Source: Planctomycetota bacterium
GTDB lineage: Bacteria; Planctomycetota; UBA8108; UBA1146
Length of the DNA: 48,181 nucleotides
Assembly (NCBI GenBank): GCA_012960845.1
Contig: DUAN01000015.1
Location: 1 to 48,181, forward strand
Direction: 5' to 3'
A model generated the notes under the pieces. The model ran no database searches, was not told the origin of the DNA, and worked only from the letters and a program-made list of their open reading frames with translations. Shown here piece after piece: positions 1 to 48,181 of the stretch. Each line of letters opens with the position of its first letter. Positions within the stretch are counted from its first letter, which is position 1. A program made the translations under genes and the position numbers.

Positions 1-680
1 AGGTGGGCACTGATCAAGAAGATCAGTTGAGCGTTTTCATGATCAGGAGCGGGACGATCATGGCCCCAGGCCAACTGATAGCCACAGCGTGCCGAGGCAG
101 AGCAGACTGTCGTGTGGCTGTTGTGGCCATCGACACCCCACGCCTGCAGTACTCGTTCCATCGATCCTTCATGACCGGGCCGACCGACGTGGTACATCAC
201 TTCATCGTGACGCTGCTGCTGCAACAAGCCGCGAATCTTCAGGGCGATGGTATCGAGCGCCTCATCCCAGGAGATGGGCTCGAATCCACCCTCTCCTCGC
301 GGCCCTTTTCTTGCCATCGGTTGTAGAATTCGCTCGGGGTCGTTGACCTGATTGAGAGTTGCAGGACCCTTGGCGCAGTTACGACCGCGGCTTCCCGGAT
401 GCAGTGGATTCCCCTCGATCCGAACGATCTCCTGCTGATCCACATCGATGGCCGCCAGCAATCCGCAGCCCGACTCACAGTTAAAGCAGGTGGTGGGAAT
501 CATCGCCATCTTGCGAGTACGACGCGCAGAATCTTGCTCCTCCACCTCGAGCCATTTTTCAAAGGGTGGGTAGTTCCGCAGGTCATCTCCATAGGGGGAC
601 GGCTCAGGTTTGACGGTCTGCCCCGGAACCAATCCCATCCGGGAGGCCATCTTTTCAATCCAACTTGGCTTCGACGACAT
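1..680 (-). CDS. Molybdopterin oxidoreductase catalytic subunit, N-terminal part (cut by left edge)
   Basis: Only the first 226 codons are in the window; the frame stays open to base 1. C65, C68, C72 and C102 form the C-x2-C-x3-C...C site for the N-terminal [4Fe-4S] cluster of the DMSO-reductase superfamily. C193, in the motif HTTVCSASARCGY, lies where polysulfide/thiosulfate-reductase-type enzymes place the cysteine that ligates molybdenum. I see no twin-arginine signal, so the protein may face the cytoplasm or be exported with a partner. The ATG at 680 lies 8 nt after the upstream stop and has a good ribosome site (GAGGAGAAT). The gene follows the fused FeS/NrfD gene, which would pass electrons between this subunit and the quinone pool. 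The substrate cannot be named from this fragment. Confidence 0.88.
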   Translation of the reverse strand, partial: MSSKPSWIEKMASRMGLVPGQTVKPEPSPYGDDLRNYPPFEKWLEVEEQDSARRTRKMAMIPTTCFNCESGCGLLAAIDVDQQEIVRIEGNPLHPGSRGRNCAKGPATLNQVNDPERILQPMARKGPRGEGGFEPISWDEALDTIALKIRGLLQQQRHDEVMYHVGRPGHEGSMERVLQAWGVDGHNSHTTVCSASARCGYQLAWGHDRPAPDHENAQLIFLISAH

Positions 681-688
681 GATTCTCC

Positions 689-2215
689 TCAGGCCAGTGG
701 AAGGCGCTGTGGCGCCTCTACCCAGAGATGCTCCCAGATGGCAATCCCTGCCAGCGCCAGCAATCCAGCGCAGCGGAACGTCCATTCTCCCCCAGGCATT
801 CCCCACAACAACACCATCGGCAGGATCCTTCCTCCACCGATGGCTCCGATGTAAAGCCAGATTCCTCGCACTCCCTGAGTCATCGACCGTGCCGCAAGGC
901 GTGCCGCTTCCGTCGAGTGCTTGCCGAAGACCTCGAGCAGGATGAAGGGGAGTTCGATGGTGATCGCGATGGCCAGCACTCCTCGCAAGTCACTCAGTTG
1001 CTCGGGGCGAATCAGCAACAGCATCGCCGAGCCCGCCACCAGCGCCTGGAAGCCGAGATGGATCGGCGACAGGGCGGACTGCCACAGGTCTCGTCCTTTC
1101 GCCTGGCCAAAGAGCCAGCCGGTATAGATGGCGACGAAGGTGCCACCGAGACCGGCCAGGGCCAGCAGCACCATTCCAGGAGTCGAGTCGGAAGAATCGC
1201 TGCGCCACCAGCCGACGGTGATCACACCACCGTAAAAGGTGATGCCGTAGGCTCCTCGGACCAGCCAGGAGGACCATTGCGGACGCAGCATCACCCACAG
1301 AAATCGCTCCGGTCGCTTGAGATCTGCAACGAGAAGCGCACCGGTGATCGCCAGAAATATCAACGCCAGGATCCAGCCAAGTCCCATCGATGAGTCGATC
1401 AGTGATCGACGCTCAAACGGCGCCAGCATCGCAGGCACCATCAACACACCGGCAGCCACCGATTTGGTCCACAGATAGGCACTCACCTTCCAGCCCCAGC
1501 TGAGAGAGTGACGCTGCTGGATGTCATAGGTGCGATGGGGAGCTCCTCGCTCCAGTGCGGGCTCGAGTCCGGCGGGAGGATCGGTTCCATCACGGGGTCT
1601 GGTCCCCCACAAGGTACGAATGCTTCGTTGGCTCGCGAGTGGATCCAGTGCTTCACGATGGCCCTCGATGTAGAACACCTTGGGGCCGGTACCCTTCTCC
1701 GGTTTGCGGACCATCGTCGGCTCCCCTGCCACCAGAGTCGCGATCCGACTCCCTGAATCGGACAGGTCTCCTGTGATGATGGCATTGGTCGGACAGACCA
1801 CGGCACACGCCGGTTCACGTCCGGCATCGACACGGTGAGAACAATAATTGCACTTGGTCGCGGTTCCCGTCTCGGGATGGATGTCGATGGCATCATAAGG
1901 ACATGCTTGCATGCACGCCTTACATCCGATGCAGCGGCTAGAATCGAAATCGACGATGGCATCTTGCCGCACCGTCAAACTGGCGGTGGGACACATCTCG
2001 ACGCAAGGAGCATTGGTGCAGTGATTGCAGCGCAAGACGTGAAAGGATCGCTCGGCCCGGGGATGAACCCCTTTCTCGAGGTACTGGACCCAGGTCTTGT
2101 TGACCCCGACCGGATCGGAGTGCTCGGTCTTGCAGGCAACGGTGCATGCGTGACAGCCGATACAGCGGCGATTATCGATGACGAAGCCATAGGAGGGCGA
2201 ATCTTGGGAATCCAT
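689..2215 (-). CDS. Fused NrfC-like 4xFe-S ferredoxin and NrfD-like quinone-interacting membrane subunit
   Basis: A 508-residue fusion of the two electron-transfer subunits that are separate in most molybdoenzyme complexes. Residues 12-145 hold sixteen cysteines in four groups (C18/21/24/28, C63/66/71/75, C95/98/101/105, C122/125/137/141), enough for four [4Fe-4S] clusters as in NrfC/DmsB/PsrB. Residues from about 230 to the end are hydrophobic with roughly eight predicted membrane helices, as in NrfD/PsrC. The likely role is electron exchange between membrane quinol and the molybdenum subunit encoded immediately downstream. The ATG at 2215 opens the transcription unit. The 176-base gap to the divergent helicase-nuclease pair should hold both promoters, but I see no clear hexamers there. 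Direction (oxidase or reductase) and substrate are unknown. Confidence 0.87.
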   Translation of the reverse strand: MDSQDSPSYGFVIDNRRCIGCHACTVACKTEHSDPVGVNKTWVQYLEKGVHPRAERSFHVLRCNHCTNAPCVEMCPTASLTVRQDAIVDFDSSRCIGCKACMQACPYDAIDIHPETGTATKCNYCSHRVDAGREPACAVVCPTNAIITGDLSDSGSRIATLVAGEPTMVRKPEKGTGPKVFYIEGHREALDPLASQRSIRTLWGTRPRDGTDPPAGLEPALERGAPHRTYDIQQRHSLSWGWKVSAYLWTKSVAAGVLMVPAMLAPFERRSLIDSSMGLGWILALIFLAITGALLVADLKRPERFLWVMLRPQWSSWLVRGAYGITFYGGVITVGWWRSDSSDSTPGMVLLALAGLGGTFVAIYTGWLFGQAKGRDLWQSALSPIHLGFQALVAGSAMLLLIRPEQLSDLRGVLAIAITIELPFILLEVFGKHSTEAARLAARSMTQGVRGIWLYIGAIGGGRILPMVLLWGMPGGEWTFRCAGLLALAGIAIWEHLWVEAPQRLPLA

Positions 2216-2391
2216 TCCTAGAATCTACCTTCCCCGGCACCCTCGGGCCATCCTCCTCCATCGGTTGACTGAGATCTCATCAGACCTCACCTTTACTTCC
2301 AGTTGTCAGGATCACCCTGAATGCATCGTAGAGGATCAGGGGGGATCACGATTTCCCCCTGAGGTGGGCAACGAATTGGGAGGATTCATCC

Positions 2392-5172
2392 TTGGACCGC
2401 AGTTTCCTGGGCACTACCTGTGGATTTCTCGAGTCCTCGGCGAGGAAGATCCTGGCTCTCGCCGATGGAGAGCCTGCTGAGGGCTCTCGCTCGCATCCAT
2501 TCGACCTGCGGGAATTGGTGGTACTGGTGCCAGGTCGTCAGGCGGGGCGACGTTTACGCCGATTGCTGGTCGAGCAGGCAGACACCGGCGGTCGCGGACT
2601 TCTTCCCCCGCTCATCACCACTCCGGGTCATCTTGAGGAAGCGCTCTGCAACCCCGAACAGCCCTTCGTCAGCGTCCTCGAGGATCGAATCGCCTGGATC
2701 GACGCCCTGCGCAGCTGCCCCGAGCACACTCTCACGACCCTCGGAATCGACCCCGAATCCCTCGGAGCGGCGACACTGCTGCCGCTGGCACGCCTCTTCT
2801 CACGCCTCGGCTCCGATCTTCGCCGAGAAGGTTTGACCCTCTCTGTCGCCGCAGAGGCCGCCTCACATCACGACCCGGATGCGGCGCTGCGACTGCGGGC
2901 GGTCGAACAGATCGAGGCGCTTCGCTCTGCCCGTTTGAGAGCGGTCGGCCTCACTGACACCGGCACCTTCCACATCGCCCCGATGGCAACTCAGCCTCGG
3001 GTCATCCTGATCGGAATCCTCGAAATTCCGGCCCAGATGCGACGGTGGCTCGATCAGTATTGCCAGGCAGAGGCATGGATCGATACCGAGCAGAATCGTG
3101 CCCACCTGTATGACGAGTTGGGGATTCCCATCCCTGAAGAGTGGGACAATTTGCCCTTTACTGGACCGATCGACCTGGTGGTGGCGGATGACCCGCGCTC
3201 CTTGACCGCCTCCTTGCTCCAGCAGATCGATCAACATTCAGGTCCCTCGAGCAGTGACGATGTCACCATCGGCCTGGTCGATCAGGAACTGTCACCTTGG
3301 CTGCTGGAAGGGTTTCGGCGCGCTCAGGTTCCGCTCCACATCGGCGGTGGAACTCCGCATTCATCCTCCTCTTGTGGACGCTTGCTGGCCGATCTTCGGC
3401 AGGCGCTAGCGACTTTTTCCAGCCACGCGATCGCCGCTCTGGCCCGACATCCTGCGATCCATCCTCGTTTACCGCGAGCAACCGATCGACACGGGCGGGA
3501 ACTCGATCCGCTCGAAACAATCGACCGCTGGGCCACCGCTCGGCAGCCGGTGCTGGCAACCGACCCCCTCGCCCCTGAGGCGGTGCAGTTCATTCGAAGT
3601 GCCATCGAGCCGCTCAGAGAAGTACCCAGCACTCGCGGCGATCGGGTCCAGCCACTGCTCGATGCGATCACTGCCCTGGTCGGGGGCGACGATTGGCAGC
3701 AACCTCTCTTGCCGCAATCGGGTCTCGACGGGCTGATCTCAGCGGTGCAGAAAGTGATGCAGATCGAAGATCGCAACCTGCCACCGCTCTCCAGCGTCGA
3801 CACCATCTCCTTGATCATCGATCTGCTGGAAGACTCTCCGATCCCTGACCGACATGGAAACCGTGCCATCGGTGTGCTGGGTTGGCTCGAGCTTCCCTTC
3901 GATTCCGCGCCACTGCTGCTATTGACCGGCGCTACAGAGGGACAACTCTCTCCGGCCCCCGCCGGAGATCCGTTGCTTCCCCATGGGGTCCGCGAACAGC
4001 TGGGAATGGCGGGTCCGGCGCATCGCAATGCCAGGGATGCACATCTCCTCCACTCCCTGATCGATTCACGTCGCAAGACGGTGGTTGCCATCTGCGCCAG
4101 AAACGGCGATGGAAATCCACTTCTGCCGAGCCGTCTGCTGTTACAAGGGCCCGATGGCCTCGCGCGACTGGAGCAATTTCTCGATCGCAATCGTCGCCAT
4201 CGCTTCCACCTCCCCGAGACGAGCCCGCCCGCCAGCAGTCCCGCCTCGCTGGGTGCTCCGCAGGGGGTGACCTTGCCATCACCGGACTCGGTCGCCATCA
4301 CATCTCTGTCGTACTATCTCGAGGACCCGGTTTTGTTTCAGATGAATCAAGTCCTTCGTCTGCATGACTGCCACGATCGTGATCGCCAGCTCAATCCACT
4401 CGCATTCGGCAATCTGATCCACAAGATACTGGAGCAATACGGTCTCGATCGTCAACTTCGAGATCTATCGGACGAGGGACAGATCCGCGACGCTCTGCAC
4501 CAGTTACTCGATCGATACCGGCGAGAGAGAATCGCAGATCCAGCACACTCCGCGGTGCTGGTACAACTGGAACAGGCCCGAGTTCGCCTCGATGCGTGGG
4601 CTACGGTCCAGGCGCACCAGCGCGCACTCGGCTGGCGTTTGGTCGCAGCGGAAGTGGATCTCCTTCCTGCGTTGTGCCGCATAGATGTGGCCGAGGGGAG
4701 CATCGGACTGTCCGGTCGAATCGATCGCATCGACTATCATGAGCAGGAACAACGCTGGCGATTACTCGATTACAAGACGGGCGATACGGGCCATCCTCCC
4801 GAAAAAGATCACAGGAGGGGGCGGTCGAAAGATGAGAAAATCTGGGTACGTCTGCAACTTCCGCTCTATCGGCACTTTGCCCATCAACTGGAGATCGACG
4901 GACGGCAAGTTTCTTCCGAAGCAGAGGTGGGATTTTTTCTGTTGCCCGCGAAACCCGCTCAGACCCGTATCGAGATCGCCCGCTGGCATGAGGATGATTA
5001 TGCACAAGCCTACCAGCGAACCTGCGAGGCGATCAGTGGCATCCTGACCGGATGTCTGGAGCCTCTCACGGTGCTGAAGACCCCCTGGCAAAGAGCCCTG
5101 GCCGGAGTCGTGGTCGAGTCGGCCGCTCGACTCGATGGCATCCTCTCCTCCGATGAGGAGGAGCAAGAATGA
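2392..5172 (+). CDS. AddB-like protein: inactivated superfamily I helicase with PD-(D/E)XK nuclease
   Basis: 926 residues. The C-terminal third has a RecB-family nuclease: a histidine in FGNLIHKILEQYG (about 677), GRIDRID (about 773) and LDYKTGD (about 793) supply the H, D and D-x-K residues. The N-terminal part shows the helicase-fold pattern of AddB without a Walker A motif. With the next gene it should form a two-subunit enzyme that resects double-strand breaks for RecA-dependent repair. The four cysteines that hold the [4Fe-4S] cluster in classical AddB are missing: the segment before the nuclease reads SYYLEDPVLF and the C-terminus has no Cys. The start is TTG at 2392, 8-9 nt after GGGAGGA. 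The stop overlaps the next gene by 4 nt (ATGA). Confidence 0.85.
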   Translation: MDRSFLGTTCGFLESSARKILALADGEPAEGSRSHPFDLRELVVLVPGRQAGRRLRRLLVEQADTGGRGLLPPLITTPGHLEEALCNPEQPFVSVLEDRIAWIDALRSCPEHTLTTLGIDPESLGAATLLPLARLFSRLGSDLRREGLTLSVAAEAASHHDPDAALRLRAVEQIEALRSARLRAVGLTDTGTFHIAPMATQPRVILIGILEIPAQMRRWLDQYCQAEAWIDTEQNRAHLYDELGIPIPEEWDNLPFTGPIDLVVADDPRSLTASLLQQIDQHSGPSSSDDVTIGLVDQELSPWLLEGFRRAQVPLHIGGGTPHSSSSCGRLLADLRQALATFSSHAIAALARHPAIHPRLPRATDRHGRELDPLETIDRWATARQPVLATDPLAPEAVQFIRSAIEPLREVPSTRGDRVQPLLDAITALVGGDDWQQPLLPQSGLDGLISAVQKVMQIEDRNLPPLSSVDTISLIIDLLEDSPIPDRHGNRAIGVLGWLELPFDSAPLLLLTGATEGQLSPAPAGDPLLPHGVREQLGMAGPAHRNARDAHLLHSLIDSRRKTVVAICARNGDGNPLLPSRLLLQGPDGLARLEQFLDRNRRHRFHLPETSPPASSPASLGAPQGVTLPSPDSVAITSLSYYLEDPVLFQMNQVLRLHDCHDRDRQLNPLAFGNLIHKILEQYGLDRQLRDLSDEGQIRDALHQLLDRYRRERIADPAHSAVLVQLEQARVRLDAWATVQAHQRALGWRLVAAEVDLLPALCRIDVAEGSIGLSGRIDRIDYHEQEQRWRLLDYKTGDTGHPPEKDHRRGRSKDEKIWVRLQLPLYRHFAHQLEIDGRQVSSEAEVGFFLLPAKPAQTRIEIARWHEDDYAQAYQRTCEAISGILTGCLEPLTVLKTPWQRALAGVVVESAARLDGILSSDEEEQE

Positions 5173-8100
5173 GTTTCTCTCCTCACCTACTGATCCGGGC
5201 CAGTGCCGGATCCGGCAAGACTCACTCGCTGACCAGTCGATTCATCGGCCTGCTGGTGATGGGAGAAGATCCTTCCGGGATTCTCGCCGTCACCTTCACC
5301 CGCCTCGCCGCTGGCGAGATCATGGAGCGAGTACTGCGCCGGATGCTCTCTGCCACGAGAAGTGCCGCTGCACTGAAAGAACTGCAAGCGTCCCTGGTGA
5401 CGGCAGGATTCCCACAACCCAGCGAGGAGCAGATCGCAGCAGCACTCGGACGATTGCTCAGCGAATTACATCGCTGCAATGTCTCGACCCTGGATGCCTT
5501 CTTTGCACGACTGGCGACCGCCCATACCTTTGAATGTGGCCTGCCCCCGGGCTGGACGATTCTCGAGACCGAAAAACTGGAGGCGATCCAGGCCGGAGCG
5601 ATCCAGAAACTGCTGTCGATGGGTACAGAAGTGGAAGCACGACTTCTGATGCACCGGCTGAGCCGCGGAAGTGCCTCGAGCCAGGTGGCAAATCAGTTGC
5701 AAGCGATCGTTTCCCACGCACACGACAAGTATCTCGAGTTCCCTCCCGAGGCATGGCTGAATCCGGAGCTGATCGCAGCGCCCAGCGATCGAGAGATTCA
5801 ATTGGTCCGTGAACAGTTCGAGTCGGTGGAGTGCCCCAAGACCAAGAGTGGATCTCTTCACGGGGGCTGGCACAAATCCCTCGAGTTGATCCGCTCATGG
5901 TTCGACCAACCGGCATCGATCGACCTGATGAAACTGCTCGAATCCGGAATCGCCAAAAAAGTCCTCGAATCGGAGACTCGGTTCTACTCCATCGATATCC
6001 CCGATGAACTACGAGTGACGGTCGAGTTGCTGGTGCACAGCGCCAGGGCCAGCATGGCCGCGGTGATTCGTGCCCAGAACATGGCCACCGGAGAGTTGCT
6101 GGCGAACTACGATCATTTCAGGGCCATCGGACTACGCGCTCAAGGCGGAGTGGCATACCAGGATGTACCCCAGGCACTGGTCATCGCCGATGTCCTCGCC
6201 TCTCCAGGCACCATCCTCTATCGACTCGACGCATCGACTCGTCACCTGCTACTCGATGAGTTTCAGGACACCTCGATGATGCAATTCGCCGCACTTCGCC
6301 CGCTCATCGAGGAGGTCGCCAGTGATTCTGCAGAGGGGCGCACGGTCTTCTGCGTGGGGGATCCGAAGCAGGCGATCTACGGCTGGAGAGGAGGGCGAGC
6401 AGAGGTCCTCGATCTGCTCGAAAAGTACCTGGTTCCAGGATCGAGCATGAGTCTCGACGAATCGTACCGCTCCTCGCAGGAGATTCTCGATGGGGTGAAC
6501 GAGGTTTTCTGCTCCTTACCCCTGCCCCAATGGTTGGAGGAGGATCGCCAGGCGGTGGTCTCCTGGTGCGAGCACTTCCACGACCATGTCACCGCCTCCG
6601 GCGGACCGGGAGACACTCCGGGTCATGTGGCGTTACGCGTGGCTCGAGAGCATCCAGGGCGCGATCCCAACATTTGCCCCTACATCGACGCCATCGAGGA
6701 GGTGGAAAGAGTCATCCAGAAGTCACCGGAGGCTTCGATCGCCATCCTGGTCCGAAAGAACAAGAACATCGCCAAGATGGTGGCCGCCCTCAAAGAAAGG
6801 GGCATCGATGCCAGTGAGGAGGGTGGAAACCCGCTGGTCGATTCGCCGGCAGTCGGACGGTTGGTGGCATTGCTGGAACTGGTCGAGCACCCTGGGGATG
6901 CAACGATGCGGTTCGCCGTGGCCAGATCTCCAATCCCCGAAATCGCCAGTAAACTGGCCGGATTCCCCAGCGGTGACTGGCTTGATCCAGCGGTTGCGGA
7001 GGAAGGCGCGAATCTGCTGAGGGATCGGATTCATCAGCTGGGAATCGTCGATGCCATCGCTCCGCTGGCGGATGGATTGGCACAGATCTGCTCGCTCGAG
7101 GACCGCAGTCGAATTCATCAGATGATGGAGCAAGTGCGCCTCCGCAAACCCGCCAACGGACGACTGCAAGAATTGATCTCTCATCTGAGAAAACACCGCC
7201 TCGCATCTCCCAGTGGGTCGCGGGTACAGGTGATGACCGTTCACCAGGCCAAGGGGCTCGGGAGAGATGTGGTGATTCTGCCCGAACTTTCAGCGGACTG
7301 GTTCAAAGTCCTTCCGCAATTGTTGGAGAGAAAAGGGAATTCAGAATCTACCGATCCTCCGTGGCTCAGCCGCTACATCAAGAAACTGGAACAGCAGATT
7401 CTTCAGCAGCCCTACCCCGAGATGAACCGACAGGCGCGGCGCCGTCAGTTGCAAGAATCGCTGAGCGTCCTCTATGTGGCGATGACCAGGGCCAAGCGGT
7501 CGCTGACGATGATCATTCCAGCCACACGTCCACCGATCGCTTCCGCGGCCTACCTGCTCTGGTCGACCCTCGGTCAATCGCAACCTCTGGTGTCAGGGAC
7601 CACTTTGTTCGAAAAGGGAGACGCATCAGTGGTCGGAGAAATCAGCGGAAAGGGTGATGCTCCCTCCCAGGATGCTCCCATCCCCACTCTCGTGGCTTCC
7701 ACTACAGGAAGCACCATCACCCCTTCGATGCATGCCTCCAGATTTCCCTCACTTCGTTCCCTTCATGCCCAATCACTCGGCACCCTGGCTCACCTTGCGC
7801 TGGAACAGATCGACTGGGCAGTGGCTGAACCAAGGGACCTGACCGCAGCGATGAAGAAACAACAACCTCGCCTCGAATCTTTCACTGGAGAGACGCTCGA
7901 GTTGATCGGTCACTGCCTCGAGCAAGAAGGTTGTCAGCAACTCTTTGATCGAGAATCGACTCTCCAACGGCTGGGAGCCCAACAGGATGATGAACTGATC
8001 CTCGAGCGAGAGGTCCCCTTCTCCTGTGAGGTCGAGCAGAATCTGCTCAACGGAATCATCGACCGGCTGGTACTTCTCGAACGGGGCGGAGTCGCGGTCG

Positions 8101-8282
8101 CCGCAGAGGTGATCGATTTCAAGACTGACCAGTTTTCTGGCAGCGCTTCAGATGCTGCCGAGAAGCACCGCGAGCAACTGGAAAGTTACAGGAAGGCAGT
8201 GTCGCGGACCTGGGGAATCGACCCAACGATGATCGCATTGAGGATCTTGCTGATACGCAGTGGAGAAGTGATCACCCTCTAG
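5169..8282 (+). CDS. AddA-like UvrD-family helicase with C-terminal nuclease
   Basis: 1037 residues with the superfamily I helicase motifs in order: Walker A RASAGSGKT (10-18), motif Ia VTFTRLAAGEIMERV (about 39), motif II LLLDEFQDTS (about 360), motif III FCVGDPKQAIYGWRGG (about 393), motif V MTVHQAKGLGRDVV (about 689) and motif VI LYVAMTRAKRSL (about 768). A second RecB-type nuclease lies at the end: GIIDRL, then VIDFKTDQF near 980. This is the ATP-driven 3'-5' motor and one of the two nucleases of an AddAB-type enzyme. It is translationally coupled to the AddB-like gene by ATGA. Its TAG stop (8280-8282) shares a CTAG palindrome with the stop of the convergent gene. I left the symbol empty because planctomycete pairs diverge from Bacillus AddAB. 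Confidence 0.9.
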   Translation: MSFSPHLLIRASAGSGKTHSLTSRFIGLLVMGEDPSGILAVTFTRLAAGEIMERVLRRMLSATRSAAALKELQASLVTAGFPQPSEEQIAAALGRLLSELHRCNVSTLDAFFARLATAHTFECGLPPGWTILETEKLEAIQAGAIQKLLSMGTEVEARLLMHRLSRGSASSQVANQLQAIVSHAHDKYLEFPPEAWLNPELIAAPSDREIQLVREQFESVECPKTKSGSLHGGWHKSLELIRSWFDQPASIDLMKLLESGIAKKVLESETRFYSIDIPDELRVTVELLVHSARASMAAVIRAQNMATGELLANYDHFRAIGLRAQGGVAYQDVPQALVIADVLASPGTILYRLDASTRHLLLDEFQDTSMMQFAALRPLIEEVASDSAEGRTVFCVGDPKQAIYGWRGGRAEVLDLLEKYLVPGSSMSLDESYRSSQEILDGVNEVFCSLPLPQWLEEDRQAVVSWCEHFHDHVTASGGPGDTPGHVALRVAREHPGRDPNICPYIDAIEEVERVIQKSPEASIAILVRKNKNIAKMVAALKERGIDASEEGGNPLVDSPAVGRLVALLELVEHPGDATMRFAVARSPIPEIASKLAGFPSGDWLDPAVAEEGANLLRDRIHQLGIVDAIAPLADGLAQICSLEDRSRIHQMMEQVRLRKPANGRLQELISHLRKHRLASPSGSRVQVMTVHQAKGLGRDVVILPELSADWFKVLPQLLERKGNSESTDPPWLSRYIKKLEQQILQQPYPEMNRQARRRQLQESLSVLYVAMTRAKRSLTMIIPATRPPIASAAYLLWSTLGQSQPLVSGTTLFEKGDASVVGEISGKGDAPSQDAPIPTLVASTTGSTITPSMHASRFPSLRSLHAQSLGTLAHLALEQIDWAVAEPRDLTAAMKKQQPRLESFTGETLELIGHCLEQEGCQQLFDRESTLQRLGAQQDDELILEREVPFSCEVEQNLLNGIIDRLVLLERGGVAVAAEVIDFKTDQFSGSASDAAEKHREQLESYRKAVSRTWGIDPTMIALRILLIRSGEVITL

Positions 8283-10336
8283 GGGCAGGCGGGGTGGAGG
8301 TCGCAGGTGAAGGCGGCATCGGAACCGATGATCCCACACTCTGGAAACGGTGCCGAGGGCGCTTCACCACCGAGGAACAGGTACATCAGCAGGTAGAGCC
8401 CATCCGAGATGTCGAGAAAGCCATCGCTATTGGCGTCTGCCGCTTCCTGACAAAATGGGATCGAGACTTCTCCGAACACCCTGCCGATCAGCAGTATCGC
8501 ATCGGCGAGGCGAACGCCTTCCACGGCATCGGCATCTCCCCGGATGAACTGCGGCTCACAGGGATCGATTTGACCGTTCCCGTTGGTGTCATTGGCTGGA
8601 TCGGCGAGATCGCACAGGTCCGGTATCTGGTTTCCGTCGCAATCATCCGCAGCTCCGGAACTGATTTCGCATTCATCGGGGATCCCATCCGCATCACAAT
8701 CGGGCTCACAGGAGTCGATGGTTCCGTTGGAGTTGCAATCGGTCTCGCTGCCGCTGCTGATCTGACAGGCATCGATTACCCCATCGAAGTTGCAGTCGAT
8801 ACCCAGCGAACCCAGAATTTCGCAACTGTCTGGAATCAAGTTTTGATTGCAATCTTCCTGACATGGATCTGGAATCCCATCGGCATCACAATCGGTCACC
8901 AGTCCGGTCGCGACTGCGCAACTATCGGGGATTCCATCTCCATCACAATCGGCGACCCATCCTTCGGCGGTCGCACAACTGTCTGGAATCAAATCTCCAT
9001 CACAATCGACCGAGACTCCGGCAGCGATTCCGCATTCATCGACAATTCCATCGAGATCGCAGTCCACTGCCAACCCCTGGGCGATGGCGCAGGAATCCAG
9101 CACTCCATCTTGATCGCAATCGTCATCACCGTAGACGTCGAGGGCGACATTTCCTCCCACTGTGGCCATCACCGAATCGAACGGTGCACCCGCAATGACG
9201 ACTCCATGATCGACCGCCACCGACGACCCGAGGAAAGAACTCGAATTGCCGATTCGTACTCCCTCCAGTTGCCAGTCTCCTTGCCAGCGATAGGTAGAGA
9301 TGGAACCGGAAGGGAATGCTTCGCTTCCGGTATCGGTGGGAGCCCCGACCGAGAGCACCGAGCCGGACAGTGCCAGCACCGCGCCGAATGCACATCCGGA
9401 TGCTCCAGATGGCGGTACCAGGTGAGGCCCGATCACCCACAACTCGCCCACTCGATGGTAGTGGGCGACCGCTCCTGCAGCGGATCCTGCGAGATCGGAG
9501 TAGGGTGCACCGAGAAGCAGATGATCAGCCGAGATGGCCACTGCGGTTCCCAGACGATCGCCTGGATTGGCAACCCCGGTTCCGATCGAGAGCTCCTCGA
9601 TCCAACCATCTTGGCCACCGGAGAAGAGGTAGGCAGCTCCAGAATCGGGTCCGAGATGATCTCTTCCCGGAGCTCCAACCAGCAGAGTCAATGAATCGGA
9701 GAGGTCGAGAGAAGTGCCAAACTGATCGCCGGGAACTCGATCGATCGCCATCAATCGGTCCTGAAGAACCCAGCCGTTGTTGGGATCCTTCACCCACAGG
9801 GTGACGCAGCCGACCGGCTCAGAACCGAATTGAAAGTAGGGACTGCCAGCCGCCAGAATGTCGCCGGAGAGTGAAAGTGCAGAACCAAAGCCATCGCCTT
9901 GCTGCCCCTGAGGATCACTGAGTTGCTGGATCAGGTTCCAGCCAAATCGGTCTCTTTGCCACATCTGGATGGTTCCGGAACCGACTGCGCCGATCGCAAG
10001 CATCGAATCATCGGCCGCCAGTGCAGCACCGATCTGTGCTTCAGCGGATCCGATCAACAGTTGTTCGAGTTGATAACTGCTGTCACTTTTGCGGTAAATT
10101 CGAACGCTTCCGCTGAGGGTTCCCCCCGCATCATCCCCGATGGCGCCGATGAATAATCGACCTCCAGAGATGGCCACCGATCGGCCGAGGTAATCGCCAC
10201 CGCTGACCCCGAAGATTTCCACTTCCCCGGTGGAACACTGTGCTGGTAGTTCCTCGCAGGGCAAGATCAGACCGATCAGCGCGACCACTGCAGCGAGCAG
10301 AGTGCATGAGATCGGTGATCTGGGGGATGCTGGCAT
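8279..10336 (-). CDS. Secreted FG-GAP beta-propeller / calcium-repeat / dockerin-like protein
   Basis: 685 residues. A signal peptide (about 1-33, ending LPAQ) is followed by about six or seven FG-GAP-like blades with motifs such as FGSALSLSGDILAAGSP and LGTAVAISADHLLLGAP. Next come eleven repeats of about 18 residues built on D-C-D-x-D-G-I-P-D-x-C, like thrombospondin type 3 calcium loops. The last ~85 residues hold a paired dockerin-like module (GDADAVEGVRLADAILL and DANSDGFLDISDGLYLL). Such C-termini are common in exported planctomycete proteins; their binding partner is not known here. Calcium-stabilised surface adhesion or display is an inference. The ATG at 10336 has no clear Shine-Dalgarno sequence; a possible -35 lies about 90 bases upstream. 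Confidence 0.85.
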   Translation of the reverse strand: MPASPRSPISCTLLAAVVALIGLILPCEELPAQCSTGEVEIFGVSGGDYLGRSVAISGGRLFIGAIGDDAGGTLSGSVRIYRKSDSSYQLEQLLIGSAEAQIGAALAADDSMLAIGAVGSGTIQMWQRDRFGWNLIQQLSDPQGQQGDGFGSALSLSGDILAAGSPYFQFGSEPVGCVTLWVKDPNNGWVLQDRLMAIDRVPGDQFGTSLDLSDSLTLLVGAPGRDHLGPDSGAAYLFSGGQDGWIEELSIGTGVANPGDRLGTAVAISADHLLLGAPYSDLAGSAAGAVAHYHRVGELWVIGPHLVPPSGASGCAFGAVLALSGSVLSVGAPTDTGSEAFPSGSISTYRWQGDWQLEGVRIGNSSSFLGSSVAVDHGVVIAGAPFDSVMATVGGNVALDVYGDDDCDQDGVLDSCAIAQGLAVDCDLDGIVDECGIAAGVSVDCDGDLIPDSCATAEGWVADCDGDGIPDSCAVATGLVTDCDADGIPDPCQEDCNQNLIPDSCEILGSLGIDCNFDGVIDACQISSGSETDCNSNGTIDSCEPDCDADGIPDECEISSGAADDCDGNQIPDLCDLADPANDTNGNGQIDPCEPQFIRGDADAVEGVRLADAILLIGRVFGEVSIPFCQEAADANSDGFLDISDGLYLLMYLFLGGEAPSAPFPECGIIGSDAAFTCDLHPACP
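8550..9126 (-). repeat. Eleven calcium-loop repeats inside the FG-GAP gene
   Basis: About 54-base imperfect repeats, each coding for D-C-x-x-D-G-I-P-D-x-C plus a short hydrophobic linker. Asp and Cys are kept while linkers vary, as in thrombospondin type 3 modules. On the plus strand they read as recurring 'catcacaatcg' blocks. Confidence 0.85.
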
Positions 10337-10398
10337 CGGTGGGACTTTCGGGACATGAGATGGACGTCACCTCGAGGGAGGGTGACCGAACTGACTCT

Positions 10399-10427
10399 AA
10401 TCGTCCCGTTTAGCCGAATTGTGTCAA
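10399..10427 (-). promoter_or_regulatory. Possible promoter of the FG-GAP protein gene
   Basis: On the minus strand a perfect TTGACA (10427-10422) is present. The hexamer 17 nt further on (ACGATT) is a poor -10; GATTAG at 19 nt is only slightly better. The position, about 65-90 nt before the ATG, suits a promoter separate from that of the amidohydrolase operon upstream. Confidence 0.25.
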
Positions 10428-10493
10428 TCCGTGCCTTCTTCAACGGTTCTTGAGGGTCACGATTGGGAGGTCGTCACCTTCGGTCCGAATCCG

Positions 10494-11888
10494 TTAGAGA
10501 GGATCCCCCAGCCTCCGCGGCCAGTGGTCTTCTGGCGCTGGTGGATCATCTTCTCCAGCCGGTCGGATATGGTCGAGTAATCCCTCTTCCATCTTGTCGT
10601 ATTGAACCTTGCCATCGATGATGGCCCAGCGGACATGGGACATGTACGACAGCAGATCTCCATCCATGATGATGAAATCGGCATCTTTTCCCACCTCGAT
10701 CGATCCGATGCGATCGGCAACGCCAAGCATCCTGGCGGGCTCGATGGTGATCGACTCCACCGCGGCATCCTCGGGAAGCCCACCTCGAACCGCAAAGGCC
10801 GCTTCCAGTGGAAGGTGTGAGAGGTCTCGTCCCGCCAGTCCCCACAGAGCGATGCCGGTGCTCGCTGGCATGATGGAAAAGGGAACCCCACTCTCGTGAA
10901 GGAGTTTTGCGTTCTCGATGCTCGATCCTCCTGCGGCCCCTCGACTTTCATCTCGATCTCTCCGAGAGCGAGGTGTGAGGACCACGGAAGCACCGCAGCG
11001 CGCCAGTAGACCCGGATCGATCCATGCTTCCTCCGCCCCTTCGATGATCATCTTGAAGCCAAATCGGCGGGCCAACTGACAGATTTCTCGCAGATCAAAG
11101 ATGGTGGACACCCGGGAGATCGCAACTTTTTCTCCCAGCAAGAGGGAACGAGCAGTGGCATAGGTGCCGCGGATCCACTTGTCATCGGGAGCCTTCGCAT
11201 CCGGATTATCCTTCTTCTCCAGGGCGTGTTGCTCGACCTTTCGGAGATGCTCCTGGACCTTCTCGAATGCTTCTCTCAACTCTTTCTTCTTGCCCGGATT
11301 GCCGCTGCGGTAACTGAGGGAGATGAAGGACTTACGTCGCAGAGTCAGGTCGGTGACCTGTCCACGAATCAACTTGGAGACTCGACTACCATTCCAGGTC
11401 GAGGTGATACCCGCAGCGAGTCCCGTCACCGTCCCCAGTGCAAAAGGGTCCTGCGACTTCTCCGCCTCTCCCGATCCGACCAGTCCACTGGACCGAAACG
11501 CCACCAGTCCGGGATAGAGATGATGACCGCTGGCATCGATCTTTTCCGCTTCATCGGGGACCGCGATATCGACCCCGATCGAGACGATCTTGCCATCTTT
11601 CGACAGTACGGTACCGCCACGAATCACCGATCCGGTGATGGTGTGTATCGTGGCTCCTTCAATCGCCAGGTACTCCCCCTCCGGCGCTTCGAGTTCTTCC
11701 TCCTCCTGCGGTTCAGGAGTAGGTGGAGGCGGTGGCGGTCGGCGACCTCGTCGGCGGCGGCGAGGAGGATCTTGTGCCTCGGCCACGCCAGCGATCTGTA
11801 CCGATGTTCCTCCGGTGAAAGGGATGTCGGTCACCAGCAGGACGACCGCCAGCAGTACCAGGGAAGATTTGAAGTCTCTGATCATCAT
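10494..11888 (-). CDS. Secreted amidohydrolase-like protein without metal ligands (operon gene 8)
   Basis: 464 residues, last gene of the operon. A signal peptide is followed by a proline-rich linker with a run of prolines and arginines (about 42-62), then the amidohydrolase composite fold: N-terminal beta part (GATIHTITG), barrel, and the closing beta strand VGKDADFIIMDGD. Where active enzymes have H-x-H after PGLID, this protein has PGLVAFRSS (R132, S134). The strand-5 region reads VAISRVST and strand 6 MIIEGAEEAW, so those histidines are missing too, and no strand-8 Asp is visible (IMPASTG). The start is ATG at 11888, overlapping the previous stop by ATGA, after GAGAGGAC; an ATG 18 bases upstream is less well placed. 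It is probably a pseudoenzyme with a binding or structural role. Confidence 0.82.
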   Translation of the reverse strand: MMIRDFKSSLVLLAVVLLVTDIPFTGGTSVQIAGVAEAQDPPRRRRRGRRPPPPPPTPEPQEEEELEAPEGEYLAIEGATIHTITGSVIRGGTVLSKDGKIVSIGVDIAVPDEAEKIDASGHHLYPGLVAFRSSGLVGSGEAEKSQDPFALGTVTGLAAGITSTWNGSRVSKLIRGQVTDLTLRRKSFISLSYRSGNPGKKKELREAFEKVQEHLRKVEQHALEKKDNPDAKAPDDKWIRGTYATARSLLLGEKVAISRVSTIFDLREICQLARRFGFKMIIEGAEEAWIDPGLLARCGASVVLTPRSRRDRDESRGAAGGSSIENAKLLHESGVPFSIMPASTGIALWGLAGRDLSHLPLEAAFAVRGGLPEDAAVESITIEPARMLGVADRIGSIEVGKDADFIIMDGDLLSYMSHVRWAIIDGKVQYDKMEEGLLDHIRPAGEDDPPAPEDHWPRRLGDPL

Positions 11889-13231
11889 CGGTCCTCTCGA
11901 TCCCACACCACTTTGCCTGCGATGATGGTCTTCATCACCCGCGCACCTGGCTCCAGGGGGTCGCTGTCAAACAGAACGAAGTGAGGCTCTTTCCCCTGCT
12001 CTACCGTTCCCATCCGATCATCGAGTCCCAGTAATCGCGCCGGTTCCAGAGTCACCGAAGCGAGGGCATCCTCGCGCGAAAGCCCGTACCGAACCAGTTC
12101 AGCGAGTTTCGCCGGCACCCCTCTCATTCCCGTGGGATTATCCGTTGCCGGCAGGGTGACCACGGTGCAACCGCTTCTGGCCAGCGCCACTGGAATGTGG
12201 ATTCTCGTATATGTGTCGGGAAACGCACTGAGAGCGGGGGGAACCAGCACCGTGGCCTTGCGCTCGGTGAGGAGTTCTAAAACCTCGTGGAATGCGCCAG
12301 TGCGTGACCCCGGCAGGATGAAGATCGACAGTGGATCACGATCCTTCAGTTCCTTGACACTCGACATGGCCGAGTCGAGATGGAGAATCAAACCAGGATT
12401 CTGGGCGAAAAATACGATCGGCAGAGCATCGTCCTTCTCCTCGAGAATCTTGACCAGTTCGATGACCGCAGGATTCATCTCTGGTGGCTGGAACTCCTTG
12501 GGCTTGTCGTCCCCCGGTTTTCCATCCTCGGGCTTGCCGCTCTTTTCCTCACCCGAAGCACTATCTCCGGTGTTCTTCTTGGCTTCTTCCTCCGCCTTCT
12601 TCTTGGCCTCTTCCTGCTCCTTGTCCCACTTCTCTCGTGCTTTCTTGATCTTTTCAATCTCGCCGCGAGCGGTCCCAAAACCCTTCTCGATCGAAGAGTA
12701 GATCCCGGTCGGAGATCTCCCGTTGAAGGGGAGATAGGCGGACGCCTTGAGGATTCGATCGGAACTCTCAGGTGTCGTCTTCACCACCACCGCATGGCCC
12801 GGGAAACCCGATCCATCCGGAACCAGTGAAGCCGCAACGAAGCCCGCCTCGAGAAAGTCCTCCCATGGCATCAATTCTTCATCCAGTTGCCTGAGCGGCG
12901 ACTCGTTGCAGTGGGTACCGTTTCTCGACAGCTTTTGAAGTCCATAACTCGATCGCGCCAGGATCATCCCTGCCATCAAGGTTTGACCTGGAGCCTCGAT
13001 CAGGAGGGCATTCTTCGGATACTCCAGCTGGTTTCCGACCAGGGTGATCTTGCCTTCATCGATCACCACCTCACCCGGCTCCAGCACCTCGCCGGTTCCA
13101 GTGATCACTCTTCCAGCACGGATCACCGTGACTCGTTGAGGATCGTCGGGAGCCCCGATCAGTGTGAGTGGCTGCACCAGTAGCATCAGCAGCAAGAATC
13201 GAGTCACGGATCGAAAGTAACTGCGCTTCAT
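11885..13231 (-). CDS. Secreted amidohydrolase-like protein without metal ligands (operon gene 7)
   Basis: 448 residues with an N-terminal signal (LLLMLLVQPLTLIGA). The composite-domain signatures are clear (RAGRVITGTGEVLEPGEVVI at the start; LEPARLLGLDDRMGTVEQG near the end). The H-x-H site is replaced by AGMILARSS (R93, S95), the same R-x-S substitution as in gene 8, which suggests shared ancestry after loss of activity. The strand-5 segment LPIVFFAQNPGL has no His. A charged helical arm rich in Lys and Glu (about 190-240) occupies the position of the conserved helical insertion of this family. Its TGA overlaps the next ATG (ATGA), and its own ATG overlaps the previous TGA by one base. Confidence 0.83.
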   Translation of the reverse strand: MKRSYFRSVTRFLLLMLLVQPLTLIGAPDDPQRVTVIRAGRVITGTGEVLEPGEVVIDEGKITLVGNQLEYPKNALLIEAPGQTLMAGMILARSSYGLQKLSRNGTHCNESPLRQLDEELMPWEDFLEAGFVAASLVPDGSGFPGHAVVVKTTPESSDRILKASAYLPFNGRSPTGIYSSIEKGFGTARGEIEKIKKAREKWDKEQEEAKKKAEEEAKKNTGDSASGEEKSGKPEDGKPGDDKPKEFQPPEMNPAVIELVKILEEKDDALPIVFFAQNPGLILHLDSAMSSVKELKDRDPLSIFILPGSRTGAFHEVLELLTERKATVLVPPALSAFPDTYTRIHIPVALARSGCTVVTLPATDNPTGMRGVPAKLAELVRYGLSREDALASVTLEPARLLGLDDRMGTVEQGKEPHFVLFDSDPLEPGARVMKTIIAGKVVWDREDR

Positions 13232-14469
13232 CAGAAGACCCTCTTCCCGTTGGCATCGTAGGTGACGTGGCCATCGATGATCGTCATCTCACAAGATGAG
13301 CGCGGGTCGATGGGGTCTCCAGTCCAGAGACAGAAATCGGCATCGAGCCCCACCGTGATGCTGCCGAGGCGATGATCCATCATCAGTGCTTCTGCCGGGA
13401 TTCGAGTGACCCCCTTGAGCGCCTCGTAGGGAGTCCAGCCGTAGTAACAAGCCATCGACGCCTGATAGAACAGTTCCTCCTGCGGAACCACGGGAGAGTC
13501 GGTATTGATTCCGAGCTGGCGAACGCCTCCCTGCCACCACCTCGCAGCATTGCCCATGATGCGGCGCTGGGTCCGGTCGAAATGAAGTTGCCGCGGCCCA
13601 TTGATGGTGTAGATACTCTGATCTTCATTGACCAGCCGCGCCACCTTCCAGGCATCAAAGGTCGAGTGGTCGAGCACCGTGCGAATTCCGAACTCACCTG
13701 CGACCATCTTGACGGTGGTCATCAGCACCTGATAGATCTGGGTATGAACCGAGGCCACAGTCTCACGACGAAATAGCGCCCGGAATTCTTCCCAGTGAAG
13801 ATCCTTGGGAGGTTCCTCCGCCAGTTCGCCCTGCTCCCATGCAGTCATCGCCTTGTGGTATTCCATCGCCTTGCGAAGGGTCTGACGCGTATTGAAGTTC
13901 ATGAAGGATCGTCCCACCCCGTAGAAGTATCGCTCGGGATTTCCCGCCTGTGCGATCTTCAACGAGCCGGGGGCCTTCAAGACCGCCTCTTCGACGCTAC
14001 CGGTTCCGGCAGTCTTGAGGATGGTGCCGAATCCTGACATGTTGTTTCCACTGCCTGGAATCGTCAGCACCGTGGTCACCCCGCCGGCACGAGCTCGTTC
14101 CATCTCCACCCCATCGGGAACGATCGCTTCGAGCGTTCGAAGCCCTGGATTGGTCAAGTAGATGTAATCATGGAGGTCGGGACTGGAACCACCGGTGTGG
14201 TTATGACATTCGACCATCCCCGGAACCAGCCACAACTGGGGTTTTTCGATGACGGTAGCTCCTGGCGGAACTTCAACATCTCGCGAGCGCCCCACCGCTG
14301 TGATCTTGCCATCGGTGACGATCACTATTGCGTTGTTGATCACCCGGTCATCGCCATCCATGGTGACGACCTTGCCCACTCGATAAGCGTGAACCTCCGC
14401 CGCTGCGAACAAATCGCTGGCCGAGGTGACGATGAATAGTGCCAGTAATATCCAGGTGCAGGTCCTCAT
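13231..14469 (-). CDS. Secreted amidohydrolase with intact metal site (operon gene 6)
   Basis: 412 residues and the only member of the operon with a full set of catalytic residues. Signal peptide about 1-23 (ending LFAAA). H89 and H91 lie in PGMVECHNHTGG; a Lys in GSLKIAQAGNPERY is a candidate carboxylated ligand; a His sits on strand 5 (ASVHTQIYQ), one on strand 6 (VLDHSTFDAW), and the catalytic Asp in GINTDSP. The layout matches secreted imidazolonepropionase-like amidohydrolases (COG1228 type). These hydrolyse C-N bonds in cyclic amides, ureas or dipeptide-like substrates; the actual substrate cannot be read from the sequence. ATG 14469 overlaps the previous stop by 4 nt after GGAGGTCCCGAG. 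As the single apparent enzyme among eight coupled genes, it is the natural functional centre. Confidence 0.88.
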   Translation of the reverse strand: MRTCTWILLALFIVTSASDLFAAAEVHAYRVGKVVTMDGDDRVINNAIVIVTDGKITAVGRSRDVEVPPGATVIEKPQLWLVPGMVECHNHTGGSSPDLHDYIYLTNPGLRTLEAIVPDGVEMERARAGGVTTVLTIPGSGNNMSGFGTILKTAGTGSVEEAVLKAPGSLKIAQAGNPERYFYGVGRSFMNFNTRQTLRKAMEYHKAMTAWEQGELAEEPPKDLHWEEFRALFRRETVASVHTQIYQVLMTTVKMVAGEFGIRTVLDHSTFDAWKVARLVNEDQSIYTINGPRQLHFDRTQRRIMGNAARWWQGGVRQLGINTDSPVVPQEELFYQASMACYYGWTPYEALKGVTRIPAEALMMDHRLGSITVGLDADFCLWTGDPIDPRSSCEMTIIDGHVTYDANGKRVF

Positions 14470-17201
14470 CTCGGGACCTCCTCTCCATCGATGAAGACCC
14501 TCTGAAGGCGACTTCCCGCCTCCAGTGGATGTCCATGCCAGATCAACAGGTCTGCATCGAGACCGCTCTCGATCGCTCCCACCCGATCGGCGGCTCCCAG
14601 TGCCTGGGCTGCTCCGCCAGTCAGTGCATGCAATGCAGCATCGGCACTCATTCCACGCTCGACCGCTTGCATCGCCTGCTGTTGCAGGGAACGAGCGCCA
14701 TCGGAAGCTTGGCTCTGAAACGCCACGTTGATGCCGGAGCGACTCAGGAAATTGCCCGGGGCAAAAGACTGCCGCTGGATGGTGAAACTCGATTCTGCTG
14801 GCAAGATGACCGATACAGATTTCTCCGCCAGTAGGTCACGGTATAGCCGCATCTCCTGACCCAGCCGGAGGGTCAATGGAATCTTCTTCTCGGAAAAGAA
14901 ATCGATCACCTTGGCGGCCACTTCCAGTCCCGTGGGAGTCACCACCACCGGAATCTGTCCCTCGAGGACCTTTCGAACCGGTTCCAGCGCAAGATTGATG
15001 CGTGGAGCGTTGGGTCGTCCATCTTCATCGCGTTTCTTGCGCCGTTCCACCTTGAACGATTTCGCTTCCTTGCTGGTACGAGTACCCACCACATCTACGC
15101 TGAATTGCAGCAGCGAGATGGTCCCCACCAACGAATCTTCACCTTCCAGTTCGGCGTTGATTTTCGGCACTCCAGGTAGAACGTCACCTTCGATCTCGAT
15201 GGTCGCCTCGATGGTGGTTCCATCGAGTGTGCCGACCACTCTCACCGGGAACGGAGGGATCGGATCGACGACCCGGCCCTCGAACTCCAAACCATCGAGT
15301 TTGATCGAGATCTTGGCCGTCTCTGCTTCCGGGATCGGTCCACCAGAGATGGTCAATTCCCAGATTCCGGTGAGGGGATCCGGCCCCTCCTCCTCGACCA
15401 CTTCCTCCTCGTCCTCGTCCTCCTTCTGTTCGATCTTTTCTCCCGCGGCCTTCTTCTTCTCCCACTCGGCGAGACTCTTCTCGTACTTCTTCCACGACTC
15501 GAGATATTTCTTGCCCTGGTCCATCAGTCTCGAGATGCCGCCGAGCGCTTCATCGGGATGACCACTGGCCTCCAGTAACAGTACAGAGACCGGTTGTGAT
15601 ACTCGCTGCGATCGGGTTCTGCCGGAGGTCTTGACCACCACCGCAGTGGCTGCACCGCGCTGCAATCTCATCGGGGTCAGCAACTGGGATGTCACACCCG
15701 ATCGCGCCACACGATGCTCCGGCTCATCGGATGCACCGATCAGTCGGTAGAGGCGATCTCCAGTGCCGGAGGAACCCGAATCCCCTCGTAACCCGAGGTG
15801 TCCGTAGCTATCGATGAAACCGGGCACGAGAAAACTCCCCGACCCCGCGTCGATCACTCTCGAGTGAGGTGGATGCGGCACTCTTCTGCCCACCGCGGCG
15901 ATCTTGCCCTGCTCGATCAGAACCTCACCGCCGTCGATACGATTCTCCGGAGAGAGCCAGATCGTCTCCGCACGGATCACCGTGGTCGGTTCAGTCTGCG
16001 GTTGCCAGGCCACCGCCCCGTCGGCAATCACCTCGAGAGGATGGGCCGTGACTTTCCACGGTCCTTCATTCCAGATCACCAGGTCTGCATCCGCACCCGC
16101 TTCGAGGCTCCCGACCCGATCCTCGACTCCGAGGATTCGAGCCGGATGCTGAGTGACCAGGGCGATCGCATCATCGGGTCTTTCCATGTGAGGAGCCGCC
16201 TGCACCAGCGCCCAGCGCAACTGCCTCAGGTCATCCTTCGGCGGTGCCAGTGCCAGCAGAGTATCGGTGCCCAACTGTGGCCAGTCGGTCAAGCCCTCCA
16301 CCGGTTCACGATCGGTGAACCCGACATCCCCGCCGACCGGTTGGATGCGCAGCACCAGTGGAATCCCTGCGGCGGCCACTGCCGCGGCGACCTGTCCGAT
16401 CTCGGTACCGCCCACGATGTATCCGTCACGATCTTTCCCACGAAGGAAGGAGATCGCTGCGAGGATCTCGGATGCCTTGCTGGCGGCGACCCGCACCGGC
16501 AATCCAGAACTCCACGCTTCCGCTAGCCCTCCATGGATGGCCGGGTCTTGGTTCGACCTCTCCAGCGCTTCACTGAGCGCCAGCAGTCGACCGATGCGAC
16601 TCCTCGGTCGCTGGGGAGTCGGGGCGGTGATGGCCACATCGCTGGATGCAGGGAAGGGAATCTTGAGCAAGGGCCTCGCTCCATCGACGGCATCGGTCAA
16701 GGAGAGGGAGAGATCGGCACTGACCCGGAGGATTCGCTGATCCGCAGCGCCGACCAGTTTCACCACGGCACCCTGGCCACTGAGCAATCGATGCTCTCCA
16801 GGACTCAGATGGGCGGTGGTCACTCCGGTCTCGAGTAACCGACGATGGTCGCCATAACGGTCGTACCCATCGGCCGCCCTGAAATCGGCATGAATCGATT
16901 CCGGCGAGGGGTGTGGGGCCACGAGATTGCTCGAAGCCGCGACCCAGCCCGGCGTCACATAGGCGTCGGGCCAGTGGATCAGCGGCAAGTCGCTGGTCGC
17001 CAGTGACGGCGCCAGATCCTCCCACCGACCGGCCTCGACCACCTTTCCATCTCGCACCACGATGGCTCCATCTTCGATGACCCGAACCCCGGTATGTATC
17101 GTAGCCGCCCGCAAGATGAAGCCGTCTGCCGCCTCGAGTGAGACGGTCGGTAGCCACAACAGCAGGCAGAGGATTGCCGGCCAGATCGGAGAAATGCGCA
17201 T
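14466..17201 (-). CDS. Secreted double amidohydrolase-like protein, both sites degenerate (operon gene 5)
   Basis: 911 residues: signal peptide (PAILCLLLWLPTVSLEA), a first amidohydrolase module to about residue 420, and a second one to the end. Module 1 has PGWVAASSN in place of the H-x-H motif (S90, N92). Module 2 has PGFIDSYGH (about 460), so the second His survives and the first is Tyr; its strand-5 segment IPVVVTPTG lacks His. Module 2 also contains a charged helical arm (WKKYEKSLAEWEKKK) followed by an inserted all-beta domain of roughly 100 residues starting GPDPLTGIWELTISGG. The reading frame extends upstream to 17468, but ATG 17201 is preferred: it lies 1 nt past the previous stop, after GGGAGGAG, and begins the signal peptide. 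Confidence 0.83.
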   Translation of the reverse strand: MRISPIWPAILCLLLWLPTVSLEAADGFILRAATIHTGVRVIEDGAIVVRDGKVVEAGRWEDLAPSLATSDLPLIHWPDAYVTPGWVAASSNLVAPHPSPESIHADFRAADGYDRYGDHRRLLETGVTTAHLSPGEHRLLSGQGAVVKLVGAADQRILRVSADLSLSLTDAVDGARPLLKIPFPASSDVAITAPTPQRPRSRIGRLLALSEALERSNQDPAIHGGLAEAWSSGLPVRVAASKASEILAAISFLRGKDRDGYIVGGTEIGQVAAAVAAAGIPLVLRIQPVGGDVGFTDREPVEGLTDWPQLGTDTLLALAPPKDDLRQLRWALVQAAPHMERPDDAIALVTQHPARILGVEDRVGSLEAGADADLVIWNEGPWKVTAHPLEVIADGAVAWQPQTEPTTVIRAETIWLSPENRIDGGEVLIEQGKIAAVGRRVPHPPHSRVIDAGSGSFLVPGFIDSYGHLGLRGDSGSSGTGDRLYRLIGASDEPEHRVARSGVTSQLLTPMRLQRGAATAVVVKTSGRTRSQRVSQPVSVLLLEASGHPDEALGGISRLMDQGKKYLESWKKYEKSLAEWEKKKAAGEKIEQKEDEDEEEVVEEEGPDPLTGIWELTISGGPIPEAETAKISIKLDGLEFEGRVVDPIPPFPVRVVGTLDGTTIEATIEIEGDVLPGVPKINAELEGEDSLVGTISLLQFSVDVVGTRTSKEAKSFKVERRKKRDEDGRPNAPRINLALEPVRKVLEGQIPVVVTPTGLEVAAKVIDFFSEKKIPLTLRLGQEMRLYRDLLAEKSVSVILPAESSFTIQRQSFAPGNFLSRSGINVAFQSQASDGARSLQQQAMQAVERGMSADAALHALTGGAAQALGAADRVGAIESGLDADLLIWHGHPLEAGSRLQRVFIDGEEVPR

Positions 17202-17202
17202 C

Positions 17203-18795
17203 CTATTCTCCTCCCGCAGCCGACGATTCCTTGGGCGGATCCGCCGGCTTGTCGGCGGGGGCTTCCCCCTTCTCGGAGGATTTCTCCTCCAGCGGCTCGC
17301 CATCCTCGGAGGATGCTTCTCCAGCGGTTTTTTCCGGAGTCCCTTCAGCAGGCTTTGCTCCCTCGCCCTCCTCGGAGGTGCCTTCATCATCGAGTGGAGC
17401 GGGTGCTTCCACTGGCTCAGGTTCCTCGGGAAAAAGACGTTCGAGTCGAGCATCTTTCTCCAGGTCATAGGCGAGGATCCCCTCGACGAAGACCTTCTGT
17501 ACCCATGAATTCAGATCGAGCGGATCGCCGGTCCACATCACGATGTTGCCGATCTTGCCAACCTCGATCGAACCGTAACGATCATCGATGCCACAGATCT
17601 CCGCGGCACCCAAGGTGACGATTCGCAAAGCCGCAGCGGGTGCCATGCCGGATCGCACCAGTCGTGCCGCCTGGTAACCGATGAATCTCTCCGGCATGGC
17701 GCCAGAGCGAGAAGGCTGGATGGCAAATCGAACTCCAGCACGACGATACACATCGGGGATGAAGGTCTCTTCCACATCCCCGGTGAGGGCATCTCGCTTG
17801 CGATGGATCAGATCGGAATCGAGAACCACATCGATGCCCGCCTCCTTGATCTCCTCGATCGCCAGGTGGGCATCCCCTGCCAGCACCAGAACTGCACGAT
17901 CTTTCCAGTCTCGTTCGGCCACCAGGGCCAGCGCGGGAGCCACATCGGTGGCAGACCCGCAGTAGATCCAGGCGCCGAGTCGACCATCGATCAAGTGTGC
18001 GAGATGACGGTGCTGGTCATCGAGATCCTCGTCACGGATCAACTCCTGCCCCTGGCTGCGACTTTCCTCCGGTGGCAGTGCATCGGTGTCATCGTCATCT
18101 TCCTTGTCCGCTTCTTGCTCGTAACGACTCTCGGCCAGGTTCTCTCGCCACCGATCGTATTCTTCGAACACCTCTCGAAGCTCTGCCAGTTGACGCATCC
18201 GGCCGTAGCCCCGACGCGGTGTGGTGGAGAGTTTGAGTGCCACTCCTGCTTGCCTCGACATCTCATGAGGTGTGAGCCCAATCGGATGGACGATCCGGCT
18301 GACGCCGCCGACCACGCAGTTGTTGCCCTGCATGACATGAATGCTGGTGACTCCATTGCGCAGAGAATCCTCGAAGAAGAAGCGTGAAGGATCGAGCGCA
18401 TCGAAGACATCGACGAAGGGAGCGGAAGGAAGATTCTCGTTGGGGATATCGAGTCCATCGGAACTGTGCGGATCGACAAATCCCGGTGCCAGGATCATCC
18501 CCGTACAGTCCACCTCCATCGCATCATAAGGAATCTCCGTTTCGGCAGTTCCCACTGCCGTGATGATTCCATCTTCGATGAGAACCACTCCATCCGCGAT
18601 ACTCTCACCCGAGACGGTCATCACCGTGCCTCCGGTCAAGGCCAGCTTGGATTCTCCAGCGGGTACTACTTGCGCGCTGAAGAGCAGTACTAGCGCGGCC
18701 ACCAGGGACACCATTGGACGTGGGGTCAACATCATTTTAGGCAACATCCTTTTTGGCAACATCGGTTCCTTGCTTCCTGAGACTCTCGACATCAT
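17203..18795 (-). CDS. Secreted amidohydrolase-like protein with acidic tail (operon gene 4)
   Basis: 530 residues. A long basic N-terminus (two MLPK motifs) precedes a hydrophobic signal (VSLVAALVLLFSAQVVPA). The composite domain begins GGTVMTVSGESIADGVVL and ends VGKIGNIVMWTGDPLD. The metal motif is half lost: PGFVDPHSS keeps H110 but has Ser at 112. Strand 5 (GAWIYCGSATD) and strand 8 (FAIQPSRSG) lack ligands. The last ~75 residues are a Pro/Glu/Ala/Lys low-complexity tail, unlike the other members, perhaps a flexible tether or cell-wall-spanning linker. ATG 18795 overlaps the previous stop (ATGA), with GGTGGAG upstream; the two start codons in tandem (ATGATG) make the exact start uncertain by one residue. 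Confidence 0.82.
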   Translation of the reverse strand: MMSRVSGSKEPMLPKRMLPKMMLTPRPMVSLVAALVLLFSAQVVPAGESKLALTGGTVMTVSGESIADGVVLIEDGIITAVGTAETEIPYDAMEVDCTGMILAPGFVDPHSSDGLDIPNENLPSAPFVDVFDALDPSRFFFEDSLRNGVTSIHVMQGNNCVVGGVSRIVHPIGLTPHEMSRQAGVALKLSTTPRRGYGRMRQLAELREVFEEYDRWRENLAESRYEQEADKEDDDDTDALPPEESRSQGQELIRDEDLDDQHRHLAHLIDGRLGAWIYCGSATDVAPALALVAERDWKDRAVLVLAGDAHLAIEEIKEAGIDVVLDSDLIHRKRDALTGDVEETFIPDVYRRAGVRFAIQPSRSGAMPERFIGYQAARLVRSGMAPAAALRIVTLGAAEICGIDDRYGSIEVGKIGNIVMWTGDPLDLNSWVQKVFVEGILAYDLEKDARLERLFPEEPEPVEAPAPLDDEGTSEEGEGAKPAEGTPEKTAGEASSEDGEPLEEKSSEKGEAPADKPADPPKESSAAGGE

Positions 18796-20369
18796 TTCTT
18801 GACTCCACCTCGAACAAAGGAAAACTCTCCCTCATGCAAGACCTTTTCGATTCTCGAAAGGGAGGAGAAGGGAGTTCCACTCCACACCACCAGATCAGCT
18901 CTCTTACCCGTTTCAATCGTTCCAACCTGCTGATCGATCCCGAGCAACTTGGCCGGGTTTTGTGTGACCAGTCTCAACGCCATCGCCGGATCGACTCCGT
19001 GTCGGATCGCCAGCATCACCTGCCGGGAAAGACCCTCTTCACCCCTCAAATCCTGGGCGCTCAATGACACCTCGACTCCGGAAGTGACCAGATCTCGCAG
19101 GGTGTGGAGTCTCGATTCGCGGCTCTCATTGGTTCCCGCCAGGATGCCGCTGGGAACGTCAAACACCGGCCCGAAGACCACATCCACTCCACTGCTGGAG
19201 AGCAGGTCGATCCGCTTCCACGCCTCGACCGGATCTTCCAGGGTGAAGCGGACACCGAACTCTCGACAGAGACGAAATGCCGTCTCGATATCGGGACCGG
19301 TACGAGCCTGGATTCGCAACGGGATCTCCCCCGCCAGCACTCCCGAAAGAACACGGGAAGCACTCGGACTGGAAGTATCCGCTCCGCTGGGAGTGACGCC
19401 TTTGGCTCTCAGGAGCGCATCGTGAAACGCCTTCCTGAAGACCCACGCCACACCCATGCGAGAATCAGGTCTTCTGGTGTAGACCGAAACAACGGTACGG
19501 AAGGGACTGCGATTGCGAGTTCCATAGCGGTAGGCGTCACTCCCGAGGACCCCCTTCACCGCTCCGGCACCGAGATATCTGGAGGCGAGTGGGCCACCGG
19601 TCTTCATCAGCGATCCTCGCGCACCAATCACCGCCGAGGAATCGGGGCTGACGTAGATGGTGGTCACGCCCTCTTTGAGCAGTCGATCGAAATCATCGGA
19701 TCCCTGATCGATGGCATCGAGTACCTCGAAGTGTGGGACCACCTCACTCGATTGCTCGTTGATGACTCCACTGGGCGCCGGGACACCTGCAGCCTGGTCG
19801 CCACCGAGCGATCCAGCGAGCAATTCGTCGGTCGGATCGTGCGGGTGAGGATCGTGATCGGGCCAGCCACAGTACAGACACATCACATCGGCAACATGAA
19901 GAGTCATGGCAGGACAAACAGAACCGCAGGGACAGACATCGCCACCGTGAAAGTGCTCTTCGAGTCCCATCGCCCGGAGGATTTGCAAACGCGGATCCTC
20001 TCCCGGAAAATAGATCGCATCGGCGACGTCGATCCTGGCGTTCGCATCGATCAATCCAGGAGTGATGTCGGACACTTCGAGCAGGTTGACACCCTCGGGA
20101 GCGATGCCATTCTCGACGACACTCACGATGATTCCATCCTTGACCTGGATCAGAGCATTCTCGAGGACCCGGCCATCGCCGATATGAGCCCGCTGCGCAC
20201 GGATCGTCACATCCCGGAGAACCTCTGCGGGTGTGGCCGTGTCTTCTCCCGCCGCTGCCAGCACTGCTGCCGGAGCGAGGATTGCCGACCACCATGCGAT
20301 GGCGAGCCACACTGTACATCGCACCAGAGAAGTCTTCATCGGTGACCGATTCATCGGTTGCTGTTTCAT
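18792..20369 (-). CDS. Secreted amidohydrolase-like protein with Cys/His-rich insertion (operon gene 3)
   Basis: 525 residues with signal peptide to about residue 40 (LAPAAVLAAA). The amidohydrolase H-x-H is replaced by PGLIDANAR (N110, R112). Soon after comes an insertion (about 135-200) unusual for the family: C146, C148, C152, C164 and C167 with H139, H141, H158, H172, H175 and H177, in segments CPCGSVC, CLYCGW and DHDPHPHDP. This could hold a metal ion or form disulfides; it is not a finger I recognise. Strand 5 is IPLRIQARTGPD and strand 6 FTLEDPVEAW, both without His. ATG 20369 is preceded by GGAGGAATTCG and overlaps the previous stop by 4 nt. Confidence 0.83.
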   Translation of the reverse strand: MKQQPMNRSPMKTSLVRCTVWLAIAWWSAILAPAAVLAAAGEDTATPAEVLRDVTIRAQRAHIGDGRVLENALIQVKDGIIVSVVENGIAPEGVNLLEVSDITPGLIDANARIDVADAIYFPGEDPRLQILRAMGLEEHFHGGDVCPCGSVCPAMTLHVADVMCLYCGWPDHDPHPHDPTDELLAGSLGGDQAAGVPAPSGVINEQSSEVVPHFEVLDAIDQGSDDFDRLLKEGVTTIYVSPDSSAVIGARGSLMKTGGPLASRYLGAGAVKGVLGSDAYRYGTRNRSPFRTVVSVYTRRPDSRMGVAWVFRKAFHDALLRAKGVTPSGADTSSPSASRVLSGVLAGEIPLRIQARTGPDIETAFRLCREFGVRFTLEDPVEAWKRIDLLSSSGVDVVFGPVFDVPSGILAGTNESRESRLHTLRDLVTSGVEVSLSAQDLRGEEGLSRQVMLAIRHGVDPAMALRLVTQNPAKLLGIDQQVGTIETGKRADLVVWSGTPFSSLSRIEKVLHEGEFSFVRGGVKK

Positions 20370-21496
20370 CGAATTCCTCCCAGTTCCCGGATCGAGCCGT
20401 TAGTTTTCATCCCCATCTGCTGGCCACCGCGCCAGACCTGGAGCACCCGGGCTGCCGGATCGATCGGATCGGCGGAAAACAGCACCAGGTCGGCACGAGC
20501 CCCCGGCTCGATCACCCCGATGCCTTCGCCCACCACCACCCGCGCAGGGTTGCTGAAGAGGGCTCTACGCGCCGCATCTCCATCGAGTCCAGCCGCCACG
20601 GCGATGGCTGCGCTCCCTCTCAGGTGGTTTGCAGGAGCGGCGGGTAATCCACCGCGAAAGGCCAGCTCGGTACCGGTTCGCGCTGCCCGCACTGCAGTCG
20701 CGACTGCTGCCGGATTGCCGTTCTCGAGGAAGGGCCCCACCACCATCAGCGCACCTTTGCCGGCGAGCCGCTCCACCGGAGAACGTGCGTCCCCCTGGTG
20801 GACCAGCACCGGCAAGGATTTCCAGCGCAGAGAGAGGGACTGGCGAAAATCGATCGCATCGGGGCAGAAGAGAATTCCTGGATCCCTGTTCTTGCCCGCT
20901 CCCTCGACGATATAGTCCTTCCACAACGAGACCATCGCCGATCGACTGGTCGGCTCTCTCGATGACTGCAGCACCGAATCGGCCAGTGCGTACATCGGTC
21001 TTCCAGCCGCCACCGTATGAGCCGTGGCAGCACTCTTGCAGAGGAATGTGGCACTGCTGCCATTGCGGATCCCGCTCGGGACTGCCGCCACCGTGGTGTA
21101 AAGAACCCCGTGCCGTGCAGCCTGGTCGAGTGCGCCAGTGGTCGGATCGAAGGCAGCCGCCGCATCGAGTTGGGAATCGAACAGGACCGTCCCCGCCAGC
21201 AAGGCGTCCTGGCCGCAACCGAGGGCTCCAAACAAGTCATGGAGCCCCGGGGTGAGCACCGATCCCGCCGCAGCGTGGACCGTGGTCAGTGCCGGATCTG
21301 CCTGGTCCGCCGGGATCACCGCAGCGATGGTTCCATCGGAGTGAATCACCACCGCCATCTGCTCGCAGATGCTGCCGTCGGGAGCCACCACTGCGACCGG
21401 GCGGATGACCACGCTGCTCTCAGATCCCTCGACCGTCGTGCACCAACCGATCGATCCGGTCAGTATCATCAGCCACCATCGGTTGCCACTCTTCAT
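20366..21496 (-). CDS. Secreted short amidohydrolase-like protein (operon gene 2)
   Basis: 376 residues, the shortest member; it lacks the charged helical arm seen in most of the others. N-terminal signal (WWLMILTGSIGWCTTVEG); a Cys at 19 raises the possibility of a lipoprotein, but the lipobox is weak. The H-x-H site reads PGLHDLFGA (F89, A91). One His remains in the strand-5 segment PVLVHQGDARS, but strand 6 (ALMVVGPFLENG) and strand 8 lack ligands. The C-terminal composite signature is PGARADLVLFSADPID. ATG 21496 shares its last base with the previous TGA (TGATG) and follows GAGGGGAG. Likely non-catalytic. Confidence 0.8.
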   Translation of the reverse strand: MKSGNRWWLMILTGSIGWCTTVEGSESSVVIRPVAVVAPDGSICEQMAVVIHSDGTIAAVIPADQADPALTTVHAAAGSVLTPGLHDLFGALGCGQDALLAGTVLFDSQLDAAAAFDPTTGALDQAARHGVLYTTVAAVPSGIRNGSSATFLCKSAATAHTVAAGRPMYALADSVLQSSREPTSRSAMVSLWKDYIVEGAGKNRDPGILFCPDAIDFRQSLSLRWKSLPVLVHQGDARSPVERLAGKGALMVVGPFLENGNPAAVATAVRAARTGTELAFRGGLPAAPANHLRGSAAIAVAAGLDGDAARRALFSNPARVVVGEGIGVIEPGARADLVLFSADPIDPAARVLQVWRGGQQMGMKTNGSIRELGGIR

Positions 21497-22947
21497 CAGA
21501 AACTCCCCTCACGAGTACCGGAAGGTCGTTGCCAGACCACCGTCCCGTTGATGATGACTCGATTGGGTCGGGCCAGCGGATCCTCCGCTGGATTTCCCTC
21601 CCACAGAACCACCTCTGTTGCGCCTCTTCTCAGCCATCCTCCGAAGGGCCCCTGGGCTCCCTGAGCGAGAGCCAAGGGCAGCGGAGATGCTGTGGACAGT
21701 TGTCCGGAGAGTTGCTGGATCGACCGCCACAGCGAAGTACTTTGGCCGCCACTTCCCACCGCCCAGGAAATCCCCTCTTCGTCGAGTTGTGCGATCAGAT
21801 GAGGATCTCTGCGGGGCCCCGCACCGCGCATCAGCGAGGGGCGCGGTACCTCGAGCAACAGCGAAACTTTTTCCAGTTCTGCCAGCTCCTCGAGTACCAG
21901 GTGAGCTTCATCGGCACCACGAAGGATGGCCGAAAGTTGAAACTCCTCGATCAGATCGATGGCATTTTGCAGATCTGCGCTGCGACGTGCGGTGATCATC
22001 ACCGGCAGTTCGTGATCGAGGACTTGCAGGAGAATCTCCGCTGCGGGATCTCGTTCCGGCCGATCCGGTTTCTTGGGGCCATCCTCCTTCTTGGAGTCTT
22101 TATCCTTCTCGTCTTTATCCTTCTCGTCCTTCTCCTTCTCGTCCTTCTTCTCGTCCTTCTTCTCGTCCTTCTCCTCGTCCTTCTCCTCGTCCTTCTCCTC
22201 GTCCTTCTTCTTGGCGGCTTCCACCAGTTCTTCGATATACTCCTCCAGATCGGAGGTGTAATCGTCGACCGTCTCGCGCCGGTTCTGCGCCGACTTCAAG
22301 GCGCCTCGAACCTTCTCATAGGTGCGGATCCGCTCGAGGGGAGTGCCACTGTTCAGGTCGATGCAGAGCGCAACATCTTCACTGTGCAAGATGCCGTAAC
22401 CGCCCTCATCGCGACTGCCGAGGGACAGAGAACTGACTCGTCCAACGATGCCACCGGGTCCCATCGGTATCAGGTGGATCCTGGTCACGCCGCTGGCAAG
22501 GGTGCGCAGAATCTGCTGGGAATCGTATCGATCGAAACCATCCCAGGCACTGTGAATCGCACTGCTCGATCGGACATCATCGAGGGTCAGGGTGGAAGAC
22601 AGATCGGTCAGTCCGGCGGTGGCGAAGAGTCCCTTCACCTTGATCTTTTTCGACATCATGGGAGCGTCTGAATCGGGTCCCAGTTCGACAATCCGTCCGC
22701 CCCTCAGGATGATGTTGGAATCTTCCAGCACCCTTCCGTCAGGACCGGGGATATGCACCCCTTCCAGCACCAGCGCCCGTTCAAAGAACTGAGCCTCCAC
22801 TGTCCCGGGATGGCCCCAGACCAACAGCATTGTCAACGAGGCCAGGAGCAGGGTGAGCCCACTCGGCAGCGGTTGTAGATGGCCTCCGCCGCACTGGCTG
22901 GCGGATCGCTTCGAGACGCCTCTGGAGAAAACTCGGTTGCACTTCAT
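21496..22947 (-). CDS. Secreted amidohydrolase-like protein with K/D/E-rich arm (operon gene 1)
   Basis: 483 residues from ATG 22947. A long n-region is followed by a hydrophobic segment (LTLLLASLTMLLVWGH) and a possible cleavage site at VEA-Q. The fold signatures are present (DGRVLEDSNIILRGGRIVELG; RGATEVVLWEGNPAED), but the metal site is AGLTDLSST (S117, T119) and strand 5 is LPVMITARRSAD. The usual helical arm is expanded into a highly charged stretch of about 40 residues made of DEEK and DEKKDEK repeats. The start at 22947 is inferred from the signal-like sequence and GAAGGAA upstream. The same frame stays open to 23334 with coding-like codons, so an N-terminally longer protein is possible. 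First gene of the eight-gene operon. Confidence 0.78.
   Translation of the reverse strand: MKCNRVFSRGVSKRSASQCGGGHLQPLPSGLTLLLASLTMLLVWGHPGTVEAQFFERALVLEGVHIPGPDGRVLEDSNIILRGGRIVELGPDSDAPMMSKKIKVKGLFATAGLTDLSSTLTLDDVRSSSAIHSAWDGFDRYDSQQILRTLASGVTRIHLIPMGPGGIVGRVSSLSLGSRDEGGYGILHSEDVALCIDLNSGTPLERIRTYEKVRGALKSAQNRRETVDDYTSDLEEYIEELVEAAKKKDEEKDEEKDEEKDEKKDEKKDEKEKDEKDKDEKDKDSKKEDGPKKPDRPERDPAAEILLQVLDHELPVMITARRSADLQNAIDLIEEFQLSAILRGADEAHLVLEELAELEKVSLLLEVPRPSLMRGAGPRRDPHLIAQLDEEGISWAVGSGGQSTSLWRSIQQLSGQLSTASPLPLALAQGAQGPFGGWLRRGATEVVLWEGNPAEDPLARPNRVIINGTVVWQRPSGTREGSF
22098..22213 (-). repeat. Degenerate repeats coding a DEEK/DEKK arm
   Basis: Short units of 12 to 15 bases (plus strand ctcgtccttctc and variants) code for Asp-Glu-Glu-Lys-type repeats within the first amidohydrolase-like gene. 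Unit number probably varies between strains by replication slippage. Confidence 0.8.
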
Positions 22948-23398
22948 CTTGGGCAGTTTCCTTCGATCTATGGGCTCGAAGAAGACCCAGACGGTGCAGT
23001 CGTCGCCGGACCCGAGATTCACTCGGGCACCTGCGAAACAGAACCGTTTCCGACCGCGATGGATCATCAAAGTTGATCCACGCGGACCGTTGAATTGGGC
23101 TTCCTGAGCGGTCCAGTCGTCGACATAGATCCAGCGACCACGCGTCGCCAGATCACAGGGGATCGGCCTCCATCTTGGTCCCCAACTCCGGAATTCATCC
23201 GAAGATTTCCCCAGGCACCTTAGATCTTCCCCTCGTCCGGTAAGTCTGGCCCTCAGAGTATCTGATGGTGTCCCCCTCGGAAAGAGACTCCATCGAGCAT
23301 CGATCCACTCGCATCTGTGCCTCCCAAGGGGCAATATCGGGATCTCCCGGCGGAGTACTTCGTGGCTCCGCCCATCGAAAAAGAGAGGATGGGCCCCT
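22948..23398. other. Divergent spacer between amidohydrolase operon and pdxS
   Basis: 451 bases that must hold the promoters of both the eight-gene operon (minus) and pdxS (plus). I see no convincing -35/-10 pair. A minus-strand frame continuous with the downstream gene (23334 to 22948) reads like protein near its end ([17 protein letters not shown]), so part of the spacer may be coding. No tRNA, terminator or clear inverted repeat was found. Confidence 0.4.
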
Positions 23399-24316
23399 TT
23401 GAACGATCAATTCTCGACACCGATGCGGGGCATCGGATCCACCGAAGAGTTCCGTACCAAGGTCGGGCTCGCCGAGATGCTCCGTGGCGGAGTCATCATG
23501 GACGTGACCACTTCAGAACAGGCCCAAATTGCCCAGCAGGCCGGGGCTGTCGCCGTGATGGCACTGGAACGTGTGCCCTCTGATATCCGCAAAGACGGCG
23601 GAGTCGCCCGCATGTCGCCGGTCGACAAGGTGCGAGAGATCCAGCAAACCGTCGACATTCCGGTGATGGCCAAGGCCCGGATCGGCCACTTCATCGAGGG
23701 CGAAATCCTCCAAGCACTCGAGGTCGATTTCATCGATGAATCCGAGGTTTTGACCCCTGCCGATCATGCCCATCACATCGAAAAAAGTCGCTTCAAGGTG
23801 CCCTTTGTCTGTGGAGCCACCAACCTCGGTGAAGCTCTTCGTCGCATCGGTGAAGGAGCCGCGATGCTTCGCACCAAGGGCGAAGCGGGAACCGGCGATG
23901 TCACCGAGGCGGTACGCCACCTGAGACTGATCCGAGGCCAAATTCGATCCCTGACCCAGGCGGACCCGGAAGAATGGATGAGCATCGCCAAGGAACTGGG
24001 CGCCCCTTATGCACTGGTCTGTCAGGTGGCAAAGGAAGGTCGACTTCCAGTTCCTAACTTTGCTGCAGGTGGAATCGCCACTCCTGCCGACGCCGCACTG
24101 GTGATGCGTCTCGGAGCCGAAGCGATCTTTGTCGGATCCGGTATCTTCAAGGCAGAGGATCCGCTGCTCACCGCCAAGGCGATGGTTCATGCCACCGCCC
24201 ACTTCGATGATGCGGTGCAACTCGCCGAAGCTTCGAGCGGACTGGGTGCAGCGATGGCTGGCATCGATGCGACCCGTTTGCCCGAGGACGAGCGCCTTCA
24301 GGTGCGAGGCTGGTAG
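23399..24316 (+). CDS. pdxS: Pyridoxal 5'-phosphate synthase, synthase subunit PdxS
   Basis: 305 residues, the family's usual length. PdxS condenses ribose 5-phosphate, glyceraldehyde 3-phosphate and ammonia to pyridoxal 5'-phosphate in the DXP-independent route. Key residues are visible: D35 in GGVIMDVTT, the imine-forming K92 in [11 protein letters not shown], the second lysine K160 in [11 protein letters not shown], and the phosphate-binding glycine motifs GGIATPADA and FVGSGIF. The ring-forming partner PdxT follows directly. The start chosen is TTG at 23399, about 9 nt after AGAGAGGA; an in-frame ATG eight codons later would remove only the variable N-terminus. Confidence 0.97.
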
Positions 24317-24318
24317 TT

Positions 24319-24891
24319 TTGGCGGCAATTTGTGCCGGAGTACTGGCACTTCAAGGGTCGGTCGAACCACACCTTCGGGCACTCTCGCGTTGCGGGGTCG
24401 ATCCGATCGAGTTGCGTCGCCCTGACCAGCTCGATCAGATCACACACCTGGTCTTGCCCGGTGGGGAGAGCACGACCCTTCACCATCTGCTGGAACTCCA
24501 CTCCCTCTCGAATCAAATTTCTCAACGAGTCGCAACGGGGCAGATGGCTCTGCTGGGCACCTGTGCCGGTGCCATCCTGATGGGTCGAGAGTGTCAGGAG
24601 TCGCCACCGCGCTGGAACCTGATCGATGTCGAATTCCAACGAAACGGTTTTGGTCGCCAGGTCCACTCCTTCATCGAACCGATCGAGTGGATCGCTGGCC
24701 CTGACCTCGGGACATCGGAGGGGATCTTCATCCGCGCTCCTCGTATCGGCGTGTCCTCCCCGGCGGTCGAGGTGCTCGCCACCCTGGGATCGGAAGCGGT
24801 GGCGGTACGCCAGGACCGGTGCGTGGCCTGCACCTTTCATCCCGAATTGACCGGGGATGATCGGGTTCATCAGTGGTTTCTTCGGCTCTGA
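24319..24891 (+). CDS. pdxT: Pyridoxal 5'-phosphate synthase, glutaminase subunit PdxT
   Basis: 190 residues, class I glutamine amidotransferase fold. PdxT releases ammonia from glutamine and channels it to PdxS. The catalytic triad is visible as C82 (LGTCAGAIL), H174 and E176 (TFHPELTGD). The oxyanion-side motif LPGGEST is at 46-52. The start is TTG at 24319, two bases after the pdxS stop; GAGG lies about 9 nt before it inside the pdxS end. The tight spacing supports co-transcription and a 1:1 complex. Confidence 0.95.
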   Translation: MAAICAGVLALQGSVEPHLRALSRCGVDPIELRRPDQLDQITHLVLPGGESTTLHHLLELHSLSNQISQRVATGQMALLGTCAGAILMGRECQESPPRWNLIDVEFQRNGFGRQVHSFIEPIEWIAGPDLGTSEGIFIRAPRIGVSSPAVEVLATLGSEAVAVRQDRCVACTFHPELTGDDRVHQWFLRL

Positions 24892-24997
24892 TCCGGTTCA
24901 GGTGGCCCGCAATAGCCATCCCAGAGAATCACGCTCGATGATCGCTTTCCTCTTCCCCTGGAAATGGGGAGGATATCGTTCAGGAAAGAGGCCCCGG

Positions 24998-26626
24998 TTG
25001 AACTCGCAAGAAACTACAACTCGCCGACGAATCGGTATCTTTGGTTGGGGAGTGGTCGCTCCTGGCTGCCAGGATGTCGATCAATTCAGGGACAAACTTG
25101 CCGCTGGCGGCAGTTGGCTGCAGCCATTTCAGGACTTCGGTCCCAACAATTTCCTGGTGGGTGATCCCGAGTTCGATTTCGAGAAGTACCACCAGTGGAT
25201 CGAGGACCGCTTCCCGCCCCGTCGATTCACCCAGTTGCAGGCGAAGATGGGAAACCCGACCCTCTATGCGGTGGGTTCCTTCATCCAGGCTCTCGAACAA
25301 AATCCTGGCATCGAATCCGCATTGCAGGAGATGGGTAGCCGAGCCCACGTCTATGTCGGTACTGGCCTCGGAGACATTCCGACCATCTCGGAGATCGCCC
25401 TCAAGGCGGATCGTGCCCAGCGAGAGTGGGATGCGTTCTGGGCTGATCCGCAACGATGCCCCGCACGAGCGGCACACGATGCGGGAGACTCGCCAGCAGA
25501 GATTCGCGACCAGGTTCCACCGGCAATCGAGGATCTGGATGCAGCCCAGCAAGAAGAGGGACGACGCATCTGGAATCGATTCTGGGCGAGCCAATCATCG
25601 CAACTCGAATCCTATCTGTCCACCCTGCGAGAGATCGAGAACCTGAGCATCGAAGGAGAAGTCGAGACGGGGAAGTCCTCGGTACTGCGGGAGAAGATGA
25701 AACGATCTGCCCGGTTGCGAAAGGACTGGAGTGCTCCGATCGAGCCGTGGGCAGCAGTCAGTTCCAATGTGCTGTGGAACATCCACAGTGCTCCGGCAAC
25801 GCAGATCACCATGATGGGAAAGATCACCGGACCCTCCTTTGCCCCTGTGGCCGCCTGTTCCACCTTCAGTGTTTCATTGAAACTGGGAATCGATTCGATC
25901 CACAGTGGCGAGGCAGAAGCGGTAGTCATCGGAGCCACCGACCCGGCCCCCTGCTCCCTCACCGTGGGTGCCTTCAGTGCCGCCAAGGTACTCTCCAGCG
26001 ATGGAGAGGTTTCCAAGCCGTTGACCGGATTGCGCGGCACCCATGTCAGTGGAGGCTCCTGCGTATGGATCATCGGCGACCTCGAAAAGATGCGCGCACG
26101 AGGATTCGAACCGCTCGGGATGGAGCCGATCTCGGTCGGCCTGACATCCGATGCCGATCACATCATCACCCCGAGCGAGGAGGGACCGCAGGAAGCGATC
26201 CGCAGCGCCATGGCCGCTGCCGGAGCCGAGCCCTCCGAGATCTCCACCTGGGATCTGCACTGCACCGCCACTCCCGGTGATTTCCTCGAGGTGGAGAATA
26301 CCCGCAAGTTACTCCCTGAATCGGTTCTGATGACAGCACGCAAGGGGACCTTTGGTCACGGCATGGGTACCTGTGGCGGCTGGGAATTGACCGCCCAGAT
26401 GTTTTCCGCCGAGCAAAACAGCGTTCCCCCCACCGCATTGACCGGGCCAGAATTGAACCCCGAGATCTCTCGCATCCACGACAACTTCGTCGGGGAGACT
26501 GCAGCCCCTCTGCCCGAGGGATTCGCAGGAAAACTCTCGATGGGAGTGGGCGGCATCAATGCCTGCGTCATCTCACGACCCTGGAGTCCAGAGGATCTCG
26601 CCACCGACCCTGAAGCCGGCTGCTGA
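24998..26626 (+). CDS. Beta-ketoacyl-synthase-like protein
   Basis: 542 residues from TTG 24998. The thiolase-fold triad is present: Cys 287 in PVAACSTFSVSL, His 421 in LHCTATPGD and His 454 in TFGHGMGTCGG, as expected for a condensing ketosynthase. An insertion of about 80 residues between strand elements (about 137-220, rich in Trp, Arg and Glu) is not found in FabF. The gene has no acyl carrier protein or other fatty-acid or polyketide gene beside it, so it may serve an unusual lipid pathway. The frame is open upstream to 24857, overlapping pdxT. I chose TTG 24998 because GGAAAGAGG sits six bases upstream and the KAS domain (GIFGWGVVAPG) starts shortly after; ATG 24938 is an alternative. 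Confidence 0.82.
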   Translation: MNSQETTTRRRIGIFGWGVVAPGCQDVDQFRDKLAAGGSWLQPFQDFGPNNFLVGDPEFDFEKYHQWIEDRFPPRRFTQLQAKMGNPTLYAVGSFIQALEQNPGIESALQEMGSRAHVYVGTGLGDIPTISEIALKADRAQREWDAFWADPQRCPARAAHDAGDSPAEIRDQVPPAIEDLDAAQQEEGRRIWNRFWASQSSQLESYLSTLREIENLSIEGEVETGKSSVLREKMKRSARLRKDWSAPIEPWAAVSSNVLWNIHSAPATQITMMGKITGPSFAPVAACSTFSVSLKLGIDSIHSGEAEAVVIGATDPAPCSLTVGAFSAAKVLSSDGEVSKPLTGLRGTHVSGGSCVWIIGDLEKMRARGFEPLGMEPISVGLTSDADHIITPSEEGPQEAIRSAMAAAGAEPSEISTWDLHCTATPGDFLEVENTRKLLPESVLMTARKGTFGHGMGTCGGWELTAQMFSAEQNSVPPTALTGPELNPEISRIHDNFVGETAAPLPEGFAGKLSMGVGGINACVISRPWSPEDLATDPEAGC

Positions 26627-26630
26627 TGGT

Positions 26631-26969
26631 TCAGTGCCAGCCCCGGTGAGGAATCGAGTGGCCCTCGAACCACTTCCGCACCCCGTCGACATGATCGCCC
26701 TGCAGTTCGATGGTGTTTTGTTTGCAGGTACCGCCACTGGCCAGACGCTTCTTCAGGTCTCGCAGTAACGCCTTCACATCCTTCTCGACCAGCGGGATCT
26801 CATCGACCACCGTGACCGTCTTGCCACGACGCTTCTCGATGCGGATCCTCGCTGGCCCGGTCGGCACCGCTGAGGGGCTTGCCGCGGAGCAGCGGCAGTG
26901 CCCTGGCAATTGCCCACAGCCGCCACAGGGGGAATTTCCATCCGACCGCCACACCACCTTGCGAGACAT
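26631..26969 (-). CDS. SUI1/YciH-family translation factor with Cys-rich N-terminus
   Basis: 112 residues. The C-terminal part, from IRIEKRRGKTVTVV through LKKRLASGGTCK to DHVDGVRKWFEG, is the SUI1/eIF1 fold of bacterial YciH proteins. These bind the small ribosomal subunit and influence start-codon selection. The N-terminus carries C15, C18, C25 and C27 (PCGGCGQLPGHCRC), a possible small zinc knuckle. ATG 26969 follows a G-rich ribosome site (GGGGAG). That G run is nine bases long and the frame upstream reads as protein in a shifted frame, so a longer product after an indel in the run cannot be excluded. Confidence 0.85.
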   Translation of the reverse strand: MSRKVVWRSDGNSPCGGCGQLPGHCRCSAASPSAVPTGPARIRIEKRRGKTVTVVDEIPLVEKDVKALLRDLKKRLASGGTCKQNTIELQGDHVDGVRKWFEGHSIPHRGWH

Positions 26970-27270
26970 CTTGAACTCCCCCCCCCGCCCCGAACCGTTC
27001 CTTCAGTGGACCATCTTGCGCCGACAACCGTCGATCGCACCCACCGCAGGCTGCGGTGGCCAGATCATCGGCGAGATGGGCCTCGAGGTCACCCCCTTCA
27101 GCCCGAGAAATGGCCTGAAGCGCCACTCCAGCGCTCTCCATCTTCTTCCAGATCCACTCTCCATCGGGTATTCTGACCCCTTCAAGAAGGCTCCCCCGAT
27201 CGGAAGTCTTCCTCCACCACGACCCAAACCCCGGAGCACCGATGGTGGCTCCGCTGCAAGGAGTCTTTCG
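26970..27270. other. Divergent spacer with a possible small minus-strand reading frame
   Basis: 301 bases between the SUI1-like gene (minus) and the thioredoxin-like gene (plus). A minus-strand frame from ATG 27141 reads like protein, with LQAISRAEGGDLEAHLADD and a C-G-G-C pair (TAACGGCDRRL), up to the nine-C run at 26978-26986. It could be the true N-terminus of the SUI1-like gene in a frame shifted by one base. I see no clear promoter hexamers or RNA. Confidence 0.35.
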
Positions 27271-28227
27271 ATGTCGATGATTTTTCTGACGGCTTTCCTG
27301 GCCTGCTCTCCGCTGGCCATCGGTGACGAACCGGAAACTCCGGCGGTCGAGGTTGGCCTCCCCTGGGTGATGGATATCGATGCCGCCAAGGAGATGGCAC
27401 ACAAAGAGGGTAAGGACATCCTCATCAACTTCACCGGCAGTGACTGGTGTGGCTGGTGCAAGAAACTCGATGGCGAGGTGTTCTCACTGCCGGCTTTCCA
27501 CGAAACCGCTGGAAAGCAGTACATCTACCTGTACCTCGACTTCCCGCGCAGTGAAGAGGCGAAGGCCAAGGTCGTGGATGAGGCGCTCAATGGCAAGAGC
27601 CGCGACGAGATGGGAGTGGACGGATTCCCCACCATCATCCTCGCCGACCACCAGATGCGCCCCTATGCCAAGACCGGATATCAGCCGGGCGGGCCAGAAA
27701 AATACCTCGAGCACATCGTCGAACTGCGTGCCAAGGGCGACAAGATCAAGGCGTTGCTCGCCACCGAAGATGAGGCTCAACAGGGCGAAATGCTTCCTGC
27801 AGCTTTCGACGTGATGGCAGACCAGGGTCTGCTCGGGTTTCCCGCCTTCGGAAAGTACCTCGAGATGGCGGAAAAGTCCGACAACCCCGAGTTGGTCAAG
27901 AGGGCCGCTTCCCATCGTGCTCGTGGACAGCTGTTGAAGTTGCTCAATACCCAGGAACCGGACTTCCCGACACTGGTGCAGTTCCTCAAGGACAATTCAG
28001 AGATGGACGGCCCCGAGGTGCTCAATGCACTCTGGTTCTGCCAGGGCTGGCTGGCTGAGCAGGGAGACAAGGATGGGGCCAAACTGTTCCTCAGCCGGAT
28101 GTTGAATAGCCCGCTGGTCAAGGACAACGATCGCGGTCGCAAGATGATCGAAGATGCTCTCCATGGGATCGATCATGATGCGACGGACGGTCACGATCAC
28201 GACGGCGACGGAATACCCGATCACTAG
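27271..28227 (+). CDS. Secreted thioredoxin-like protein (CGWC) with calcium-loop-like tail
   Basis: 318 residues. A short signal peptide (MSMIFLTAFLACSPLAIG) is followed by a thioredoxin-fold domain with active site C60-G-W-C63 in NFTGSDWCGWCKKL and the cis-proline in VDGFPTIIL. The CGWC site and preceding sequence resemble thioredoxin-like_7/DUF255-type thiol proteins of Bacteroidetes and planctomycetes. Residues 150-300 are helical and may form repeats. The tail reads DHDGDGIPD, like a single calcium loop. ATG 27271 has an excellent AAGGAG seven bases upstream; the frame is open further upstream but lacks a signal. A strong intrinsic terminator follows the stop. Likely a periplasmic disulfide reductase or isomerase. 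Confidence 0.85.
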   Translation: MSMIFLTAFLACSPLAIGDEPETPAVEVGLPWVMDIDAAKEMAHKEGKDILINFTGSDWCGWCKKLDGEVFSLPAFHETAGKQYIYLYLDFPRSEEAKAKVVDEALNGKSRDEMGVDGFPTIILADHQMRPYAKTGYQPGGPEKYLEHIVELRAKGDKIKALLATEDEAQQGEMLPAAFDVMADQGLLGFPAFGKYLEMAEKSDNPELVKRAASHRARGQLLKLLNTQEPDFPTLVQFLKDNSEMDGPEVLNALWFCQGWLAEQGDKDGAKLFLSRMLNSPLVKDNDRGRKMIEDALHGIDHDATDGHDHDGDGIPDH

Positions 28228-28260
28228 AGTCGCTTGACGCCAAAGTTCGAGAATCTATCA

Positions 28261-28299
28261 AAAGGTGGCCGGGTCGGGATCGACCCGGCCACCTTTTTT
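28261..28299 (+). terminator. Intrinsic terminator after the thioredoxin-like gene
   Basis: Perfect 16-bp stem (28261-28276 with 28281-28296) with a GGAT loop and a T run at 28294-28299. The arms are AAAGGTGGCCGGGTCG and its exact complement. It lies 33 bases after the stop and before the next start, so the two plus-strand genes are probably separate units. The A-rich left edge may let it act on the minus strand too. Confidence 0.95.
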
Positions 28300-28374
28300 A
28301 TCGGTTCGATTCCCCTTCCAGGCCGCATCGATTCGATCCGATCGGTGCAGTTCTCCCCAAGCACTCGGGAGGCT

Positions 28375-30234
28375 ATGATCTCGGCGACGGAGGACAGTTT
28401 GGCCAGAACGGGTAAACCACGTGAGGGATGCGAGGGATTCAGAAGGCCTGCTTCTCGATTCCCTGGCCGATCGGGTCGCCGTCGAGCGATCGCGCTCGGT
28501 GCCGTCCACCTGCTCATCGGACTTCATCTGCTCCACTGGGTCGTCACCGGTACCACCCTCTCCCCGGTCGAGCCATCCGAGTCGATGTACACCCTCGAGA
28601 ATGGCCAGGTGAATGCGGGATTCATCTTTTTCATCGTGGCGATCCTCTCCACGGCTCTCCTGGGAAGATGGTTCTGTGGCTGGGCTTGCCACATGGTGGC
28701 TCTACAGGATCTCTGCGGCTGGATGATGAGAAAGATCGGCATTCGCCCGCAGCCGTTTCGTTCTCGACTGCTTGGCTGGGTGCCGTTTCTGCTCGCCTTC
28801 TACATGTTCCTGTGGCCCACCCTGAAGCGGTGGAGTCTGCCCTGGTTCGAGGGTCAGTTCGCATCGGTGGCGAGTTGGATCGATCCCGTTCGCCCGTGGG
28901 TTGGATTCACCGATCACCTGATGGTCGCCGATTTCTGGACCACCTTCCCCTCCTGGTGGATCGCCATCCCGTTCTTCCTGGTGTGTGGCTTCGCCACCGT
29001 CTACCTGCTCGGATCCAAGGGGTTCTGCAGTTACGGATGTCCCTATGGTGCCTTCTTCTCGGTGGCGGATCGGATCTCTCCGATGGCCATCGTCGCCAAC
29101 ATGGATGCGTGTGAATCGTGCGGACTGTGCACCGCCAACTGCTCGTCCAATGTTCAGATCTCTCGGGAGATCAAGATTCACTCCCAGGTGATCGATCCGG
29201 GCTGCATGAAGTGTCTCGATTGCGTCGATGTGTGCCCCAATGGAGTGCTCTCCTTCGGGAAGGGCGCCTGGAATCCTCTGGCCAAAGCCATCGCGCCGAC
29301 CCGCAATACGCACCTTTCACTGCAGGGAGAGGTGAGCCTCGCCATCCTCTGTGCACTGATCTGGTTCAGCTGGCGCGGAGTCTACGATCAGATCCCGATG
29401 CTGATGGCGACCGGGATCGCCATCAGCGTCTCGTTCCTGATCTGGAAGAGTCTTCAATTACTGCGCCTCGAGGAAGTTTCACTTCAAGGGCAACGATTGC
29501 GACGAGCGGGCGCCATCACCACACCAGGTTTGATCCTGCTGGCGATCACCATCTCGAGCATCCTGCTGACCTTGTCGGCGGGCCACACTCGCTGGAATGA
29601 ATTCCAGGCCAACCGGCACTTCAACGAAGCCCAGGTCAATCTGGATCAGGTGTTGATTCCAGGCCAGCCGCCCATCTCACCGCAGTTGAAGGAGTCGGCA
29701 GCTCTAGCAGTGCAGCATCTGCAGCGCTGCCGCCATTTCTCGCGCGGTGGCTTCGCCCTGCTGGAACCACCAGGGACCATCCTCGAAGAAAAATTGGGCT
29801 ACATGAGTGCGGTCAGTGGTGACCTCATCGGTGCAAGTTCGTGGTGGGGACTGGCACTGGAGGAAAAGAGCAGCGATGACCTGCTGGTTCGCTACGGTCA
29901 ACTCGTGGAGTTGCAAGAGGGGCCACAGGCACTGGCCCGGTGGCTCGACAGTCAGCGAGAACGACTCGGGAACCGTCTCACACTGGTCAATTTGAGAGGT
30001 GACCTGGCCCGCCGTCAGGCCCTCTCAGCATTTCAAGGAGGACAGGCGGAAGCGGCGGCACGTCACCTGCAGGCGTTGATCGGCTGGATCGGCGAGGAAC
30101 CGGAATTGCTGCGAAACATCGCCGATCTGCTCGACCAGGCCGGGGTCTCCGAGGAAGCGACCTCATTTCGCCAGCGTGCCCAGCTCAGCGAACAGAACTC
30201 ACCGCCCCCGGCGGACGCTACCGATCGTCGCTAG
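28375..30234 (+). CDS. NapH/CcoG-like polytopic 4Fe-4S membrane protein with C-terminal repeat domain
   Basis: 619 residues. Several membrane helices (about 30-50, 75-95, 130-150, 180-215) carry the paired motifs RWFCGWACHMV and FCSYGCPYGAFFS found in NapH, NosR and CcoG. Two ferredoxin sites follow: CESCGLCTANC and CMKCLDCVDVCPNG. Two more helices come next, then about 200 soluble residues with a TPR-like helical pattern (RHFNEAQVNLDQ; EELLRNIADLLDQAGV). The likely role is moving electrons from the quinone pool or a cytoplasmic donor across the membrane. The start is uncertain: ATG 28375 has GGGAGG very close, while TTG 28399 has GGAGGA at a better distance. Its last 17 bases overlap the end of the convergent ABC ATPase gene. 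Confidence 0.8.
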   Translation: MISATEDSLARTGKPREGCEGFRRPASRFPGRSGRRRAIALGAVHLLIGLHLLHWVVTGTTLSPVEPSESMYTLENGQVNAGFIFFIVAILSTALLGRWFCGWACHMVALQDLCGWMMRKIGIRPQPFRSRLLGWVPFLLAFYMFLWPTLKRWSLPWFEGQFASVASWIDPVRPWVGFTDHLMVADFWTTFPSWWIAIPFFLVCGFATVYLLGSKGFCSYGCPYGAFFSVADRISPMAIVANMDACESCGLCTANCSSNVQISREIKIHSQVIDPGCMKCLDCVDVCPNGVLSFGKGAWNPLAKAIAPTRNTHLSLQGEVSLAILCALIWFSWRGVYDQIPMLMATGIAISVSFLIWKSLQLLRLEEVSLQGQRLRRAGAITTPGLILLAITISSILLTLSAGHTRWNEFQANRHFNEAQVNLDQVLIPGQPPISPQLKESAALAVQHLQRCRHFSRGGFALLEPPGTILEEKLGYMSAVSGDLIGASSWWGLALEEKSSDDLLVRYGQLVELQEGPQALARWLDSQRERLGNRLTLVNLRGDLARRQALSAFQGGQAEAAARHLQALIGWIGEEPELLRNIADLLDQAGVSEEATSFRQRAQLSEQNSPPPADATDRR

Positions 30235-31276
30235 TTTCTGCTGCTGCCGGAGCGTCGGACTCATCTAGATCATCTTCAGCGAGATCATCTTCAGCGAGAT
30301 CATCTTCAGCGAGATCATCGAGCGGCGCCGCTGCCTGCTCCGACTCTCCGGTGAGCCTCAGATACGCTTCTTCGAGGCTCGCCCCTTCTCTGAACTGGTG
30401 AGGTGGGACCCCCAGTTTCAACAAACGATGCAGTAGCTGACCCAGCGCCTCATCGAGACCCCGCTTTGCACTGGCATCGAGGTCCACCGTCAACTGAACC
30501 CCATCTTGGTGGACAGCACGAACCCGTTCTTCATCGAGGATCTGTTGCAGCTCCCCGGGCAAAATCTCACGACCGAGGCGTAGTTCAATTCTGCGGGCGG
30601 AACCGGTCACCTCATCGATCGTACCGCTCGCGACCATCTTTCCATCGACGAGCACCGCCACCTCGTCGACCAAGTCCTGCAACTCCAGCAAATTGTGAGA
30701 TGAGACGATGACCAGTGCGGTCCGTGCGAGGTTTCGAATCAGTTGACGGACCTGCTTCGCATTGGCGGGATCGAGTCCTGCGGTCGGTTCATCGAGTAGA
30801 ATCAGTTCTGGTGACCCGAGGATCGCCTGGGCCACACCAAGCCTCTTCCCCATCCCATGAGAAAGTACCGCCGCACCTCGATCCAGTTGGTCGGCGAGCC
30901 CGACACTCTCGAGTGCTGCAACCACCTCCTGGCGAGCGGTCGTGCCGGTCACTCCATCGAGCGATCGTAGAAACAGCATCTGATCGACGATCGAGACATC
31001 GCGGGCGAAGATGGCATCCTGGGGCATCACGGCGACCCGGCTGACCAGCGATCGAGATCCCGGGGCGGCACCTCCCAGCACTTCAATCTTGCCACCTTGC
31101 ACTCGGAGAAACCCGGCGATCAGTGAGAAGAGGGTGGTCTTGCCGGCACCGTTGGGACCGACCAGCCCCACCACACCGAGCTGGTCGAGATTCCAGTCGA
31201 TGCGATCGATCGCCACCTTGTCGCCAAAGCGATGGCTCAACTGCTCGATCTTCAGTAGCGAGGGGGAATCGATCAC
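30218..31276 (-). CDS. ABC transporter ATP-binding protein with DDLAE tail
   Basis: 352 residues from GTG 31276. Walker A is GPNGAGKTT, the signature is LSHGMGKRLGVAQ (variant of LSGGQ), Walker B is LILLDEP and the switch His lies in VIVSSHNLLE. The architecture fits ABC-2 type exporters (CcmA/NosF class) and matches the permease gene directly upstream; GTGA overlaps the permease stop. The C-terminal regulatory region ends in four acidic repeats, D-D-L-A-E, encoded by a 15-base tandem repeat. It is the last gene of the operon started by the DtxR-type regulator. The substrate is unknown; the iron context is suggestive only. The 3' end overlaps the convergent FeS membrane protein gene by 17 bases. 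Confidence 0.9.
   Translation of the reverse strand: MIDSPSLLKIEQLSHRFGDKVAIDRIDWNLDQLGVVGLVGPNGAGKTTLFSLIAGFLRVQGGKIEVLGGAAPGSRSLVSRVAVMPQDAIFARDVSIVDQMLFLRSLDGVTGTTARQEVVAALESVGLADQLDRGAAVLSHGMGKRLGVAQAILGSPELILLDEPTAGLDPANAKQVRQLIRNLARTALVIVSSHNLLELQDLVDEVAVLVDGKMVASGTIDEVTGSARRIELRLGREILPGELQQILDEERVRAVHQDGVQLTVDLDASAKRGLDEALGQLLHRLLKLGVPPHQFREGASLEEAYLRLTGESEQAAAPLDDLAEDDLAEDDLAEDDLDESDAPAAAETSDDR
30269..30319 (-). repeat. 15-bp tandem repeat coding the DDLAE tail
   Basis: Three identical 15-base units (ATCATCTTCAGCGAG at 30269-30283, 30284-30298, 30299-30313) plus a partial fourth, inside the 3' end of the ABC ATPase gene. In-frame expansion or contraction would lengthen or shorten an acidic tail without disturbing the ATPase. 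Confidence 0.95.
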
Positions 31277-32178
31277 AGGTCTGCCCTCCGAAGTCGAAGC
31301 ACTGCGATGACGGTGAAGATCAAACCATGCCCCAGGCAATAGAGCACTGTCTTCACCACCACGGTTCCGTCAGGTGAGAGCAAGTGATGGGCATATCCCC
31401 AGGGCAATAGATAAAGCAGATTGCCGAGTGGTTCCCACGCTTCCCTGGAACTGAAGGCGATCAACGGCACCGTCAGGATGAAGCCGACCGATCCCATCAA
31501 TGCGACCATCGGTGAGCGAAAAATGGTGCTACAGAGCACTCCCAGGGCGACATAGGGAACAGCCAAGACCACCAGAGCCGCCAGAGTCTGCAACCCCCAT
31601 GCGATCAAGGCACCCCAACCATCGAGCGGCAAGACGATTCCCAGATACATGACGATCGCCCCCTGCAAGCAAGTGATCACGGTCCAGGAGAGGATCAGTG
31701 CCCCCAACAGCCGACCCAGTAACAGGGATGTTCGGGTAGTTCTGGGCAACAGGTAGCGGATCGAATGATGCTGAACATCGCCGGCGATGCACGCAAAGGA
31801 GCCCAGTTGCAACAAAACTGGCAGCAGCAGCCCCAGCAACAGCACCGTCAATGACAGCAGTACCGGATGATCCAGCACCAGGTACCGGCCCCACATCGCC
31901 AGTTCGACCAGTTCTTCCGTCTCGATTTGTTCAATGAGGGTACTGAATTTCCCGGGCTGAAGTGTCACCACCGCGAGAATGGTGCCCACCCCCTGAGCTG
32001 CATTCTCCTTGTACTCTTTCGCTGTGATGATCTCCGACTCGATGGGGAAGAACACCAGACTGGCACATCCCAGCCCCACCATCACCGTAAGAACGATGAA
32101 GGCGACTCCCGATCCTGAACGAAGCGAATGGGAGAGGAAGTTCCTCGCATGGAGCAGAATCTGCCATCGGCCAGTCAT
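31273..32178 (-). CDS. ABC-2 type permease
   Basis: 301 residues with about six membrane helices: one near 20-45, then a 60-residue extracytoplasmic loop with charged residues (IITAKEYKENAAQ), then helices near 105, 160, 190, 230 and 275. The pattern resembles NosY/ABC-2 permeases. ATG 32178 overlaps the previous stop by ATGA, and its own stop overlaps the ATPase GTG by 4 nt. The reading frame is open upstream, but only this start gives the usual cytoplasmic N-terminus (MTGRWQILLHARNFL). It acts with the downstream ATPase, probably as a heteromeric exporter together with the small membrane protein encoded just before. Confidence 0.85.
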   Translation of the reverse strand: MTGRWQILLHARNFLSHSLRSGSGVAFIVLTVMVGLGCASLVFFPIESEIITAKEYKENAAQGVGTILAVVTLQPGKFSTLIEQIETEELVELAMWGRYLVLDHPVLLSLTVLLLGLLLPVLLQLGSFACIAGDVQHHSIRYLLPRTTRTSLLLGRLLGALILSWTVITCLQGAIVMYLGIVLPLDGWGALIAWGLQTLAALVVLAVPYVALGVLCSTIFRSPMVALMGSVGFILTVPLIAFSSREAWEPLGNLLYLLPWGYAHHLLSPDGTVVVKTVLYCLGHGLIFTVIAVLRLRRADL

Positions 32179-32651
32179 CGAAGCCTCAGATCCTTGCGGA
32201 AAATTCCATGGACCATGATGAGCAGGAACAGGGGATAGAACATCTGACGCACCAGATCCATACCCACTCCTCTCAGTTGATCCAACGGCAACACCTGTAC
32301 GGCCAGCCAGGATACCGAAGCCATCCCCACTGCAGCCAGGGTCGAACCCCACTTTCCAGCCCAGTGATTTCGTTTCAACAGGCCCCACACCGATACCGCG
32401 AGCAACAAGGCGACCACCAGTCCCAGAATGCCGAGCAGTTCCATTTGCTGAGGATCCACATCGGCTTCGATCAACGATTCCAAATTCCTGCGGCTCCAGC
32501 GATCCGCGGTGGCTTCAGGGTCGTCCAGATGAGCGCGGAGGCGGTAGGAGGAGAGGATGCGCTGCAGTCCCGGAAAAGCGCAGGAGATGGCAAAGAATCC
32601 GTTCAGAGCGGCTAATGCGGTCAACCCGCCAGGACGATCACTGATCGCCAA
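32175..32651 (-). CDS. Small polytopic membrane protein of the ABC operon
   Basis: 158 residues from TTG 32651. Three or four hydrophobic segments (TALAALNGFFAISCAFPG, ELLGILGLVVALLLAVSVWG, GSTLAAVGMASVSWLAVQVL, QMFYPLFLLIMVHGIF) flank one soluble loop with paired charges (HLDDPEATADRWSRR). I do not recognise the family. It lies between the ferritin-like and permease genes, with ATGA overlap to the permease, so it may be an accessory transport subunit. TTG 32651 is chosen because GGTGGAGG sits six to seven bases upstream and it overlaps the end of the ferritin-like gene by 14 bases; no in-frame ATG is suitable. Confidence 0.68.
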   Translation of the reverse strand: MAISDRPGGLTALAALNGFFAISCAFPGLQRILSSYRLRAHLDDPEATADRWSRRNLESLIEADVDPQQMELLGILGLVVALLLAVSVWGLLKRNHWAGKWGSTLAAVGMASVSWLAVQVLPLDQLRGVGMDLVRQMFYPLFLLIMVHGIFRKDLRLR

Positions 32652-33090
32652 CAGGAGCCTCCACCAGCAGCATCTGTAGTTGAGCGACATGCTCCGATTC
32701 GACAGCCACCTGCTGTCGGGCAAACTCCTCCAGCACCACATCCCCACTACCGTCGACATGGTCGAGCAGGTCACGGTAACCATCGAGCGCTGCCTGTTCA
32801 AAGATCAGCGCCTCTGCAATCGCCTGCGGGCCAGAATATCGCCGTCCATCGAGATCCAGTTGGATTCTTGGAGTCGGATTGCCACCGAGTTGAAGGATCT
32901 TTTCGCTGACCTGTTGAGCGTGCTCGATGGTCTCATCGTGATTCTCTTGCAAGACCTTTTGAACGATCAATCGATCGATCCCTTGCACCATCGAACTGAG
33001 GTGCAAGTAACGGATCGCGGCCTCCAGTTCCTCGGCGAGCAAGGCATTGAGTTTTTCAATCGCTTCGGTGCGAGAGATGAATCGGGTCAT
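32638..33090 (-). CDS. Bacterioferritin/ferritin-like diiron protein
   Basis: 150 residues forming a four-helix bundle. Diiron ligands are suggested by E-E-L-E-A-A-I-R-Y (helix A), E-N-H-D-E-T-I-E-H (helix B), E-Q-A-A-L-D-G-Y (helix C) and E-S-E-H-V (helix D). The spacing fits bacterioferritin-type or related ferritin-like proteins that oxidise and store iron. It is shorter than E. coli Bfr (158) but otherwise complete. The heme-binding Met cannot be assigned with confidence. It overlaps the DtxR-type regulator by ATGA, so iron storage is expressed with the sensor. Dps is less likely, since the E-x-x-H pairs are in four separate helices. Confidence 0.82.
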   Translation of the reverse strand: MTRFISRTEAIEKLNALLAEELEAAIRYLHLSSMVQGIDRLIVQKVLQENHDETIEHAQQVSEKILQLGGNPTPRIQLDLDGRRYSGPQAIAEALIFEQAALDGYRDLLDHVDGSGDVVLEEFARQQVAVESEHVAQLQMLLVEAPVGDQ

Positions 33091-33635
33091 GATGGTTGAT
33101 CCTCACCTTGGGGGTCCTTCTTCTCGAGTCGAAGAGCCAACTCTTGCGTCTCGTTGCCTGGAAAAGAGGTAGGAGTGGCAGCGGCTAGCCGCTGGAGAGA
33201 TTCGAGCAAGTGAGTCCACTGCGAGTCCGAGGAGATCTTCTCCAACCCGACCAGGAAACCGCCGGTGGCTTCTGCGGTCTGGTCGCTGATGAGATGCTCG
33301 ACCTTGCAGGCATCTTGTTCCGCCACCTCGTCGGGAACTCCCAGTACCTCACGAAAAAGTGCCTGGATCAGGATCCGCTTGGTACGAATTCCTCGGGCGA
33401 TTTGAACTCCTTGCTCCGACAGAGAAAGGTGCTTGTGATCGTCCTCGACCACCAGGCCTCGCTGGCGCAGCCCCTTGAGTGTGACCGAGACACTGCCTCG
33501 GGTGATGCCCAGGTGCCTCGCCACATCGGAGACGCGGGCATATCCCTGATCATCGAGGAGCCACTGGATGGTGGTCAGGTGATGCGCCGCCGAGTGGCTC
33601 ACGGGATTCTGCTCGAATTCTCGCCAGTCGCTCAC
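33087..33635 (-). CDS. DtxR-family metal-dependent transcriptional regulator, iron-type
   Basis: 182 residues from GTG 33635 (AGGAGGATTC just upstream). A winged helix-turn-helix occupies about 30-75 (VARHLGITRGSVSVTLKGLRQRGLV). The metal/dimer domain has C110, E113 and H114 in DACKVEH, matching the C-x-x-E-H primary-site motif of DtxR/IdeR (C102, E105, H106); in manganese sensor MntR the Cys is Glu. This favours iron sensing. The C-terminal SH3-like domain is not evident, so it is a two-domain form. Its gene is the first of the ferritin/ABC operon and diverges from feoA. The inverted repeat at 33716-33731 between them, also found at 41019-41034, is its most likely binding site. Confidence 0.88.
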   Translation of the reverse strand: MSDWREFEQNPVSHSAAHHLTTIQWLLDDQGYARVSDVARHLGITRGSVSVTLKGLRQRGLVVEDDHKHLSLSEQGVQIARGIRTKRILIQALFREVLGVPDEVAEQDACKVEHLISDQTAEATGGFLVGLEKISSDSQWTHLLESLQRLAAATPTSFPGNETQELALRLEKKDPQGEDQPS

Positions 33636-33715
33636 GAATCCTCCTGAAAGGTCAGAACCAGAACTCGCCGCAAAGGCCAGCATTGGTACCCTTGGGGGCC
33701 TTTACAGTCGACAAG

Positions 33716-33731
33716 TTTGGTAACCCAAACA
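33716..33731. promoter_or_regulatory. Putative DtxR-type operator, copy 1
   Basis: Perfect inverted repeat GTTTGG-TAAC-CCAAAC (6-bp arms, 4-base spacer) between the divergent regulator and feoA genes. It ends 3 bases before a TTGACA -35 of feoA. The same element occurs before the porin/FeoB operon. Its size and A/T-GG...CC-A/T layout resemble known DtxR/IdeR/MntR boxes. Confidence 0.75.
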
Positions 33732-33734
33732 TGT

Positions 33735-33764
33735 TGACACCCCCCCGAACAGATCGCTACACTC
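33735..33764 (+). promoter_or_regulatory. Probable feoA promoter
   Basis: TTGACA (33735-33740), 18-base spacer, TACACT (33759-33764; 4 of 6 to TATAAT). The predicted start near 33771 leaves a leader of about 110 nt before feoA. The operator copy 1 lies directly upstream of the -35, so bound repressor could block the polymerase. Confidence 0.6.
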
Positions 33765-33879
33765 TCATTCATGAGGGTGGACTTGGCGCCGGTGCCAGAG
33801 CACCTGCCAAGGGTAGCCGCAGCGGAGCGGCGAGACAATCCGCCATTTCTGGCGATCCAGGCCTTTCGAGGAGTAATTG

Positions 33880-34236
33880 ATGTATCGAGAAATCTCCAAT
33901 CAGGATCATCTGGGCTCCACGCCCCTCCCGCAGCAGTCCCGGACTGTCGACTCCTCTGCACTCGACTCCTCTGCTCTCCACTCGTCTGCCATCGACTTCC
34001 CCCCTGTCGCCCCCCGCTTGCTGAGGGATCTGAATCGGGGTCAACGGATCCGCCTGGTCCGCGAATCGGTGCCCGAATCTCACCGGCCCCTGCTCGAAGC
34101 GATGGGCCTGTGCAACGACTGCGATCTTCACCTGTGTCAATCGAGAGGTACCTGCATCCTCGATATCGATGGAAGCCGTGTCGGGATCAGTGAGCAGGTC
34201 GCTTCCTCGATCCTCGCAATTCCCGTCTCTTCATAG
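33880..34236 (+). CDS. feoA: FeoA-domain ferrous iron transport protein
   Basis: 118 residues. Residues from about 50 (LRDLNRGQRIRLV) to the end (VGISEQVASSIL) match the SH3-like FeoA domain, with the typical LLEAMGL segment. FeoA is a small cytoplasmic partner of FeoB in Fe(II) uptake. The first 45 residues are unusual: a Ser/Asp-rich stretch with three repeats D-S-S-A-L / H-S-S-A-I, encoded by 15-base repeats. ATG 33880 is preferred over TTG 33877 because GAGGAG is six bases upstream. FeoB itself is in the separate minus-strand operon, so feoA and feoB are split but share the same operator motif. Confidence 0.88.
   Translation: MYREISNQDHLGSTPLPQQSRTVDSSALDSSALHSSAIDFPPVAPRLLRDLNRGQRIRLVRESVPESHRPLLEAMGLCNDCDLHLCQSRGTCILDIDGSRVGISEQVASSILAIPVSS
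33949..33993 (+). repeat. 15-bp tandem repeat in the feoA N-terminus
   Basis: Three 15-base units, GACTCCTCTGCACTC, GACTCCTCTGCTCTC and CACTCGTCTGCCATC, code for Ser-Ser-Ala repeats before the FeoA domain. They probably form a disordered leader. Confidence 0.85.
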
Positions 34237-34263
34237 CTTCAATTTCACGGGCGGGCCGGTCCA

Positions 34264-34917
34264 GTGACTCGATTCTACAAGCAAGCCAACTTCACCCTGG
34301 CCAGGGCCAATCCATCGACCCGAGTACTCCTGACCCTGTTCTTGCTGACGGTCCTGCTCGGTTGTTTTGTGGCACTTCTTCAGTATTCGGGACGATCCGG
34401 TGGATTCACCGCAGTAGATGCTCGCCAATGGGTTCAGGGAAATGAAGAGCAACTCGATGCCGAGGTGTTGATCCCCAGCAAGAGTTCTGTCGAGATGCTC
34501 GCCATCATCCACGACCACATCTTCTCACTCGCAGTGCTGCTCTTCGTGGTGCTGCATCTGGTCGAACTGACCCCGTGGAGCGAAGGTCCAAAGATCACAC
34601 TGTCATTGCTCGGATACGGTTCCCTGCTACTGACCCTGTTCGCTCCCTGGTGGCTTCAGCATGAAACGCCCGGCAGCGATTCGATGACTCCGCTATCGAT
34701 GATGCTAGGCGGCAGCCTGCTGCTGCTGAGTCTGTCGCTCGGTTCGATCGCTTGTCTCGATGAACTGTGGTGGGCTCCGATTCGAAGAAAAGGGAGGAAA
34801 CAGCCGGAACCGGCTGCTCCCTCCCCACTCCATCCGGGTCAGGGGGCTCGATCGGATCGTTGTCCGATGGGGCACCAGGATCCTCGCTCCTCGACCGACG
34901 ATCACTCGCCTGAGTGA
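34264..34917 (+). CDS. Four-helix membrane protein downstream of feoA
   Basis: 217 residues from GTG 34264. Four hydrophobic segments: VLLTLFLLTVLLGCFVALLQ (about 22-41), FSLAVLLFVVLHLVEL (about 87-102), TLSLLGYGSLLLTLFAPWW (about 111-129) and MMLGGSLLLLSLSLGSIACL (about 145-165). The second helix is preceded by H-D-H and contains another His (VVLHL), and a further His follows helix 3 (WWLQHE). These could ligate heme b, but this is conjecture. The C-terminus is a Pro/Ser/Arg-rich tail. I do not recognise the family. It is 27 bases after feoA with a weak ribosome site, so it is probably co-transcribed and iron-regulated. Confidence 0.65.
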   Translation: MTRFYKQANFTLARANPSTRVLLTLFLLTVLLGCFVALLQYSGRSGGFTAVDARQWVQGNEEQLDAEVLIPSKSSVEMLAIIHDHIFSLAVLLFVVLHLVELTPWSEGPKITLSLLGYGSLLLTLFAPWWLQHETPGSDSMTPLSMMLGGSLLLLSLSLGSIACLDELWWAPIRRKGRKQPEPAAPSPLHPGQGARSDRCPMGHQDPRSSTDDHSPE

Positions 34918-34920
34918 TCG

Positions 34921-36093
34921 CTAGAGTTTCGCCTCCGCTTCCCTGGCCGCCTTCCACTGGTCGATCAGGGTCTCGAGCGCAGCGTCGAGAGTTTCACCCC
35001 GGACATCCTTGTAGCGAATCACTCCGTGCTCATCGAGGAGATAGGTGGTAGGCCAGCCGCTGACATTCCAGCGAGTGGCGATGGGACCATCGGTCCCACC
35101 TCCATCGAAAAAGCTCTTCCAGGTCAGTTTGTTTTTCTCCACCGCTTCGCGAGCCGCCTCGATGGTATCCTCGGAGTTGATTCCTACGATGGCAAACTGA
35201 TCTGCTGGGTGCTTCTTCACGAGCGACCGCTCGTGTGGGTACATCGCCCGGCAAGGGCCTCACCAATCACCCCAGAAATCGATCAGCACCACCTTGCCGC
35301 GAAACGCAGAGAGTTGCATCAGATTGCCATCGATGCTGGCTCCGATGATCTCGGGTGCCACTTGTCCGACCTGCAGATGATCCAGTTCGAACAGATCTCC
35401 TGCGACCTTCTCGCCATAGGTGGTCTCCCGAAAAAATGGCACATCCGCGAACTCTTTCTGGACCCGTTCGAGAAGTTGCTTCCCCTCGGCTCTCGTCTCT
35501 TCTGAAGATCCGAGCAGTTTTCCAAGGGCATAGAAGGCAGAGCCCTGGACACTGCGATGCGGTGATCGATCTGCAACGGCTCTCAGCAGTAACAGGTTTT
35601 GCGCGGAGGGTGGATTGTAGTGGCCGAATCGAACCAGGTCCTTGAGATCGGGATGCTCGATGTAATCGACAAGGATCCGGTCCACCACCTGCTCGAGAAT
35701 CCAGCCATTCTTTTCATCTCTCGAGGCCATCGAGATCAACTGAGAAAGAGCTTCGAGGCACGCAGTGGTCCCCGGATGGTCACTGCTGAACTTGAACAAC
35801 TCAGGCAGGAACATCGCACCTGGATCCTTCTCTGGATCCAGTTCGATGGCGTCTCGTTCCTCGGCAGTCTTCGCTTCTCGCAGCGGGGCCAGATACTCGG
35901 TCCATGCCTCATCCATCCGCTTCTGCATCTTGTCCATCGCAACGCGTGCGGCAGTCTCCTGTGCCTTGGTCACCACCGCGGGGGCTGGATCGTCGAGCAT
36001 CACCACAGTCGATGCGGAGCCGTGGATCGGTGCGAGGCAAAGGAGGATGGTCAGCTTCAGCAGGAGAAATGGATGAGTAGTACTCGTCTTCAT
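34921..36093 (-). CDS. Secreted selenocysteine-containing thioredoxin/TlpA-like protein (UGPC)
   Basis: One 390-residue protein read through an in-frame TGA (35262-35260) as selenocysteine 278. Signal peptide about 1-28 (ending IHGSAS). Residues 30-240 are a mostly helical N-terminal domain. The rest is a TlpA/AhpC-type thioredoxin fold: KVVLIDFWGDW-U-GPC-RAMYPHE places the TGA exactly at the first Cys of W-C-G-P-C, and the cis-Pro follows in VSGWPTTYLLDEHG. Homology runs without break on both sides of the TGA. A hairpin fitting the bacterial SECIS rules begins 25 nt after it. Sec would act as the attacking residue in disulfide or peroxide reduction. A simple nonsense mutation (TGC to TGA) is the alternative. 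It is the last gene of the porin/FeoB operon, 97 bases after the Cys-rich peptide gene. The selenocysteine machinery is not in this window. Confidence 0.85.
35218..35235 (-). promoter_or_regulatory. Bacterial SECIS-like hairpin for Sec278
   Basis: In the mRNA: CACGAGC-GGUC-GCUCGUG, a perfect 7-bp stem with a GGUC loop. The loop Gs are 32-33 nt after the UGA. Published bacterial SECIS models ask for a short stem-loop with a G at the start of the apical loop, 16-37 nt after UGA; this fits. The hairpin also codes for THERSLVK-type residues (HERSLV). Confidence 0.8.
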
Positions 36094-36190
36094 AGGACTG
36101 GACCCCTAACTTGATTTCCCGAACGATTCAGAGCAATGAACCCCTGGCATCCAAACACTGAATGTGATCGAGTTCCAGCGTCAACCGCAG

Positions 36191-36337
36191 TTATTTCGCG
36201 GAGCAACCACCGCAAGAACCGTTCTGGTCCTGATCGTCCGACTGACGAACTCGTTTCACGATCAGCAGTACCACCGCTGCCACAGCCAGTAGCGTCACCC
36301 ACCAGAATTGAGGATCGGAGAGGGGGAATTGGTTCAT
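36191..36337 (-). CDS. FeoB-associated Cys-rich membrane peptide
   Basis: 48 residues: an N-terminal membrane helix (WWVTLLAVAAVVLLIVKRV) followed by a short charged segment and a C-terminal CGGC motif (GSCGGCSAK). This matches the small FeoB-associated Cys-rich proteins (Pfam FeoB_associated) often encoded after feoB. ATG 36337 overlaps the feoB stop by ATGA. Its role in Fe(II) transport is not settled; metal relay or regulation of FeoB has been suggested for such peptides. Confidence 0.85.
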   Translation of the reverse strand: MNQFPLSDPQFWWVTLLAVAAVVLLIVKRVRQSDDQDQNGSCGGCSAK

Positions 36338-38292
36338 CCAGAAAATCCTGCGGCCATCATCCACTGACGTGCCACCACTCCGAGGATCCACGCTACGGAT
36401 GTCATCCAGATCAGTTGCAGCAGCGCCCAGCGGATCCCTCCCGCCTCACGACTGGTCACCACCAGGGTCGGCAAGCACTGCATCGCCAGGATGTAGAAGA
36501 CCAGCAGTCCTCCAGCAGCCGCAGGAGGAAGCAACGGCGATCCATCATCTCGTTTCGATTTGCGGATTCGAGCGATGGAACTCGCTGCAGCCTCCTCTGC
36601 ATTGACCCCCACCATCACATTGAGTGAAGAGACGAACACTTCTCTCGCAGCAAAACTCGCCAGGATCGCCACCGACAGTTGCCAATCAGCACCGATCGGG
36701 GCCAGAACAGGCTCGATCCAGCGACCCAGTTGACCGGCGTAGGATCCCCTCGCCGACTCCCTCAGATGAAGAGACTGCGCCTGGTCCAGCAGCCGTTGTG
36801 ACTGCCCCGGATCGGAGTGCGCTTGAGCCGCGACACGAAGGGCCTCGATCTCCGGACCTTCTGGCGTCGACGGATAAGTACTGAGCCACCACAAGGCGAT
36901 ACAGATCAGCAGGATCACCGACCCGGCATTCTTCAAGAAGGTCCATCCTCGATCGATGGCGATGCGAGCGGCGTCGCCGATCGACGGCAGGCGGTAGGGT
37001 GGTAGTTCCAGCACCATCGGCAGGCTGGGTCCGGTCAACAGGGTCTTGCGGACCAGACCCGCAGATCCCACTGCCACCAGCGCTCCGAGCAAGTAGCAGC
37101 CGACGAATACGCAGCCCGCGACCAGCGGATTGGCCGGGGCGAGGATCCCGACCATCAAGATGTACACCGGCAACCTCGCCGAGCAGGAGAGGAACGGCGC
37201 CACCAGGATGGTGGCGAGCCGATCTCTTCGATCGGGAATCAGTCGGGTACAGAGAATTCCTGGAATCGCACAGGCGTGACTCGAAAGGAGCGGTACGAAC
37301 GCCTGTCCCGGCAAGCCGAAGGGCCGAAGCCAGCGGTCCGCGACGAATGCGGCTCGCGCCATGTAGCCTGTTTCTTCCAGCAAGGAGATGAGAAAGAAGA
37401 GCAGCAGGATTTGCGGCAAGAAGATCATCGTTCCCGAGATTCCACCGATGACTCCGTCCACCAGCAGTCCACGCAACGGACCATCTTCCATCGAAGTGGA
37501 GATCCACTCCCCGACGGTTCCAAACGCCACATCGATCCACTCCATCGGTACCTGAGCCATCCAGTAGACCGATCCGAACATGATGATCATCGCCAGCAAG
37601 AAGAGAAGAGAACCGGCGATGGGATGCACCAGCACACGGTCGAGTCGATCATCTCTCCTTCGCCTTCTGCGAGCCTGCTCGGGACGGACCGGAAGACTTG
37701 TCTTCGCCAGCAGATCTGAACTCCACTGATCGATCGACTGCGGATCTCCGGGAACCGACGTGGGTATCCGTGCAGCAGCGATCAGCGCTTCCACATCGAG
37801 GGTCCGCATCGCCGATTTCTCCGCAGCCTCGAATACCGGGATTCCCAGCGACTCTTCCAACGCCTGCAACTGAATCTGGTAACCACGAAGTTGTGCCTCG
37901 GCAGTTTTCGTTACCACCGCTGCCATCGGAACTCCCAGTGCCAGCAACTGTGCCAGAAGCTGGAAGTTTCTCGGGAATCCCACTGCTTCGATGACCACGA
38001 TGATCAGATTCTGTTGCTGACTTTGCAGCGGTCCATCAAATTTCAGGTGCTGGTGACACAACTGAGCCTCGGGAAGATCGAGCTGGAGGCTATAAGTTCC
38101 CGGCAAGTCGGTGACGATGCGCAGTTGCTGTGCCCCGAAAAACTCACCGATCACCGAATCTGCAGTGATCCCCGGGTAGTTGGAGATTCTCGAATTTGCG
38201 CCCACCAGAGCATTGAAAAGAGTGCTCTTTCCGACGTTGGGATTTCCCACAAGGGAGATGTGTACCGTCGCATCGGCAGATTCCATGGCCAT
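36334..38292 (-). CDS. feoB: Ferrous iron transporter FeoB with degenerate G4 motif
   Basis: 652 residues. The N-terminal G domain has G1 GNPNVGKST (17-25), switch I NYPGIT and G3 DLPGTYS (62-68). The membrane part has the two Gate regions (LLSSHACAIPGIL; FLSCSARLPVYI) with the conserved Cys-Ser-Ala-Arg-x-P. It imports Fe(II). The G4 motif that reads N-x-x-D in ordinary FeoB, giving guanine specificity, is TKTA here (about 128-131), and the usual Asp of 'VVDA' is Glu (VVIEAV). Nucleotide preference may therefore be relaxed. It is shorter than E. coli FeoB (773). ATG 38292 shares one base with the previous stop; the second Met, two codons on, is also possible. It lacks a fused FeoA, which is encoded elsewhere. 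Confidence 0.93.
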   Translation of the reverse strand: MAMESADATVHISLVGNPNVGKSTLFNALVGANSRISNYPGITADSVIGEFFGAQQLRIVTDLPGTYSLQLDLPEAQLCHQHLKFDGPLQSQQQNLIIVVIEAVGFPRNFQLLAQLLALGVPMAAVVTKTAEAQLRGYQIQLQALEESLGIPVFEAAEKSAMRTLDVEALIAAARIPTSVPGDPQSIDQWSSDLLAKTSLPVRPEQARRRRRRDDRLDRVLVHPIAGSLLFLLAMIIMFGSVYWMAQVPMEWIDVAFGTVGEWISTSMEDGPLRGLLVDGVIGGISGTMIFLPQILLLFFLISLLEETGYMARAAFVADRWLRPFGLPGQAFVPLLSSHACAIPGILCTRLIPDRRDRLATILVAPFLSCSARLPVYILMVGILAPANPLVAGCVFVGCYLLGALVAVGSAGLVRKTLLTGPSLPMVLELPPYRLPSIGDAARIAIDRGWTFLKNAGSVILLICIALWWLSTYPSTPEGPEIEALRVAAQAHSDPGQSQRLLDQAQSLHLRESARGSYAGQLGRWIEPVLAPIGADWQLSVAILASFAAREVFVSSLNVMVGVNAEEAAASSIARIRKSKRDDGSPLLPPAAAGGLLVFYILAMQCLPTLVVTSREAGGIRWALLQLIWMTSVAWILGVVARQWMMAAGFSG

Positions 38293-39728
38293 CAGGGACT
38301 TAACTTCCCGTAGCCTCGCGCGCTCTTCTCCCCCGCAACCAGGATCAGGGCCCCGGCCCCGTGAACTCGATCCAGCAACGGATCGGCATGATCGGGACCG
38401 AGCACCGCCAGTGCGGTACTGAAGGCATCCGCCCGGGTCGCATCGGGGATCAGGACGGTAGTCGACAGCGCCACCACTGCAGCCTGACCCTGCTGGGGAT
38501 CGATGATGTGATCTCCCTTCTCATAGGTCGCACTGGTGGCGAGACTGGAGCCCACCAGCGGGATCGAGCGTAGCAGCGAGTTCGCCTCGTTCCCCTTCAC
38601 CCTTGGATCATGGATCCCGACCAGCCAGGACGATTCTCCCGGGGGAGGATCCAGTGCCAGTAGTTGTCCGCCAAAGTCGAGCAAAGCTCTCGAATGACCG
38701 AGTTCCCTCAGGATCTCGGCCGCTCGATCCAGAGCATATCCCTTGCCGATCCCGCCGAGGTCGAGGATCAAATCGTCGCGTTGTCTCGTGATGGTGCCCG
38801 TGGCCCGATCGACATCGATCCGCAAGTAGCCATCGGCCACCAGAGTCGGATCGAAAGCACCACCGCTCTCTCTGGCGATCTGTAACGCTGCACTCACACA
38901 CTCGATCGTATCCGCGGACACCTTCACCGGTTGACCCGCAGGTGCCTGCTCGACTCGACTCACATCGCTGTGTGGATTCCAGCGGCTCAACAGCTGCTCG
39001 AGACGTCGCACCTCGTCGAACACCTCGGAGATGACCTGCTCCGCCTCGGGTCCGTAGACCTCGACCCGCAGGACTGTACCCATCGCAGGCCGAACTCGAA
39101 CCACCGCGACCGATCGATCCGCCTCCAGCTCGCCCTCGACCGTCGAAGAGACCGGAGAGAGCCACGGCTTCCAGCGGATCGGACTGTTCCCATCGCATAC
39201 CTCTGCGACGGTGGCTAGGGCTCTACGTACGGCACGCACCGAGGCGCGCGCCGAGAGGGTCGCCCCGGAGAGATTTCGGATCTCTCGGTGTAGTTTGAAG
39301 GGTGGTTGAGCAGCGCGGTTTCTGAACTGTCGGGTAAATCTGGGTGATGCGATCTGCTTGCCGATGTGCTCCCGGTAAACCAGAACCTGAAGGTCGTGGA
39401 CCCGCTTCTCTGGATGGATCGCCACCAGAAATGTGATGGGACGGTACTTCCCGATCTCATCGAGAAGCACTGCATCTCCGATCCACTGTTGTTTGGCATC
39501 GGAGACCCGGACCAGCATCACTGGCGCTGAGGGTACTGCGCTTCCACAACGCTGGGCGATCCGCTGACGGAGATCGCCCTTCATCTCCAGCACCACCGAT
39601 TCGTACCTCGCAGCCTGTGGCCATGCGGTCGAGATCGCTTGCTCGATGCTGGTCGGAGTCAGCCCGAACAACTGGGCCTCCGCAGTGGGAGCCGCCAGCA
39701 GTAGTGAGAGTAGTATCGTCAGCGTCAA
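38292..39728 (-). CDS. Fusion of FMN-binding domain and ApbE FAD:protein FMN transferase
   Basis: 478 residues from TTG 39728 (AGGAGAAG upstream). Signal peptide about 1-18 (LLSLLLAAPTAEA). Residues 20-170 are an NqrC/RnfG-type FMN-binding domain ending in the flavinylation motif LSGATLS; T157 is the expected attachment site. Residues from about 205 are ApbE: VRPAMGTVLRVEVYG, FDPTL, LDLGGIGKGYALDRAAEIL, LDFGGQLLAL and a C-terminal GADAFSTAL-like motif (TRADAFSTALAVLG). ApbE moves FMN from FAD to Thr of exported proteins, so this protein may flavinylate itself. Extracytoplasmic flavoproteins of this type carry electrons to external acceptors. Beside FeoB, reduction of Fe(III) to Fe(II) for import is a reasonable inference. 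Confidence 0.87.
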   Translation of the reverse strand: MTLTILLSLLLAAPTAEAQLFGLTPTSIEQAISTAWPQAARYESVVLEMKGDLRQRIAQRCGSAVPSAPVMLVRVSDAKQQWIGDAVLLDEIGKYRPITFLVAIHPEKRVHDLQVLVYREHIGKQIASPRFTRQFRNRAAQPPFKLHREIRNLSGATLSARASVRAVRRALATVAEVCDGNSPIRWKPWLSPVSSTVEGELEADRSVAVVRVRPAMGTVLRVEVYGPEAEQVISEVFDEVRRLEQLLSRWNPHSDVSRVEQAPAGQPVKVSADTIECVSAALQIARESGGAFDPTLVADGYLRIDVDRATGTITRQRDDLILDLGGIGKGYALDRAAEILRELGHSRALLDFGGQLLALDPPPGESSWLVGIHDPRVKGNEANSLLRSIPLVGSSLATSATYEKGDHIIDPQQGQAAVVALSTTVLIPDATRADAFSTALAVLGPDHADPLLDRVHGAGALILVAGEKSARGYGKLSP

Positions 39729-39739
39729 CGTGTCTTCTC

Positions 39740-40918
39740 CTAGAAGTAAGTTGCCATCGAGCAGATGAAGGTCGCGTCTGGGTCGGCTTGGTTTTCCACC
39801 ATCACCTGTTCGAGATCAAACTTGAAAATCGTCTCATCGGAAGGACGGATGTTGAAACCGATCGTCGATCGGCGCCTGCGATCGCCTCCCAGATCTTCAT
39901 CTTCAAAGCGCAGGGTCAGGCCGGAGGAGGACTCCGCTCCGAACCACTGCTCGAGGATGGCCGGATAGAAACGGCGTGATAGTTGGATCGAACTGGCCGC
40001 CAGTTGCGCAGGAACCCCGGCGGACCGGGCGGGAGCATCGAGTTCGATGGCGACCCTGGCCACTTCCATTTGTACCTCGATGGGTCCGATGGTGTCGAGG
40101 CCAGCGGTGATCTCGGTGGTGACATCGATCACTGCGATGGTCAGGTCCAGTTCCCCCTGCGAATCCCAACTTCCGTTCCAGGCGGACAATCCCACCTCGG
40201 TTCCCAGCTCTGGTCTCCACAAAAATCTCCCACAGAGGCTGGGAGATCGGTCGCCATTCTTCTTCAGTCCGGGACGTGCAGCACGAATCCCGCTGGTCGA
40301 ATCGATATTGTAGCCATCGATGGCATTCCCGCCGTTGAAACCATTGAGGGTATAGATCTCGAGGAGCCAATCTCCTTCCGCACCCTCCAGCAACGCACCG
40401 ACTCCGGCACTGGTCAGGGTAGTCGGCACCACTGTGCGCGCCACCAGCGGTCGCTGGGTCAGCGAACGAATCGGTGAATCATGGTGCAGGTTGGTCGATC
40501 CGAGCGGCACCAGGATGGCGCCGGTGCGCAACTGCCAACCACCCAGATCCACATCGACATGGGCGTACTCGACCTTGACCTCTCCGTCCGCGGTCGCCAC
40601 CTGCGGTCCGCCGTACTCGAACTCGATCTCGCAGGAGAAGTGAACATGCTCGGTGACCACTGCATCCAGCATCGGCACCAGTCGATGATTACGGAAATCG
40701 AAGCGATTCGAATCGATGAAGAGTTCCAGATCGAGGTAACCCCCGATCTGCACATCTCTCATCCGCTGGCCCCCCGACTCGCCATCGAGATTCCCTGCGA
40801 GATCTCCTTCGAGATTCCCCTGCTGGGCCGAGCCGATTGACCACCCCGAGGTCAGAGTGACGACCACCAGCAGCCAGCAGAGCCATTTCGCCACAGGAGA
40901 GCCATCTTGTTGCCCCAT
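39740..40918 (-). CDS. Outer-membrane porin-like beta-barrel protein
   Basis: 392 residues. Signal peptide with hydrophobic core WLCWLLVVVTLTSGWSIGSA. The mature protein is rich in alternating beta strands (IGGYLDLELFIDSNRFDFR; LVPMLDAVVTEHVHFSCEIEF; EYAHVDVDLGGWQLRTGAI) and ends in an aromatic residue (MATYF), as in OprP/phosphate-selective porin-like barrels. It probably lets small iron species or chelates across the outer membrane. ATG 40918 is preceded by GGATAGGATT. It is the first gene of the porin-ApbE-FeoB-selenothioredoxin operon. The DtxR-type operator copy 2 lies about 100 bases upstream. Confidence 0.75.
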   Translation of the reverse strand: MGQQDGSPVAKWLCWLLVVVTLTSGWSIGSAQQGNLEGDLAGNLDGESGGQRMRDVQIGGYLDLELFIDSNRFDFRNHRLVPMLDAVVTEHVHFSCEIEFEYGGPQVATADGEVKVEYAHVDVDLGGWQLRTGAILVPLGSTNLHHDSPIRSLTQRPLVARTVVPTTLTSAGVGALLEGAEGDWLLEIYTLNGFNGGNAIDGYNIDSTSGIRAARPGLKKNGDRSPSLCGRFLWRPELGTEVGLSAWNGSWDSQGELDLTIAVIDVTTEITAGLDTIGPIEVQMEVARVAIELDAPARSAGVPAQLAASSIQLSRRFYPAILEQWFGAESSSGLTLRFEDEDLGGDRRRRSTIGFNIRPSDETIFKFDLEQVMVENQADPDATFICSMATYF

Positions 40919-41018
40919 CTGAATCCTATCCTCGATCGCTCAATTGCTCGATCCCTGGGCCATTCCAGCGGTGCATCGAGGAGCCATCTGTGCGCCACAA
41001 GGAACCACGAACATCGTT

Positions 41019-41034
41019 GTTTGGCAACCCAAAC
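41019..41034. promoter_or_regulatory. Putative DtxR-type operator, copy 2
   Basis: GTTTGG-CAAC-CCAAAC, identical to copy 1 except one spacer base (C for T). Flanking T and A extend the arms to 7 bp (41018-41035). It sits between the porin/FeoB operon (minus) and the methyltransferase gene (plus). The porin operon is the more likely target, since it holds the iron genes. Confidence 0.75.
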
Positions 41035-41090
41035 AAAAAAATAGTGCTCCAATTCGCCCACCTGGCAGCGAAATTCCCTACGATTTGCAC

Positions 41091-42242
41091 ATGGACCCGA
41101 TCTGGACCCGACTGCTCGCTGGAGAACTCGATCCGTTACTGCTCGCCGCACATGGCGTCGAGCCGGGTCGCCTGTCGCAACTATCGCAGTTGCGCAAGTA
41201 TGGCAGCCGCGATGAAGTCGCCGCGGTGCTGTCGCTGTGGGACGCCCGACGCCGCGCCACCGGCCGCATCGACCAGGCAGAGCGGCTATGGGTCACCGCC
41301 GAGGCGGTTCAACAAGCGACCCGCTCGGCGGTCGCCCGACACAAGGCCGCTCGCATCCGGCAGGCATGTAGCGAGTCCCCGGTGATCGACCTGTGCTGCG
41401 GAATCGGCAGCGACTCGATCGCCCTGTCGCAGGGAGGGCCGGTCGTGATGGTCGATCGTGATCGTCTGCGCTTGACCCTGGCCAGGGCCAATGTCCGGCT
41501 GACCGGCGGCAAAGGCGATGCGGTGATTGCCGATGCGGCGGCACTCCCCCTCTCCCCCTTACCGCTACATATCGATCCAGACCGACGCCTCGACGGTCGG
41601 CGCCGTCACAGTTACCCGGAGATGCTCCCCGGCCCCGATGTTCTCGAGGTGCTGATGGAAAGACACCCGGATCTCGCCCTCAAGTGCGGCCCCGGAGTGG
41701 ATGTCTCGCAACTGCCGGCGGGCGAGGTGGAGTTCATCCAGGAGAGTGGAGACCTGGTCGAAGCCACCTTGTGGCGCGGATCCTTCGATGGAGGTCAGCG
41801 ACGACGAGCCACCCTGCTGCCGAGTGGAGAATCGATCAGCGGCGAGGAGGAGCTGCTCGACCTCTTTACTGACCCCGAACCGGCATGGATCCATGAACCG
41901 GTTTCAGTCATCGAGAGGGCGGGACTGGTCGCGCAATTACTCTCCCGGCACTCCATCGGAGAGTTGCATCCAGGACTCGGCTGGCTCGCCGGTCATCAAC
42001 GGATCGATTCGCCATGGCTGAAGAGTTACGAGGTGGTCGAACGAATGCCTTGGCGTGAGGATAAAGTACGACGGTGGTTACGAGCCCAGGGAGAAGGAAT
42101 CTCCATCGTCAAGACGAGGGGAATCTCCGAGAACCCGGCCCAGTTGGCTCGCAAATTTCGCGGTAGTGGTGGCGACCTCATCCTGGCACTGCTTCGACAC
42201 GGCAAGAAACAGGTCGCCTGGATTCTCCGTCGCTCCCTGTGA
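41091..42242 (+). CDS. SAM-dependent methyltransferase with THUMP-like domain
   Basis: 383 residues from ATG 41091. Motif I is VIDLCCGIGSDSIAL (about 98-112), followed by VMVDRD at the second strand and HIDPDRR (about 159), where RNA and protein methyltransferases often have an N/D-P-P motif. The C-terminal region (ERMPWREDKVRRWLRAQG; GISIVKTRG) fits the THUMP-like domain found in bacterial methyltransferases of this type. The target is not known; rRNA or tRNA is a family-based guess. No clear ribosome site precedes the ATG. The frame is open upstream through the operator region, but that stretch reads as noncoding. Confidence 0.83.
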   Translation: MDPIWTRLLAGELDPLLLAAHGVEPGRLSQLSQLRKYGSRDEVAAVLSLWDARRRATGRIDQAERLWVTAEAVQQATRSAVARHKAARIRQACSESPVIDLCCGIGSDSIALSQGGPVVMVDRDRLRLTLARANVRLTGGKGDAVIADAAALPLSPLPLHIDPDRRLDGRRRHSYPEMLPGPDVLEVLMERHPDLALKCGPGVDVSQLPAGEVEFIQESGDLVEATLWRGSFDGGQRRRATLLPSGESISGEEELLDLFTDPEPAWIHEPVSVIERAGLVAQLLSRHSIGELHPGLGWLAGHQRIDSPWLKSYEVVERMPWREDKVRRWLRAQGEGISIVKTRGISENPAQLARKFRGSGGDLILALLRHGKKQVAWILRRSL

Positions 42243-42254
42243 GGTCGGTTGAAG

Positions 42255-43424
42255 CTAGCAGGGCAACTGAAACTGCTCGGGAATCGGCGCTCCATCGAGC
42301 ATCGAATCCACCACCATGGTGGCGGTGGCAGGTCCGATCAGTAAGCCAGCCCGATAGTGTCCAGTGGCGACCCACAGTTGCGGTCGACCGGGCCATCTCC
42401 CGAGCAAGGGGCCGCCATGGCGCGTCGCTTTCGGACGGATGCCCGCCCGGTGACCGGTGATTCTCGACTCCACATCTTCACCGAAGATGGAGCGGGCCAC
42501 CTCGACCAGTTCCTCGCGCCCTTCTGCGGTCGGTTCCACCGCATCCGATGACGGGTCCCCGACTGTTCGGTCGACTCGATTTCCACTGGCGACACTATTG
42601 CCGAGCCAGGATCCTCCACCGGGAGCGGGAATCCACGAGTAGATCGAGCGATTCCCCGAGGGATCTCTGAACCCTTCTCGCAGGAGATTGAAATGTACCA
42701 GGTGAGCCGGTGCAGCGAGGTCGAGAGCGATCGCCTCGCCGGGGACCGGCTCGAGTGGCAGCGGCGAGGGAGCCACCGCCAGTGCCGCAGACACACTTTC
42801 CCATCCCGCTGCGAGGATCACACTTCTCTGCTCCGATGGCTGAGACAATTCGATGTCCCCTGTAGCGACCAGCGTGATTCCTCCAGCGCCGATCGGCTCG
42901 ATGCGAATCGGACCGAGGTTTTCGCGAATATTCACTCCGGCACCGTGGCAACTTCGACGCAGTGCCTCGATGGTCGCCAGAGGATCGATGCGAGCCTCCA
43001 TCTCGACCAGCAATCCAGCCTCCGGACTCCTGACAAGGTCCGGCAGAAGTTGGCGAATTTGATCTCGCGTGAGCACCTCGACCCGGCCTCCCGAATCTCG
43101 CAACTTCCTCAGCTCCCGCTGTGGATTCCGGATGGTCCTTTCACGAATGTCGATGGCGCCACATCGGAGATAACCCACATCGATGCCGGACTCCGCAGAA
43201 AGTTTTGCGGCATATTCGGGCCACATCTGCCACGCTCGGGTTCGTAGCTGGTAGAAGGGAGTTCGTGCGTGTTGAGGTGGGGTCAGAATTCCGGTAGCTG
43301 CACCGGTAGCGCCTGTTCCGATGCTTCTCGAATCGAGAAGTTCGACCTCAAGCCCACGACGCCGCAACTCCCTGGCGAGGGTGAGTCCGACAATTCCGCC
43401 CCCCAGTACCGTCACCGCTCTCAT
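42255..43424 (-). CDS. FAD-dependent amino-acid oxidase/ThiO-like oxidoreductase
   Basis: 389 residues. N-terminal FAD site VTVLGGGIVGLTLARELRRRG followed by LEVELLDS. A second nucleotide-contact region (SVILAAGWESVSAAL) and a C-terminal GxxPxT-like motif (HRAGIRPKATRHGGPLLG; WVATGHYRAGLLIGP) complete the DAO/glycine-oxidase fold. ThiO makes dehydroglycine for thiazole synthesis; no thiamine gene is nearby, so the exact substrate is open. ATG 43424 is chosen over an upstream ATG because GGGGAAG precedes it and the FAD motif starts at once. It converges on the methyltransferase gene with 12 bases between stops. Confidence 0.85.
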   Translation of the reverse strand: MRAVTVLGGGIVGLTLARELRRRGLEVELLDSRSIGTGATGAATGILTPPQHARTPFYQLRTRAWQMWPEYAAKLSAESGIDVGYLRCGAIDIRERTIRNPQRELRKLRDSGGRVEVLTRDQIRQLLPDLVRSPEAGLLVEMEARIDPLATIEALRRSCHGAGVNIRENLGPIRIEPIGAGGITLVATGDIELSQPSEQRSVILAAGWESVSAALAVAPSPLPLEPVPGEAIALDLAAPAHLVHFNLLREGFRDPSGNRSIYSWIPAPGGGSWLGNSVASGNRVDRTVGDPSSDAVEPTAEGREELVEVARSIFGEDVESRITGHRAGIRPKATRHGGPLLGRWPGRPQLWVATGHYRAGLLIGPATATMVVDSMLDGAPIPEQFQLPC

Positions 43425-43462
43425 CGAACTTCCCCGCCTCTCACGGCAACCGCACCTACCCA

Positions 43463-43491
43463 CTGACCGAATCATGTGGGGAGTGTACAAT
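43463..43491 (+). promoter_or_regulatory. Probable promoter of the secreted multidomain gene
   Basis: CTGACC (43463-43468), 17-base spacer, TACAAT (43486-43491). The match is 4/6 and 5/6 to the sigma-70 consensus at ideal spacing. Transcription would start near 43498, about 20 bases before the ATG. Confidence 0.6.
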
Positions 43492-43517
43492 CTAAGAAGA
43501 TGGGAAGGTGCTCCGCC

Positions 43518-46500
43518 ATGAAGTTTCTGCTGATCTTTCTGATGCTGTTTGGGCTCAATTCAGAACTGCTCGCACAGGCACTCAACGACGAATGTACCGG
43601 TGCCAGCGAGGTGTTCCTCGGAACCAACTCGATCGACACCTCCGATGCGACCAACAGCCTGGAGGAGATCCCCACCAGCACCTGTCCCGGAACCGCACTT
43701 GGCGGTGTCCATGGCGATGTCTGGTACCAGTTCTCTCCTGCAGAAGATGGTCTGATGACCATCACCACCTGCGACACCGTCGATTTTGATACTGACGTCA
43801 TCGTCTATGGCGGCGTTTGCGGATCACTGATCCCCATCGCCTGCCACGGCGACACGGCAGGTTGCCTGGTCCAGGGAACCACCAACAACTGGAATACCAC
43901 CCTTGAAAATGTGCCGGTTTTTGTCGGCGAGACGATTCTGATTCGCATCGGCGGCTATGCAGATTATGACACTGGCGGAGGTACCTTCGACATCTCGATG
44001 GTCAACGCCCCACCGCCGCCACCGGGAGCTCCTGAAAATGACGAGTGCAGCGGTGCCATCGAAGCGGTACTCGGCGACAACCCCATCGATACCACTGCAG
44101 CCAGCGACAGTATCGATCCCTACAGTAGCGGCACCGGTTGCAATGCTCTCGGAGTGATGAACCAGGATGTCTGGTACCGCTGGACCGCACCGGGTGAGGG
44201 TTCTCTCACCGTCAGCATGTGTGACATCGTCAACTTCGATACCGACCTGGTGATCTATCTCGGCAATTGCACATCCAAGATCGAGGTCGCCTGTAGTGGC
44301 GACGAGTCAGGATGCCAGATGCAGGGTAACGGCGCTTCCTACGCATCGTTCGTCGAGGGTCTGCAAGTCTCCGCCGGCGAGGAGTATTTAATCCGCATTG
44401 GAGGCTGGGGAGATGGTCAAACCGGTACCGGTAACGTCAATCTTCAATTTGTCCAGGCGCTCATCGAATCACTGACCCTCAGTTCGGTACCCGGCAGTGC
44501 CGAGATCGATTGCGAGGCGTTGGTTTCCGGTCCGTGTGATTCAGTGGTGTTCGCAGCAGGGTTGGGGGGGCCCAGCCAGGTGGCCGTGAACGGTCCTTTC
44601 GTCGCTGGAGACCTCGTCACAGCAGCGCTCGCGGTGTCGTCGATCCAGACGATGATCGAGGTCTGCGCCACGCCACATATCGGAAGTGCCCCCGGTACAT
44701 CCTATTGCGAAAACGTCGCCGTCACCGGACCGGTCACTCTGGAAAATTGTAGTGCACCGCTCCTCGATATTCCCGATGGCGGAGAGCCGGTCGACTCCTT
44801 CATTGTCATCAGTGGCGATCCCGCGACTATTCTGTGGGATCTTCAAGTCGAGGCTCACATCAATCATCCCGATGCCAGTCAACTGCTGGTCGAACTCACT
44901 TCTCCCGATGGCATCACAGTGACGCTTCATGATCAACCTACCGGTGCTGCCGGAGGGATCGATCTGACCTGGTGGCAAAATGGCTCTCCCAACCAACCGC
45001 CTTACGATTCCAGTGGATGGATGCAACCGCTGGGAGATCTTTCATCTTTCAAGGGGGCCAACCCGATCGGAAGTTGGACCCTCACCGTCTCCGATGAGAT
45101 CACGGGTGAAACGGGGATGCTCGAGGAATGGTGTCTTCGCATCTACGACACGGCACCGATGCCCAACTCGGGGCAGGATCTGATCATCGGTGATTCGAAC
45201 AACCTGGTGATGGTCGGCCGTGAGGGATCCCAGGCCAGTTTTGGCTCGGAGTCGGTGATGTGTAACGGGGGCACCGAACCCCTCGACTGGTTTGCCAACC
45301 CCGACCCACGACACCCGATGATGGCGTTCAACATGTTTCGCCTCGATGCCGATCGGCTGATCCAGATCGGCGGCTCATGGGTCAAGCATGGCTGGTCCTC
45401 GGCCCAGGCCAACGCTTGCGGATTCGGCTGTAACCCCAGCCCCACCAGTACCTATACCGGTGTCGGTTGCTCCGACACCTACGGCGCCAGCGGCAATGCC
45501 AACCAGAACACCATGGGGCCTCGTAGTGAGATCGATCCCTGGAGTGGCGGATTCATCTACGAGGGATCGGAGTTGCAGTCCGACTCGGGCCCATGGGACC
45601 AGGTGGAAGAACGGCTGTGGGTCGAAGATGACGATCTCGATCCGACCTTGCACCCCGGCTCGATCTGGATCTCCGAGGTTTCGGTGGTTCATCCGGGGGA
45701 CATCGACCACACCACCAATCATGCCTGGGAACCGATCGGTGTCTCCGGTACCCCGGGTAGTAACTGGTCGATGAACATGTCCGCCCCGAGCCAGCTGGGG
45801 ACGGTGCAGGCGGCCTGGCCCGGAGCCTCCATCGAGATGGTGCAACCGTTCCCGCAGATCGATGGCCGCTGCTACCTGGCCCACAAGGTCTCCGACAATG
45901 GAGACGGCACATGGCACTACGAGTACTCACTGTACAACCATGACATGGGACGTAATGCCGGGTCTTTCTCGATTCCGGTCGCGGCCGATGTCGAGGTCAG
46001 CAATATCGATTTCTTTGCACCGACGATTCTCAGTTCGTCCTTTTCCAACGATAGCTGGAGTGCCATACGCGACGCAGAATCGATCACCTGGTCGACCACC
46101 GATCATTCCAGCGGTGCCTCTGCCAATCCGATCCGCTGGGGTTTCCTCTACAATTTCGGGTTCGATGCCGATGCGGCGCCGGAATCGGGTATTGCGATCC
46201 TCGGCGTCCACTCCCCCTCTGCTGTTCCAACCATCGAGGTCGAGATCGCCACTCCGCCGACTGCCCCACCGCCTCCGACATTTCGCAGAGGATTGTGTAA
46301 CGGCGATGACACCTTTGACATCGGCGATGTGATCTTCCTGCTCGGATTCCTCTTCTCCAATGCTGAAGCCCCTGGTTGCCACGACTCCTGTGACAGCAAC
46401 GACGATGGCGATCTCGACATCGGCGACGGAATTTCGATGCTCGGAAGCCTCTTCAGCGGAACCACTCCCCCGGCGCCACCGGGCCCCGAACTGTGTGGTG

Positions 46501-46556
46501 AAGATCCCACCGAAGATTCACTGGGCTGCGACCAACCGACCCCGAACTGCCTCTGA
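43518..46556 (+). CDS. Secreted multidomain protein: two PPC-like domains, P-domain, dockerin-like C-terminus
   Basis: 1012 residues. Signal peptide about 1-20 (LLIFLMLFGLNSELLAQA). Two copies of a pre-peptidase-like beta domain follow, each starting N-D-E-C-x-G-A and containing D-V-W-Y-x-x and C-D-x-V-x-F-D-T-D (about 22-155 and 175-320). Next comes a linker (SLTLSSVPGSAEIDCEAL), then a proprotein-convertase P-domain-like region (about 425-550; HINHPDASQLLVELTSPDG and NPIGSWTLTVSDE). A ~370-residue region of unknown family rich in Trp, Asp and Gly is next. The end is a dockerin-like pair (CNGDDTFDIGDVIFLLG; DSNDDGDLDIGDGISML). No protease domain is seen, although P and PPC domains usually accompany one. 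Probably an exported surface or matrix protein. ATG 43518 is placed by the signal peptide. Confidence 0.85.
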   Translation: MKFLLIFLMLFGLNSELLAQALNDECTGASEVFLGTNSIDTSDATNSLEEIPTSTCPGTALGGVHGDVWYQFSPAEDGLMTITTCDTVDFDTDVIVYGGVCGSLIPIACHGDTAGCLVQGTTNNWNTTLENVPVFVGETILIRIGGYADYDTGGGTFDISMVNAPPPPPGAPENDECSGAIEAVLGDNPIDTTAASDSIDPYSSGTGCNALGVMNQDVWYRWTAPGEGSLTVSMCDIVNFDTDLVIYLGNCTSKIEVACSGDESGCQMQGNGASYASFVEGLQVSAGEEYLIRIGGWGDGQTGTGNVNLQFVQALIESLTLSSVPGSAEIDCEALVSGPCDSVVFAAGLGGPSQVAVNGPFVAGDLVTAALAVSSIQTMIEVCATPHIGSAPGTSYCENVAVTGPVTLENCSAPLLDIPDGGEPVDSFIVISGDPATILWDLQVEAHINHPDASQLLVELTSPDGITVTLHDQPTGAAGGIDLTWWQNGSPNQPPYDSSGWMQPLGDLSSFKGANPIGSWTLTVSDEITGETGMLEEWCLRIYDTAPMPNSGQDLIIGDSNNLVMVGREGSQASFGSESVMCNGGTEPLDWFANPDPRHPMMAFNMFRLDADRLIQIGGSWVKHGWSSAQANACGFGCNPSPTSTYTGVGCSDTYGASGNANQNTMGPRSEIDPWSGGFIYEGSELQSDSGPWDQVEERLWVEDDDLDPTLHPGSIWISEVSVVHPGDIDHTTNHAWEPIGVSGTPGSNWSMNMSAPSQLGTVQAAWPGASIEMVQPFPQIDGRCYLAHKVSDNGDGTWHYEYSLYNHDMGRNAGSFSIPVAADVEVSNIDFFAPTILSSSFSNDSWSAIRDAESITWSTTDHSSGASANPIRWGFLYNFGFDADAAPESGIAILGVHSPSAVPTIEVEIATPPTAPPPPTFRRGLCNGDDTFDIGDVIFLLGFLFSNAEAPGCHDSCDSNDDGDLDIGDGISMLGSLFSGTTPPAPPGPELCGEDPTEDSLGCDQPTPNCL

Positions 46557-46562
46557 TCGCTG

Positions 46563-46591
46563 CTGCCACTGATCGACCACTGGAGTATATT
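46563..46591 (+). promoter_or_regulatory. Probable promoter of the DUF4870-like gene
   Basis: CTGCCA (46563-46568), 17-base spacer, TATATT (46586-46591). Matches are 4/6 and 5/6 to consensus at ideal spacing, in the short gap after the multidomain gene. Confidence 0.5.
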
Positions 46592-46639
46592 CGGCGGGGG
46601 TCAGCCTCATGAAGGATGCTCACTGAAGGAGAGATGGCC

Positions 46640-47035
46640 ATGAGTGAAGAATCTACAGCAGGATCATCTCCCTCTTCTTCCATCGAGGATGGTTTCGAGG
46701 AGAAGACCGCCCGAGAGTGGGCGATGATTCTCCATTTCTCGATGTTTGCCGGCTACCTCGTTCCCATCGCAGGTTTCATTGCCCCCATCATCATCTGGCA
46801 GATCAAGAAAGATGAATTACCATCCCTCGATGAACACGGCAGACTGGTCACCAACTGGCTCATCTCCAGTGTCATCTACGTCGTCGTGGGATTTTTCCTT
46901 ATTTTTCTGATCATCGGGATTCCAATGCTGGCAGCCCTCGGTATCTGCAACATCGTTTTCCCACTGATCGGTGGCTTGAAGGCGAATCAGGGCGAGGTTT
47001 GGCGATACCCGTTGACGATACAGTTCTTTTCCTGA
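46640..47035 (+). CDS. DUF4870-like (Tic20-like) small membrane protein
   Basis: 131 residues. A Ser/Glu-rich cytoplasmic head is followed by three membrane helices: HFSMFAGYLVPIAGFIAPII, NWLISSVIYVVVGFFLIFLIIGIPML and a shorter third (GICNIVFPLIGGL). The motif pair W-A-M-I-L-H-F-S and P-L-T-I-Q-F-F fits the DUF4870 family (Tic20-like). Function is unknown; such proteins are often abundant and stress-linked. ATG 46640 is preferred (AAGGAG eight bases upstream) to the in-frame ATGs at 46634 and 46616. Confidence 0.82.
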   Translation: MSEESTAGSSPSSSIEDGFEEKTAREWAMILHFSMFAGYLVPIAGFIAPIIIWQIKKDELPSLDEHGRLVTNWLISSVIYVVVGFFLIFLIIGIPMLAALGICNIVFPLIGGLKANQGEVWRYPLTIQFFS

Positions 47036-47097
47036 GATCATTCGGTCGCGGCCTCACACCGTCCAGTTCCACAACTCTGATGTAAGGAAGCTCCAAC

Positions 47098-47868
47098 TTG
47101 GCTCTACTGAAGCGTCTCCAACATGACGGACACATCCGTAATGAAGTCGGCCAGATGTTTCGCAAGTACATCGATACCGGCAAGATTCTAGACATCCCCT
47201 CCGGCGACGGAGTCAACGCCAGAAATCTGGTCGATTCAGGTTTCGAAGTGGAGTGTGCCGACCTCTTTCCCGACCGGGCTCGGGCCAACGGTTTTTCCTG
47301 CACCCGATGTGACATGACCGCCCCGCTTCCATATGAAGACCACTCCTTCGAGGGTGTCCTTCACTCCGAAGGCATCGAACATGTCGACAACCAGGTCGCT
47401 GTACTGGCAGAACTGACCAGGGTTCTCAAACCGGGCGGAGTGCTCATCGTGACGACTCCGAACATCCTGTTTCTCGCTGCGAGGGCCGACACCATGCTGT
47501 CCGGACATCCGCGCCCGCGCAGATGGTTAGTAACCGAATCTCACGGATACTGGGGTGGATCGAAAACCTACGGAGAAGACACCTACTACGGCCATGTCTT
47601 CCTCATCAACGCCTTTCAGTTGAGGTTCTACCTGACCCATGTAGGACTGGATGTACTGGGGGTCGAGGCCACCAGATATTCCCTCAACTCGATCTTGCTG
47701 GCTCCACTGATGTTTCCACTGGTGTGGTGGGGAACTCGACGCATGTGGCGTAATCGCCGCTTCGAGACCTCTACATCGCTGAAGCGAGCGATCCAGAAGG
47801 AGATTCTCAGTCCTGCGTTACTGTTCGGCCCAAAACTCATCATGGTCGCCAGGAAACCTGAAGAGTAG
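47098..47868 (+). CDS. Class I SAM-dependent methyltransferase
   Basis: 256 residues. Motif I is ILDIPSGDGVNARNL (about 30-44), the acidic residue of strand 2 is in VECADLFPD, and the family motifs FEGVLHSEGIEHVDN and LKPGGVLIVTTPN follow, as in Methyltransf_11/UbiE-type enzymes. A hydrophobic stretch (ILLAPLMFPLVWWG, about 200) and a basic tail suggest contact with the membrane or a lipid-linked substrate. Start TTG 47098 has TAAGGAAG about seven bases upstream. No neighbour hints at the substrate; a glycan or lipid is an inference. Confidence 0.85.
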   Translation: MALLKRLQHDGHIRNEVGQMFRKYIDTGKILDIPSGDGVNARNLVDSGFEVECADLFPDRARANGFSCTRCDMTAPLPYEDHSFEGVLHSEGIEHVDNQVAVLAELTRVLKPGGVLIVTTPNILFLAARADTMLSGHPRPRRWLVTESHGYWGGSKTYGEDTYYGHVFLINAFQLRFYLTHVGLDVLGVEATRYSLNSILLAPLMFPLVWWGTRRMWRNRRFETSTSLKRAIQKEILSPALLFGPKLIMVARKPEE

Positions 47869-47924
47869 AGCGTTTCCCCGCTGCCCCTGAGCGACCGATC
47901 GCCACCCGCAGCTCCACCATGGTC

Positions 47925-47952
47925 GGACTCACTCTGGCGGACTCACTCTGGC
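47925..47952. repeat. 14-bp direct tandem repeat
   Basis: GGACTCACTCTGGC occurs twice in direct succession (47925-47938 and 47939-47952). The second unit covers the stop codon of the minus-strand partial gene, so the duplication could have moved that stop. Confidence 0.9.
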
Positions 47953-48181
47953 GCATCCTCGATGACCGATGCGTGGCTGGCCCAGCGAGATCCGGCGTGA
48001 TCCTCGACCACCCGTTTCCAGTCGCGCCTGAGTGGCTGCCAGTCGAACTTTCCCGCGATGAAGGCAGCCATCCCGCGCCGGTAGAGGATCTCCGCTGTAG
48101 CGGGTCCACCCTCGGCCGCCGCCAGCGCGGCATCGAACTGCTCCACCGCACCGGATGGATCCTTGCGTTCGAGCAGATCTA
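47943..48181 (-). CDS. TPR-like protein, C-terminal fragment (cut by right edge)
   Basis: The last 78 codons of a gene that continues past the right edge. The sequence has a tetratricopeptide pattern: AVEQFDAALAAAEGGPATAEILYRR would be one helix pair, and GMAAFIAGKFDWQ followed by RRDWKRVVEDHAGSRWASHA a second. The end of the protein is acidic. No start can be assigned. Its stop (TGA) lies inside a tandem 14-base repeat. Function beyond protein interaction cannot be inferred. Confidence 0.7.
   Translation of the reverse strand, partial: DLLERKDPSGAVEQFDAALAAAEGGPATAEILYRRGMAAFIAGKFDWQPLRRDWKRVVEDHAGSRWASHASVIEDAPE

Follow-up and report, generated by a model that had tools for sequence, protein, structure and literature searches.

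A predicted selenocysteine thioredoxin at the end of a conserved ferrous iron uptake operon in an uncultured planctomycete

The window analysed here (the whole stretch of 48,181 nucleotides from a Planctomycetota bacterium) contains a ferrous iron uptake (Feo) locus. Its minus-strand operon runs in the order porin-like protein, FMN_bind-ApbE fusion, FeoB, CxxC FeoB-associated peptide and, last, a thioredoxin gene with an in-frame TGA. The genes for a putative FeoA-domain protein and a multi-TM protein face the operon on the plus strand, and a regulator gene is divergent from the FeoA gene. The features are as follows.

33087..33683, minus strand: DtxR/MntR-family metal-dependent repressor (PF02742 40.0 bits, PF01325 28.7 bits, both above cut-off)
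33715..33730, no strand: operator GTTTGGTAACCCAAAC, in the intergenic region from which the regulator and FeoA genes diverge
33877..34236, plus strand: putative FeoA-domain protein, first start as listed, ATG at 33880 (PF04023 22.4 bits, cut-off 23; position conserved)
34264..34917, plus strand: predicted multi-TM protein with conserved HDHIFSL and FVVLH motifs, its gene convergent with that of the thioredoxin (no Pfam match above cut-off)
34921..36093, minus strand: predicted Sec-containing TlpA/ResA-like thioredoxin, 390 aa (translation with TGA as U, PF00578, AlphaFold2, PDB matches); putative signal peptide ~1-30 (read from the sequence), helical domain ~43-239, thioredoxin domain ~240-390
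35218..35235, minus strand: predicted SECIS hairpin CACGAGC-GGUC-GCUCGUG, encoding HERSLV, 24-41 nt downstream of the UGA
35260..35262, minus strand: in-frame UGA, codon 278, predicted Sec, first catalytic position of WUGPC
36191..36337, minus strand: putative 48-aa Cys-rich FeoB-associated membrane peptide, C-terminal SCGGCSAK (PF12669 22.8 bits, cut-off 27)
36334..38292, minus strand: FeoB ferrous iron transporter (TIGR00437 390.8 bits, cut-off 315.65)
38292..39728, minus strand: FMN_bind and ApbE flavin transferase fusion, SGATLS flavinylation motif, TTG start as listed (PF04205 and PF02424 above cut-off)
39740..40918, minus strand: porin-like outer-membrane protein, first operon gene (PF07396 19.3 bits, cut-off 20.9; conserved in relatives)
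41019..41034, no strand: operator GTTTGGCAACCCAAAC, ~100 nt upstream of the porin gene

The thioredoxin gene runs from 36093 to 34921 and has 390 codons, with the TGA at codon 278 (35262-35260). An earlier note on this DNA had given the same coordinates, to which we add the minus strand, and had recognized both that the TGA falls on the first catalytic Cys of a thioredoxin site and that the fold continues on either side of it; all of this was borne out. Under the standard code the gene appears, as the note had foreseen, as two open reading frames, 35260-36093 (277 aa) and 34921-35244 (107 aa), and reading the TGA as Sec gives a single 390-residue protein with U278 within LIDFWGDWUGPCRAMYPHERSLV. 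The joined product scores 63.1 bits against PF00578 (cut-off 26), its UGPC being a UxxC motif; the 3' fragment alone scores 26.5 bits and the 5' fragment has no match. The AlphaFold2 model (32 homologues; mean pLDDT of 89.7) has a disordered leader, a helical domain (residues 43-239) and a thioredoxin fold (residues 240-390). This C-terminal domain matches ResA, CcmG and TlpA-type structures (Foldseek and phmmer), and the helical domain is clearly covered by none of the PDB matches listed, the only long alignment (PDB entry 4yod) superposing badly (r.m.s.d. of 10). The protein falls below the NCBIfam equivalog cut-offs for ResA (68.7 against 170), DsbE (56.3 against 123) and TlpA (47.9 against 230).

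Among 59 related genomes, each full-length orthologue from the genus and family has one TGA, always at the same alignment column. Two family genomes are uninformative: in G005 the match breaks off where the contig ends, short of the site, and G007 has only paralogue-like matches, most of which have TGA too. With 79 further loci added, the total is 108, of which 97 carry TGA at this column and the other 11 TGC or TGT; removal of duplicates (some genomes were fetched twice) leaves 91 distinct homologues, 80 with TGA and 11 with TGC/TGT, in a sample biased against TGA because one of the two seed patterns used for the 79 loci demanded Cys at the site. The nearest relatives retain TGA and TGC/TGT appears in more distant ones, as expected of Sec/Cys pairing; the state changes five times on a tree of 93 thioredoxin domains (a quick tree in which the Cys rows have long branches). 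Comparison with the three closest relatives gives dN/dS values of 0.17-0.23 for the part before the TGA and 0.08-0.14 for the part after it; for more distant pairs dS is saturated and dN/dS is only supportive. These ratios indicate that the part of the protein downstream of the TGA is under purifying selection. The case that would have spoken against the earlier note, TGC in close relatives with decay downstream, was not seen: the close relatives have TGA and a conserved downstream protein.

Some distant homologues, from genomes of the same class (L039, L041 and L043), have two TGAs and so a UxxU motif, as in YULSURANWPHERSLV; they read as double-Sec thioredoxins. The same genome also carries, at a different location, a second Sec thioredoxin-like gene (paralogue L131; G000:C126:16612-17334) with WGDWUGPCRAMYPHERSLV and an identical SECIS. 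Other thioredoxin-like matches with an in-frame TGA lie on contigs C39 and C163.

A hairpin with a GGUC apical loop and a 6-7 bp stem begins 24 nt 3' of UGA-278. Across the 80 Sec homologues the third-position entropy of codons 287-291, which lie in this region, is 0.10, 0.48, 0.00, 0.10 and 0.27 bits, compared with 1.3-1.7 bits at conserved residues nearby (G266, V268, P280 and P286). Of 75 distinct Sec homologues, 66 have exactly the same 16-nt core, ACGAGCGGTCGCTCGT, which none of the 11 Cys homologues has; the closest of the latter (L077, L110 and L127) retain HERE or a similar peptide, encoded by other nucleotides. Only four of the 3456 synonymous encodings of HERSLV fold as stably. The 17-mer CACGAGCGGTCGCTCGT occurs 32 times in 20 of 59 planctomycete genomes, all 32 inside homologues of the Sec thioredoxin gene, and a minority of Sec homologues (L038, L099, L107, L113, L115 and L122) have a different sequence at the SECIS position. 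Energy folding of the window SECIS alone is not significant (z of about -1.3 to -1.7), so the argument for it is a comparative one. Covariation in the RNA offers little, since the hairpin scarcely varies; the changes among homologues are one two-sided (C-G to T-A, L104) and one one-sided (G-C to G-U, L109). On these comparisons we assign the hairpin as the predicted SECIS. Chance is excluded by the conserved TGA column, and also by dN/dS below 1 after the TGA and by a hairpin frozen at synonymous sites.

No Rfam family matched in the window at gathering thresholds. A second short helix, GGG:CCC, shows a compensatory GCG:CGC in the sisters L034 and L105; several other sequences break or shift it, so it is not claimed. 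Two contigs of genome G014, C39 (1-324) and C81 (2-853), each stop where a Sec-thioredoxin homologue has its SECIS hairpin, and the identical hairpin in paralogues may break the assembly at those ends. With a 16-nt core whose synonymous sites are near-invariant across much of the phylum, and a 17-mer confined to this family in the 59 genomes, the SECIS is a precise marker for a family that standard annotation splits in two.

The host genome assembly (3.33 Mb, 243 contigs, 91% complete) encodes SelA, SelB, SelD and tRNA-Sec (UCA anticodon), so that the search for these four that the earlier note had proposed as a check found every one. The selA, selD and tRNA-Sec genes adjoin one another on contig C104 and selB lies on C137, and all four score above curated cut-offs; selA (527 bits) and selB (396 bits) both exceed their NCBIfam cut-offs, and selD scores 343 bits with one internal TGA. 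This selD (L018:9982-11034, contig C104 of G000, between selA and tRNA-Sec) is a selenoprotein gene itself (SCAGUAAKLPP), with a hairpin with a GGUCG-type loop 3' of its UGA; automated ORF calling places its start downstream of that UGA. Of the 20 genomes with the SECIS 17-mer, 19 yielded a SelB; none was found in G001 (assembly 90% complete). Among the 26 window genes inspected, 15 terminate in UGA, which is thus not generally reassigned. We therefore hold it to be almost certain, as judged from sequence comparison, that UGA-278 is decoded as Sec and that the product is a true selenoprotein: a secreted TlpA/ResA-type thiol-disulfide oxidoreductase whose active site is UGPC.

The proposal that this is the last gene of a porin-ApbE-FeoB operon also held, with the neighbours confirmed and the order conserved in relatives. 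The nearest named loci, L051-L059 and L061, share the arrangement over the extent that their contigs and the search cover. In 11 related loci, L060 among them, FeoB, the CxxC peptide and the thioredoxin remain linked, and this linkage persists over identities of 92% to 41%. The start of the CxxC peptide overlaps the FeoB stop (ATGA), and the peptide follows FeoB in all 11 relatives examined. In L060 the porin, ApbE and TM genes form a separate cluster on the opposite strand; FeoB, peptide and thioredoxin lie on the same strand and in order, with an acetyltransferase-like ORF (a reading of its translation) inserted among them. This tight Feo linkage is limited to one family-level clade and L060, the other Sec homologues of the phylum not being beside FeoB. 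A gap of 97 nt separates the CxxC peptide from the Sec thioredoxin gene, so a separate promoter is possible; no sigma-70 promoters or intrinsic terminators were found between 34800 and 36400.

The multi-TM protein has a weak resemblance to b561 (E = 0.028) and its His is conserved in nearly all relatives; it is possibly a heme-b electron carrier. The multi-TM gene of L060 adjoins porin-ApbE, a placement that suggests an electron carrier for the flavinylated protein. A further locus, L054, is from a record titled Bacillota; it has the same operon (63% identity), was recovered again as a same-genus genome and is probably a mislabelled planctomycete MAG. Elsewhere in the window (2392-8282, plus strand) a PD-(D/E)XK nuclease and a UvrD-helicase protein are adjacent as an AddAB-like pair.

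A DtxR-type operator had likewise been proposed, and the evidence agrees: the regulator scores above cut-off with PF01325 and PF02742, and there are two palindromes, which recur in 11 loci. Even with one mismatch allowed, the palindrome GTTTGGN4CCAAAC has only two sites in the genome, both at the Feo locus, and it is present in 11 of 11 related loci; since it is limited to the Feo locus and recurs in this way, assignment as a DtxR-type operator is well supported. MntR-type NCBIfam models are the best for the regulator, yet score below cut-off. Members of this family sense Fe or Mn, and we infer iron to be the signal here.

The best explanation of the locus as a whole is that the Sec thioredoxin is a periplasmic reductant for Fe(II) uptake, made with FeoB under the DtxR-family repressor; we put its probability at about 0.6. 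Sec would be inserted at UGA-278 by the host SelA/SelB/SelD/tRNA-Sec, directed by the GGUC-loop hairpin. The protein would be co-produced with FeoB under its dedicated repressor and would thus be expected mainly under iron shortage. It would most likely act in the periplasm as a fast reductant, with DsbD (encoded in the host genome on contig C86) as its presumed electron donor. The CxxC FeoB-associated peptide and similar thiols, which it may keep reduced, are candidate substrates and ferric iron is an alternative one; together with the flavinylated FMN_bind-ApbE protein it could keep iron ferrous for import by FeoB. It is likely that the Sec thioredoxin functions together with FeoB. Its role as a thiol or iron reductase is put forward tentatively. 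It is rather doubtful that iron acquisition is selenium-dependent, with a metal-repressed periplasmic selenoenzyme reducing ferric iron or FeoB-feeding thiols such that Fe(II) uptake needs selenium. Any connection with iron reduction or with protection against oxidation is one that we infer from genomic context. The structure matches include a mixed disulfide between TlpA and a copper chaperone (PDB entry 4txo), an earlier example of a thioredoxin that serves a metal carrier.

The strongest competitor, although we judge it unlikely, accepts a real selenoprotein and makes it a general periplasmic thioredoxin for thiol-disulfide repair or of the cytochrome c maturation type, with its position at feoB a lineage accident or a matter of co-expression in iron limitation. 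The closest solved structures, ResA, CcmG and TlpA, fit such a protein, as do the Sec paralogues with the same SECIS away from FeoB in the same genome (C126) and in the phylum; with other Sec homologues so placed, the enzyme probably has a general chemistry to which iron could be incidental. However, linkage to FeoB and the CxxC peptide has been held over the whole range from 92% to 41% identity and also after the rearrangement in L060, and the operator is dedicated to the Feo locus.

Oxidative protection, in which Sec would yield a reductase able to handle peroxide or to resist over-oxidation, and so to shield periplasmic proteins from Fe(II)-driven Fenton chemistry during iron import, is improbable. 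The protein does have an AhpC-TSA/Redoxin-type domain and is co-regulated with FeoB, and Sec thiol enzymes generally resist over-oxidation. Its motif, however, is the UxxC of thiol-disulfide oxidoreductases and not the TxxU of Sec peroxiredoxins (in the motif table of PMC1088965), and its nearest structures are disulfide reductases. A nonsense mutation, a sequencing error or a UGA read as another amino acid, in a pseudogene or under a changed code, would also have standard ORF calling split the gene, but is hardly credible and is rejected: four congeners and further family genomes share the TGA, dN/dS after it is far below 1, UGA serves as a stop codon in the window and the Sec machinery is complete.

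Reading the protein as a periplasmic reductant for Fe(II) uptake ties selenium to ferrous iron import in uncultured planctomycetes through a conserved genetic arrangement, offers a concrete operon, an operator and predicted partners, and suggests that selenium chemistry helps these bacteria to acquire iron. Sec thioredoxin-like proteins are already known; the literature searched contained no Sec version conserved in a Feo operon that has an operator to itself, and no report linking a selenoprotein to FeoB or ferrous iron transport was found in titles and abstracts. Selenoproteins have been reported in planctomycetes (PMC4807772). UxxC Prx-like selenoproteins have been known since the Sargasso Sea survey (PMC1088965). 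A 2026 review tabulates Prx-like thiol:disulfide oxidoreductases (PF00578, UxxC/UxxU) and thiol-disulfide isomerase-like proteins (cd02966, UxxC); planctomycetes are absent from its main text (PMC13188914).

As far as the available parts of these descriptions go, the Prx-like Sec proteins share with the protein described here a PF00578/redoxin domain, the N-terminal Sec of UxxC, a SECIS directly past the UGA and Cys homologues, whereas the long N-terminal helical domain, the Feo operon, the DtxR-family operator and the near-invariant 16-nt SECIS core are not described for them. Their UxxU type is also present among the relatives (L039, L041 and L043, as above). The fold, secretion, a CxxC-type active site and the cis-Pro are common to ResA, TlpA and CcmG; here Sec replaces Cys, there is an extra N-terminal domain, scores are below every equivalog cut-off and the gene context is another.

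The P19 iron clusters of Campylobacter and others have a thioredoxin or an FMN-binding protein in the same slot, proposed to be an extracytoplasmic iron reductant (PMC6083913, PMC8238504). P19-FTR1 (Campylobacter 1649-1656) resembles the present locus in having an extracytoplasmic thioredoxin and/or FMN-binding gene with an iron transporter and a metal regulator. It differs in that FeoB takes the place of FTR1/P19 here (neither P19, PF10634, nor FTR1 had a match among the scanned cluster proteins), the thioredoxin is a predicted selenoprotein, FMN carrier and thioredoxin occur together, and the regulator is of the DtxR family and not Fur. The flavinylation (ApbE/FMN_bind) clusters for iron assimilation (PMC8238504) similarly combine FMN_bind-ApbE with an iron transporter; to this the present locus adds a carrier-ApbE fusion, an unclassified His-containing multi-TM protein as membrane partner and the Sec thioredoxin. 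Thioredoxins and FMN-binding proteins recur in iron-uptake clusters in undefined roles, and a Sec version beside FeoB and a CxxC peptide makes the idea of thiol reduction directly testable.
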